DNA of 42,378 nt, taken from Nitrospira sp. (lineage in GTDB: Bacteria; Nitrospirota; Thermodesulfovibrionia; Thermodesulfovibrionales; SM23-35). This document shows positions 1 through 42,378 of the stretch, piece after piece (positions within the stretch are counted from its first letter, which is position 1; every line of letters starts with the position of its first letter). Both the position numbers and the translations under genes were made by a program. The stretch is taken from the NCBI GenBank assembly GCA_016873615.1, contig VGWX01000011.1:1-42378 (forward strand), in the 5' to 3' direction. The notes under the pieces are model-generated. The model was not told the origin of the DNA. It searched no databases and saw nothing but the letters and a program-made list of their open reading frames with translations.

Positions 1-372
1 CAGGGCGACCTTTGGGCGACGTCAGTTTTGTGGAGAGATTGGAGAGTGTTTCGGGCAGACCGTTACGGCGTCGAAAACCCGGCCCAAAGACAAAAGGCAA
101 GGAGAATTAAGTATGGTGTCCCCGGAACTAAGACCTCGGATGAAGTTGGTTTTATGAATGTAAAACCTTGCTGTGATGAACATGATAAGTGTTATGGCTG
201 TGAGGGTAAGGCCGCTGGTAAATCTAAAAGGCGATGTGATTTTGAATTTTGCATTTGCGTTCTCTTTAAGAATATACAAGCGTCTCCAGCGCTTCCCCCA
301 TTGAATGCCCTCACGTACTGTTATTCAGTCATCCTTTTTGGCGATGACGCCTTTAAGAAAGGACGCCTGTAG
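1..372 (+). CDS. C-terminal part of a phospholipase A2-like (toxin-type) protein, open at the left edge
   Basis: The reading frame is open from base 1, so the true start probably lies outside the window; the internal TTG at 28 is unlikely to be the start. The key signature is CCDEHDKCYGCEG, which fits the phospholipase A2 histidine active-site pattern (CCxxHxxC), followed about 15 residues later by a second Cys-rich stretch (RRCDFEFCICV) where an Asp of the catalytic dyad could lie. In secreted phospholipases A2 the His-Asp pair and a calcium loop hydrolyse the sn-2 ester of phospholipids. The canonical glycine-rich calcium loop is not obvious here. Bacterial domains of this type often form the C-terminal toxin of Rhs or other polymorphic toxins. 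The gene is followed three bases later by a small membrane protein, as expected of an effector and its immunity gene. The fold call is fairly good; toxin function is inferred. Confidence 0.6.
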   Translation, partial: QGDLWATSVLWRDWRVFRADRYGVENPAQRQKARRIKYGVPGTKTSDEVGFMNVKPCCDEHDKCYGCEGKAAGKSKRRCDFEFCICVLFKNIQASPALPPLNALTYCYSVILFGDDAFKKGRL

Positions 373-375
373 TCC

Positions 376-822
376 TTGCGCGATTATTTAAAAGTGATCT
401 TCCGATTTGTTAGAGGGATAATTCTCATAGTTGTGGGACCACTAATTACTTTTCTATTGATTGTTTCCTTGCAGATCCCAGAAAATGAGATCAGTCCTTC
501 TATTGTAAAGAAGTCGATCTTAGTCCTTGGGTCGATAACAATTCTAATTAGCTTAATCGGACATGTCTTCGTGAAGATTTTTTCCAAAGGCTTGATTGTG
601 ACGGTAACGCTTTCGGAGATCGTCTATCTCTTCGTTTTTTCTTTTTACGCTCTTAGTGACCCTGCCAATTGGCAGGAGAATTTGATGTGGTTGCCTATAA
701 TGATAATTTCTGTAGCGGCTATATCACTCCCTATGGCTATCTCCATTTCTTATGGTACTGGCAGTATCGTCAAGACACTGAGAAACAGGCAACAAGAAAC
801 TAAAGAGGCTGGGTTGTCTTGA
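376..822 (+). CDS. Four-helix membrane protein, candidate immunity protein for the upstream phospholipase-like domain
   Basis: The 148-residue product has four strongly hydrophobic stretches (about residues 12-31, 46-66, 72-93 and 103-123), so it should be an integral inner-membrane protein, ending in a short charged cytoplasmic-type tail (RNRQQETKEAGLS). The start is a TTG three bases after the stop of the phospholipase-like gene, which implies translational coupling. I do not recognise a family. A membrane protein directly behind a lipid-attacking toxin domain would be a sensible immunity protein, but this rests only on position and topology. Downstream sequence (823-920) is non-coding and runs into transposase-associated sequence. 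Confidence 0.55.
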   Translation: MRDYLKVIFRFVRGIILIVVGPLITFLLIVSLQIPENEISPSIVKKSILVLGSITILISLIGHVFVKIFSKGLIVTVTLSEIVYLFVFSFYALSDPANWQENLMWLPIMIISVAAISLPMAISISYGTGSIVKTLRNRQQETKEAGLS

Positions 823-920
823 CGTTTATCCTTTCCTCACCTGCTCGCGTTTACTGGGGAATTCCGGGGACAGTATACTTAATTCTTGACTTGGTACTTA
901 GTAATCCATAGTATAACCGC

Positions 921-1109
921 ATGGCAAGAATCGCACGGATTGTGGCCGCCAACCTTCCGCATCATATAACTCAGCGTGGTAATCGCAGGCAGAAGACTTT
1001 TTTTCAAGACGAAGACTACCGGTTGTATCGAAGCCTTATGGCAGAGTGGTGTAATAATGGAGCAGGGGGCACAGGGTCAAATCTTCATTGTTCACAAGTG
1101 AAGACTTGA
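921..1109 (+). pseudogene. N-terminal fragment of a RAYT / IS200-like (REP-associated) transposase
   Basis: The first 44 or so residues (MARIARIVAANLPHHITQRG onward through a NRRQKTFF segment to LMAEWC) match the start of REP-associated tyrosine transposases, HUH-type single-strand transposases normally around 200-300 residues long. After LMAEWC the match ends abruptly in unrelated sequence (NNGAGGTGSN...), so the catalytic tyrosine region is missing. The break coincides with the REP-like hairpin at 1077-1109. Upstream, 856-885 (ggggaattccggggacag and following) resembles sequence usually flanking such transposases. The gene is a dead remnant. Confidence 0.8.
1077..1109. repeat. REP-like imperfect hairpin at the transposase break point
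   Basis: TCAAATCTTCA at 1077-1087 pairs with TGAAGACTTGA at 1099-1109 with one mismatch, and the loop can pair further (TTGT with ACAA). Hairpins of this kind are the substrates of RAYT transposases, so its position at the end of the truncated transposase suggests a mis-resolved or deleted element. Confidence 0.6.
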
Positions 1110-1134
1110 TAACGGAAATGGGACAGGCCATAAC

Positions 1135-1227
1135 ATGCCGCTAAAAGAGTTTTCCTGCAAACAATGCGGAAGCTGTTGCTTGTTTTTCTATATCCATATA
1201 GATATAATTAACAATAGGAGCGGATAG
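1135..1227 (+). pseudogene. 5' scrap of a YkgJ-family CxxCxxCC (Fe/Zn cluster) protein gene
   Basis: An ATG at 1135 opens a 30-codon frame that begins MPLKEFSCKQCGSCCLFF, which strongly resembles the start of YkgJ/CxxCxxCC proteins (F-x-C-x-x-C-G-x-C-C). It then dissolves into AT-rich sequence and stops at 1225-1227. Complete family members are over 80 residues long. The 3' part of the fragment overlaps the promoter of the toxin-antitoxin operon, so it looks as if the operon joined to, or replaced, the rest of this gene. Confidence 0.5.
1180..1208 (+). promoter_or_regulatory. Sigma70-type promoter with embedded operator palindrome for higBA
   Basis: TTGTTT at 1180-1185 and a perfect TATAAT at 1203-1208 are separated by 17 bases. 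Between the boxes lies a perfect inverted repeat, TCTATAT-CC-ATATAGA (1187-1202). A palindrome between -35 and -10 is where a HigA-type antitoxin normally binds to autorepress its operon. The first gene starts at GTG 1231. Confidence 0.65.
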
Positions 1228-1230
1228 GAA

Positions 1231-1581
1231 GTGAAACCATTATTCTGGGTGGCGTCAGCCAAAAAGGATCTTCTGGAAATGCCGGATCAAGTGGTCGATC
1301 TTGTTGGCTATGCTCTGTATTTGTCGCAGTGCGGCCTTAAGCATCCTCAAGCCAAGCCGCTCAAGGGGTTTGGGTCAGCCGGAGTATTGGAGGTGGTGGA
1401 AGATGATGACGGGAATGCCTATCGTGCTGTGTATACCATCAGATTCAGTAACAGAGTCTATGTTTTGCACTGCTTCCAGAAGAAATCACGAAAGGGTATT
1501 GAGATGCCGAAACAAGATATGGATTTGATAGAGGCGAGGCTGAAACTGGCCCGCCGCCATTCGGAAGGAGCAGAAAGATGA
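1231..1581 (+). CDS. higB: HigB-like toxin, RelE/ParE superfamily (phage Gp49-like)
   Basis: The 116-residue product has the layout of Gp49-like/HigB toxins: an N-terminal FWVASAKKDLLEMP helix, a central KPLKGFGSAGVLEVVEDDDGNAYRAVYTIRF core and a C-terminal VYVLHCFQKKSRKG strand-turn with the conserved F-x-K-K segment. Members of the superfamily are mostly ribosome-dependent mRNA endonucleases. Translation starts at GTG 1231, preceded by an AGGAAG-like ribosome site directly upstream. Its stop overlaps the antitoxin start by four bases (ATGA at 1578-1581). Toxin before antitoxin is the usual order for HigBA. Confidence 0.85.
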   Translation: MKPLFWVASAKKDLLEMPDQVVDLVGYALYLSQCGLKHPQAKPLKGFGSAGVLEVVEDDDGNAYRAVYTIRFSNRVYVLHCFQKKSRKGIEMPKQDMDLIEARLKLARRHSEGAER

Positions 1582-1898
1582 AAGAAATCGAAAAAGGCAG
1601 CGCAAATGTTTATGCAGATCTTGGCATGACTGATGCGGGAGAAATGCTGGTCAAGGCTCAATTGGCGACCAAGATTGCCGAGATTATCAAGCACCGTAGA
1701 ATGACGCAAGTGCAGGCAGCAGAACTGCTCGGCATGCCTCAGCCGAAGCTCTCCAATATGCTGCGCGGACGGTTTCACGGCATTTCGGAAGCCAAGATGC
1801 TGGAGTGCCTGACTAAGCTGGGCCGTGACGTGCAGATCGTGATTAAGACGGCGTCCAGATTGCGCAAGACCGGCCATGTATCAGTGCTCTCTGCTTGA
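1578..1898 (+). CDS. higA: HigA-like antitoxin, XRE/Cro helix-turn-helix
   Basis: The 106-residue protein has a helix-turn-helix (KHRRMTQVQAAELLGMPQPKLSNMLRGRF, about residues 39-67) typical of the XRE antitoxins paired with Gp49-like toxins. The remaining C-terminal part (LTKLGRDVQIVIKTASR) resembles the strand region of the same family. It should neutralise the preceding toxin and repress the operon through the palindrome at 1187-1202. Both genes look intact. Bases 1899-2020 hold no gene; 1948-1971 contain another REP-like word (gggccaggcttgactattgac). Confidence 0.85.
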   Translation: MKEIEKGSANVYADLGMTDAGEMLVKAQLATKIAEIIKHRRMTQVQAAELLGMPQPKLSNMLRGRFHGISEAKMLECLTKLGRDVQIVIKTASRLRKTGHVSVLSA

Positions 1899-2020
1899 TT
1901 TAATGCTTTTGCTACGAATTATGGAGCGCGTGTAGGAAAACCGGATAGGGCCAGGCTTGACTATTGACTTTTGAAGATACGGAAAGAGACAGCACTTTTT
2001 TTTAATGAATAATACTGCCG

Positions 2021-2503
2021 CTAAAAGGTTGAAAAAATGCCTATGGAAAATTGTATGGGCAGAAAGGTCCGCAGTCCGAAGAGGTGTATCTCTCTGGCCA
2101 GGATGAGGAGATAGGGATATTGTATCTCTCCGAGCGGACGTAGCATAGTCCCTAATAGAGTCCCTGCTGCAGTTATATCTTTCCCTGTCGAATAGATGGC
2201 AGCATCGAGGTATCCCTGATGGTAAATAATAAACCTTCCATATGAGATGTCTGTATCTTGAGGTCGTCCGCGATAATCTAATGGTTTCTGGAGCACTTCA
2301 ACATATGCTCCCTGATCTGTGTTTTTAGCGCTGATGATAGTTCCGCCGAGTATAACCGTTTTATCTGTATATTGCTCCGGCGTCTTAAAGAGGGCAGCCG
2401 GGCTTAACTCCTTGTCGACCTGTTCCAGCATGCTTTGAGAAACAACATGGGCGCAGCCATTCATAATAAAAAAAATGATGATCAATAAATGTATCTTTTT
2501 CAT
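2021..2503 (-). CDS. slp: Slp-family outer-membrane lipoprotein
   Basis: The N-terminus is a short signal peptide ending in a lipobox-like FFIMNGC, so Cys17 should be lipidated. The mature part has Slp (starvation lipoprotein) features: LFKTPEQYTDKTVILGGTI, then a Y-V-E-V-L-Q-K-P-L strand with RGRP-D-T-x-x-SYGRFI and a GKDITAAGTLLG segment. Slp proteins are OB-fold-like outer-membrane lipoproteins of uncertain role, induced by carbon starvation or acid in Escherichia coli. Length (160) is close to the family norm. The extreme C-terminus is hydrophobic (FLPIQFSIGIFSTF), somewhat unusual for the family, and may be an extension past the conserved domain. The gene stands alone. Confidence 0.75.
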   Translation of the reverse strand: MKKIHLLIIIFFIMNGCAHVVSQSMLEQVDKELSPAALFKTPEQYTDKTVILGGTIISAKNTDQGAYVEVLQKPLDYRGRPQDTDISYGRFIIYHQGYLDAAIYSTGKDITAAGTLLGTMLRPLGEIQYPYLLILAREIHLFGLRTFLPIQFSIGIFSTF

Positions 2504-2573
2504 ATATATATTATAGATTGGAAGAACGGTTTTAAGGAGAATTATTGCAAGTCGTTAACCCAAAAAATGCAAT

Positions 2574-2768
2574 AAACCACAGAGTGCACAGAGGAATGTA
2601 ATTAAGTTATAGGGGAAAAACAGATTTCAGGCTCTTTCTCTGTGCACTTTTTCATGCAGAAAATGATTTATAATTTCTAAGAAATATCTATACAGAGAAC
2701 ACAGAGAAGTATTTAAAAATAAGGAAGTTTTGAAATTATTATATTTGTTTCTGTGACCTCTGTGGTTT
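2574..2768. repeat. Fold-back interspersed repeat rich in cacagag words
   Basis: This non-coding stretch is bounded by perfect 11-base inverted repeats, AAACCACAGAG (2574-2584) and CTCTGTGGTTT (2758-2768). It also has an internal perfect pair, AGTGCACAGAG (2583-2593) with CTCTGTGCACT (2638-2648), and another ACAGAGAACACAGAGA copy near 2693. It fills most of the 380-base gap between slp and the CinA-like gene. It is probably a non-autonomous, MITE-like element or a decayed set of short repeats. Confidence 0.5.
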
Positions 2769-2816
2769 TTTAAATGCAGTTTCCGGATTAAAAATAGTAA
2801 ACCCTGCTAAGTCCAT

Positions 2817-2845
2817 TTGACCTGCTCTTTAGTAATCGCTACAAT
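2817..2845 (+). promoter_or_regulatory. Sigma70-type promoter for the CinA-like gene
   Basis: TTGACC (2817-2822) and TACAAT (2840-2845) are spaced by 17 bases, placing a transcript start about 30 bases before the ATG at 2884. No other gene lies downstream on this strand before 3609. Confidence 0.55.
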
Positions 2846-2883
2846 ATGACTAAATGCAATATAGTTAAGGTCTGATTTAAAAA

Positions 2884-3609
2884 ATGGCAAAGACAGCGGG
2901 TATTATCATAATCGGCGATGAGATCCTTTCCGGAAAGGTTCAGGATTATAATTCTTTTTTTATGGCCCAGGAACTCTGGTCTCATGGAGTGCGATTAAGC
3001 CGTATATCGATCATACCCGATGATATTGATCAGATAAGCGAAGAAGTCAGAAACTTTTCTCAAAGGTTTGATTATGTTTTTACCTCTGGAGGCATCGGGC
3101 CAACACACGATGATGTAACCATAGAAGGCATATCAAAAGCATTTGATATCAACCCTGTCGTTAATGCTACATTAAGAGACATTCTCGAAAAAAAGCAGGG
3201 GCATCTGTCGCCGGAACAACTGAAAATGGCAGAAGTGCCTGATGGTTCTGAGCTTTTCAGCGACGGCACACTCTCTTTCCCTCTTATTAAATTCAGAAAT
3301 ATCTTCATCTTTCCGGGCATACCGCAACTGCTCAGAAAAAAATTTATCGCAATAGAAAAGTTGTTTAATGAGCCCATTATATACCTTAAAAAGGTCTACC
3401 TCAATGAATCCGAGTCCATGGTTGCGCCTGTTTTAAATGAGATTGTAAAACAGTATGTAAATGTCAAAATAGGCTCATACCCTGTGATTGACCAGATTGA
3501 ATATACTGTCATGGTAACATTGGAATCTCTGGATAGGGAAAGCCTTAACGCAGCTTCTGAAAATCTTCTGAAAAGCATCCCTGATGAAAAGCTTATAAGG
3601 GTTGAGTAA
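2884..3609 (+). CDS. CinA N-terminal-type molybdopterin-binding (MoCF) domain protein
   Basis: The 241-residue protein begins AGIIIIGDEILSGKVQDYNS, the signature start of CinA/MoCF-biosynthesis domains, and contains the FTSGGIGPTHDDVT motif (about residues 66-80) that forms the ligand pocket in MoaB/MogA/CinA folds. The C-terminal PncC (nicotinamide-nucleotide amidase) domain of full CinA is missing, so this is the stand-alone single-domain form. Related stand-alone proteins are annotated as competence/damage-inducible protein A or molybdopterin-binding protein. The exact substrate (ADP-ribose or NMN-type nucleotide, or molybdopterin) cannot be read from sequence. It has its own promoter and is convergent with the HD-GYP gene. 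Confidence 0.85.
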   Translation: MAKTAGIIIIGDEILSGKVQDYNSFFMAQELWSHGVRLSRISIIPDDIDQISEEVRNFSQRFDYVFTSGGIGPTHDDVTIEGISKAFDINPVVNATLRDILEKKQGHLSPEQLKMAEVPDGSELFSDGTLSFPLIKFRNIFIFPGIPQLLRKKFIAIEKLFNEPIIYLKKVYLNESESMVAPVLNEIVKQYVNVKIGSYPVIDQIEYTVMVTLESLDRESLNAASENLLKSIPDEKLIRVE

Positions 3610-3670
3610 AACCCTTTCAGTTGAAAATTATTCCCGACACATATATTTCTCCGGGATCAGTCGGCATTCT

Positions 3671-5599
3671 TCAGCCATAATACTTGTTGAATATATCATC
3701 AAATGCTGAAGAGATTTTAATGAATGCATGTAAAACATCGGGATCAAAGTGGTCAGGCAACGTCTGGATATCCCCCTGTGTGATTATCGTAAAAGCCTTT
3801 TGATGGTCAAAGGGAGGTTTATATGGCCGCCGGCTCCTTAGCGCATCATAAATGTCACAGATCATAATTATTCTCGCTTCGATGGGTATATCCTGTCCTT
3901 TCAGGCTTCCCGGGTATCCTGTCCCGTCCCATCTTTCGTGATGGTTAAGGGCGATTGAAGCAGACATCTGTATCATCGGATATGCTGATCCGGAGAGAAT
4001 CTTCGAACCGATTGTAGTATGCCGCTTGATAATTTCGAATTCTCCCTGCGTGAGATATCCCGGCTTTAAAAGTATTTCGTCAGGGATACCGATTTTCCCA
4101 ATGTCATGCATGGCGCTTGCCAGGGTAATTTTCTCTATAAAGTCTGAAGGCATTCCCATCCTCTCTGCAATGATGTTTGCATAAATCCCTATGCGTGATA
4201 TATGTTTTCCTGTGTGATCATCCTTGGATTCGGCAGCTGCGGTCAGCCGCATTATCATCTCATTGTTCATATTGCTGATCATTGACAGGGCATGTGATAA
4301 CTCCTTTGTCTTTTCCTGTATGGTGTTCTCAAGCTTTCTTTCATACTGCTGTTCAACCCATATAAGCCTCTGTACTTTAACGTTGATTCCTTCCTGAGAG
4401 AGAAAACTGACGAGTCCATCGCCAGATGACTTTTGGGGGAGCTGATCTGAACTCCCTCCAAGAAGATGACTGACAGACGAATATTTCATATCAAGTTTTT
4501 TTGCTGCCTCGTCCAGGATCATGATATAGGTGATCATGTAAATAGAGCTGATTGAAAAATAAAAAAGCGCAGGGGCTATCCATACATTAAAAGCGGTGAA
4601 AAGAAAAAATACTGAGACTGTTATGATAATAAGGGTGAATACCCATAATATGGCAGCCTTTTTTTCACTCAACCTTATGAACAAAAAAAGACAAACAACA
4701 GAAAAAATGATTGCCAAAAGCCATTTGATCCATCCATCTGTTTCCTGAATGGAGTTCCTATCAATAAGGTTGTTCAGTATATTTGCATGCACTTCTGCCC
4801 CCGGCATTTTATTCCTCTCCTGGCTGAAAGGAGTTGCAACCATATCAACAATGCCCGGCGCTGTCAGACCTACCAGAACAGACTTGCCGCTGAAAAAGTC
4901 CGGAGGGTATTTATCAGAAATTATGTCGGAAATTGAGATATACTGGAATGTCCCTGGCTTCCCATAATAATTTATCTTGTGAGAATCCGTTTGCAATATG
5001 GAGGTTGAAGGTTTCTTATGAGTCTTCAATGGCATTTCCTGCCGGCTTAAGGGGGTGCTTGTTATGCTTTCGTACATGGCTGATGTCAGGGAAGGCAAGC
5101 GAAGATCCTTAAAATAAAGGGTGTGAAATACTTCTCTTGCAACGTTATCAACCCCCTGTTCTATATGAACATGACCGGTCCTGTATGGAGACAATGATTC
5201 CAAAGGCTTTGTTATATTCAATCCGCGGTCGATGTACAGGGGCAGGATAACCCTGCCGTGCCTCTTAATAGCAGCTGCAAGCATGGCGTCGTTATCTGAC
5301 GGTTCAGCCAGAATCATATCAAAACCTATAACCTCAGCCTGCTGCATTTTATCAATGAGCCTGGCATAGTGAATCCTTTTTAAAGGCCATCTGCCTAATT
5401 GTTCGAGAGATTTTTCATCTATGGCAGCAATGATAATTTTATCAGAAGGTTTATGACTGCCGCGGATTCTGAAAGACGTATCATAAATATACGCATTAAT
5501 TCCTTCGAAGAGGCCGAGATATTCCAGAAAAAAAATGGCAAGGAGAGCGGAGATGGCTATGGCGAAAAACCCTGTTTTTTTAATATATACCGGGGTCAA
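3671..5599 (-). CDS. CHASE2-domain membrane sensor with C-terminal HD-GYP cyclic-di-GMP phosphodiesterase
   Basis: The 642-residue product has one N-terminal membrane helix (residues 9-29), a periplasmic CHASE2 domain (about 35-285, with IIIAAIDEKSLEQLGRWP and FFSGKSVLVGLTAPGIVD segments), three further membrane helices (292-362), a coiled linker (415-450) and an HD-GYP domain (about 450-640). The HD-GYP active site is complete: MHDIGKIGIPDE (HD at 498-499), HHERWDGTGYPG (HHE near 553, GYP near 561) and CDIYDAL. HD-GYP domains hydrolyse cyclic di-GMP, so an extracytoplasmic signal should control second-messenger turnover. Translation probably starts at TTG 5599, eight bases after a GGAG. It is the last gene after the FecR-LysM gene (41-base gap), a pairing that suggests joint sensing. 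Confidence 0.9.
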   Translation of the reverse strand: MTPVYIKKTGFFAIAISALLAIFFLEYLGLFEGINAYIYDTSFRIRGSHKPSDKIIIAAIDEKSLEQLGRWPLKRIHYARLIDKMQQAEVIGFDMILAEPSDNDAMLAAAIKRHGRVILPLYIDRGLNITKPLESLSPYRTGHVHIEQGVDNVAREVFHTLYFKDLRLPSLTSAMYESITSTPLSRQEMPLKTHKKPSTSILQTDSHKINYYGKPGTFQYISISDIISDKYPPDFFSGKSVLVGLTAPGIVDMVATPFSQERNKMPGAEVHANILNNLIDRNSIQETDGWIKWLLAIIFSVVCLFLFIRLSEKKAAILWVFTLIIITVSVFFLFTAFNVWIAPALFYFSISSIYMITYIMILDEAAKKLDMKYSSVSHLLGGSSDQLPQKSSGDGLVSFLSQEGINVKVQRLIWVEQQYERKLENTIQEKTKELSHALSMISNMNNEMIMRLTAAAESKDDHTGKHISRIGIYANIIAERMGMPSDFIEKITLASAMHDIGKIGIPDEILLKPGYLTQGEFEIIKRHTTIGSKILSGSAYPMIQMSASIALNHHERWDGTGYPGSLKGQDIPIEARIIMICDIYDALRSRRPYKPPFDHQKAFTIITQGDIQTLPDHFDPDVLHAFIKISSAFDDIFNKYYG

Positions 5600-5640
5600 A
5601 ATCTCTTCTCCATGCAGATGCTAAAAAGAATATGAAAAAA

Positions 5641-7008
5641 TCATCGTGTCCGGATATCCGGCAGCGCCGGAGCAGAAGGTGCGATAGAAAAGCTCAGGAT
5701 ATCACACCATTCACCCTGATAATCATCTTTGGCGATTGAACTGATCCTGAAATAATAGGTTTTAAAATCAAGTTTTGTGGTCTCATACTGCAGCTCCCGG
5801 ATATTATTCCTTGTTTCAATTATTCTATTAAACTCCTTATCTTCAGCAATCTGTACATGATATTGAACTGCATCATTAACCCTCAACCATTTCAATGTAA
5901 GAGATTTTTCTCTATATACTGTTTTATCGACAGGAGACTCTATAAATGGAGGCATTGGGTTTGCCCTCACCTTGATTGGAGTTGCATCTGAAGGCAATCC
6001 CTCAAGTCCAAGCTCGTCTATGCTTCGGCTTTGCAAAAAATATTGACCGTCATCTATTTCAAAGAGCTTGAACGGATCAGCAGGTTTTATAATCTGCTCC
6101 TTCAGAATATCCTTAAAATCGCTGTCTTTCGAAAAACTAATTCTGTAAAATACAGCGCCCTCAATCTTTCCAAACTCAAAATTAAGCGGGATATTTTTAT
6201 AAATTGGGATTGGATTCATCAGCGCTGGCGGGGGGAGAAGTTTTTTCGGGGACATGGGCGGCGCTCCTTTTTTAACGAGAGTTCCTTCGCCTTCCTGCAA
6301 TTTCACTTTCTGGCCCATCCCTTCAATATCCACAATGCCTTTCAGCACTTCAGATCTTGTAGATTCAGTCGAATCGACAGAAGTTCTGAAAACCGTGCCT
6401 CTGACTGCACATATGGAAGAAGGTGTGTCTATCTCAAACCTGGATTCCCGTCCGGTAGCGCTCTTGATTTTTGTGATGGTTCGTCCGGCTCCCAGAAACC
6501 ATTTATACAGAGTGTGTTTGCCTTCCATTTTTCTGGCAGCAGACAAGCCTGAATTCGAATTCGGGCTTTGGAGATAGGAATCTCCATTTTCAAAGACAAT
6601 TTCAATTATGCCCTCATCACCTGTTCTTATCCTGCTGCCCTCTTTTAGCCGGTCATTGAGAAGGAGGGGGGTCCATTCCCTGCTTTCTCCTGACTGGACC
6701 TCCACATTGCCCTTTATAAAATTAACTGTACCATCAGAGGATGCCCATTTTAACAGGCTCATGGGAATGAGAACTACCTGCCCTGGATAAATCAAATCAG
6801 GGTTTTCTATGCGATTTATTTCAGCAACGGCGCGCCATTTGGCGGGATGTGCAAGGTATTTCTTCCCGATATTAATAAGGTTATCGCCTTTTTGCACTAC
6901 TACCTCCACAGCAGGTTCATCATACGCATGGGCACATATGCAGATAAAAGAGAAAAGAATACAAGATAAAATTAAAGCAAAAGATTTTTTAGGTATTTCT
7001 ATCTTCAT
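5641..7008 (-). CDS. Secreted LysM plus FecR-domain protein with C-terminal fibronectin-like repeats
   Basis: A signal peptide (residues 1-28, ending AHA) precedes a LysM module (about 36-82: VVVQKGDNLINIGKKYL to LIYPGQVVLIP), which binds peptidoglycan. A FecR domain follows (about 118-235, with LKEGSRIRTGDEGIIEIVFENG and the ICAVRGTVFRTSV core). The remaining part contains two beta-rich segments with the pattern Y-x-x-x-F-S-K-D-S-D-F and Y-H-V-Q-I-A-E-D-K-E-F, similar to units in the next gene upstream. FecR domains sense or transmit periplasmic signals. Here no sigma factor is adjacent; instead a CHASE2-HD-GYP sensor follows, so the partner may be that sensor's periplasmic domain. That partnership is inferred from order only. 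Confidence 0.85.
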   Translation of the reverse strand: MKIEIPKKSFALILSCILFSFICICAHAYDEPAVEVVVQKGDNLINIGKKYLAHPAKWRAVAEINRIENPDLIYPGQVVLIPMSLLKWASSDGTVNFIKGNVEVQSGESREWTPLLLNDRLKEGSRIRTGDEGIIEIVFENGDSYLQSPNSNSGLSAARKMEGKHTLYKWFLGAGRTITKIKSATGRESRFEIDTPSSICAVRGTVFRTSVDSTESTRSEVLKGIVDIEGMGQKVKLQEGEGTLVKKGAPPMSPKKLLPPPALMNPIPIYKNIPLNFEFGKIEGAVFYRISFSKDSDFKDILKEQIIKPADPFKLFEIDDGQYFLQSRSIDELGLEGLPSDATPIKVRANPMPPFIESPVDKTVYREKSLTLKWLRVNDAVQYHVQIAEDKEFNRIIETRNNIRELQYETTKLDFKTYYFRISSIAKDDYQGEWCDILSFSIAPSAPALPDIRTR

Positions 7009-7191
7009 TCAAGCATTCTCTTTATTGAGTCTTTTTCAGTTCGAGCCTATTAATCTGACTCAGGAATTTAAAGCATATTGACTGACTGCCAATAAGTCTA
7101 AAATTATTTTATCACAAAAAAAATGATATTGATATTCAATGTAGCATTTTGTCTCAAAAACACCTTTGGTCTGCACGAAAGCCTTTGGATG

Positions 7192-7887
7192 CTACTTAAG
7201 ATGAATATTTCTGGGAGGCGGCGGAACAATAATGAAAGGTCTGGTATCTGAAAAAGGGCCTTCTTTTCCATCTTTTGATACTGCGCATACCTTAATGTAG
7301 TAAGTTCCGTAATCAAGGTTCCTGATCTGGATAGAGGTGCCAGGAACCAGGGTATTTTCGTAGAAGATATATTTAAAAGCCCTGTCTCTTGCAAGGATAA
7401 GATGGTAATTTGCTGCACGCGGGACCTGGCTCCATTTAACTTCCGTATCATGTATATCCCTGAATTCTGATATCTCTTCAGGTAAAATTATGTAAGGAGC
7501 CTGAAGTTTAAGGCTTAACTCGTAGACCTGCACCGCAGAAAATTTACCTGCCGGGCCATTTGGATCCAAAGGCCTCGTACGTACATAGTATATTCCTGAT
7601 GCATCTGGCTGGGGGAAGGCAATCTCGGGCCTTCCGCAATTCTGATCAATAATTATTTGCTGAAACTCTCTGTCTCTGGCCATTTGAAACTGATAGATAA
7701 TCCCTTCTCCCAGATTTTTCCATCTGAGATGCACCATTTCTCCAGTATTGGAAATTGCCTCCCCTTTGGATGCAGCTATCAAGGGGTTATCCGCAGCAGA
7801 TGAGTGGGATACAGGCAAAACAATTGCATAAAATGAAGAGCATATTATACAAGAGAAAATATTCAGTAATTTCATTGAATATCTCAT
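7192..7887 (-). CDS. Secreted protein of fibronectin-III-like repeats, paralogous to the tail of the FecR-LysM protein
   Basis: After a signal peptide (about residues 5-31, cleavage near SSA-AD), the protein holds two repeats marked by IYQFQMARDREFQQIIID and NYHLILARDRAFKYIFYE, each followed by a YYVRT or YYIKV strand. The same Q/A-[ER]-D-x-E/A-F pattern occurs twice in the neighbouring FecR-LysM protein, pointing to duplication of a common extracellular beta-sandwich unit. It lies upstream of the FecR-LysM gene on the same strand, with a 183-base gap that may hold a separate promoter. It has no enzymatic motif and is probably a structural or ligand-binding component of the envelope sensing unit. 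ATG 7887 and ATG 7875 are both possible starts. Confidence 0.7.
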   Translation of the reverse strand: MRYSMKLLNIFSCIICSSFYAIVLPVSHSSAADNPLIAASKGEAISNTGEMVHLRWKNLGEGIIYQFQMARDREFQQIIIDQNCGRPEIAFPQPDASGIYYVRTRPLDPNGPAGKFSAVQVYELSLKLQAPYIILPEEISEFRDIHDTEVKWSQVPRAANYHLILARDRAFKYIFYENTLVPGTSIQIRNLDYGTYYIKVCAVSKDGKEGPFSDTRPFIIVPPPPRNIHLK

Positions 7888-7964
7888 AGCCTTATATGAA
7901 TTATACTAAAAAATGGAAAAGAAAAGAGTAAAGAAGTCAGATGCCGGGAACAGCAGCATGATCT

Positions 7965-9062
7965 CTATTTTTCAAAAAGTTTTCTGTATTGACCATACCC
8001 TTCTTTTTCAAGGTTGTTCTTTGGTATAAAGCGCAGCGCAGCAGAGTTCATGCAGTAACGGAGACCTGTTGGCGCTGGTCCGTCAGAGAATACGTGTCCA
8101 AGGTGCGAATCACCATGCCTGCTTCTTATTTCAGTCCTGTTCATAAAAAAGCCCTTGTCTTCTTTTTCAACGATATTTGAAGGTTCAAGTGGTTTGGTAA
8201 AGCTCGGCCATCCTGTACCCGAGTCGTACTTGTCAATTGAACTGAAAAGGAGTTCTCCTGATACGATATCCACGTAAATGCCGTCCTTTTTATTGTCCCA
8301 GTATTCGTTGTCAAATGGATTTTCCGTTCCGTTTTCCTGAGTTACCTTAAACTGCAGAGGGGTTAATTCCCTCTTTAGATCATCTCCTGAAGGCTTCTGT
8401 TGTATTTTATTGTCGCTCATCTGCTTTTTCTCCTCCTTGCCCCATACTTTTTCCAGATATTGATCACGGCCGGAGTTGTAACGATAAAATTTATATCGTA
8501 TGGGATTCTTTTTATTGTAATCCTGATGGTATTCTTCTGCTGTGTAAAATTCACCAGCGGGAAGGATTTCGGTGACAATCGGTTTGTTAAATCTGCCGGA
8601 TTTCTGCAAGTCATCCCTGGATTTCTCAGCACGTTTTTTCTGTTCTTCAGAATGATAAAAAATCACTGATCTGTATTGTGATCCCCTGTCCACAAACTGT
8701 CCATTGGGGTCTGTAGGATCTATCTGCCGCCAGAAAACATTTAAAAGCTCTTCGTAAGTAATTTTAGAAGGATCGAACATTATCTGGATGGCTTCAACAT
8801 GCCCTGTGCCTCCGGCAGACACTTCTTTGTATGTCGGGTTTTTTTCCTGCCCTCCTGTATACCCGGACAGAACTTCTTTTACGCCTTGCAGCTTCTCAAA
8901 CGGTAGTTCCATGCACCAGAAACAACCACCGGCAAAAGTTGCCTTTTCAAGATTCCCCTTTGGTCTATCAGGGCTTTTATTCCCGTCATCCTGCGCACAT
9001 GCAAGACATACTGTTCCGAGAGTGATTATACATAACATATATAGAGACTTGCTTATTATCAT
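7965..9062 (-). CDS. msrAB: Exported peptide-methionine sulfoxide reductase MsrA-MsrB fusion
   Basis: The preferred start is ATG 9062, which follows GGAGATTAAC; the frame extends upstream but that part is AT-rich and has no ribosome site. Residues 1-22 form a signal peptide ([18 protein letters not shown]), with lipidation at a Cys possible but the lipobox not canonical. The MsrA domain carries GCFWC (residues 46-50, catalytic first Cys) and the [14 protein letters not shown] and [18 protein letters not shown] motifs. The MsrB domain ends in [13 protein letters not shown] with catalytic Cys337 and lacks the zinc CxxC pairs, like the MsrB of the PilB/MsrAB type. Together the domains reduce both S- and R-methionine sulfoxide in envelope proteins. 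The gene is monocistronic, behind an AT palindrome at 9104-9127. Confidence 0.93.
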
Positions 9063-9103
9063 GTTAATCTCCTTTTTTCTGCTCCTGATTGTTACACGCA
9101 TAG

Positions 9104-9127
9104 TATATATATTATATAATATATATA
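9104..9127. promoter_or_regulatory. Perfect 24-base AT palindrome upstream of msrAB
   Basis: TATATATATTAT at 9104-9115 is followed immediately by its exact inverse complement at 9116-9127, about 42-65 bases upstream of the msrAB start. The position suits a promoter/operator region, although alternating AT runs form palindromes easily, so this is a weak call. Confidence 0.3.
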
Positions 9128-9215
9128 GCATTTAATTAATTAAAGCAGAAACGATCTTACAGATGCAGCTGGAAGTGAGATTAAATGGTAAAGGCTGGTA
9201 AGTGCTTGATTTATA

Positions 9216-9290
9216 TGGTAGGCGCGAGGGGTATTGAACCCCTGGCCTCTTCCGTGTCAAGGAAGCGCTCTCCCACTGAGCTACGCGCCT
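9216..9290 (-). tRNA. tRNA-Val (anticodon GAC)
   Basis: On the minus strand the sequence folds into a complete cloverleaf: acceptor AGGCGCG/CGCGCCT, D arm GCTC/GAGC, anticodon stem CTTCC/GGAAG with loop TTGACAC (anticodon GAC at 9256-9258), T arm AGGGG/CCCCT with loop TTCAATA, discriminator A and an encoded CCA end. GAC reads GUC/GUU valine codons. Confidence 0.95.
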
Positions 9291-9497
9291 GCAAGAGCTT
9301 ATAAAATAACATTTTCACCCTCATTCCTGCAACTTATTTATACTCAATGTCAGCAACGAAATAAAAATGAACACCAATTGATATCCATTAATATGAGCCT
9401 TAAAAAATAAAAAAGGATTCAGCAGGGGACATCGACAGGTAATCATTAATCTGTTCAGTTGCATTGTTTGTCATAGCGGAAAGGCAAACGTCACTGG

Positions 9498-9523
9498 ATT
9501 CCGGCTCAACACACTGCCGGAAT
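9498..9523. repeat. REP-like hairpin in a 410-base gene-free stretch
   Basis: ATTCCGGC (9498-9505) pairs perfectly with GCCGGAAT (9516-9523), inside the wording ggattccggctc...gccggaatgacggc common to short dispersed hairpin repeats in many bacteria. Apart from this and the terminator at 9572-9607, I see no gene or signal in 9291-9700. Confidence 0.55.
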
Positions 9524-9571
9524 GACGGCACCACAGTAAACCCTAAGAAGTTATAAGAAAGATATTTTATT

Positions 9572-9607
9572 TAGCCCCTGTCCCGAAAACTATCAGGACA
9601 GGGGCTA
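9572..9607. terminator. Strong hairpin terminator downstream of the secreted-protein gene
   Basis: TAGCCCCTGTCC (9572-9583) pairs perfectly over 12 bases with GGACAGGGGCTA (9596-9607), leaving a 12-base loop. Read on the minus strand it follows the gene ending at 9701 by about 95 bases and is followed by an A/T-rich run (taaataaaatatc), so it probably ends that transcript. Its 12-base loop is long for an intrinsic terminator. Confidence 0.5.
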
Positions 9608-9648
9608 TTCTATATGACCGGATGGTTACTGTAATTAATCAAGCACTG

Positions 9649-10249
9649 TATGGAACATGGAACAGATGAGCTGTCTGTATCGAACAAAATTGCTGAATAT
9701 TTATTGCCGACCTTCCCGACAAAACAATTCGTACTGCACTGTAATCATAACTGTGCCAGAAATTCTATTTTTGGCAAGAGGAAGAGGTCCTGCTTTGATG
9801 GTACTCTCCCAATTAGTTGATGTGTATGCTCTGCCATTGCTTTCTACCATGGTACAAGGGGTTCCTGAATCGGCATTTGTAAAGACAACTGTTGTGCCCG
9901 GCGGTATAGGAGATGCTTCCCGCGGTACAGTCTTTGTAACAGTTGCATAACCACTTGCGATTCTATTACTTTCTTCGCATTTAAAGTTTGTGGTTCCAGC
10001 TTGTACTGTTTTCTCAACGGTGGTAATTACAGCGGCGCAGTCCGCTACAAAAACTTCATTATCAGTATTATTAGGATCGAGAATGAAATGGCAAAAATTA
10101 TTGTTTGTCTCCATCCTTGGGTCAGCGGATGCGATAGCGACAAATAGCAGATGCGTAGCAACCAGTAACAGTGAAAAAACAATTCCTTTTTTCATTTCTC
10201 ATTAGCTCCTTTCTTAAATAGTTTAATCATCCGGCTACCATGTTCCATA
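9649..10249. repeat. 12-base inverted repeat pair flanking the secreted-protein gene
   Basis: TATGGAACATGG at 9649-9660 and its exact inverse complement CCATGTTCCATA at 10238-10249 lie about 40 bases beyond each end of the gene at 9701-10195. The arrangement resembles the ends of a small mobile or mobilised cassette, but no transposase or target duplication is visible. Confidence 0.35.
9701..10195 (-). CDS. Secreted protein of unknown function with four cysteines in the mature part
   Basis: The 164-residue product has a clear signal peptide (MKKGIVFSLLLVATHLLFVAIASADP, cleavage near ASA-DP). The mature part is beta-rich and contains CHFILDP, VADCAAVITTV, NFKCEESNRIASGYATVTKTVPRE, TPCTMVESNG and a C-terminal VQYELFCREG, giving five cysteines of which four or so could form two disulfides. 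I do not recognise a family. Start ATG 10195 is preceded on the minus strand by AAAGGAGCTAATGAGAA, a good ribosome site. It is a single-gene unit, ended by the hairpin at 9572-9607 and bracketed by the 12-base inverted repeats. Confidence 0.7.
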   Translation of the reverse strand: MKKGIVFSLLLVATHLLFVAIASADPRMETNNNFCHFILDPNNTDNEVFVADCAAVITTVEKTVQAGTTNFKCEESNRIASGYATVTKTVPREASPIPPGTTVVFTNADSGTPCTMVESNGRAYTSTNWESTIKAGPLPLAKNRISGTVMITVQYELFCREGRQ

Positions 10250-10423
10250 TGATCCCCGGGTAATGTGGTCCAGCCTCTCATGCCAGAGCAGTTCCCTCCC
10301 AATCCAAACTTTCCAGAAAATTTTGATCTTGTCAACTGTTAAATGAAAATGTTTGATTTTTTATTTTATTTGTACTAACCTTATTCTTAATGTTAATCAA
10401 TAAGAGGATTACCTGAGGACAGG

Positions 10424-11146
10424 ATGGACGGCACCAGACGGTATAAGAGATTCAAAGTAGATGTTATGGAGATTAGCGGCAAGATGGTGCTTGCCAAATA
10501 TGTGAAAATTAATGATATAAGCATCGGGGGTGTTTCTCTGCAGACAGAAAGAATGATGCGGATAGGCAGTGAGTATGCTCTCAAAATAGAGGGGAGAGGC
10601 AGGGTATTGTCTGTAAGTGGCATTGTCGTATGGTCTTTGCTGGGTGAAAGCATAAGTGATTCAGAGGGAAATATTATTCCGTTATATACAGCCGGGATGA
10701 AGTTTACCGACGGTTCATCTGAAAAGGAAAAAGAAATTGCAGATTTTCTTGAGGCGAATAAGCGGGATTCTGACAGAAAAGTGGATATCAAAAAACCCGA
10801 CGGCGGCAGGCTTTATGTAAGGATTTGCATTGAAGATCCGGAAAAAGCCGTCCTGCATTTTCAGGAAAATTATAAAGTAAAAAACCTCAATCTCGGGGGG
10901 ATGCTCATTGAGAGCGAACATGTATTGGAAATAGACAGCAAATTACCTATGGAGATGACCCTTCCCGATGACAGGTCTATCCTGTTTTTGGGAAGGGTTG
11001 CTTATTGCCGGTTGATAGAACAAGAGGATCTTGTGCACTATGATATAGGGGTAGAGTTTGTTGATATGCCGGAGCAAAGCGGGATAAAATTGGGAGAATT
11101 TATCAGGCTGCTCGACAATATGGGTATGAGTTCTTCATCTCAATAA
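10424..11146 (+). CDS. PilZ-domain protein, probably two PilZ domains in tandem
   Basis: The first PilZ domain has the cyclic-di-GMP-binding RxxxR arm (RRYKRF, residues 5-10) and the matching D-x-S-x-x-G motif (NDISIGG, residues 30-36). A second similar beta-barrel begins near residue 120 (GGRLYVRICIED, KNLNLGGMLIES, then GRVAYCRLIEQEDLVHYDIGVEFVDM); its binding residues are degenerate (N-x-N-x-G-G). So one domain probably binds cyclic di-GMP and the other is structural or binds differently. It could read the second messenger that the CHASE2-HD-GYP protein degrades. The ATG at 10424 follows a GAGGACAGG ribosome site. No flagellar or pilus genes are nearby to indicate the target. Confidence 0.8.
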   Translation: MDGTRRYKRFKVDVMEISGKMVLAKYVKINDISIGGVSLQTERMMRIGSEYALKIEGRGRVLSVSGIVVWSLLGESISDSEGNIIPLYTAGMKFTDGSSEKEKEIADFLEANKRDSDRKVDIKKPDGGRLYVRICIEDPEKAVLHFQENYKVKNLNLGGMLIESEHVLEIDSKLPMEMTLPDDRSILFLGRVAYCRLIEQEDLVHYDIGVEFVDMPEQSGIKLGEFIRLLDNMGMSSSSQ

Positions 11147-11177
11147 CCAATGCATATGGCATGTTTTTAGTTAATTT

Positions 11178-11591
11178 TCAGAACATTTCCAGGGAAGAAA
11201 AGAAATAAGGTATCTCATAGGAGGCCGATTCCTTTGAATCCGAGCCGTGAATGATATTGTGCTCTATGTCGGAAGCAAAGTCTGCCCTGATTGTTCCGGG
11301 CGCCGCATCTTTTGGGTTCGTTGCTCCCATAATTTCCCTTACCTTGCTGATTGCATTCTCTCCTTCGACAACGACAACAACAATAGGGCCCTCTGACATA
11401 AAACCGGTAAGAGTGTCATAGAACGGTCTCTCCTTGTGTACGATATAAAATCCCTTTGCATCGTCCACTGACATCCTGAGCATCTTCAAGGCTGCAATCC
11501 TGAGACCTTTCTGCTCAAACCTTTTTATGACTTCGCCGATCAGATTTTTCTTTACTCCGTCCGGCTTAACAATTGATAATGTTCTTTCCAT
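11178..11591 (-). CDS. ndk: Nucleoside diphosphate kinase
   Basis: The 137-residue enzyme shows the NDK signature NIIHGSDS with phosphorylated His115, the N-terminal [18 protein letters not shown] strand and the [17 protein letters not shown] segment. It transfers gamma-phosphate between nucleoside triphosphates and diphosphates to balance NTP pools in the cytoplasm. Length is normal. It follows mdh by 11 bases on the same strand, so the two are co-transcribed. Confidence 0.97.
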
Positions 11592-11602
11592 ATTCCCTCC
11601 CT

Positions 11603-12529
11603 CTATATGCCTAAATTCTTTATCAGTTTTCTGACAGATTCACAGGATTTTTTGAACTGTGACTTTTCTTCCTTTGTCAATTTGATCTCAACAATCCTCT
11701 CAACCCCTTCTTTGCCGAGTATGACCGGCGCGCCAACATAAATATCTTTCACTCCATATTCTCCGTTAAGAAAGGCTGTACAGGGCAGCATCCGTTTTTC
11801 ATCAAGCAGGATGGACTTTATCATCTGAAAAGTGGAAGCTGCGGGTGCATAATAAGCGCTTCCAACTTTCAGCAGGGCAACGATTTCTGCTCCGCCGTTC
11901 CTTGTCCTTTCTATCAATGACGCAATTTTCTTTTTCGGCAGGAGTTCTGTTAATGGTATGCCTTTCACTGTTGTAAACCTTGGCAATGGCACCATATCAT
12001 CACCATGTCCGCCAAGTACAAGCGCCTCTATATCCTCGGGTGATACATTAAGTTCCCATGAAAGAAATGCCGCTAATCTTGAAGCATCAAGGATTCCGCC
12101 CATTCCCATAACGCGCTTGGAGGAGAATTCAGTGGTTTTCCATGCGAGCTGTGCCATAACATCCATAGGGTTGGTAACAACGATGATGACAGAATATGGT
12201 GAAAACTGTGCAATCTCAGTACTGACACCCCTGACAATGTTTGCATTCGCATGAAGGAGGTCACTCCTTGACATCCCGGGTTTTCTTGCGAGACCCGCGG
12301 TGATTACAATAATATCAGAACCTGCCGTATCCTCATACCTGTTCGTCCCTTTCATGGCAGATGAGGAATTCCAGAGCGGGCATGCTTCCGCCATATCCAG
12401 AGCCTTGCCCTGCGGCATTCCTTCAACTACATCAAAGAGGACAACATCAGCAAGCCCTGACTGCACAACAAGCTGTGCAGTTGTAGCGCCGACATTTCCA
12501 GCTCCTATTATCGACACTTTCTTTTTCAT
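11603..12529 (-). CDS. mdh: Malate dehydrogenase (LDH-like type)
   Basis: The best start is ATG 12529, which begins [20 protein letters not shown] with the Rossmann NAD loop; the upstream in-frame extension to 12601 runs through a hairpin and is rejected. Malate-specific substrate residues are present: ARKPGMSR (Arg82 and Arg88, residues 81-88), Asn120 and Arg151, and the catalytic His175 in [12 protein letters not shown]. The 308-residue length is usual. The enzyme interconverts malate and oxaloacetate and supplies oxaloacetate for the citrate synthase-like gene at 16908-18143. It leads the mdh-ndk pair and is divergent from the cytochrome gene. Confidence 0.95.
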
Positions 12530-12588
12530 AGCGGATACATTATAAAGAATAGAGATAAAGAATGGCAACGAGAGACAAAAAATAAAAT

Positions 12589-12640
12589 AATTATAAACCA
12601 TTTACTGCCATTATATTATGGCAGCAAATGGTTTATAATT
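12589..12640. promoter_or_regulatory. 23-base near-perfect inverted repeat in the mdh/cytochrome divergent region
   Basis: The arms at 12589-12611 and 12618-12640 pair over 23 bases with a single mismatch around a 6-base AT loop (core CTGCCAT-tatatt-ATGGCAG). It lies 60 bases upstream of mdh, between divergent genes, so it does not end either transcript. It could be an operator, a protective mRNA 5' hairpin or a small foldback insertion. The remaining 200 bases before the cytochrome gene hold only weak small frames. Confidence 0.55.
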
Positions 12641-12700
12641 GTATTTATATAAAAAAGCGGAGGAACAGAAACAACACCCTCATAGTGAAAACCCGGCAAG

Positions 12701-12820
12701 ATGACACAAAAGCCAGTGCCGGATATTATCGGGAATTTATGGAAAGTCTGGAAAACAAAGACAGGCTTTGAAGCATTGACTCAGGAGAGCGCAGCAAACA
12801 AAGCGCAAGGGATTCGATAG
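12701..12820 (+). other. Doubtful 39-codon open frame upstream of the cytochrome gene
   Basis: ATG 12701 opens a frame starting MTQKPVPDIIGNLWKVWKTK and stopping at 12820, 24 bases before the octaheme cytochrome start. An overlapping frame from GTG 12685 is equally long. Neither has a convincing ribosome site, so this may simply be leader RNA. It is listed because it occupies most of the 5' leader. Confidence 0.15.
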
Positions 12821-12844
12821 AAAATACAATTAAAAGGAGGCCTT

Positions 12845-14125
12845 ATGAAAAAAACAATCAGTTTTGTGTCATTTTCTTTTCTTTTCTTATGCCTGGTATT
12901 TCTGGTTGCATCATCAGCAGATGCAGACCCCTGCATCAACTGTCATCGGGGCGTCACTCCGGGACTGGTGAAAGACTGGGAAGCGAGCAAACACAGCAAG
13001 ATAGAGATAACATGTTCAACATGCCATGGGGATAAACACACAGGGCCCGGCAATGTAAAACTTGCTCAACTTCCTGATGAAAAACTTTGCGCTCAGTGTC
13101 ATAAAAAACAGTTTGATGAGTTCGCAAAAGGAAAACACAATTTTGGCTGGACTTCAATGAATGCTTTGCCCATCACCCATGTGGAACCCGATGAGCTTAT
13201 GGAAGGCGGTAAAGGTTGCGGCGGGTGTCACAATATGGGGATCAAGACCGACAGCCAGAAAAAGGAACTGTCAGAAAAAGGATACAGGTATCAGAATAAT
13301 TCCTGTGATGAGTGTCATACCAGACACAGTTTTTCGAAAAAGGAGGCTTTAGATCCAAAGGCATGCCGGCAGTGCCATATGGGGTATGATCATCCCCAGT
13401 GGGAGATGTGGGAAAGCTCCAAACACGGAACACGCTGGTTTGTCAAAAACTCCGGCAAGTTGCCTGAAAATGCCCAGGCTCCGTCATGCCAGGACTGCCA
13501 TCTCCCGGAAGGCACCCATGAAAACCGCACTGCATGGGGATTTCTTGGAGTAAGACTGCCATTGCCTGAAGATCCTCAATGGAAGGCTGACAGAATCACT
13601 ATTTTAAAAGCGCTTGGGGTGTTCAATCCTGAGACCGGCGAGCCAACTGCACGGCTTGATGCTGTAAAGGCAGTGGATATGGTAAGGCTTACCGAAGAGG
13701 CCTGGAAGACTGAACGCGACAAAATGTTAAAGAGGTGCAGTAATTGTCATTCTGGTCAATATGCACGTCAGCAGCTTGAAATGGGTGATTCCATAATGCA
13801 GAAAGCAGATCGTCTCCTTGCTGAGGCTATACAGATTGTTGCAGACCTGTATAAAGACGGCATTATCAAAAAGCCTGCCAATTACTCCTTTGCATATCCA
13901 GACTTTTTGTACTTTATGCAAACAGGCGGAGGTGACACGAATAAGTTGTCATACATAGACCAGGCGCTTTTTCAGATGTACATGAAACACCGTATGAGAA
14001 CATACCAGGCCTTCTTCCACATGAACCCTGATTATGCCTACTGGTATGGCTGGGCAATGATGGTAAAAGACCTCGGTAATATTAAGGAACTTGCTCAAAC
14101 TATGAGGGCAACACATCATAAGTAG
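12845..14125 (+). CDS. Octaheme c-type cytochrome of the hydroxylamine oxidoreductase (HAO) family
   Basis: The protein has a signal peptide (residues 1-28) and eight CxxCH haem-binding motifs at residues 30, 57, 82, 125, 154, 174, 215 and 298. The spacing (seven clustered, the eighth after a long gap) and the segment SCDECHTRHSFS are characteristic of octaheme HAO-like proteins, and the C-terminal half is the helical region that completes the fold. Family members either oxidise hydroxylamine or hydrazine, or reduce nitrite or hydroxylamine to ammonium. Direction depends on a tyrosine cross-link to the catalytic haem, which I cannot place confidently; the NPDYAYWYGW segment (residues 394-403) has tyrosines in the right general area. 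It should act in the periplasm. GGAGG precedes the ATG by a good distance. No membrane quinol-oxidising partner is encoded beside it. Confidence 0.88.
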   Translation: MKKTISFVSFSFLFLCLVFLVASSADADPCINCHRGVTPGLVKDWEASKHSKIEITCSTCHGDKHTGPGNVKLAQLPDEKLCAQCHKKQFDEFAKGKHNFGWTSMNALPITHVEPDELMEGGKGCGGCHNMGIKTDSQKKELSEKGYRYQNNSCDECHTRHSFSKKEALDPKACRQCHMGYDHPQWEMWESSKHGTRWFVKNSGKLPENAQAPSCQDCHLPEGTHENRTAWGFLGVRLPLPEDPQWKADRITILKALGVFNPETGEPTARLDAVKAVDMVRLTEEAWKTERDKMLKRCSNCHSGQYARQQLEMGDSIMQKADRLLAEAIQIVADLYKDGIIKKPANYSFAYPDFLYFMQTGGGDTNKLSYIDQALFQMYMKHRMRTYQAFFHMNPDYAYWYGWAMMVKDLGNIKELAQTMRATHHK

Positions 14126-14157
14126 AAAAGAATACTACCCCGGATTGTTCATAAATC

Positions 14158-14268
14158 CATGGCGGATGTAGTATTTAAGCGGCTTTAAATTCTTTCAGAG
14201 AAAGAATTTACCTCGGAGGCTCGATATATATCGAGCTGAGAATGAGCGAAAATACTACATCCGCCATG
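14158..14268. repeat. Cloverleaf-like foldback element (19-base outer stem, two inner hairpins)
   Basis: The outer arms CATGGCGGATGTAGTATTT (14158-14176) and its exact inverse complement (14250-14268) enclose two further hairpins. One has a 10-base stem TAAATTCTTT/AAAGAATTTA (14186-14195 with 14201-14210) and a 5-base loop; the other is a perfect 18-base palindrome centred on 14227/14228 (14219-14236). It lies between two convergent genes and may serve as a bidirectional terminator, but the architecture is that of a small mobile foldback element. Confidence 0.75.
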
Positions 14269-14282
14269 TTGTCTCTGATCTA

Positions 14283-15578
14283 TTATTCTTTGACTTCTTC
14301 AGGAAGCTTTTCGAGTTTTATTTTTGAGATCCTCTGGCCAACCATCTCCGATACCGTTATTTTCCTGGACTCAATCTCAATAACATCGCCTACCTTGGGG
14401 ATTTTCTGAAGAGCAGTGAGTAAGAAACCGCTCAGTGTCTCATATTCTGTAGATTCCGGTAGTTCTATTTTATAATCCTCTTTCAGATCCCGTATACTGA
14501 TTGACGCATCAACAAGATATACCCCCTCGCTAAGCTGTATAACAGGGCTTTCGGTATCATATTCATCCCTTATTTCTCCAACAATCTCTTCGAGGAGATC
14601 TTCCATTGTCACCAGCCCTGAAACGCCGCCATATTCGTCTATGACCAAAGCCATATGCACCCTTTTCCTCTGCATCTCCTTCAGAAGATTGCTGATATTC
14701 ATCATCTCTGGGATGAAATAGGGCGGTTTAATGAGTTTTCTGATATCGACCGCGCCTTTTCCGAGCGCGTTCAGAAAATCCTTTACATAGAGAATCCCCC
14801 TTATGTCATTAAGGTCCTTGCCGATAACCGGGTAACGTGAGAACTGCTCTTCGCTGATTACGGTTTTTATATCCTCAACCGGCATGTTAAGGCCGATGGT
14901 GACCATCTGTGTAGACGGCATCATGACCTCTTTCACAGACATATCAGTGAATTCAAAAACACTGTGAATGAGCGCCTGCTCTGCCGGTTCAAAAACTCCC
15001 TGCTCGCCGCCTTCCCTGATGAGCATCTTCACTTCCTCTTCGGTGATTGCCCTGCCTGCATGGGTCTTTTTCCCAAAAGGCTTCAGCAGAAAATTCGTGC
15101 TGGATGTGAGGATTTTGACAAAGACGAAGGCGAGCTTTGAGAAAACATCAACGATTTTTGCTGTCTTCAAACCGGTGCGTTCGGGATTTGTCAGTGCGAT
15201 GGATTTTGGAATCAGCTCACCGAAGATAAGGAGAAAATATGTAATGACTACAGTTACGATTCCTATTGAGATGGCTTCTGCCGAAGCAGCGACAAGCTTC
15301 ACGGGAATCTCCTGGATAGCCGGCTTAATGATTTTTACTGCTGCTGCACCTCCGATTGCTGCTGCAAAAACCCCTGCGAATGTAATGCCTATCTGAATCG
15401 TTGCGAGAAACCTGTCCGGCTCTTCTTTGAATTTTTTGAGGATAAGGGCGTTCTTGTTTCCTTCTTCGATCAGTTGTCGTATCCTGATCCTCCGTGTTGC
15501 AACGACTGATATTTCAGCAGCGGCAAAAAAGCCGTTGATGATGATAAAAATGACGATGAGAAGGATATCAGGCCACAT
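14283..15578 (-). CDS. CNNM/CorC-HlyC-type membrane protein with CBS pair (putative divalent cation transporter)
   Basis: Order of domains over 431 residues: an N-terminal DUF21/CNNM membrane domain with four helices (about 1-150, including INGFFAAAEISVVATRRIRIRQL), a CBS pair (about 205-330, MSVKEVMMPSTQMVTI and YGGVSGLVTMEDLLEEIVGEI) and a C-terminal CorC_HlyC domain (about 345-425, ESTEYETLSGFLLTALQKIPKVGDVIE). Proteins of this family are implicated in magnesium or cobalt export and were once called hemolysin-like. The protein sits in the inner membrane with nucleotide-sensing CBS domains in the cytoplasm. It is a single gene, convergent with the cytochrome gene. Confidence 0.92.
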   Translation of the reverse strand: MWPDILLIVIFIIINGFFAAAEISVVATRRIRIRQLIEEGNKNALILKKFKEEPDRFLATIQIGITFAGVFAAAIGGAAAVKIIKPAIQEIPVKLVAASAEAISIGIVTVVITYFLLIFGELIPKSIALTNPERTGLKTAKIVDVFSKLAFVFVKILTSSTNFLLKPFGKKTHAGRAITEEEVKMLIREGGEQGVFEPAEQALIHSVFEFTDMSVKEVMMPSTQMVTIGLNMPVEDIKTVISEEQFSRYPVIGKDLNDIRGILYVKDFLNALGKGAVDIRKLIKPPYFIPEMMNISNLLKEMQRKRVHMALVIDEYGGVSGLVTMEDLLEEIVGEIRDEYDTESPVIQLSEGVYLVDASISIRDLKEDYKIELPESTEYETLSGFLLTALQKIPKVGDVIEIESRKITVSEMVGQRISKIKLEKLPEEVKE

Positions 15579-15639
15579 TGTAATTTATTGATATGCACTT
15601 AATAAGTGGCTTATTAAAGGGATTATATATTTTCTTAGA

Positions 15640-15715
15640 AAATCCCTCCTCTCCTCCCTTTGCCAAAGGGAGGATTAATTCCCCCTCTTTGGTAAAGAGG
15701 GGAAAGGGGAGATTT
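15640..15715. repeat. Interspersed ccctcctttgcc.../...aaagagggg repeat, intergenic copy
   Basis: This 76-base unit begins aaatccctcctctcctccc and ends ggggaaaggggagattt, holding two internal hairpins (CCCTTTG-CC-AAAGGG and CCTCTTT-GGT-AAAGAGG). A related unit lies inside the restriction-modification gene (29031-29111) and a similar one at the window end (42340-42378). The rest of 15579-15830 holds no recognisable gene. Confidence 0.75.
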
Positions 15716-15830
15716 CGAAGTAAATGTCTGTTATTTCGGTTTTTCAAAATGATGGAATGATACCAATTGTTTGATTGAATACTATTCGGAGGTTCTATGC
15801 TTTGTGAACTGTCTCTTTCCATGTAAAAAA

Positions 15831-16907
15831 TTATCTTAACTTTTCTATTATTGCATCTGCCATCCGGGATGTTGTCGCAGCAGATGGATCATCAGGGGCG
15901 GGTTTCATGTCGTAGGTAACATTCTTCCCTTCTTCTATAACAGAAGCCACAGCGGTCTCTAATCTTTGGGCTGCTTGAAACTCCTGAAGATGCCTCAGCA
16001 TCATTACCCCTGAAAGTATCATAGCCAATGGGTTTACTTTATTCAATCCCTTGTATTTCGGAGCGCTTCCGTGCACAGGCTCAAATACTGCGCACTCTTC
16101 TCCGAGGTTTGCGCCGGGTGCAACACCAAGTCCCCCGATAAGACCTGCTGCAAGATCAGATACCACATCTCCGTATAAATTGGGGAGGACTATCACATCA
16201 TACAGCTCCGGCTTCTGAACAAGCTGCATACACATATTGTCCACGATCCTGTCCTCGAATTCGATATCAGGATACCGTGTTGCAACATTCCGGGCAGTCT
16301 CAAGGAAAAGCCCGTCTGAATATTTCATGATATTTGCTTTGTGGACTGCGGTAACCTTTCTCCTTTTATTTTTCCGGGCATATTCAAATGCGAATCTGAC
16401 AATTCGTTCAGTCCCATAGACAGAAATAGGTTTTATACTGATCCCTGAATCAGATCTTATGGTCTTCCCGGTTAACTCATGAATAAGGCCTATAAGTTTC
16501 TTAACGTCTTCAGATCCTTTCGCGAATTCGATGCCGGCATATAAATCCTCTGTATTTTCCCGTACTATTACAAGGTCAACATCCTGGAATCGCGTCCTGA
16601 CGCCTTTAAATGTCCTGGACGGCCGCAGACAACAATAAAGGTCGAGAGTCTGTCTCAATGTGACATTCACACTTCTGAACCCTGTTCCTACCGGTGTGGT
16701 AATAGGGCCTTTGATAGCAACCTTGTTCTTTTTTATGGAATCAAGGACCCTCTGTGGCAAAGGATTCCCCTCTTTTTCAAAAACATCCAGTCCTGCCTCC
16801 TGAATATCCCATTTGATAGGAATGCCTGTGGCTTCAATAACCCTTTTTGCGGCCTCAGATATTTCAGGCCCTGTGCCGTCTCCCGGAATCAAGGTGATGT
16901 TATACAT
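15831..16907 (-). CDS. icd: NAD-type isocitrate dehydrogenase (isocitrate/isopropylmalate dehydrogenase family)
   Basis: The 358-residue enzyme has the beta-decarboxylating dehydrogenase core: [12 protein letters not shown] at the start, [27 protein letters not shown] (substrate arginines), [27 protein letters not shown] (catalytic Lys) and the metal-binding segment [33 protein letters not shown]. The serine-containing GFRSVN and ENTEDLYAG forms fit isocitrate rather than isopropylmalate dehydrogenases. It oxidises isocitrate to 2-oxoglutarate. Homoisocitrate or isopropylmalate activity cannot be excluded from sequence. The start ATG directly abuts the stop of the upstream citrate synthase-like gene (TAAATG), so the two are translationally coupled and likely work in sequence around aconitase. 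Confidence 0.85.
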
Positions 16908-18143
16908 TTATATAGCTACTGTCAATATTTTTTGCACAACATCAGGATATATAGCGATCAATTTCAGCTCATCATCTGTCAACGGCTTCTGAGTGTGCAG
17001 GTTTGCATATTGTACAAGTTCAAGCACTCTCCGCGCCTCATTGTCATCATGAAAGTGGATGCCAAGCTTGTCATAGACGTGTCTGAATCCTTTGAGGCCT
17101 CCGTATTCACCTGTTGTAATAATTCTGCCGGTTTCAGCAAGTTCCGGTTCACCCCTTCCCACATCCTCAGGGTCATAGAGTTCATAGTTGCGCCTGTCCT
17201 TCAGCGCGCCATCTGCATGTATCCCGGATTCATGAGCAAATGCATTCGCACCAATGCCGGGCTGGTTTATTGGTATGGGGATATTGAATGCATAGGACGC
17301 ATATCTCCCTATTTTCCATGCCATCCTGAGGTCGACATTTTCGTCAAGGGGGAGTTTATCCTTTAATCCTTGAGAGAATTTCAGGGCAAGGATTGTTGAA
17401 ACAAGGTCACAGTTTCCGCAGCGTTCTCCAAAACCATTGATAGTCGTGTTTATATATGAATCAACACCGGCTTCTATAGTTCCCTGCGCACCGGCTACAG
17501 AGACAGCCTCAGCCATCCCAAGGTCGTTATGACAGTGCATTTCCAGGGGGAACTTTGTAGCAAGGGCCAATGCTTTTGTCCTTTCATATATGGTTATAGG
17601 GTCATCAGTTCCGAGCGTATCACAATATCTGAAGCGATCTGCCCCTGTTGCCTTGCCGGCAAGGATAAACTCTATCAGTCTGTCCAGCTCCGTCCTTGAT
17701 GCATCCTCTGCATTTATCCCTACGGTTTCTGCGCCAAGCTCTTTGGCAGTCTTTACAGCCTCAGTCATAGATTTAATAATGTCCTTGAAACTCCTCTTGC
17801 CCTGGAATTTGCCTTTTATCATTATTTCAGATGTCGAAATAGATATATTCAGATGTTTGAGTTCAGGACAGTTTTTGAAACTCAGCGTTACATCTTCAGG
17901 GATCGCTCTGCACCATCCTTCAAGATGGATCCTTTTTATGCCGCCAAGCTTGATAAGTTCGAGGTTTGCATTGATATAGTTGACCTCATGTTTTAAGGTT
18001 GGAAACCCTATTTCACTCTGATAAATACCCATTTCGTCAAGATAGATGTTGAGCATCGTCTTTGACAGTTTCGGCAGAAGGATCCTGGATGTCTGTACCC
18101 CATCCCTGTTTGTTACATCAATAAGATATACTTTACCTTTCAT
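16908..18143 (-). CDS. HMGL-like acyltransferase: candidate Re-citrate synthase (or homocitrate synthase)
   Basis: The 411-residue TIM-barrel enzyme starts VYLIDVTNRDGVQTSR, with the aspartate and arginine of the HMGL/isopropylmalate synthase active site, and has the metal-binding motif LEMHCHNDLGMA, CDTLG and INTTINGFGERCGNCD. An asparagine replaces the usual T-L-R of isopropylmalate synthases (V-T-N-R-D-G). That VTNRDGVQT start, together with QSEIGFPTLKHEVNYINANLEL, resembles the Re-stereospecific citrate synthases of anaerobes such as Clostridium kluyveri and some Deltaproteobacteria, as I remember them. The C-terminal regulatory LeuA domain is absent. Coupling to an isocitrate dehydrogenase and the nearby mdh favour citrate synthesis for 2-oxoglutarate and glutamate. 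NifV-type homocitrate synthesis remains the alternative. Confidence 0.75.
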   Translation of the reverse strand: MKGKVYLIDVTNRDGVQTSRILLPKLSKTMLNIYLDEMGIYQSEIGFPTLKHEVNYINANLELIKLGGIKRIHLEGWCRAIPEDVTLSFKNCPELKHLNISISTSEIMIKGKFQGKRSFKDIIKSMTEAVKTAKELGAETVGINAEDASRTELDRLIEFILAGKATGADRFRYCDTLGTDDPITIYERTKALALATKFPLEMHCHNDLGMAEAVSVAGAQGTIEAGVDSYINTTINGFGERCGNCDLVSTILALKFSQGLKDKLPLDENVDLRMAWKIGRYASYAFNIPIPINQPGIGANAFAHESGIHADGALKDRRNYELYDPEDVGRGEPELAETGRIITTGEYGGLKGFRHVYDKLGIHFHDDNEARRVLELVQYANLHTQKPLTDDELKLIAIYPDVVQKILTVAI

Positions 18144-18222
18144 TTTTTTTCCCTTTTAATGTTTAATACCCTGGATCTGTATCTTCAGGGATATGGATTA
18201 TAGCAGAAATTAATGTATTCAG

Positions 18223-18258
18223 GTTAAGGTAGATATTGAGAATTTCAACAACCTTAAC
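18223..18258. promoter_or_regulatory. 8-base inverted repeat in the divergent region before fabG
   Basis: GTTAAGGT (18223-18230) and ACCTTAAC (18251-18258) form an exact inverted repeat with 28 bases between the arm starts. It lies between the divergent citrate synthase-like gene and fabG, where a shared operator would sit. The region is AT-rich and otherwise featureless, so support is modest. Confidence 0.25.
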
Positions 18259-18389
18259 ATTACTATTATTAGCATAAATTCATTAATATTACAATAAGTT
18301 CCGAAACTTTTCAGATTGGCAGAGCAAATAAAGACTGGAAAAGAGAAGAACTCTTTGTTAAAATTAAGACCAGTTTTTCAGGAGAGACT

Positions 18390-19130
18390 ATGGATTTTAC
18401 AGGTCAGGTCGGAATAGTTACCGGAGGGACACGCGGAATCGGCAAGGCGATAGCAGAAGGTCTTGCTCAAAAGGGGGTTAATTTAGTTGTTGCCGGCAGA
18501 AACCTTGATGCTGCACAGGAAGTTGCAGCTTCACTTTCAGCGATGGGTGTAACAGCAAAGGGTATGAAACTCGATGTATCGAACACCGGAGAGGTTGAAA
18601 AGGCATTCGGGGAAATCCGCAAGGAGTTCAACAGAATAGACATATTGATAAATAATGCGGGGATAACAAAAGACGGTCTCCTGATGAGAATGAAAGAAGA
18701 GGCCTGGGATGCGGTTATTGATACTAATCTTAAGGGAGTTTTTCTGTGTTCAAGGGAGGCAATTAAGGATATGTCCAGGCAGCGATATGGGAGAATAGTA
18801 AATATTTCATCAGTAGCTGCCTTTATGGGAAATCCGGGACAGGCGAATTACAGCGCATCAAAGGCCGGGATCATCGGATTCACCAGGACAGTTGCAAGGG
18901 AGTATGCAAGCAGGGGGATAACAGTAAATGCTGTTGCGCCTGGCTTTATTGAAACGGCTATGACAGATGTGCTGCCGGAAAATATAAAGGAGGAGATGAA
19001 GAGACTCATTCCGCTGGGGAAATTTGGCACAGGCAATGATATTGCAAATGCAGCAATTTTTCTTGCATCGCCTGAATCAGGCTATATAACAGGGCAGGTA
19101 ATACATGTAAACGGCGGGATGTATATGTGA
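18390..19130 (+). CDS. fabG: 3-oxoacyl-[acyl-carrier-protein] reductase
   Basis: The 246-residue short-chain dehydrogenase carries the nucleotide loop TGGTRGIG (residues 11-18), NNAG, the catalytic Ser of SSVAAFMG, Y-S-A-S-K and a C-terminal GYITGQVIHVNGG, all typical of FabG. It reduces 3-oxoacyl-ACP with NADPH in each elongation cycle of type II fatty acid synthesis. The ATG follows AGGAGAG. It leads the run fabG-acpP-fabF-rnc on the plus strand, a common bacterial order, so its identity as the fatty-acid enzyme is secure. Confidence 0.96.
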   Translation: MDFTGQVGIVTGGTRGIGKAIAEGLAQKGVNLVVAGRNLDAAQEVAASLSAMGVTAKGMKLDVSNTGEVEKAFGEIRKEFNRIDILINNAGITKDGLLMRMKEEAWDAVIDTNLKGVFLCSREAIKDMSRQRYGRIVNISSVAAFMGNPGQANYSASKAGIIGFTRTVAREYASRGITVNAVAPGFIETAMTDVLPENIKEEMKRLIPLGKFGTGNDIANAAIFLASPESGYITGQVIHVNGGMYM

Positions 19131-19203
19131 TTTAAGACTTAAGATACGGTAGAATCTAAAATATGCAATTAAAAAATATTAAAATTAAAGTGGAGGTGTA
19201 TAC

Positions 19204-19437
19204 ATGATTGAAGAAAAGGTAAAAGAGATTATATCAAAACAGCTTGGGGTTAGTTCGTCTGAGGTTGTTCCTGAAGCTTCATTTGTTGAGGACCTCGGTG
19301 CGGATTCGCTGGACACCGTTGAGCTTGTTATGGCATTTGAAGAGGCATTTGGAATCGAAATCCCGGATGAGGATGCAGAGAAGATTGCAAAAGTCAAAGA
19401 CGCTGTTGAGTACATTAACAAGAAAAAATCTGCCTAA
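19204..19437 (+). CDS. acpP: Acyl carrier protein
   Basis: The 77-residue acidic protein contains the phosphopantetheine attachment motif GADSLD with Ser35 and the family start [11 protein letters not shown]. It carries growing acyl chains as thioesters after modification by a holo-ACP synthase. A strong GGAGGTG ribosome site lies just upstream of ATG 19204, in line with the high expression usual for ACP. It sits between fabG and fabF. Confidence 0.98.
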
Positions 19438-19455
19438 GACGCAGAGAGAGAATTG

Positions 19456-20700
19456 ATGGATACAAAAAGGGTTGTTGTTACAGGGCTTGGTATGATCACC
19501 CCCCTTGGTATAGGTGTACAGGAGAGCTGGAACGGACTTTTGGCAGGGAGATCGGGTATCAGGAAAATTACCTCTTTTGACGCTTCCGGCTTCCCGACAC
19601 AAATAGCAGGAGAGGTAGAGGGGTTCAGCGCCGAAGATTATATTGAGTCCAAAGAGATAAAAAAAATGGACCGCTTTATACATCTCGCTGTTGCTGCTGC
19701 ATCCATGTCTCTTGCTGATTCCGGACTGAAGATTACTGAAGAGAATGCAGAGAGAGTTGGGGTGGCTGTCGGTTCCGGTATCGGTGGACTGCATACAATC
19801 GAACACTACCATTCTGTTTTACTTGAGAAGGGTCCAAAAAGGATCACGCCTTTTTTCATACCAATGCTGATAGTAAATCTCGCTGCCGGCCAGGTTTCAA
19901 TCAGGTCCGGGGCAAAGGGGCCGAACTCAACTGTGGCTACTGCCTGTGCCACAGGAAGTCATTCTATCGGAGATGCATTCAAGATTATTCAGAGAGGCGA
20001 CGCAGATGCCATGATAGCAGGGGGAACAGAATCTGTAATAACGCCTCTGGGGATAGGCGGATTTAATGCCATGAAGGCCCTTTCAACAAGAAATCATGAA
20101 CCGGAGAAGGCAAGCAGGCCGTTTGACATCAACAGGGACGGTTTTGTTATGGGAGAAGGCGCCGGTATAGTAATACTGGAACGCCTTGAAAATGCGATGG
20201 ACAGAGATGCAAAAATATATGCAGAGTTGATCGGATATGGTATGACAGCAGATGCATACCATATAACTTCTCCATCGCCAGGAGGCGAGGGCGCTGCAAG
20301 GTGTATGAAAATGGCGCTGAAAGACGCCGGGACAGATCCTTTGGCTGTAAATTATATCAATGCGCACGGCACTTCGACAAAATATGGAGACGAGCTTGAA
20401 ACTCATGCTGTTAAAACAGTATTCGGAGAACATGCATATAAGATTGCTGTCAGTTCCACAAAGTCCATGACCGGACATTTGCTCGGTGCAGCAGGTGGTG
20501 TTGAAGCGGTCATTACTGTCCTTAGTGTTCATAACAATATTGTGCCGCCAACAATAAACCTTGATAATCCTGATCCTGAATGTGACCTCGATTATGTGCC
20601 TCATAAATCCAGAGAGATGTCTGTGGAGTATGGCTTAACAAATTCTTTTGGATTCGGCGGAACCAATGCCTGCCTGTTGTTCAAAAAGTTTAGAGATTAA
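19456..20700 (+). CDS. fabF: 3-oxoacyl-ACP synthase II (beta-ketoacyl-ACP synthase II)
   Basis: The start is taken as ATG 19456 rather than the TTG one codon earlier. The 414-residue enzyme has the condensing-enzyme triad: catalytic Cys near residue 163 in TACATGSHS, the His of [11 protein letters not shown] and the His of [15 protein letters not shown]. It condenses acyl-ACP with malonyl-ACP in chain elongation. It follows acpP by 18 bases and precedes rnc by 11, so all four genes form one operon. Confidence 0.96.
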
Positions 20701-20711
20701 GTTGTCTATCG

Positions 20712-21407
20712 ATGCCTGAACATGAAATCTCGCATTTAGAAAACAGCCTCGGTTACTGCTTCAAGGATAAAAAGATCTTTCTGGAAGCCTTAACACACAA
20801 ATCTTTTTTCCATGAGAATCCTGATAAGGCAGACGCATATAATGAGAGACTCGAATTCCTCGGCGATTCAGTGCTTGGATTTGTGGTAGTTGAGTATCTT
20901 TTCCTGTCGGATTATAACCTTACAGAATCGGTCATGGCCAAGACAAAGTCTTATCTCGTCAAAGAGTCGGTGCTTTCAGAGATTGCAAACACAATATTTC
21001 TTGGAAAATATCTGAGACTCGGGAAGGGTGAGGAAGTGACAGGAGGCAGGACAAAAAGGTCCCTGCTTGCTGATGCTGTTGAGGCTCTTCTGGGCGCAGT
21101 ATACATAGATGGCGGTTATGAAAAGGCAAGGTCGCTTATAATCAGGTTGTTCAAAGAAAAGATAGATGCAATAATGCGTTCCGGCGAATTCCACGATTTC
21201 AAAACAGAACTTCAGGAAAAGACGCAGCTTCTTTTCAGTACCATCCCGGAATATAAAATATTAAGACAGGAAGGGGCAGAGCACAAGAAATTATTCACCA
21301 TAGAAGTATATATAGAAGGCGAAAGGTATGGCGCCGGAACCGGTAAAAGCAAAAAAGAGGCAGAGACCCTTGCTGCTAAAGAGGCGTTGCAGAAACTCCA
21401 GAAATGA
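20712..21407 (+). CDS. rnc: Ribonuclease III
   Basis: The 231-residue protein has the RNase III signature NERLEFLGDSVLG (residues 44-56), the second catalytic acidic cluster ADAVEALLGAVYIDGG, and a C-terminal double-stranded RNA-binding domain ending KSKKEAETLAAKEALQKL. It cleaves double-stranded RNA in rRNA and mRNA processing. Placement after fabF in an acpP-fabF-rnc order is widespread. Confidence 0.97.
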   Translation: MPEHEISHLENSLGYCFKDKKIFLEALTHKSFFHENPDKADAYNERLEFLGDSVLGFVVVEYLFLSDYNLTESVMAKTKSYLVKESVLSEIANTIFLGKYLRLGKGEEVTGGRTKRSLLADAVEALLGAVYIDGGYEKARSLIIRLFKEKIDAIMRSGEFHDFKTELQEKTQLLFSTIPEYKILRQEGAEHKKLFTIEVYIEGERYGAGTGKSKKEAETLAAKEALQKLQK

Positions 21408-21538
21408 GTTCCTAAATTGATCAAAGATAGAGTTTTATTAACAAGCCTTTTTTAGCTCACATTTGACGATTGCCATTTTTTTTGATAGCCTTTATCTAAC
21501 CTGTAACAAAAAATATGAAAATGACGGAGGTGATATCT

Positions 21539-21694
21539 GTGGCAAAAGACCCTGTCTGCAATATGAATGTAGATGAAAAAAAGGCAGCAGGCACAAGTGT
21601 ATATAAAGGCACAACGTATTATTTCTGCGCAAGAATTTGCAAGGAAAAGTTTGACAAAGACCCTGAGAAAATCTTAAAAAAAGAAAAGCAGTAG
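21539..21694 (+). CDS. 51-aa stand-alone YHS-domain metal-binding protein
   Basis: The frame starts at GTG 21539, eight bases after GGAGG; upstream in-frame ATGs at 21515 and 21521 lie before or over this ribosome site and are less likely. The product begins (M)AKDPVCNMNVDEKKAAGTS and continues through TTYYFCARICKEKFDKDPEK, a complete YHS domain with its CxM and FCxxxCKxxF cysteines. YHS domains are found in copper and heavy-metal ATPases and bind copper or related ions. It closely resembles the first YHS domain of the ATPase at 22326-24959 (shared AAGTSVYKG and TYYFCA segments), which suggests one arose from the other. It heads a copper-handling cluster and could act as a cytosolic metal carrier. 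Confidence 0.85.
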   Translation: MAKDPVCNMNVDEKKAAGTSVYKGTTYYFCARICKEKFDKDPEKILKKEKQ

Positions 21695-21709
21695 AAAGGA
21701 GCAGAAAAA

Positions 21710-22237
21710 ATGATGAAAACAGTACTTGCTTTCTTTATTGTATGCATCTTCAGCATATCAGCTGAAGCTCAAATGGGGATGATGGGTGGACAGATGGAAC
21801 AGGGCAAGACCATGGGCCAGGAGCAGCAAATGCCAATGAATTGCCCGAAGATGCAGAAGATGCATGGACAGGGAATGATGCAGGGCGGTCAGCAGATGCC
21901 CATGGCGCAGATGGGGCCCATGATGGGGCACGGTATGATGATGCAGGAGATGATGCAGATGATGATGGACATTATGAATATGCAGGAACAGATCATTAAC
22001 GGTGTTAAGGCATCTGAGAAAAAAATGATGCTTGAGAAAATCAAGGACATGAAGACGAAGATGCAGAATAAAATGACCATGTGCCACTGTATGATGGGCA
22101 GCATGATGGGCGGTTCAATGTGCCCGATGATGCGTGGCGGAATGCCGGGTCTTGATATGATGCCTTCGCATTCAGAATCCGGAAGCAAAGAGACTGAAAA
22201 GGCAGTTCCGCCGAAAACAGAACAGCACAAGCATTAG
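21710..22237 (+). CDS. Secreted Met-rich protein, probable periplasmic copper-binding protein
   Basis: A signal peptide (residues 1-21, ending AEA-Q) is followed by a mature part in which about 42 of 154 residues are methionine, arranged as MxM, MMxxM and MMMxxM clusters, plus histidines (GHGMMMQEMMQMMM and a C-terminal EQHKH) and a few cysteines (NCPKM, CHCMMG, MCPMM). Methionine thioethers bind Cu(I), and such proteins buffer periplasmic copper. I cannot name a family beyond this composition. A short helix-forming stretch (IINGVKASEKKMMLEKIKDMKTKMQNKM) could be structural. ATG 21710 follows AAAGGAGCAGAAAAA. Its place between a YHS protein and a copper ATPase supports a role in copper tolerance. 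Confidence 0.8.
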   Translation: MMKTVLAFFIVCIFSISAEAQMGMMGGQMEQGKTMGQEQQMPMNCPKMQKMHGQGMMQGGQQMPMAQMGPMMGHGMMMQEMMQMMMDIMNMQEQIINGVKASEKKMMLEKIKDMKTKMQNKMTMCHCMMGSMMGGSMCPMMRGGMPGLDMMPSHSESGSKETEKAVPPKTEQHKH

Positions 22238-22270
22238 TAAAGAGAATATATCAGAAAAAATATATGCTAT

Positions 22271-22297
22271 GGGCCTCATGACTGTGAGGCCCTTTCT
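22271..22297 (+). terminator. Hairpin between the Met-rich gene and the copper ATPase
   Basis: GGGCCTCA (22271-22278) pairs with TGAGGCCC (22285-22292) over a 6-base loop and is followed by TTTCTGTT. It may end the transcript of the two small genes or attenuate read-through into the ATPase gene, giving more of the small metal-binding proteins than of the pump. Confidence 0.55.
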
Positions 22298-22325
22298 GTT
22301 ACTGTAAAGTTGGAGAGAGGATGCT

Positions 22326-24959
22326 ATGCAAGTCACTGACCCTGTATGCAAGATGGTTATCGAAGATGCTGATGCAGCAGGAACATCTGTGTATAAAGGC
22401 GCCACCTATTATTTCTGCGCACTACAGTGCAAAGAGAATTTTAATAAGGATCCGGAATCCTATATCCAAAAAAATTCTACCGGCCCACGGCTGATGATGC
22501 TCTCGCAGAAAAAGGAATTGAAATTCGAAAGAGCAGATCAAATGGCAGAAGACCCTGTATGCAGGATGAGGGTTGACCCTGAAAAAACCGCTTTCAAATA
22601 TGAGCATAAGGGAAAGATGTATTATTTCTGTTGCCTCGGCTGTCTCAATAAATTTCAGAAAGAACCGGTGAAATATCTGAGTCAGCAGGGGCGTATAACA
22701 GCAATGTCTCACCCAGTTACGGCTTCACAGATCTGTACCGGTTATACCTGCCCCATGCATCCTGAAGTTAAACAGAATGATTCAGGATCATGCCCGCAAT
22801 GCGGCATGTTTCTGGAACCAATTACACCTTCATTATCTACTAAGACCGAATGGATATGCCCGATGGACCCGGAGGTTATCAGTGATAAGCCGGGAAGTTG
22901 TCCTAAGTGCGGCATGGCCCTAGAACCACGAATGATATCACTGGAGGAAGAGGAGAATCCGGAGCTAATTGACATGAAGCAACGCTTCAGGATTAGTCTC
23001 GTGTTGACCGTTCCAGTAGTCTTTATTGCCATGCATCACATGATACCGGGATTTTCATTGGAGAGAATCATAAATTTTGTGGTATTAAGGTGGCTGGAAT
23101 TCCTGCTTGCTACACCTGTAGTTATCTGGTGTGGGTGGCCGTTCTTTGTCCGTGGATGGCAGTCGATTATCAATCGCAGTCCAAATATGTTTACACTGAT
23201 CGGTCTCGGTGTTTCTGTGGCATACATCTATAGTCTTGCAGCCACTTTTTTACCGGGAATCTTTCCTGAATCTTTCAGGGGTAGGGGTGGCAGAGTCGGT
23301 GTCTATTTTGAAGCAGCTGCGGTAATTATAACGTTGGTTCTGCTCGGTCAGGTACTTGAACTGCAGGCACGGGGCCAGACAGGCGCTGCGATTAAAGCTT
23401 TGCTGGGTTTGTCGCCCAAAACTGCACGAAGAATCAAAGAAGATGGTTCTGAAGATGATATGCCTCTTGACCGGGTGAGCCCGGGTGATATGCTCAGGGT
23501 TCGGCCCGGAGAAAAGGTCCCTGTTGACAGCTTAGTCATTGAAGGATCAAGCGCTGTCGATGAGTCAATGATTACAGGAGAAGCAATCCCTGTTCAAAAG
23601 CAGCCGGGCGACCGGGTTATCGGGGCAACAGTAAACAGCACTGGCACCCTCGTTGTCAGAGCGGACAGAGTAGGAGCTGAGACGCTTCTCTCGCAGATCG
23701 TCCGCATGGTTGCAGAGGCACAGAGAAGCCGTGCACCGATTCAGAAGCTGGTTGATATTGTAGCAGGATATTTTGTCCCGATAGTCGTTTCGATAGCTGT
23801 CATCACATTTATTGTCTGGGCATGGTTTGGTCCTGAACCCCGCTTTGCATTTGCACTGATCAATGCTGTTGCTGTCCTCATCATCGCATGCCCCTGTGCC
23901 CTCGGGCTTGCAACCCCGATGTCCATTATGGTTGCCACCGGAAAAGGTGCAGCAGCAGGCGTGCTCTTCAGGAATGCTGAAGCTATTGAAGTTATGAAAA
24001 AAATAGATACACTCGTTCTGGATAAAACCGGGACTCTTACTGTCGGCAAACCCAGGCTCGTTGAAATTTTTCCGGTTGAGGGACAGGATGAAAAAACAGT
24101 TCTTTATTATGCCGCAAGCATCGAACGTGGAAGCGAACATCCTCTGGCTGCAGCAATCGTTTCAGAGGCAGAAGCAAGAAAGGTTGAGCTGAAAAAAGCT
24201 GAATCCTTTCAGTCAATCACAGGGAAGGGTGTTAGAGGCATGGTCGATGGCTATCGGGTTGAACTTGGAAACGTGAAGCTGCTTAATGATGCAGGAAAAG
24301 ATCCGGGCAAGCTTGCGGAAAAAGCAGAAACAATGCGTTCAGAGGGGCAGACTGTCATGTTTGTAATAGTCGAAGGGGAAATTGCAGGAATGTTAGGGGT
24401 AGCCGATCCCATCAAGGAAACCACTCCCGAGGCGATTGAGCAACTTCAACGCGATGATGTAAAAATTGTTATGCTTACTGGTGACAGCCGGACAACGGCT
24501 GAGGCAGTTGCAGGGAAGTTACATATTGATGAGGTTATTGCAGAGGTGCTGCCGGATCAGAAGGCTGAAAAGATAAAACAATTGCAGGATGCCGGACGTA
24601 TTGTGGCAATGGCCGGTGATGGAATCAATGATGCCCCGGCCCTTGCTCAGGCGCACGTCGGAATTGCTATGGGAACCGGGACGGATGTTGCCATGGAAAG
24701 TGCGGGGGTAACTCTGGTAAAAGGGGATCTGAGAGGAATAATTCGCGCCAGGCTTTTGAGTCGCGCAACAATGCGCAATATCAAACAGAATCTTTTCTGG
24801 GCCTTTTTTTATAACTCTCTCGGCGTTCCGGTTGCAGCCGGTATTCTCTATCCTTTTTTCGGTATTCTCCTGAGTCCGATGATCGCTGCTGCAGCAATGA
24901 GCTTCAGCTCCGTCTCTGTCATTGGAAATGCCCTGAGGCTGCAAAGAGTTAAGCTTTAA
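22326..24959 (+). CDS. copA: P1B-type copper-transporting ATPase with tandem YHS and tandem HMBD metal-binding domains
   Basis: The 877-residue pump begins with two YHS domains (about 4-46 and 75-117) and two heavy-metal-binding modules of the CPMHPE-x(8-10)-G-S-CPxCGM type (141-164 and 177-200); no HMA (GMTCxxC) domain is present. The catalytic part has eight or so membrane helices, the [18 protein letters not shown] and MITGEAIPV actuator region, the CPC ion motif (residues 522-524 in [11 protein letters not shown]), the phosphorylation site DKTGT (566-570), SEHPLA in the N domain and [11 protein letters not shown]. The CPC form and the YHS/HMBD N-terminus indicate Cu(I) export, with silver or other soft metals possible. 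The last helices hold [15 protein letters not shown] and [15 protein letters not shown], the Cu+-ATPase signatures. It closes the metal cluster started by the YHS and Met-rich genes. Confidence 0.92.
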
Positions 24960-25046
24960 TCTGTTGAAATAGTTCCTGAAAATGAATATCATGTAAAGGA
25001 TGGATGACAGAGGAATTGAGAGCCTTAAGATCATAGAGGCAGAGTA

Positions 25047-25370
25047 ATGATAAGTAAAAAACCTATAAATGAAGCAACGAAACGATTGGTGGAAAAATTT
25101 CATCCCGAGCGCATTATCCTTTTTGGGTCACAGGCCAGAGGAACTGCTGATAAGCGGAGCGATATAGATCTTCTTGTCATATATCCTTCAAAGAAAAACC
25201 GTATGAAGTTGATGGTTGAAATGAATAGGTCTCTGAAAGGGATAAATTATGCTTTTGACATTGTGATTTTGAGCCCTCGTGAATATGAAATAGATAGCCA
25301 AATACCCGGCACATTAGCGAGGTATGTTTCCCAAGATGGAAAAATAATCTATGAAGCTGCGAAAAAGTGA
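25047..25370 (+). CDS. MntA-like minimal nucleotidyltransferase antitoxin
   Basis: The 107-residue product has the minimal nucleotidyltransferase motif GS-x10-D-x-D (GSQARGTADKRSDID, residues 27-41) with a further acidic strand (AFDIVIL). In HEPN/MNT modules the MNT protein neutralises the HEPN toxin, in the best-studied case by adding AMP groups to it. The stop overlaps the next gene by 20 bases. It is the first gene of the accessory island that follows the copper cluster, whose codon use and AT content look slightly different from the housekeeping genes on either side. Confidence 0.8.
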   Translation: MISKKPINEATKRLVEKFHPERIILFGSQARGTADKRSDIDLLVIYPSKKNRMKLMVEMNRSLKGINYAFDIVILSPREYEIDSQIPGTLARYVSQDGKIIYEAAKK

Positions 25371-25788
25371 TATTACAAAGAAAGTAAGGGAATGGTTAAC
25401 ATACGCTGAGGAGGATCTGCGCATTGCTCGTCATGCCCTTACTCTTTCCAGCAGTGTGCCATATAGGCTTATTGCCTTTCACGCTCAGCAATGTGCGGAA
25501 AAATATCTTAAGTCATATCTTGCATACCATTCCATTGATTTTCCTTATACCCATGATATAAGCAAGTTATTAAAGTGGTGCGAGGAAAAAGCTGATTGGA
25601 CAGATAAGATAAGGCAGGCAGAAGAGCTTACTCCCTTTGCGGTTACAGCTCGATATCCAGGGATTTGGAAATCAGTGACAAAGCGGCAAGCATTGAGGGC
25701 TGTAAAAATTGCCAGTCAGACGCGGAACGTTATAAGGCGTGCACTGATCAAAGAAGGATTAAAGATCAAAAATGAAGACAGTAAATGA
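25351..25788 (+). CDS. HEPN-domain RNase toxin, partner of the MNT gene
   Basis: The 145-residue all-helical protein shows the HEPN pattern WLTYAEEDLRIARHAL, then RLIAFHAQQCAEKYLKSYL, giving an R-x4-H motif (Arg39, His44), the RNase active-site signature of HEPN toxins. The residue after His is Ala-Gln rather than x-Tyr, so it lacks the tyrosine that is modified in the RX4HXY HepT subtype. A TARYPG segment near residue 110 is usual for this HEPN subfamily. The start overlaps the MNT gene by 20 bases, so the pair is translationally coupled. Toxicity is inferred from family. Confidence 0.75.
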   Translation: MKLRKSDITKKVREWLTYAEEDLRIARHALTLSSSVPYRLIAFHAQQCAEKYLKSYLAYHSIDFPYTHDISKLLKWCEEKADWTDKIRQAEELTPFAVTARYPGIWKSVTKRQALRAVKIASQTRNVIRRALIKEGLKIKNEDSK

Positions 25789-25835
25789 AAACCGCCATTG
25801 ACCAGCTTATTATAAACTCTCCTTATGAAGAACCA
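25785..25835 (+). pseudogene. 5' scrap of a type III restriction / DEAD-box endonuclease gene
   Basis: ATG 25785 overlaps the HEPN stop (ATGA) and opens with MKTAIDQLIINSPYEEP, which I recognise as the typical start of large type III-like restriction helicase-endonucleases (usually followed by an H-W and further conserved residues). Here the match stops after 17 codons, at the point where VapC-like coding sequence begins in another frame. It looks like one side of a deletion join. Confidence 0.45.
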
Positions 25836-26067
25836 GGATGCTTTGAAAGAATTTGTTTTGCCTCTCGAAATAGCTCACTTTGACGAAGAGGCTGCAAGGT
25901 CTTATGGGGCAATCAGAGTTGGCCTGGAAAAATCAGGAAAGCCTATCGGCGCTCTGGATACATTAATCGGAGCCCATGCCCTCAGCCTTGGCGTGCCGCT
26001 TGTTACGAACAATACAAAAGAATTCAGGCAAATAAAGGGACTGAAGGTCATCGACTGGACCCTCTGA
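25825..26067 (+). pseudogene. C-terminal half of a VapC-type PIN-domain toxin
   Basis: The 80-residue frame (KNQDALKEFVLPLEIAHFDEEAARSYGAIR through GKPIGALDTLIGAHALSLGVPLVTNNTKEF to IKGLKVIDW) matches the C-terminal half of VapC PIN nucleases, including the later active-site acidic residues (LDTLIGAHA, NNTKEF). The first 50 or so residues, which hold the initial catalytic Asp (LDTNI-type motif), are absent, so it should be inactive. No VapB antitoxin is next to it. The left end coincides with the restriction-gene scrap, suggesting a single deletion removed both the rest of that gene and the 5' half of vapC. Confidence 0.75.
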
Positions 26068-26156
26068 ACTACTTTAAGTAATCCAGATTCAATTGAATTT
26101 ATTATTTAAAACCATTAGGATGTTAAACAGAAAGGATCGGGGAGTTCATATCCAGA

Positions 26157-29100
26157 ATGTTGAAAAAGTATCTTCAGAAGATTGCCGATACAAGCAAGCA
26201 TGGAGATGCACGAGAAGAAAGCTATTATCCAGTCTTAAAATCTCTTCTCGATGAGTATTGTATTGCAATCAACAAGAAAAATATTCACATCACACCTCAA
26301 CCTAAAAAGACAGAGGCAGGAAACCCCGATTTCAGAGTATGGGATGGAAAACAGCATATCACAGGATACATAGAGGCAAAAGACCCTACTGTTGAGAACC
26401 TTGATAAGATAGAGGAAACAGAACAATTAAAGAGATACCTGCATACTTTCCCGAACCTGATACTTACCAATTTTCTTGAGTTCAGGCTTTACCGTAATGG
26501 TGTATTGATTGACAAAGCGCTTATCGGCAGACCCTTTTGGATAAGCAAGGTAAAGACCACCCCACCTGTAGAAAAAGAGTCAGAACTGCTACAGATATTC
26601 GAAAAATTCTTTTCCTTTTCCATTCCGAAAGTCTACGATGCAAAGAATCTTGCAATAGAGCTTGCTAAACGGACACGGTTTTTGAAAGATGAGGTTATAG
26701 CACAGGAGTTAAGGGAAGAAGAAAAGACGGGCAAGGGATTTATCGGGGGATTCTATAAGGCTTTCAAGGATTACCTCATCAGCAGTCTTACAGAGGATGA
26801 ATTTGCAGACCTGTATGCACAGACAATCACCTACGGACTTTTTGCAGCCCGTACACGTTCCGAGAACGGCTTTAACAGAAAACTTGCCTATTACAATATC
26901 CCTGAGACCATAGGAATATTGAGAGATGTTTTTCAGTTTATTTCATTAGGTTCATTACCTCAACCTATGGAGTGGATTATTGATGACATTTCGGAAATCC
27001 TATCCGTTGCCGACATCAATAAAATACTGCATCAATATTTCCATGAAGGGAAAGGCAAAGACCCTGTAGTGCATTTTTATGAAACATTTCTTTCCGAGTA
27101 TGACCCCCATACAAGAGCGATGAGGGGAGTATATTACACCCCTGAACCTGTAGTGTCCTATATAGTTCGTTCATTGCATGGCATCCTGAAAGAGCAATTT
27201 AAAAGACCCGATGGATTAGCAAGCAACACTGTTACTGTTTTAGACCCTGCAGCAGGAACGCTGACTTTTTTAGCTGAGTCTGCAAAATTAGCTGTTGATG
27301 AGTTTGTATCAAAATACGGAGAGGGAGGCAAGGAGAATTTCATCAAAGAGCATATCCTGAAGAACTTCTATGCTTTTGAATTAATGATGGCGCCCTATGC
27401 AATAGGTCACTTAAAGATGTCTTTCCTGCTTGAGGAATTAGGATACAGGTTGCAGAAGGATGACAGGGTAAAGCTGTATCTTACCAATACCCTTGAGATG
27501 GAAGAACTTGCACAGACCGAATTACCAGGAATGGTTTCCCTGTCAGAAGAATCACACCTTGCAGGAATAGTAAAAAAAGAACAGCCGATTTTAGTGATAT
27601 TAGGCAACCCTCCGTATTCAGTAAGTTCCGTCAATAAATCCGACTTCATAGAACAGGAGATGGAACTATATAAAGAGGATGTACGAAAAGAAAGAAACAT
27701 ACAGCCCCTTTCAGATGATTATATAAAGTTCATCCGGTTTGCACATTGGAAGATAGACCGTGACGGCAAAGGGATAATCGGGATGATTACAAATAACTCC
27801 TATCTGTCGGGATTAATACACAGGGGGATGAGAAAAAGATTGCTTGACAGTTTCGATGAAATTTATATCTTAAACCTTCACGGTAACAGCCGTATCGGTG
27901 AAAAGTGTGCTGATGGAAGCAAGGATGAAAATGTTTTTGACATTCAGCAGGGTGTATCTATTGTCTTATTCATCAAAAAGGAGCAGAAGGGGAAAGCTTG
28001 TAAAGTCTTTTATCAGGACGTCTACGGATTAAGAGAAAATAAATATGACCTTTTAAGTAAATCCGATTTCCATACAACAGAATGGAAACAATTAAACCCT
28101 GTAGAACCTTATTATTTCTTTATTGTGAAAGATTTTTCATTACAGCCAAAATACGATAAGTTTGTATCTATTACTGACATATTCGATAAATGTTCATTTG
28201 GTATCACAACTGCACGAGACCATTTTGTTATAGGCTTTAACGAACAAGAAATTAAGCAGAGATTACGGACATTCACAAGTGACTTGCCTGATGATTTGGT
28301 TGCCCAGTCTTTGGATTTGAACGATACAGGCGAATGGAATATAAAGATCGCAAGAGAAGCGGTTAGGAAAATTGATTGGGAAAAATCTATAAAGCCGTAT
28401 TCATATCGTCCGTTTGATGACCGAAAAATAGCTTATTTGCCAAATCTTATTGAGAGAGACAGACTTGAAATAATGCAACATATTTTAGAGAAAGATAACC
28501 TTGTCTTATCCTTGACAAGAAGACTGAGAGATCCCCTCTGGCAACATGTTCTTGTCTCACAGTTCATCACAGATAAAACAATTCTTTCATCAAGGGATAA
28601 CTGTTATTGTTTCCCGCTCTATCTCTATCAAACAACTGAAAAGAGCAGAAAAAAATCATTTAAAAATATCATGATGCTTTTTGAGCCTGAGGCAGATTAT
28701 TTTGTTAGGAAACCTAATTTCACCCTTACATTTACTGATTTTATATCAAAACAGTTCAGGAAATCTCCAAATCCTGAAGAAATCTTCTATTACATTTATG
28801 CTGTCCTTTATTCCGAGACATACAGAACAAAATATGCAGAGTTCCTGAAGATAGACTTTCCGAGAGTGCCGTTTACAAAGGACTATAAGCTGTTTAAGAA
28901 AATGTCCGAATACGGTAATATGCTTGCTGATTTGCACTTACTGAAATCCTCTGAACTTGATTCACCGATTGCACGGTTTCAGGAAACAGGTGATAACCGG
29001 GTAAGAAAGTTGCGATATGAATTATCCGAAAAATCTCCCCTTTCCCCTCTTTGCCAAAGAGGGGAAAAAACTCTAACCCCCACTTTAGTAAAGGGGGGTG

Positions 29101-29345
29101 AGGGGGGATTTGGTCTTCTTTACATCAATAAAGACCAATATTTTGAAGGCATATCAGAGGAAGTATGGAACTATCAAATCGGTGGGTATCAGGTCTGTGA
29201 TAAATGGCTGAAGGATAGGAAAGAAAGGGTACTATCCCTTGATGAGATACAAACCTATTGCAGAATAGTAACGGCGATTCAAAAGACGATTAGCATACAG
29301 GAGGGGATCGACAAAATTTATGATGCGGTTGAACAATCCCTATGA
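26157..29345 (+). CDS. Single-chain restriction-modification enzyme (type IIG / type ISP-like)
   Basis: The 1062-residue protein has an N-terminal PD-(D/E)XK-type nuclease (about 45-80: NPDFRVWDGKQHITGYIEAKD, with Asp58 and Glu73-x-Lys75). A helical linker (about 150-300) follows, then an N6-adenine methyltransferase domain (motif I DPAAGTLTF near 363, motif IV NPPY near 484-487, then SYLSG and later motifs). The C-terminal region (about 600-950) should be the target recognition domain (YSYRPFDDRKIAYLP segment). Such enzymes cut and methylate with one polypeptide. Residues 959-985 are encoded by an interspersed repeat (29031-29111) inside a non-conserved loop; the frame stays open, so the enzyme may still work. 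ATG 26157 has a GGGGAG about 13 bases before it. No helicase subunit is adjacent. Confidence 0.85.
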   Translation: MLKKYLQKIADTSKHGDAREESYYPVLKSLLDEYCIAINKKNIHITPQPKKTEAGNPDFRVWDGKQHITGYIEAKDPTVENLDKIEETEQLKRYLHTFPNLILTNFLEFRLYRNGVLIDKALIGRPFWISKVKTTPPVEKESELLQIFEKFFSFSIPKVYDAKNLAIELAKRTRFLKDEVIAQELREEEKTGKGFIGGFYKAFKDYLISSLTEDEFADLYAQTITYGLFAARTRSENGFNRKLAYYNIPETIGILRDVFQFISLGSLPQPMEWIIDDISEILSVADINKILHQYFHEGKGKDPVVHFYETFLSEYDPHTRAMRGVYYTPEPVVSYIVRSLHGILKEQFKRPDGLASNTVTVLDPAAGTLTFLAESAKLAVDEFVSKYGEGGKENFIKEHILKNFYAFELMMAPYAIGHLKMSFLLEELGYRLQKDDRVKLYLTNTLEMEELAQTELPGMVSLSEESHLAGIVKKEQPILVILGNPPYSVSSVNKSDFIEQEMELYKEDVRKERNIQPLSDDYIKFIRFAHWKIDRDGKGIIGMITNNSYLSGLIHRGMRKRLLDSFDEIYILNLHGNSRIGEKCADGSKDENVFDIQQGVSIVLFIKKEQKGKACKVFYQDVYGLRENKYDLLSKSDFHTTEWKQLNPVEPYYFFIVKDFSLQPKYDKFVSITDIFDKCSFGITTARDHFVIGFNEQEIKQRLRTFTSDLPDDLVAQSLDLNDTGEWNIKIAREAVRKIDWEKSIKPYSYRPFDDRKIAYLPNLIERDRLEIMQHILEKDNLVLSLTRRLRDPLWQHVLVSQFITDKTILSSRDNCYCFPLYLYQTTEKSRKKSFKNIMMLFEPEADYFVRKPNFTLTFTDFISKQFRKSPNPEEIFYYIYAVLYSETYRTKYAEFLKIDFPRVPFTKDYKLFKKMSEYGNMLADLHLLKSSELDSPIARFQETGDNRVRKLRYELSEKSPLSPLCQRGEKTLTPTLVKGGEGGFGLLYINKDQYFEGISEEVWNYQIGGYQVCDKWLKDRKERVLSLDEIQTYCRIVTAIQKTISIQEGIDKIYDAVEQSL
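29031..29111. repeat. 81-bp interspersed repeat lodged in frame inside the restriction-modification gene
   Basis: The unit runs from aaatctcccctttcccctc to gaggggggattt and is composed of two hairpins (CCCCTCTTT-GCC-AAAGAGGGG and CCCCCACTTTAGTAAAGGGGGG). Its 81 bases equal 27 codons and it reads through as KSPLSPLCQRGEKTLTPTLV plus KGGEGGF, adding a Pro/Gly-rich loop. It is a close relative of the intergenic unit at 15640-15715, in the opposite role of coding DNA. Confidence 0.85.
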
Positions 29346-29380
29346 GGGCGAATGATTGAGGTTGGGAGAGGAGTGTGTCG

Positions 29381-29956
29381 ATGAAAGTTCATCATCTCAT
29401 AGTCATCGCAGGCCCTAACGGCGCAGGGAAATCAACAACTGCTCCTTCTCTTTTAAAGGGGACGCTTGAGGTGACTGAGTTTGTTAATGCGGACTTAATC
29501 GCTCAAGGATTGTCCGGCTTCCAGCCGGAAGGCGCGGCATTTCATGCCGGGCGTGTAATGCTTGAGCGGATACATTATCTGGCCAAAAAACGGGTTGATT
29601 TTGCCTTTGAAACGACCCTGTCCAGCAAAACGTTTGCCTCATGGATTACCGACTTGCGCAAAACGGGCTATAACTTTCATCTGGTCTTCCTCTGGCTGCC
29701 AAATGATGATTTTGCTGTCGCGCGGGTAGCAGAGAGAGTTCGCATGGGCGGGCATAATGTTCCTGAAGAAACTATACGGAGGAGGTATTATTCAGGATTA
29801 CGGAACTTTTTTCGTCTTTATCAGGAATTAACAGATAAATGGCGTTTCTATAATAATGCTGATCCTTCCGGTCCACGCCTGATTGCATCAGGTAGCGGAA
29901 AAAACTGCGATAAAGTACATGATATTGCAATATGGAATCGTATTGTGAGAAAATGA
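29381..29956 (+). CDS. Zeta-toxin-like P-loop kinase
   Basis: I chose ATG 29381, seven bases after GAGAGGAG, over the GTG two codons earlier. The 191-residue protein has a Walker A motif GPNGAGKST (residues 11-19), then FVNADLIAQGL (the zeta-type Asp) and FAFETTLSS (Glu-Thr-Thr-Leu), and RRYYSGLRNF, together diagnostic of the zeta/COG4185 kinases. Zeta toxins phosphorylate UDP-N-acetylglucosamine to block cell wall synthesis; the substrate of this short branch is unproven. It is followed four bases later by a 59-codon gene, an expected antitoxin, in the reverse of the usual epsilon-zeta order. Confidence 0.82.
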   Translation: MKVHHLIVIAGPNGAGKSTTAPSLLKGTLEVTEFVNADLIAQGLSGFQPEGAAFHAGRVMLERIHYLAKKRVDFAFETTLSSKTFASWITDLRKTGYNFHLVFLWLPNDDFAVARVAERVRMGGHNVPEETIRRRYYSGLRNFFRLYQELTDKWRFYNNADPSGPRLIASGSGKNCDKVHDIAIWNRIVRK

Positions 29957-29960
29957 AACT

Positions 29961-30140
29961 ATGGAAACTGAAATTAAGAAATCAATCAATGAGATTTTTG
30001 AAGAAGGAACACCAATTGATGAGGCTTTAAAGCAGGCTGTAAGAAAAGCTTTATTAAGACATAAACAGGCCGGCAATCCGGTTGTCGTCTGGCAGAATGG
30101 TAAAATGGTCTGGCTGAAGCCTGAAGAAATCCCTGTCTAA
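29961..30140 (+). CDS. 59-aa protein, probable antitoxin partner of the zeta-like kinase
   Basis: ATG 29961 opens a 59-codon frame that begins METEIKKSINEIFEEGTPID, continues with a basic helical middle (EALKQAVRKALLRHKQAG) and ends NPVVVWQNGKMVWLKPEEIP. The helical half plus a short V-V-V-W-x-x-G-K-M-V-W strand pair is a pattern I have seen beside such kinases, without a firm family name. It is directly downstream of the zeta-like gene with four bases between, so co-translation is likely. The gene before the NrdR terminus (30153) is convergent, so the island ends here. Confidence 0.65.
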   Translation: METEIKKSINEIFEEGTPIDEALKQAVRKALLRHKQAGNPVVVWQNGKMVWLKPEEIPV

Positions 30141-30152
30141 AAATCGAATGCG

Positions 30153-30608
30153 CTACTTGTGTTCGAAAAGGATTTTTACTTCGTTCATGAATTCGTTGAT
30201 ATCCTTGAACTGCCTGTACACTGAAGCGAATCGTACGTAAGCTACCTTATCGAGTTCCCTTAAGGAAGACATCACTTCTTCACCAATCCATGTGCTCTGG
30301 ATCTCTTTAACGCCGAGCCCTATTAATTTCTTCTCAATAGAATCTGTGATGCCTTCAAGGGTTTCCATGCCGATAGGTCTTTTTTCGCAGGCTTTTTTGA
30401 GGCCGGTCAGGATCTTCTCTCTGTCATAGGGTTCGCGCCTGTTGTCCTTTTTGACAACCATGGGAATAATATCTTCAACCCGTTCATATGATGTGAAGCG
30501 TTTCCCGCACTTAAGGCATTCCCGCCTGCGGCGGATTGCGCTGCCCTCTCTGCTTGTCCTTGAGTCTATGACCTTATCTTCTGAATTTCCGCAGAAAGGA
30601 CATTTCAT
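30153..30608 (-). CDS. nrdR: Transcriptional repressor NrdR
   Basis: The 151-residue protein has the zinc ribbon CPFC...CLKC (Cys3, Cys6, Cys31, Cys34) with the [19 protein letters not shown] segment, followed by the ATP-cone ([20 protein letters not shown] to [19 protein letters not shown]). NrdR senses dATP/ATP and represses ribonucleotide reductase genes. It lies 7 bases after glyA in the same operon, a frequent arrangement. Confidence 0.97.
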
Positions 30609-30615
30609 GAGCAGC

Positions 30616-31854
30616 TTAATAGATTGGAAATTTGTCGCAAAGTGAATCTACCCTTTTTGTGAGGGCGCTGATTGCCTCAGCATCTTTATTGTTATCTATT
30701 ACTGTAGATATTATATCGGAGATCTCAACCATCTCGGCCTCAGCCATGCCCCTTGTTGTTACACAGGGCGTGCCAAGGCGTATACCGCTCGTTATTGTTG
30801 CAGATCTCTCATCGTAGGGAATGACATTTTTATTTACAGTAATCCGTGCTTTGCCTAATGCTTCTTCAGCCTCTTTGCCGGTGATATTCTTGTTTGTCAG
30901 ATCAATGAGCATCAAATGGTTGTCTGTTCCGCCCGATATGATGTTGAATCCTCTCTGCATCAGTTCTTCAGCGAGTTTTTTTGCATTCTTTACGACCATA
31001 GCCTGGTAATCTCTGAATCCCGGGGTCAACGCCTCTTTCAGGGCAACTGCCTTTGCTGCAATGACATGAACCAGCGGGCCACCCTGTATCCCTGGAAAGA
31101 TCATCTTATCGATCGCCCTTGCATATTCTGCTTTGCACAAGATCATCCCACCCCTTGGCCCTCTGAGGGTCTTATGTGTTGTTGTAGTAACGAAGTCTGC
31201 ATATGGCACCGGCGAGGGATGCAGTTCTGCAGCAACAAGCCCTGCAATATGGGCAATGTCTGCCATGAGATATGCCCCAACCTCTTTTGCTATATCTGAA
31301 CATTTCCTGAAATCAATAATCCGTGAATATGCACTTGCGCCAACGAGGATCATCTTTGGCCTGTTTTCCAGGGCGAGACGTCTTACCTCATCATAGTCAA
31401 TATATCCTGTGTCCCTGTTCACCCCGTAAGATATTGTCTTGTAGAAGGTTCCCGAGAAATTTACTGAAGAGCCATGTGAAAGGTGCCCGCCATGGCTTAA
31501 GCTCATGCTCAGAATTGCATCACCCGGTTTAAGCACAGAGAAGAAGACCGCCATATTTGCCTGGGATCCGGAATGCGGTTGAACATTAACGTGATCAGCT
31601 CCAAATAATTCCTTTGCCCTTTCTACCGCAAGGTTCTCTACAGTATCGGCGTATTCGCAACCGCCATAGTATCTTCTGCCGGGATATCCTTCAGCATATT
31701 TGTTTGTAAAAACAGAACCCTGGACTTCGAGAACAGAAGGACTTGCATAGTTCTCAGATGCAATGAGCACAATGTTCTTTCTTTCTCTCTCGATCTCTTT
31801 CTGGATTGCTTGAAATACTTCAGGGTCTGTGCGTTTAAGATTTTCCAGTATCAT
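30616..31854 (-). CDS. glyA: Serine hydroxymethyltransferase
   Basis: The 412-residue PLP enzyme carries [14 protein letters not shown], the YYGGCEYAD and [10 protein letters not shown] motifs, [15 protein letters not shown], and the cofactor lysine in [14 protein letters not shown]. It interconverts serine and glycine with tetrahydrofolate, supplying one-carbon units. Its start overlaps the end of rpiB by 20 bases, so translation is coupled. Confidence 0.97.
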
Positions 31855-32302
31855 GTTTTTTCAACCGGTCCTCTATATGTGAGATTTTATCAAGCCTTCT
31901 GCAGTGCCTTTCTCCTTCAAAAGGGGTGCTGACCCATGTTTTTACAATCTCTTTGGCCAGATCTTTTCCAACTATCCTTCCTCCGATAACAAGGATATTT
32001 GCATCATTATGCAGCCTGCTCATCTTTGCGGTAAAGAGTTCATTGCAGAGAGACGCCCTTACCCCGGGAAATTTATTTGCTACAATCGACATCCCGATGC
32101 CGGTGCCACAGATAAGTATTCCCCTCTCTATTGTTCCTGAAGAGACTGCCTCTGATACTTTTTCCCCGAAATCAGGATAATCTACTGATTCAGAGCTGTT
32201 TGTACCGTAATCGATACATTCAATCCGAAGGTCATGTAATAGGGATAAAATATCTTTCTTAAGATCAACCCCTGCGTGGTCACAGCCGATTGCGATTGTC
32301 AT
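31835..32302 (-). CDS. rpiB: Ribose-5-phosphate isomerase B
   Basis: The 155-residue protein has the RpiB features [29 protein letters not shown], and the catalytic Cys65 in [13 protein letters not shown], with [24 protein letters not shown] near the C-terminus. It interconverts ribose-5-phosphate and ribulose-5-phosphate in the pentose phosphate pathway. It precedes glyA, an order seen in many bacteria, and follows metG after a 76-base gap that holds no obvious signal. Confidence 0.95.
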
Positions 32303-32378
32303 TTTGATATTGAGTTAATTGAATTTATTAATATTATCCGAGAGATTATCGGGATGTCAAGAACGGTCCTTTTAATAG

Positions 32379-33944
32379 TTATTTTGCCTTTTTTTCAATT
32401 CTCGGGAATATAGCCGGCCCTTTATGAATTTTTGTTCCGGGCCTCATTCTGCCCCATTTTATTTCAGCATCAAGATCTGCTTTTGAAAGGTCTCCTTCAA
32501 GGCTGAGCTGCTTCCATATCTTCTCTGCAGCAGACGGCGTGAAAGGCGAAAAATATACTGCAATAATCCTCAGCGTTTCAGCAAGGGCATAAAGGACGCC
32601 TGCAAGTTTGGCTGTATCTCCTGTTTTCCAGAGGTTCCAGGGAGCTTCATCTTCGATTAATTTATTGGCGTCATCGATTGCTGCCCACACTTTATCTATA
32701 GCATGACCAAACCACAGTTTCCCCATGTAAACATCAAAGTCTGCCCCGATATTTTCTGCTATATTCTTAAGCTGCAGCAGTCTTGTCATATCAACTTCTC
32801 CCTTAATATCAAAAGCAGGCGGCTGGGGGATCCTGCCTTCAAAATACTTTTCGATCATTGCAAGTGTCCTGCTAAGAAGATTCCCCAGGTCATTCGCGAG
32901 CTCAGTATTGCTTCGCTTTATTACAGCCTGTTCGGAGAAATCTCCGTCAATGCCAAAGGGCACTTCTCTGAAAAGGAAATACCTGAAGGCGTCTGCCCCG
33001 AATTCCTCAACCACTGCATTCGGGTCAACGACGTTGCCAATCGACTTTGACATCTTTTTCCCTTCAATTGTCCACCACCCATGGGCAAAGATATTCTCCG
33101 GCAATGGGAGTTCAAGGGCCATGAGCATGGTTGACCAATAGATTGCGTGGGTTGTAAGGATATCCTTGCCGATTAAATGATGGTCAGGCGGCCACCAACT
33201 TCCTGAATCGTGAGGGGCAAGATAACTGGTTGCTGAGTAATAGTTTAAAAGCGCGTCAAACCATACATAGGTGACAAATCCATTATCAAAGGGAAGAGGT
33301 ATTCCCCATGACAGTCTTTCTTTTGGTCTTGATATGCAGAGGTCTCCGAGAGGGTTGTTTTTCAAAAACCCGAGCACCTCATTTCTCCTCGTATCGGGGA
33401 GTATGTAAAGGGGATTTTCCTCAATGTGCCGTATCAGCCTTTCCTGATACTTTGACATCAGGAAGAAATAATTTTCCTCTGCAATCTCTTCTACAGGCCT
33501 CTTGCAATCAGGACATTTCCCGTCTATAATTTCCTTCTCTGTCCAGAAACGCTCATCCGGCAAGCAATACCATCCTGAATAGGCTCTTTTTTCTATTTCA
33601 CCTTTTTCATGCAACGTCTGCAATATTGTCTTTACAACTTTTTTGTGCTCCTCATCTGTTGTGCGGATAAAGGCATCGTTTGTTATCCCGAGTTTCAGCC
33701 AGAGGTTTTTAAAATTCTCCACCATTATGTCGGATTGTTCTTTCGGTGTCCTTCCTTTTTCCTCCGCTGCTTTTTGAACCTTCTGGCCGTGTTCATCTGT
33801 CCCTGTCAGGAAAAATACTGCCTTTCCCTTTAACCTGTTATATCTGGCAAGGATATCGGCTGCAACAGTTGTATATGCATGGCCGATATGGGGCGCATCA
33901 TTTACATAATATATTGGCGTAGTTATGTAGAATGTATCTTTCAC
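32379..33944 (-). CDS. metG: Methionyl-tRNA synthetase
   Basis: The 521-residue class I synthetase shows the HIGH-type motif PHIGHAYTTV (residues 18-27), a single zinc-binding pair C-x-x-C (CPDCKRP, near 144), WFDALLNYYSA, HGWWTIEGKKMSKSIGN (KMSKS near 299) and the anticodon-binding helical domain. It charges tRNA-Met. The C-terminal tRNA-binding (EMAP-like) domain found in longer MetG proteins is absent, placing it among the shorter type. It directly follows ricT with no gap. Confidence 0.97.
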   Translation of the reverse strand: MKDTFYITTPIYYVNDAPHIGHAYTTVAADILARYNRLKGKAVFFLTGTDEHGQKVQKAAEEKGRTPKEQSDIMVENFKNLWLKLGITNDAFIRTTDEEHKKVVKTILQTLHEKGEIEKRAYSGWYCLPDERFWTEKEIIDGKCPDCKRPVEEIAEENYFFLMSKYQERLIRHIEENPLYILPDTRRNEVLGFLKNNPLGDLCISRPKERLSWGIPLPFDNGFVTYVWFDALLNYYSATSYLAPHDSGSWWPPDHHLIGKDILTTHAIYWSTMLMALELPLPENIFAHGWWTIEGKKMSKSIGNVVDPNAVVEEFGADAFRYFLFREVPFGIDGDFSEQAVIKRSNTELANDLGNLLSRTLAMIEKYFEGRIPQPPAFDIKGEVDMTRLLQLKNIAENIGADFDVYMGKLWFGHAIDKVWAAIDDANKLIEDEAPWNLWKTGDTAKLAGVLYALAETLRIIAVYFSPFTPSAAEKIWKQLSLEGDLSKADLDAEIKWGRMRPGTKIHKGPAIFPRIEKKAK

Positions 33945-34850
33945 TTATTGTGGGGCCTTTTTCTTATGGAAACTTCTTCTGCGTTTTTTCATATGCCACT
34001 TTTTATTTTTTTCCTTCTTCTCCTGGCTCTCCGGTTGCTGAATAGGTCGTTGTGCCTCCCTGGATGGACCGCCGCTCAAAAGAGAGGGTTGTGCTACAGG
34101 TTCAACCGTTTCTGCAAGTGAGTCACTCGAGGCGACTATTACTTCACCCGCCTCTTCATTTTCCGGGACGGCCAATGCCTCCTCTTCAATAAGCGCAGCA
34201 TCCTCTGAAAATGTCTCAGAGTATTCAAAGCCCAGGCAACACATAAGCCTTCCGCAGGATCCGGATAACTTGCCTGTGTTGAGAACAAGTTCCTGTTTCT
34301 TTGCCATTTTGATAGAAATAGGCTCGAATAAAGTCAGGAATTTTGTACAGCAGAGTTCCCTGCCGCAAATGCCTAAACTGCCTATTATCCTTGCGCCATC
34401 CCTTACCCCTATCTGTCTCATCTCAATCCGTGTCTTGAATTTTGAAGCAAGGTCTTTTACCAGTTCTCTGAAATCAATCCTTTTTTCTGCAGTAAAATAG
34501 AAGATGATACGTTTTCTATCAAGAGTCGCCTCCGTGCAGATAAGTTTCATAGGGAGGCCGCGTGCCATTATCCTTTCAAGGCAGTTGTCCCTCGCCTCTG
34601 TTTCAAGACCCCGGTTTTCCTCTTTTTGCATAAGGTCTTCTTCAGTTGCCTTGCGGATAATTTTTTTCAGTTTTTTCTCCTGATCTTCTATGGAATAGTT
34701 TTCTGTAACGACATTGCCTATATTCAGGCCAAGTTCTGATTCAACGACGACGAGATCACCTTTATGTATTTCGACGCCGTTGACTTCAAAGTCGTATATT
34801 TTACCGCAACGTTTAAAACGAATTCCGACAACATCAGGCATTTGCACCAC
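33945..34850 (-). CDS. ricT: PSP1-domain protein RicT/YaaT with a basic, low-complexity C-terminal tail
   Basis: The 301-residue protein contains the PSP1 domain (about 60-150) and the Cys-rich signature GSLGICGRELCCTKF...SGSCGRLMCCLGFEYSE. In Bacillus subtilis RicT (YaaT) is part of a complex that affects sporulation and RNA processing and binds FAD and iron-sulphur clusters. The last 70 residues are disordered, ending in K/R-rich MKKRRRSFHKKKAP, a feature not in short homologues. It overlaps holB by 17 bases and leads directly into metG, the standard holB-ricT-metG context. Confidence 0.93.
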   Translation of the reverse strand: MVQMPDVVGIRFKRCGKIYDFEVNGVEIHKGDLVVVESELGLNIGNVVTENYSIEDQEKKLKKIIRKATEEDLMQKEENRGLETEARDNCLERIMARGLPMKLICTEATLDRKRIIFYFTAEKRIDFRELVKDLASKFKTRIEMRQIGVRDGARIIGSLGICGRELCCTKFLTLFEPISIKMAKKQELVLNTGKLSGSCGRLMCCLGFEYSETFSEDAALIEEEALAVPENEEAGEVIVASSDSLAETVEPVAQPSLLSGGPSREAQRPIQQPESQEKKEKNKKWHMKKRRRSFHKKKAPQ

Positions 34851-35904
34851 CCATTGCTTTCCTCAGCAATGAACCTGTATAGTTCCAGGTGAGAGATTTG
34901 TTTAAATGAAAATTGAAGTATCCTTTCAGGGTATTCAATTGCTGATAATTATCTATTATAACCGTAATATCCATCGAACTGCTTAATTTATTTATACGTT
35001 CTTTTATGTCAATATTGATGAGGTCACTTTCATGCCGGGTTATCTTTAAAACAGCCATATCCCTGAGCAGGATCAGGAAAAGGTCAAACCACTTTTCCAT
35101 TTCTTCTTTTGATGTCCAGCCGTCTTTTTCAGCATCGAGCATGTCTTTGAGGAGCTTCATGAACCATTCCCTCTCTTCAATCAGGTCTCCTGCAATAACA
35201 TTGCCCGGTCTTCCCATCGAAAGACGCACAAGGAGTGATAGAGCGCTGGAGTCAGGCAGTGCAGCAGTTTTCGGGCCTTTTTCGCTTCTCCTCTTTTTCG
35301 CTTCTTCTCTTCTGCCGCTCCGTTGTGTTTTGCCTTCAGATTGCCGGCCGAGGACTTTTATTATTATTTCTTCACATGCTTCTAAAGCGAGAGGCGTAAA
35401 GTTTATCCTTGAACATCTTGATCTTATTGTATCCGGAAGACGGTCGGGGTTTGAAGATATGAGGATTATCAGGCTGTTTTCCGGGGGTTCTTCAAGGGTT
35501 TTGAGAAAGGCGTTTGCTGCAGACTGATTCATCATATCTGCATCATCGACAACTACGATTTTATATATACCTTCAAATGCCTTAAGAGAAAGTAAATCAT
35601 CAATTGCCCGTATCTCTTCTATCCTGATCATACCACCTTCAGGGGAAATAAGCAGAAAATCAGGGTGTATGCCGGAGTCGATCTTCCTGCATGAAGGGCA
35701 TTCATCACATGCATCAATCTTTTCCGCATCCCGGTTTGATGCGGTAAGACAATTGATAACCTTTGCAAGATTAACAGCTGAAAGTTTTTTCCCGATGCCT
35801 GATTCTCCTGCGAACAGATAAGACGATGGAAGCCTTCCCCGCTGAATGGTTTTGAGAAGAATATTTATCGCCCGATCCTGTCCGATGATATCTCTTAAGG
35901 CCAT
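34834..35904 (-). CDS. holB: DNA polymerase III delta-prime subunit
   Basis: The clamp-loader subunit has a Walker A-like FAGESGIGKK, the zinc-binding CDECPSCRK, the KIVVVDDADMMNQSAANAFLKTLEEPPENS core and the ISSNPDRLPDTIRSRC sensor 1 region. Length (356) is within the family range. Between about residues 190 and 225 a lysine-arginine-rich stretch (GRREEAKKRRSEKGPK) replaces ordinary linker sequence; in DNA (35274-35335) it is made of reiterated tcgcttctcctcttttt words, so it looks like a repeat expansion. The gene begins one base after tmk and overlaps ricT. Confidence 0.92.
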   Translation of the reverse strand: MALRDIIGQDRAINILLKTIQRGRLPSSYLFAGESGIGKKLSAVNLAKVINCLTASNRDAEKIDACDECPSCRKIDSGIHPDFLLISPEGGMIRIEEIRAIDDLLSLKAFEGIYKIVVVDDADMMNQSAANAFLKTLEEPPENSLIILISSNPDRLPDTIRSRCSRINFTPLALEACEEIIIKVLGRQSEGKTQRSGRREEAKKRRSEKGPKTAALPDSSALSLLVRLSMGRPGNVIAGDLIEEREWFMKLLKDMLDAEKDGWTSKEEMEKWFDLFLILLRDMAVLKITRHESDLINIDIKERINKLSSSMDITVIIDNYQQLNTLKGYFNFHLNKSLTWNYTGSLLRKAMGGANA

Positions 35905-35905
35905 A

Positions 35906-36526
35906 TTAACCTATAAAATTTGTTATTATACTGCTGATCCTGTTGTGTATTTCCTGAATGTCTGCTGAGGCATCTATCAATTTTATTCTCTCAGGTTCTT
36001 TCTCTGCAAGGTTGTGATATCCATTTCTTACACGCTGATGGAATTCCAGATCCTCCAGTTCAAGTCTGTCTGTTTTGTTAATTCCCTTATTCCTTTTTAG
36101 CCCCACTTCAGCATCAAGATCAAGGAGTATTGTAATATCAGGCCTCAGTCTTCCTGTTGCAATCAGGTCGATTGAGTCAATAAGGCCTTGATCAATCCCC
36201 CTTCCGAAGCCCTGATATGCAATAGTCGAATCAGTGAACCTGTCTGTTATGATAATGGCGCCCCTGCTTATTGCAGGTAGTATGATCTCCCTTATATGCT
36301 GTGAACGTGAGGCGTTATAGAGCAAAAGTTCGGTGACTGCTGTCATCCCTTTATGTTCAACTGAAAGGAGAAGTTCCCGTATCCTCAACCCAATTTGAGT
36401 GCCACCGGGTTCTTCGGTAAGAACAACCTCAAATCCCTTCTCTTTAAGATAATCAGACAATAGCTTTGCCTGTGTTGACTTGCCTGTCCCTTCAATTCCT
36501 TCAAGAGAGATGAATCTGCCTTTCAT
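35906..36526 (-). CDS. tmk: Thymidylate kinase
   Basis: The 206-residue P-loop kinase has SLEGIEGTGKSTQAKLL (Walker A), the DR-F-x-DSTIAYQGFGRGID signature (TMP-binding) and a short LID region (RLELEDLEFHQRVRNGY). It phosphorylates dTMP to dTDP. The start overlaps the stop of the MetE-like gene by four bases (ATGA), and holB follows after one base. Confidence 0.97.
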   Translation of the reverse strand: MKGRFISLEGIEGTGKSTQAKLLSDYLKEKGFEVVLTEEPGGTQIGLRIRELLLSVEHKGMTAVTELLLYNASRSQHIREIILPAISRGAIIITDRFTDSTIAYQGFGRGIDQGLIDSIDLIATGRLRPDITILLDLDAEVGLKRNKGINKTDRLELEDLEFHQRVRNGYHNLAEKEPERIKLIDASADIQEIHNRISSIITNFIG

Positions 36527-37557
36527 GAAGAAGAGCCTTTTATAAGATTTTTTAATTTATTCAGTATGCTGAATACCTTTTCCGTTTCTTCAATGCTCCT
36601 TGACCCGGTTCCGCATGATGGCGTAAGCAGGATCTTTGACAGCAGCAGGTCTGCTGGTATTGATTTGGATAGTGTTTCAATGCCTGTATCAAATCTCTTC
36701 TTTATGGATGCGGCATCTTCATCTCTTATGGCTTCTGTTGTAGGTACTATACCCCAGGCGAGGCATCCGCCATTTTTCAGAAATCCGGTGAACTCTTGCG
36801 GGTAGAGAGAGATTGTTTCGATATAATCAAATGCATCAAAACTTATAATGCTCACGCCACTTTTTATGACGAGCGGCCAATCAGCCTTGCTGCAGCAATG
36901 AATGCCCGGTATGCCGCCTGCGTTTTTTACTGCATCTGATGCTTCCCCTAAAAGCCGTAGGGCTTCCTGGGGATTAACACCAATATAGCTCGAACTTCCG
37001 AGTGCAGAGAGGACAGGCTCATCTATGAATATGATCACCTGTCCTGCATTAGGCTGTAAGGTTTTTATCTGCCATCTGATCTTTGCCTTAAGGAGCATCA
37101 GTGCAATCTCCCGAAGCTCTTCATCGAAATAGACAAGCCTTCCAAAGGAGTCCTTAAGCCCGAGGGTGAATGTAATCGGCCCTGTAACATGTCCCTTAAG
37201 GAATGGGAAGCGCCTTTCTTTGATTTTCTTGATAAATGCAGAAAACCCTGTGGCAAACCTGTCAGAGACTGCTATCTCTGTGTCTTCAGAATAGGTTTCA
37301 TAGAATCTTGTAAGGGATTCGCCCTCTCTTTCTAACCATATGGTCTGTCGTTCCTCATCAAGCTCTAGAAACGGCAGCCCCTCTGAGAACTGGGCAATCA
37401 TTGATTCGCGGAATGATACTTTAGGGAGCTGCGGCCAGAAAGGTATATCAAATGTCCCAAGTACAAGCCTGCATGCCTCCTCACGGTCTGTGTGTGGAAG
37501 ACTCCCGATGCCTGTTGTTGAAAAAGGTATAAACATTGTTAATGATACTCCATTCAT
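36523..37557 (-). CDS. MetE-like / UROD-superfamily methyltransferase (short 'core MetE')
   Basis: The 344-residue TIM-barrel protein has the family opening TTGIGSLPHTD and the LPKVSFRESMIAQFSEGLP and KGHVTGPITFTLGL segments. A candidate zinc site is visible: His and Cys in GIHCCSKADW, an Asp at the position where full-length MetE has a Glu (ISFDAFDY), and the Cys of LLTPSCGTGSR. The N-terminal folate-binding half of MetE is absent, so methyl groups should come from a corrinoid protein or another donor; folate-independent methionine synthases of this size exist in anaerobes. Methionine synthase is thus likely, but other methyltransferase roles fit. It heads the operon running to nrdR, with ATG 37557 or 37536 as possible starts. 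Confidence 0.75.
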   Translation of the reverse strand: MNGVSLTMFIPFSTTGIGSLPHTDREEACRLVLGTFDIPFWPQLPKVSFRESMIAQFSEGLPFLELDEERQTIWLEREGESLTRFYETYSEDTEIAVSDRFATGFSAFIKKIKERRFPFLKGHVTGPITFTLGLKDSFGRLVYFDEELREIALMLLKAKIRWQIKTLQPNAGQVIIFIDEPVLSALGSSSYIGVNPQEALRLLGEASDAVKNAGGIPGIHCCSKADWPLVIKSGVSIISFDAFDYIETISLYPQEFTGFLKNGGCLAWGIVPTTEAIRDEDAASIKKRFDTGIETLSKSIPADLLLSKILLTPSCGTGSRSIEETEKVFSILNKLKNLIKGSSS

Positions 37558-37660
37558 AAGTTATCAAGTCAATAGGGGTTGAGTATGAAAAGACTATTGA
37601 TTATGACTGAGAAAAATAATCATTTCATGTTTGTTATGTCCGTATGCAGGCAGCTATCAG

Positions 37661-37692
37661 AAAAAAAGAGGCAGGTTATTCCTGCCTCTTTT
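37661..37692 (-). terminator. Intrinsic terminator of the COX24-like gene
   Basis: On the minus strand AAAAGAGGCAGG pairs with CCTGCCTCTTTT over 12 bases around a 5-base loop, followed by further T residues (plus-strand A run at 37661-37667). It lies 25 bases after the stop at 37717. It isolates the small gene from the MetE-like operon. Confidence 0.85.
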
Positions 37693-37716
37693 ATGGTGCG
37701 TATATTTTTTGAAGAG

Positions 37717-37815
37717 TTATTTGCTCTTTCTTCGCTGGAATTTGGTCTTTTTCCTGAGCTTTTTATGTTTATGCTTGCTCATCTTCTTCTTGCGCCACTT
37801 CTTTACATTCCCCAC
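37717..37815 (-). CDS. 32-aa basic protein of the AURKAIP1/COX24 type
   Basis: The frame begins at GTG 37815, seven bases after AAAGGAGG. The product, MGNVKKWRKKKMSKHKHKKL then RKKTKFQRRKSK, is nearly all Lys/Arg/His and has the KKxSKHKHKKLRKKTxxxRRK signature of small COX24/AURKAIP1-domain proteins, which in other organisms relate to ribosome-associated proteins. It has its own terminator, so it is a genuine single-gene transcript. It is too short for ordinary gene finders. Confidence 0.8.
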   Translation of the reverse strand: MGNVKKWRKKKMSKHKHKKLRKKTKFQRRKSK

Positions 37816-37838
37816 ACGTATACCTCCTTTGTCAGTTA

Positions 37839-37909
37839 AAAATGAAAAGTTAAAAGTGAAAAATTAAAAATATTTTTTTTAACTCTTAACTTTTAACTCT
37901 TAACTCTCG
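37839..37909. repeat. Reiterated ttaaaagt / ttaactct words at the 3' end of the activase gene
   Basis: The stretch alternates aaaagttaaaagtgaaaaatt with ttaactcttaacttttaact, forming a loose inverted repeat. It reads into the activase gene, whose last residues (LRVKS) are encoded by it. It is the same kind of simple-word expansion as in holB and elsewhere in the activase. Confidence 0.6.
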
Positions 37910-40900
37910 TTTGTATTCTCTTGCCTGGTCCATGAACGCCTCAAGCTGGATCTCAGTAATAGGAGATTCTGTCCCGTCATACGGTATGCTGATGCATGGA
38001 ATGCCGTAGTCCCTGCTAACCCCTCTCATAATAGCCGTGACTATAGTGCCCGGCATACAACCAAAGGGCATTGCATTTATAATACCAGAAGATCCCCTCT
38101 CCAGAAGATCAATGCTTTTCCCGATACTTAAAACAGCTTCACCTTCAAATGAACTATGGAGGTAAGGTGATGCCTTTTTCAGGATTTCCTTTGTCTCCGG
38201 CTCTTTTAATGTCTTTAAGAAGCCCTCAAAATATTTAGCAAATCTATGCTCAATCCTCTTCTGAAAGAACTTCTTCAAGAGAAAACTAATAATAGCAGAC
38301 TTTTCTTTTTTTAACAATGCCTTCTTTAAACCCATTAGATTTACATAATATATCCATTCCTCAACCGGCGCAATCCATACCTCTGCCCCCAGCGCCTCGA
38401 CCTTTCTGATGAGGTCTTCATTCGAGAAGCGGTGAGATCTGACGAATATCTCACCGATTATTCCGATTAAGGGTTTTCTCCCATCATATCTGGGAAGATG
38501 TTCAAAGTCTTTCCTGATTCCACTGAGAGTTTCCTCAAGCGCGCCGTTAGTGTTGGTTTTTAATGACTTATATAACCTTTGCAGATAATTTTCATACAAT
38601 TCATCTGCAGAACCTTTATCCTTTTCATATGGTCTTGTTTCATGCAGACTTTTGTTCAGTAGTTCATAAGCAACAACACCCTTCCATGCATGCATAGTGA
38701 AATCCTTCCCTACAATCCCCAGGTCTTTATAAAAAGTTGTGTCCTGATTGGGAGAAAAAATAGGTACATCTCCATATCCCAGATTATCGAGGACAGACCT
38801 GTGAAATACATTATACTGACCGAATCTGCACGGGCCGGTTCCCGATGGCATAAAAAATGCGCTTTTCTGAGGCACAAAGTCAGATTCCATCACTTTTCTT
38901 ACCATATCACCTGTTGTAACAGTACAGGGATAGCATTCTTTACCGGAGACATATTTTCTTCCGACATCAGTGGTTTTTTTATCCGATTCAGGAAGAACCT
39001 CTGCATTGATGCCGCAATGTGCAAATGAAGCTGCAAGGGCAAATGCATGGTCTGACATTCGGGGGATGTAAATGGTACGTTTTGAATTATGGGTGATCTG
39101 TGGCGGGCGCGAAGAAGTTATTTCCTCCGGCATCTGCCTTCTGATTACTGATTTCCGGTTCCGGATACTGTCCATGAATGCCTCACACCTTGTTATTGCT
39201 CCGGCGTCAGCGCTGTGTTCATCTATCTCAATGTGGAGAAAAGGCTTCTCGCCCATTTCTCTTTTGAAGTATTTCAGAATGAATGAATCAGGTCCGCAGA
39301 GAAAATTTCCTATATAAATGGCATAAATGTTTTTAGTTTCTCTGACGTATCGGGCAGCTTTCAGGATCTGCTGTCCGGACCTCCAGTACATATTCGGCCA
39401 TTCGCTTTCTATTGCATAGCCTTCTGTTGGCAGAAAATCGAAGGGAACAGACAAGATATCGAGGTCAGCAAGTTTTTTCGGTATTTCGAGATTGACGCCA
39501 CTGTCAAGGGAATTATATGACCTTCCGATAATGACAATAGTATCGTCCTTGATACCGGATAAGAGTTCATTCCCTTTTGTCTTTATTGCGTTTAAAAAGT
39601 CATCCTGTGCTTTTTGTGCAGTATTGATCGCTCTGGATATCCTGTATTTATTTATGCCAAACCGTTTAAATGAAGCAGCAAGTTCATTAATCATGAATGT
39701 TATGCTGCGTCTCAGGTTTATGACAGGCTTGATTATGTTTATATCTTTGAAAGCAACCTGTGAAATATAGGGAATTGTTTGTGTGTAGGGACAGGATAAA
39801 CCTTTGTCCAGACTATCTTCAGGTGTATTCAGATTGACAAAGCTCGGCAAGAATATGGCATCAACATTTTTATCAAGCAAATATTGTATATGGCCGTGTG
39901 CAACCTTAACAGGGAAACACGCTTCAGAAAGTACCCGCTCAAGGCCAAGATTAACAATCTGCCTGTTAGTCTTTGGAGATACCTCAACATTAAAGCCAAG
40001 CTCCCATAGGAGCGTTGACCAGAAAGGAAGATAATCCTGGAAGAAGAAAATATAGGGGATGCCGATCTTGAGTGATAAGTGATGAGTGATGAGTGATGAT
40101 TTTAATTTATGTTCTTCGTGTTCTTTCCATAGCATTTCTTCTCTGAACAAAAAGAGGTCGGGATGCCCTGATGTATTTTTCTTTCTTACATCATATTTTT
40201 CGCATCTGCCGCCAAAAAAAAGAAAGTCTTTCTCCCCAACGATCTTTACCCTGTTTATTTCGCACACATTCGGGCAGCCCTTACACTCGAAAGATGATAT
40301 TTCATAAGGACGCTTTGATAATTCGAATCCCTTGAATGTTGTCGTCAGGTTCTTTTTATCATCCTTCGTCCCCTGTCCTTCATCCTTCAATGTATTCATA
40401 TGCTTCATTGCTATCAGCGCCATGCCAATTGCGCCGGTAACATCATGGTTGGCTGGCACCGTTATCTTTTTGTTGAGGTATTTCTCGAATGCAGCTACAA
40501 CGGATCTGTTAAAGGCAACCCCCCCCTGGAAGAATATGTTGCTGCCGATATGTTTCCCGGCGACAACCCTGTTTATGTAATTCTGTACGATCGAATATGC
40601 AAGGCCTGCAAGGAGGTCATTCTTCTCCGCGCCTTTCTGGAGGTTCGCCATTAATGAGTTCTCCATGAACACGGTACATCTTTCGCCGAGTCTGCAGGGA
40701 TTTTTTGCACTCAGTGCAGACTGCTCAAATTCTCCCTTTATTGATATGTTCAGTTTCTCAGCCTGTTCCTCAAGGAAAGAGCCTGTTCCTGCTGCACATG
40801 CCTTGTTCATTTCAAAATCGACTATAATGCCATTTTTCAGGGAGATAAATTTTGAATCCTGTCCGCCGATTTCAAATATCGTATCAACATCCTTATCTAT

Positions 40901-42127
40901 AAAAGCAGCTGCAGTAGCCTGTGCTGTAATCTCATTCTTTACAATGTCAGCGCCGACATAATCTGCAATCATGTATCTCCCTGAACCGGTTGTGCCAACG
41001 CATATGATCTCAACTTTGTCGCCGATCTCTTCGCCTATTTCCGAAAGTCCGATTTTGACAGCCTCTATCGGTTTGCCTGCAGTCATAAGATATCTTTTTG
41101 CGAGCAGTTCTCCCTTTTCATCTATAACTGCGAGATTCGTACTGATAGATCCGATGTCTATCCCAAGGTAAGCCCTGATTTTATTTGCAGATGAGAGATC
41201 AGGAGTAAAGTTCGAAGAAATATTTGCCCTGATTTCATCATTTGTCATTCTCACTTCATCTCTTAGAGGAGGATATCCTTCTTCGAGAGGCCTGTATGAT
41301 TTTAAAAACTGCTCAAGCAGTGATATGTCAAAATCGTGAATGGAACCTTCATGCATATTTTTCAATGCAGCGCCGATTGCTCCCATAAGTGCATGGTCCT
41401 CCGGGACAAACAGTTCATCAAGCTCGAAGATTTCCCTGAAAGCCCTTACCATCCCGTTGTTTGCTGCAACGCCTCCCTGGAATGATACAGGAGGTGTAAT
41501 TTTTCTGCCCCTTGATATCGACCCCTTGAAGTTTCTCGCTACTGCAAAGCAGAGACCTGCTACAATATCTTCCACAGGTGTTGCGATCTGCTGAAGGTGG
41601 ATCATGTCGGATTTTGCAAACACACTGCAGCGTCCTGCAATCCTCGGAGGTCTCTTTGATCTGAGCGCAAGATTGCTGAATTCCTCTATGGTGAGTCTTA
41701 ATCTTTCAGCCTGCTGATCGAGGAATGAACCTGTGCCGGCAGCACAGACAGAATTCATGGAGAAGTCTTTTACAGAGCGGTTGTCCTCACTCAAAAGGAT
41801 AAGTTTGGAGTCCTCTCCTCCCATTTCAATTATCGTCTTTATATGCGGGAACAGATTAGATGCAGCATATGACTGTGCAACAATCTCATTAACAGGCGCT
41901 ATATTAAGGATGGAGGCGATCAGTCTGCCGGAAGATCCTGTAACAGCAAGTGAAAAGGTAAGAGGTGATGAAGTGAAAGAACGGTTTAATTCTCTTAACA
42001 ATTCAAGGGCAACAGGAATAGGAAGCCCTTTATGTCTTTCGTAGCGACTGTAAAGCTTTTCCCCTTTTTCATCGAGAACAACAAGCTTTACACTTACAGA
42101 ACCTGCATCAAGACCAATGAAGTTCAT
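37886..42127 (-). CDS. Giant acyl-CoA dehydratase activase-related protein (two BadF/HgdC-like ASKHA domains plus DUF2229 region)
   Basis: The 1413-residue protein opens with an ASKHA ATPase domain (about 1-255: IGLDAGSVSVKLVVLDEKG, GGEDSKLI, CAAGTGSFLDQQ at 128-139, Cys167). A second ASKHA domain follows (about 318-580, starting YLGIDIGSISTNLAVIDEKG, with the same CAAGTGSF signature). A Cys cluster (FECKGCPNVCEINR to GGRCEKYD, about 600-650) precedes the large DUF2229/2-hydroxyglutaryl-CoA-dehydratase-like part, which has several further cysteines (SGKECYPC, CMPGT). Activases of this type use ATP to inject electrons into low-potential enzymes, but the large fused form has no proven substrate. 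Short repeat-like inserts break the linkers (EVRMTNDEIRA near 290-300; SSLITHHLSL near 690). SD CGGAG precedes ATG 42127. Confidence 0.88.
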   Translation of the reverse strand: MNFIGLDAGSVSVKLVVLDEKGEKLYSRYERHKGLPIPVALELLRELNRSFTSSPLTFSLAVTGSSGRLIASILNIAPVNEIVAQSYAASNLFPHIKTIIEMGGEDSKLILLSEDNRSVKDFSMNSVCAAGTGSFLDQQAERLRLTIEEFSNLALRSKRPPRIAGRCSVFAKSDMIHLQQIATPVEDIVAGLCFAVARNFKGSISRGRKITPPVSFQGGVAANNGMVRAFREIFELDELFVPEDHALMGAIGAALKNMHEGSIHDFDISLLEQFLKSYRPLEEGYPPLRDEVRMTNDEIRANISSNFTPDLSSANKIRAYLGIDIGSISTNLAVIDEKGELLAKRYLMTAGKPIEAVKIGLSEIGEEIGDKVEIICVGTTGSGRYMIADYVGADIVKNEITAQATAAAFIDKDVDTIFEIGGQDSKFISLKNGIIVDFEMNKACAAGTGSFLEEQAEKLNISIKGEFEQSALSAKNPCRLGERCTVFMENSLMANLQKGAEKNDLLAGLAYSIVQNYINRVVAGKHIGSNIFFQGGVAFNRSVVAAFEKYLNKKITVPANHDVTGAIGMALIAMKHMNTLKDEGQGTKDDKKNLTTTFKGFELSKRPYEISSFECKGCPNVCEINRVKIVGEKDFLFFGGRCEKYDVRKKNTSGHPDLFLFREEMLWKEHEEHKLKSSLITHHLSLKIGIPYIFFFQDYLPFWSTLLWELGFNVEVSPKTNRQIVNLGLERVLSEACFPVKVAHGHIQYLLDKNVDAIFLPSFVNLNTPEDSLDKGLSCPYTQTIPYISQVAFKDINIIKPVINLRRSITFMINELAASFKRFGINKYRISRAINTAQKAQDDFLNAIKTKGNELLSGIKDDTIVIIGRSYNSLDSGVNLEIPKKLADLDILSVPFDFLPTEGYAIESEWPNMYWRSGQQILKAARYVRETKNIYAIYIGNFLCGPDSFILKYFKREMGEKPFLHIEIDEHSADAGAITRCEAFMDSIRNRKSVIRRQMPEEITSSRPPQITHNSKRTIYIPRMSDHAFALAASFAHCGINAEVLPESDKKTTDVGRKYVSGKECYPCTVTTGDMVRKVMESDFVPQKSAFFMPSGTGPCRFGQYNVFHRSVLDNLGYGDVPIFSPNQDTTFYKDLGIVGKDFTMHAWKGVVAYELLNKSLHETRPYEKDKGSADELYENYLQRLYKSLKTNTNGALEETLSGIRKDFEHLPRYDGRKPLIGIIGEIFVRSHRFSNEDLIRKVEALGAEVWIAPVEEWIYYVNLMGLKKALLKKEKSAIISFLLKKFFQKRIEHRFAKYFEGFLKTLKEPETKEILKKASPYLHSSFEGEAVLSIGKSIDLLERGSSGIINAMPFGCMPGTIVTAIMRGVSRDYGIPCISIPYDGTESPITEIQLEAFMDQAREYKRELRVKS

Positions 42128-42149
42128 TAATACTCCGATTTTTATAAAA

Positions 42150-42158
42150 ATTATACCA
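42150..42158 (-). promoter_or_regulatory. Extended -10 promoter for the activase gene
   Basis: On the minus strand TGGTATAAT (plus coordinates 42150-42158) is an extended -10 box, about 23 bases before the ATG at 42127. The -35 region is weak (TCTCAT), which fits an extended -10 type. Confidence 0.5.
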
Positions 42159-42183
42159 CAGACATATTCTTTATGAGAGATGT

Positions 42184-42315
42184 ATGATTATCTCTTTTTA
42201 TGATGCAAAGGAAAAAACCTGGATGGGACTTCCTCTTTATATAACCGATAACCTTCACCAAAACGGTTTAAAAGCTCCTGCAGGCTTCAGCAACAGCTCT
42301 GTCTTCAATTATTAA
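42184..42315 (+). other. Doubtful 43-codon frame at the right edge
   Basis: ATG 42184 opens MIISFYDAKEKTWMGLPLYI and closes at TAA 42315. A GAGAG sits nine bases before the ATG. The residue mix is plausible for protein, but no family is recognised, and the frame runs into the repeat at 42340, so it may be a 5' remnant. Confidence 0.25.
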
Positions 42316-42339
42316 GGAGATCATAAGAAAAGCCACAGA

Positions 42340-42378
42340 CCCTCACCCTTGCCCTCTCCCCTCAAGGGAGAGGGGACT
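42340..42378. repeat. Interspersed ccctctcccctcaaggg repeat, partial at the window edge
   Basis: CCCTCTCCC (42352-42360) pairs with GGGAGAGGG (42366-42374), inside a ccctcacccttgccctctcc wording. It belongs to the same broad class as the units at 15640 and 29031 and is cut off by the window end. Confidence 0.6.

Follow-up and report, generated by a model that had tools for sequence, protein, structure and literature searches.

An octahaem cytochrome of the HAO family with a conserved tyrosine aligned with the P460 site, and its possible role in nitrogen-oxide handling in a relative of sulfur-metabolising anaerobes

What does an HAO-family octahaem cytochrome do in a bacterium related to sulfur-metabolising anaerobes, and in which direction would it run, when a tyrosine sits where nitrifiers and anammox bacteria fasten their catalytic haem? 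Proteins of the HAO family are widespread among anaerobes without a known part in nitrogen cycling, and what they do there is acknowledged as open in the available text of PMC9213671. The window, by which we mean the whole stretch of 42,378 bases that was analysed, is contig C11 of a host genome of 2.9 Mb in 216 contigs, reported as 99.98% complete and 3.32% contaminated. Judged by their titles, the nearest relatives by the octahaem gene are Nitrospirota/Thermodesulfovibrionales MAGs.

The gene lies on the forward strand at 12845-14125, preceded on the same strand by a ribosome-binding-like AGGAGG (12835-12840), and encodes 426 residues from an ATG start. Inspection of the translation by eye finds a single hydrophobic stretch, at the N-terminus, predicted to be a Sec-type signal peptide of about residues 1-27 (12845-12925), and the protein is presumably exported to the periplasm. 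On either side the opposite strand carries a gene, for a malate/lactate dehydrogenase (11603-12601) before it and for a CNNM/CorC protein (14283-15578) after it, so the octahaem gene looks like a single-gene unit. An inverted repeat with two 31-nt arms, 87% complementary, is found at the divergent spacer between the dehydrogenase and octahaem genes (12584-12645). Among the window's non-overlapping ORFs of at least 100 aa, the octahaem frame alone has more than one CXXC[HK] motif. With these flanks and no other multihaem ORF in the window, the original prediction was right that no NapC/NrfH-like or cytochrome c554 gene adjoins the cytochrome. Further along the window, 25047-25788 and 26157-29956 hold a nucleotidyltransferase/HEPN-like pair (by eye), followed by a restriction-modification protein of type ISP and, again judged by eye, a zeta-toxin-like ATPase.

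Sequence and predicted fold concur on the family, and membership of the HAO family is therefore secure. Using phmmer against solved structures we obtained HAO, HOX, Kustc0458 and hydrazine dehydrogenase (HDH) entries at E 1e-24 to 6e-20, covering Brocadia and Kuenenia HAO/HOX and Nitrosomonas HAO, with 4qo5 at 6e-17; after these comes one other multihaem protein, 6i5b (E 2e-4). A profile of 56 orthologues gave HAO-family structures at E 1e-44 to 7e-32, 4qo5 at 6e-27, 6i5b at 8e-6 and 6lod at 5e-4, and Pfam PF13447 matches at 90.5 bits against a cut-off of 21.9. The AlphaFold2 monomer model (mean pLDDT 83.8, pTM 0.82), in which the haem-4 motif is poorly modelled with residues 127-129 below pLDDT 50, has the HAO fold. 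It aligns with nine HAO-family entries at Z 19.8-21.9 over 300-354 residues, compared with Z 9.9-10.4 for octahaem nitrite reductases (ONR) and 7.6-8.9 for NrfA entries. We rejected an ONR (TvNiR type) identity, since all eight motifs are CXXCH with no CXXCK, where ONR has one CXXCK haem, and the HAO matches are far ahead. The same two observations leave an octahaem tetrathionate reductase (OTR), the identity that the original prediction named as its possible refutation, without support; no OTR is named among the sequence and fold matches listed, and absence from the fold list does not exclude one. As a cytochrome of this family with every haem motif intact the protein is what had been claimed, and as an HAO family member it is ordinary; it represents a real and well conserved, uncharacterised enzyme type.

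Among the closest known systems, Kuenenia Kustc0458 (PDB 6h5l) is the best profile match (E 1.2e-44) and the top structural match (Z 21.9, tied with others within 1 Z) and has the same C-terminal motif spacing. It differs in carrying Trp where the window protein has Tyr399 and in being complexed with Kustc0457, no such partner being seen here. Nitrosomonas europaea HAO (NeHAO; 1fgj, 4fas) shares the fold, the eight haems, the Asp267-His268 pair and a tyrosine at the Tyr467 site. However, identity is 27% over the aligned part with a one-residue gap just before the Tyr motif, NeHAO is 120 residues longer even with the window protein's signal peptide counted, and the hosts of window-type proteins are anaerobic.

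Conservation was followed in two samples. The first comprises the best 80 of 445 relatives plus relatives from the host's order and is for that reason biased to close homologues. The second, drawn from 247 genomes of the phylum to which Desulfoprunum belongs (156 of them with any match), comprises 53 new loci; it took 28 of the 32 listed matches of at least 64% identity, the other four being already in the first sample, and 32 of the 47 full-length listed matches at 43-56%. The cultured Desulfoprunum benzoelyticum DSM 28570 carries the gene in duplicate, as the nearly identical L138 and L140. Left out were L075, L106 and L132 (fewer than eight motifs), the paralogue L076, seven same-genome duplicates in the first sample, seven duplicates in the second, and L145, which is truncated before the Tyr site; a NIR_SIR-type gene adjoins L145. 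In the 110 non-redundant orthologues of the first sample the histidines of the eight CXXCH motifs (residues 30-34, 57-61, 82-86, 125-129, 154-158, 174-178, 215-219 and 298-302; 12932-13750, forward strand) are invariant. Beyond these motifs, H65, H98, H161, H194 and H225 are His in 110/110 and H392 in 109/110, the remaining row being truncated. H50 is His in 90/110: no Tyr-type row (n=80) departs from it, nor do the Leu, Phe or truncated ones, whereas of the 21 His-type rows one has His and the other 20 have Met. Together with H50 these residues would fit the distal ligands of seven haems and leave haem 4 open, an assignment made by alignment and from the ligand scheme of HAO. By motif order haem 4 corresponds to CGGCH (13217-13231, forward strand); in HAO this is the catalytic P460 haem, and here it is presumably the open catalytic haem. 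By phmmer alignment Asp182-His183 (13388-13393, forward strand) matches Asp267-His268 of NeHAO, so the catalytic pair of P460-type HAO/HDH/HOX is present, with Asp in 110/110 and His in 109/110 orthologues. The accessible part of PMC3814345 names Asp267, His268 and Tyr467 of NeHAO as functional residues.

The third of these residues bears on direction. Both the phmmer and the profile alignments pair Tyr399 (codon 14039-14041, forward strand) with NeHAO Tyr467. In the structural alignment model residue 426 pairs with residue 494 of 1fgj, and this offset of 68 again places 399 on 467, assuming that the final helix (395-424), at the start of which Tyr399 sits, is ungapped. The match may be off by one, because related proteins have Trp at the equivalent site and Met eight residues earlier according to the available portion of PMC8940962, and the invariant W400 adjoins Tyr399. 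With that possible one-residue error, the aligned Tyr399 corresponds to the tyrosine expected of oxidative P460-type HAO/HDH/HOX. Epsilonproteobacterial HaoA, another HAO-family protein, has its Trp at window position 400, but the combination of Trp with Met eight before it, as given for that group in the same source, differs from the window protein, which has His392 before W400.

In the first sample (n=110) the site holds Tyr in 80 rows, His in 21, Leu in 7 and Phe in 1, with one missing; in the second (n=53) it holds Tyr in 21, Leu in 14, Thr in 12 and Phe in 6. Every readable row of the window protein's clade has Tyr (79/79, one further row being truncated), as do 21/21 of the fresh loci that are at least 62% identical to the window protein, against 0/32 at 54% or below. 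Outside the Tyr clade Leu, Phe, Thr or His occupies the site in nearly all, and most relatives seen in the host's own order are without Tyr. Positions 181, which adjoins the catalytic Asp-His pair, 379 and 387 show a parallel split, with Tyr prevailing in Tyr399-type rows and Phe in the sister groups.

Such a pattern would fit a true oxidative P460-type hydroxylamine (or hydrazine) oxidoreductase, independently evolved in anaerobes, in which Tyr399 cross-links haem 4 of a neighbouring subunit and electrons pass to periplasmic cytochromes. Besides the alignments, the clade-wide tyrosine and the three additional Tyr positions, published work points this way. As far as their available texts go, PMC12758564 infers a separate His-to-Tyr transition in Desulfobacterota and reads Tyr at the P460 site as the mark of oxidative enzymes, and PMC11726666 finds by calculation that tyrosine favours hydroxylamine oxidation. 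A Tyr variant of this kind is therefore not new in print; the octahaem gene of the window is not discussed in the portion of PMC12758564 at hand. Against the oxidative reading, the tyrosine assignment is a matter of alignment, with W400, a candidate for the equivalent site, next to it. Moreover, we know of no obvious hydroxylamine source or high-potential acceptor in these hosts. We consider this reading somewhat unlikely. Haem 4 may be tuned by Tyr399 through a cross-link of the P460 kind, but an aligned tyrosine alone does not amount to a cross-link, and neither cross-link nor direction is proven here. The check for a P460 tyrosine that was originally proposed thus found an aligned residue from which the published rule would predict the oxidative type, while sequence leaves the direction unsettled.

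Phylogeny suggests that the Tyr-type gene did not arise in the host's lineage. We built a tree by a quick method with midpoint rooting; it carries a long-branch warning for the paralogues. Of the 80 Tyr rows, 79 fall together with the truncated one in a single clade (support 96); the remaining Tyr row, L073, sits in the Leu clade and is counted as Tyr-type throughout, as that term is defined by residue. Within the Tyr clade the window protein, eight others of its family (f1) and one MAG labelled Proteobacteria form a ten-row set (support 96), and this set nests in a 69-row group (support 97) that otherwise consists mainly of Desulfobacterota and 'Deltaproteobacteria' MAGs. The other rows of the host's order, f1 included, are 21 of His-type and nine in the Leu/Phe clade, four of the latter from f1, and in one genome (G005) a Tyr-type gene (L039) occurs together with a Leu-type one (L049). 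Because the window copy nests inside mainly Desulfobacterota sequences, lateral acquisition is probable and the simplest reading, with the quick tree and possible MAG contamination as caveats. An extended account, in which a Tyr-cross-linked P460-type HAO evolved independently in strict sulfur-cycle anaerobes, spread laterally from Desulfobacterota to Nitrospirota (G005 keeping its Leu-type copy too) and acts on NO/hydroxylamine without a dedicated partner, appears rather doubtful as a whole.

The genome was searched for a quinol-linked cytochrome, as had been recommended. Cytochrom_NNT (NapC/NrfH, PF03264) has no match in the host genome while an E. coli control matched; the absence is not absolute, as the host assembly is in 216 contigs. 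This separates the locus from the epsilonproteobacterial HaoA-HaoC system, since the window has no HaoC/NapC gene and the genome no PF03264. Across the relatives, a NapC-like gene lies within 4 kb of 4/80 Tyr-type and 0/29 other loci in the first sample and of 0/21 and 0/32 in the second, pooled 4/101 and 0/61, with many flanks cut short (full 4-kb flanks in 36/80 Tyr-type and 20/29 other loci of the first sample). In the four cases (L084, L087, L090, L098) the NapC-like gene adjoins a second, different octahaem gene, and these octahaem genes are separate paralogues with Met eight before Trp. At L104 a NapC-like gene stands beside the locus on the opposite strand, detected by profile and not by single-sequence search. 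With a NapC-like gene near so few loci, the lack of a quinol-linked partner is usual for this octahaem family, and no dedicated partner is conserved in the neighbourhoods of either sample. The description 'solitary' hence holds for the window locus, but being solitary is the norm for the family and not an unusual feature. The host has other candidates for periplasmic electron exchange. A protein of 564 aa encoded on contig C56 has 16 motifs and matches class III cytochromes, its neighbours being ferredoxin-type and membrane proteins, and C10 encodes several multihaem proteins (names by inspection).

Gene clustering likewise revealed no partner common to the loci, although defence genes recurred; examples were identified by Pfam as ODP/flavodiiron, rubrerythrin, rubredoxin, Fur, Prismane (Hcp) and NIR_SIR. 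We counted neighbours within 4 kb and derived expectations from copy numbers in 23 or 26 genomes, some of which were picked because they carry such neighbours; the counts ignore shared ancestry, and rows are not independent. At most loci the neighbours are uninformative. An Hcp-type ferredoxin is the best replicated of them, found at 15/162 loci against 0.24 expected, and all 15 also pass the stricter 1e-30 threshold used for the genome rate. It occurs in both samples (7/80 Tyr-type and 1/29 other loci in the first, 1/21 and 6/32 in the second), without being restricted to the Tyr type (Fisher p 0.58). The ferredoxin is present in 20/26 genomes, one copy each. Fourteen genomes that have it belong to both sets, and in 10 of these, compared by eye, a prismane (Hcp-family) match is no more than 4 kb away from it; in one, G129, the matches are fragments. 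Hcp itself is within 4 kb of 2/80 Tyr-type loci in the first sample (0.36 expected, P 0.05) and of 2/32 other loci in the second. At six Thr-type loci (L254, L255, L283, L284, L285, L287) the ferredoxin gene lies 0-328 bp from the octahaem gene on the same strand, and L283 and L284 have Hcp within 4 kb. That the ferredoxin accompanies 6/12 Thr-type orthologues counts against the oxidative P460 reading, since Tyr then fails to set a separate pathway apart.

For FprA the count within 4 kb is 16/162 loci (0.69 expected). Strong in the first sample (14/80 Tyr-type and 0/29 other), this link was not replicated among the Tyr-type loci of the second (0/21, with a chance of 0.018 at the first rate; 2/32 other). 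A Tyr-specific link to O2/NO defence was considered and dropped because the second sample did not repeat the pattern of the first: any of six gene types accompanied 26/80 Tyr-type against 1/29 other loci in the first and 3/21 against 9/32 in the second, with pooled Fisher p values, Tyr-type versus other, of 0.03 for FprA and 0.09 for any gene. None of the defence genes is exclusive to Tyr-type loci. Regulator sites upstream of 121 loci, duplicates included, were not consistent; FNR-like patterns occur in 5, one HcpR-like pattern in 2 and four others in none. At the orthologue L040 a rubredoxin-like frame broken by a stop codon is seen by eye immediately ahead of the octahaem gene. The window locus and its eight f1 relatives are without any counted gene in their 4-kb flanks (0/9), so the context is borrowed from more distant orthologues.

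Taken as a whole, the explanation we favour, to which we give a probability of roughly 40%, is a periplasmic NO/hydroxylamine-handling HAO-family enzyme on a low-potential cytochrome pool, running reductively. The protein, an octahaem cytochrome of a 'short' HAO branch centred on Desulfobacterota, would be exported and soluble. Its part in nitrosative-stress defence would be to deal with periplasmic NO and hydroxylamine, a step suggested with moderate weight by the ferredoxin that travels with Hcp, and it would exchange electrons with the general periplasmic multihaem pool, no dedicated NapC/NrfH or c554 being involved. In the cytoplasm, Hcp and flavodiiron FprA would act on what enters. The net direction is probably reductive, from NO or nitrite to hydroxylamine/ammonium, given that such anaerobes have low-potential cytochromes in their periplasm and that the same context surrounds the Thr-type relatives. 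Direction is the least certain part, as the published Tyr rule points the opposite way.

The hosts themselves invite another substrate. Most belong by name to sulfur-metabolising lineages, and the accessible text of PMC9213671 proposes, calling it speculative, that clade I HAO-family proteins of Desulfobacterota/Tharpellota reduce sulfur species, which would make the window protein a terminal reductase for sulfite, polysulfide or tetrathionate. Clade I (the Klotz 2008 clades, as used in that text) resembles our set in being HAO-family, mostly from Desulfobacterota and of unknown function, and the 'Candidatus Tharpella' locus L155 shares the Tyr clade with the window protein in our own tree, not the published one. 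Nevertheless, the L155 genome holds several HAO-like genes, so which of them PMC9213671 means is unsure, and the window copy differs in belonging to Nitrospirota and in the N-oxide context found here where a sulfur role is proposed there. The recurring neighbours are N-oxide/oxygen defence genes, and among the 45 commonest neighbour clusters, viewed by eye, no sulfur gene was recognised except a NIR_SIR-domain protein, whose fold serves sulfite as well as nitrite reductases. The HAO catalytic Asp-His pair is also conserved, and a sulfur reductase seems quite unlikely to us.

Improbable, in our estimate, is a multihaem protein that has no nitrogen chemistry and deals with peroxide or oxygen or does nothing but store electrons. 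FprA, rubrerythrin and desulfoferrodoxin, all acting on oxygen species, are among the neighbours, and the part of PMC7762298 available describes a large Desulfuromonas acetoxidans octahaem cytochrome without HAO or polysulfide reductase activity, although the comparison is one of size, which differs (65 kDa). The retained HAO active-site pair and apparently open haem 4 instead argue for catalysis on small N-oxides, and the ferredoxin/Hcp link is the best replicated one.

Returning to the proposed reductive handling of NO and hydroxylamine, the host's other genes bear on it in different ways. The solitary-cytochrome reading was sound in describing an octahaem HAO-family protein that is alone at its locus, but it did not have in view the likely lateral import or two further octahaem cytochromes on C34 and C9. 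The C34 protein (L171:9248-10897) is of the TvNiR-type octahaem nitrite reductases, with 508 bits to 2zo5 matched over its length and CLQCK where the 2zo5 enzyme has CLNCK, and is by sequence a candidate for nitrite ammonification. The C9 protein (L076) matches 4qo5, which we take to be the Ignicoccus octahaem cytochrome, at 453 bits. It lies in an apparent operon at C9 3672-8656, Fur - rubredoxin - FprA - rubrerythrin - octahaem - FMN reductase, in which the FMN reductase was assigned by eye. Of the 30 best loci of this protein in the order (relatives L176-L205; own copy included, 1.5-kb flanks, without a base rate), 24 have a rubrerythrin or FprA gene upstream in the same orientation, and passages of one paper on octahaem cytochromes and rubrerythrin do not describe such an operon. 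As the C9 protein is of a different HAO-superfamily branch, its defence link supports the NO/hydroxylamine reading only indirectly. Short stretches on C4, C7, C20, C30, C34, C37, C64, C132 and C137 resemble parts of residues 3-56 of the C9 frame, which are probably a dispersed repeat and not part of the C9 protein.

Against the favoured explanation stands the host's Hcp (prismane) gene on C27 (L173:4782-5523), which is incomplete in the assembly; it covers positions 1-96 and 381-513 in two adjoining frames and is either degenerate or an assembly fault. A second prismane match, on C23, was rejected as Hcp, since by inspection it sits among CO dehydrogenase/acetyl-CoA synthase-like genes. An NrfA-like gene on C35 (L170:13196-13834) matches profile positions 211-427 only and apparently is without its N-terminal half.

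The clade-wide tyrosine and the likely lateral transfer make this enzyme type moderately interesting. Its natural variants, which resemble one another apart from having Tyr, His, Leu, Phe or Thr at the key site, make it testable whether Tyr alone produces a P460 haem and sets the direction, and the recurrent Hcp-ferredoxin neighbours lead to a testable physiological hypothesis. If the Tyr-type enzymes are reductive, the rule that tyrosine means oxidative would fail for annotating hao genes.

Follow-up and report, generated by a model that had tools for sequence, protein, structure and literature searches.

An interspersed palindromic repeat carried in frame in a restriction-modification gene of a Nitrospirota genome, with unrelated repeats at the same protein loops in sister genera

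A restriction-modification gene at 26157-29345 (+ strand) carries an 81-nt palindromic repeat at 29031-29111 (+ strand) within its reading frame, and the question raised by this locus is whether a dispersed genomic repeat has become protein here and, if so, how it came to be tolerated. The window, i.e. the whole stretch of DNA that was analysed, comprises 42,378 nucleotides of contig VGWX01000011.1 from Nitrospira sp. (assembly GCA_016873615.1). The first nucleotide of the element is position 1 of the codon for residue 959; the element is without a stop codon and supplies residues 959-985 (translation KSPLSPLCQRGEKTLTPTLVKGGEGGF); its position, its phase and the open frame of its 27 codons are all as claimed in an earlier note on this DNA.

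The host gene had been called a restriction-modification enzyme in that note, and domain searches agree. A Pfam scan of the ORF, which encodes a single chain of 1062 aa, matched N6_Mtase, Eco57I and Type_ISP_C (residues 674-1043), so both an N6-adenine methylase and a Type ISP C-terminal specificity domain are present, and the PDB matches by sequence and fold were DrdV, LlaBIII and LlaGI, with DrdV (1029 aa) having the nearest fold. As an SF2 helicase domain was looked for in this chain and the Pfam scan returned no helicase family, we prefer the name single-chain DrdV-like restriction-modification enzyme with a Type ISP-like specificity domain. The gene is preceded by a nucleotidyltransferase/HEPN pair (25047-25788) and followed by a zeta-toxin-like gene (29375-29956), and together these probably constitute a defence neighbourhood. 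Two further repeats were observed in the window: a 119-nt direct repeat (72% identical) associated with a metal P-type ATPase gene containing YHS and HMBD domains, with one copy upstream (21548-21666) and the other at the gene start (22338-22456), and a 31-nt inverted repeat with zero spacer (12584-12645, 87% complementary), which adjoins a minus-strand ORF at 11603-12601.

The 81-nt element comprises two hairpins and an AAATC..GATTT closing stem. Covariance model R1, built for the 34-nt half-unit, matched both halves on opposite strands: half-unit 1, of the 'T' subtype (AAATCTCCCCTTTCCCCTCTTTGCCAAAGAGGGG), at 29031-29064 on the + strand with 56.8 bits, and half-unit 2, of the 'C' subtype (AAATCCCCCCTCACCCCCCTTTACTAAAGTGGGG) and inverted relative to half-unit 1, at 29078-29111 on the - strand with 55.5 bits. 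Either strand gives two hairpins and a terminal stem, and folding the element as single-stranded DNA produced a closed two-hairpin cloverleaf (z ~ -4.9) which none of 200 shuffles equalled in stability. An Rfam scan of the window returned a tRNA alone, the repeat matching no described RNA family. A second copy, which the earlier note had placed at 15640-15715, is indeed the same repeat (80% identity end to end, by pairwise match and covariance model), but, as a correction to that note, this long-form copy is inverted, lying on the - strand, and is 76 nt in length. It is intergenic, between a CNNM/CBS-domain gene (14283-15578) and an isocitrate/isopropylmalate dehydrogenase gene (15831-16907). 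Elsewhere in the genome there are full-length relatives with up to 84% identity over 81 nt (best E = 3e-18). Compared with a MITE, which has terminal inverted repeats and a target-site duplication, the element has ends which are inverted repeats; the window copy is compatible with zero duplication and a copy in malQ with a putative 2-nt AA duplication.

We surveyed the repeat across the 2.9-Mb genome, a 216-contig assembly, by pattern, BLAST and covariance-model searches together with individually extracted stretches. The hairpin core occurred 80 times compared to 15 times for a reversed control, and model R1 gave 146 matches, which were merged by hand into approximately 60 dispersed elements. 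The long two-hairpin form (~73-105 nt) was intergenic in 24 of 26 cases, the exceptions being the window copy and one copy in IspA, while the short form, a single hairpin of ~45 nt, was genic in 17 of 25 cases and read as NPPxPPFxKGGxGGF; with classes assigned by hand, this difference between short genic and long intergenic elements was significant (Fisher: p = 8e-6). Only 8 of the 26 long elements have lengths divisible by three, which is about chance level, and most long copies would therefore not be tolerable in genes. A larger composite element, consisting of two half-units and further palindromic arms such as CTTCAGTGAAG, was also seen in ~9 copies (L011, L012, L014, L016-L019, L023 and L147). 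Separately, 23 stretches from viral contigs (L274-L296) contained the exact half-unit CCCCYCTTTRCCAAAGRGGGG, and these could act as vehicles or could be host sequence misclassified as viral.

The earlier note had proposed counting copies of the repeat genome-wide and asking how many lie in genes and in which frames. Elements were counted as genic where there was a Pfam or solved-structure match on both sides or where the ORF evidently encoded a known protein; on this basis 21 elements lie in frame within 18 homology-confirmed genes. Single elements were found in the genes for the window enzyme, RtcA, IspA/GGPPS, an Eco57I-type enzyme, LeuS, MalQ, Alr, TopA, an alpha-2-macroglobulin, TsaD, BioA, MutL, a radical-SAM protein, an AsmA-like protein and PBP1C, and two elements each in those for MnmA, HypF and PurL. 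Elements with doubt about the start or in genes without homology support were left out, namely L020 and L161 (short forms at gene starts, where the start codon is uncertain) and the low-scoring L154. The note therefore understated the phenomenon, as the window copy is one of many genic cases of a repeat whose long form is normally intergenic. All three reading frames are used: from peptides read by eye, 14 of the 21 elements encode NPPxPPFxKGGxGG, 5 encode IPPxPPLxKGG and 2, including the window copy, are in the third frame, in which the loop bases ACT or AGT would create a stop and the GCC loop of window half-unit 1 does not. Comparison to solved structures identified extra residues in LeuS, TsaD, farnesyl/geranylgeranyl-PP synthase, Alr and MnmA, and in TopA the structure match was broken at the insert. 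The cleanest empty site is in malQ, where two sister genera read CAA/CAG-AAT/AAC and the filled site here reads CAG-[48 nt]-AAT, the 48-nt insert being compatible with a 46-nt element plus the 2-nt AA duplication. The copy in the Eco57I-type restriction-modification gene (L026, G000:C70:3291-3323) is shortened and lies a few residues before the NPPY motif. As the assembly is in 216 contigs, there could be assembly errors at a few repeat junctions.

Are the 27 residues of the window enzyme extra, or could they be an ancestral protein segment, or a chance low-complexity coding sequence which resembles the repeat? The peptide is Pro/Gly-rich and of low complexity, as this alternative would expect. 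The test set beforehand was an alignment of homologues, and we compared the stretch in approximately 90 of these (80 loci plus relatives) from many phyla, in a list rich in Nitrospirae MAGs; the 27 residues are missing from them, and the outcome that would have counted against the note did not occur. Its length was mostly 30-33 residues and in a few cases 35-41; longer stretches were only found in the window enzyme, in three homologues (L037, L039 and L082) and in L084, and the few long inserts outside the window enzyme are other repeats. An insert-free paralogue in the same genome (G000:C36:12904-16020), ~71% identical to the window enzyme, reads GDNRVKKPKYDNKAEVLYIN where the latter carries 27 more residues, the net difference being exactly 27. 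An ancestral or chance origin is contradicted by these homologues without the segment, by genomic copies with up to 84% DNA identity over the full length and by a fold outside the range of its shuffles, and is almost certainly wrong. Both the chance and the ancestral-segment readings were rejected, on the ~90 insert-free homologues, the 200 shuffles and the excess of the hairpin core over its reversed control. The Pro/Gly-rich loop that the note had described is matched by an AlphaFold model (55-sequence alignment, mean pLDDT 78.8), in which residues 960-982 have a pLDDT < 50 and sit between strands 953-957 and 985-989, and the insert is thus predicted to be a disordered loop at the tip of a beta-hairpin.

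The other long inserts at this site were of different kinds. L037 (in genome G004, and also listed as L113), L039 (in G029) and L082 carry LSLRGKAEAISKDEILR[SC]AQND, encoded by a 66-nt repeat which we call repeat-2 and which is interspersed, with 35 matches in G004 and 28 in G029. The insert of L084 is PSLNPSPQGRETYSPSPLGGEGWVRGG, and its DNA reads as another hairpin pair. Three repeat families thus occupy this one loop of the restriction enzyme, each in other lineages, the L084 filler being judged from its hairpin DNA. Repeat-2 lies at the same codon in all three of its carriers, where 2-4 of its 66 bases differ (94-97% identity) and the flanking DNA is 67-81% identical; for L037 and L039 the probability of 64 matches in 66 at the identity of the flanks is 6e-8. 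The next-closest copies of repeat-2, in the two of the three genomes that were checked, were 89% (G004) and 85% (G029) identical. In a whole-protein tree the sister of L037 is L038 and that of L082 is L042, both of which are insert-free. If the machinery of the repeats preferred certain DNA sites, hot sites and not tolerant loops would cause the recurrence, and the presence of repeat-2 at one codon in three lineages which the whole-protein tree does not group as sisters would fit. However, the three repeat families in the restriction gene lie at offsets several codons apart and no common target motif was seen. Moreover, L039 and L082 are nearest neighbours by their C-terminal region alone, so that two of the three repeat-2 inserts may share one insertion. 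We therefore regard targeted insertion as improbable. The repeat-2 pattern could have arisen by common descent, by renewed insertion from one source or by recombination over short tracts. It is rather unlikely, though conceivable from these sequences, that some repeats pass between species into fixed protein-loop sites and are re-seeded from a shared pool; if this were true, loop length in core enzymes would be a genus-specific trait driven by mobile DNA.

For eleven of the insertion sites we joined the flanks without their insert, used them as queries against eight sister genera and then read the junctions. In 35 of 70 ortholog pairs the junction was longer by at least 8 residues, and in 28 of 70 a recognisable repeat peptide was present. 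Indels of at least 8 residues inside the aligned arms were found in none of the 70 pairs, a control which is biased as a local alignment stops where a gap is large. The fillers in the sister genera were unrelated interspersed or tandem repeats: the LeuS loop, for example, is filled by HPSPSRGEGKGGGE in G013, by RIQDTRYRIQDKK..SCIMNHES in G001 and by HRAQETTPPPPLLQGEG..NPPTPPLSKGGWGGF in G004. The G013 filler, of the HPSPSRGEG type, is interspersed, with 27 matches in that genome which are mostly 90-98% identical, and repeats of this type fill the leuS, alr and tsaD loops of G013 (L234, L251 and L242). The simplest reading of these sequences would be that the loops tolerate insertion and gather whichever repeat is locally active. 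The repeated lengthening of the same loops by unrelated repeats across genera could also point to recruited function, in which inserts are kept because they serve, for example, as flexible linkers, sites of interaction or modulators of specificity, and longer loops are selected for; repeat-2, being far more conserved than its flanks in the three homologous enzymes, would agree with this. Yet insert-free orthologues are common, the peptides are alike only in composition, the examined loop is predicted to be disordered and the filler is whichever repeat abounds in that genome, and we consider recruitment quite unlikely.

We consider it very probable that a non-autonomous, REPIN-like palindromic repeat inserted into the restriction gene and is tolerated as a disordered loop. 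A dispersed repeat of two inverted half-units would have entered the gene at the codons of a surface beta-hairpin tip and, because it is 81 nt long, has a stop-free frame and leaves no extra bases, translation would continue into a 27-residue disordered Pro/Gly-rich loop, which we infer to be expressed and tolerated by the protein. There was no indication of any role of the insert for the enzyme, and it is presumably neutral, although it could have damaged the enzyme. The family would keep inserting into the genome, and copies in genes would survive if they are divisible by three in length and fall, in an open frame, on a tolerant loop; as survival would be confined to tolerant loops, the same loops would collect different repeats in different lineages. 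The enzyme could alternatively be a decaying pseudogene in which an insert is simply not selected against, as restriction genes are often lost and this genome has a second, insert-free paralogue. The 1062-codon frame is, however, intact, with strong Pfam matches and an NPPY motif at 484-487, and the housekeeping genes leuS, tsaD and topA also carry inserts, making inactivation an unlikely explanation.

The note had taken the repeat to be mobile, and its dispersed and patchy distribution likewise makes mobility probable: at E 0.01, 26 of the 41 relatives had half-unit matches (range 0 to 184 per genome), and at E 1e-4 so did 68 of 198 genomes sampled from the Nitrospirota. The number of Y1_Tnp genes was correlated with the number of repeats (Spearman 0.65; 0.64 within the family and 0.58 outside; partial correlation given DDE_Tnp_1 0.62), and DDE_Tnp_1 did not follow repeat number (0.29, p = 0.06), all of these coefficients taking no account of kinship. 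The surroundings of 35 sampled Y1 loci yielded just two half-unit matches, both weak (E 0.003 and 0.007), and genome G039 has 93 repeat matches with zero Y1 genes detected. The copy-number correlation suggests that a Y1/HUH (RAYT-like) transposase may mobilise the repeat in trans, which we put forward tentatively and with less than even confidence.

With these results, palindromic repeats that encode protein are extended to another host phylum, and to the housekeeping proteins LeuS, TsaD, TopA, IspA, Alr and MnmA. The comparison of multiple genera is a natural experiment, in which repeatedly filled loops mark insertion-tolerant protein sites. The results also give a warning that residues of this kind, when met in environmental proteins, come from repeat DNA and are not conserved motifs, which affects alignments, trees and annotation.

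Several known systems resemble this one. Rickettsia palindromic elements (RPEs; Ogata et al. 2000; reviewed in PMC2229807 and PMC10969869) are in-frame palindromes in protein genes, and as with RPEs we found many dispersed palindromic copies, both in spacers and in frame in conserved genes (18 here), encoding residues which are missing from homologues and sister genera. RPEs are 105-146 bp in size (PMC2229807), whereas the elements here are 45-81 nt, C/G-rich and from Nitrospirota, and sister genera fill the same loops with unrelated repeats, which sets them apart from the RPE description. GTAG/CGTC REPs are likewise short hairpin units, often in inverted dimers, within ORFs; intragenic REPs and dimers encode 20-30 residues, and the occurrence of different REPs at about the same recB site in two Xanthomonas species (PMC3733652) is a direct precedent. 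The half-unit alignment here, however, begins AAATC and ends GGGG, with neither tetranucleotide tag, the recurrence at the same site covers many genes and eight genera, and the text of the REP survey makes no mention of Nitrospirota (PMC3733652). The REPIN/RAYT (TnpA-REP) system shares two inverted hairpin half-units, as in the opposite-strand R1 matches of the window element, and a copy number which tracks Y1 gene number (PMC3116915, PMC8266576), but here there was no strong repeat match beside Y1 genes, no tetranucleotide tag, and a short form with only one hairpin. In Correia/NEMIS elements, related sizes differ in genic preference (PMC2229807), similar to the two related element sizes here, one mostly inside genes and the other mostly between them. 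Correia elements also have terminal inverted repeats and a target-site duplication; a duplication would be putative here, the window copy being compatible with none and the malQ copy with AA. In the open-licence literature we found neither the peptides (the one paper returned for them was unrelated) nor the hairpin sequences of this family nor, among the titles listed, a report of in-frame repeats of this kind in Nitrospirota. The phenomenon itself is thus known from RPEs and intragenic REPs, while what looks new is the family, its occurrence in this phylum and the way in which the same loops are filled again and again.
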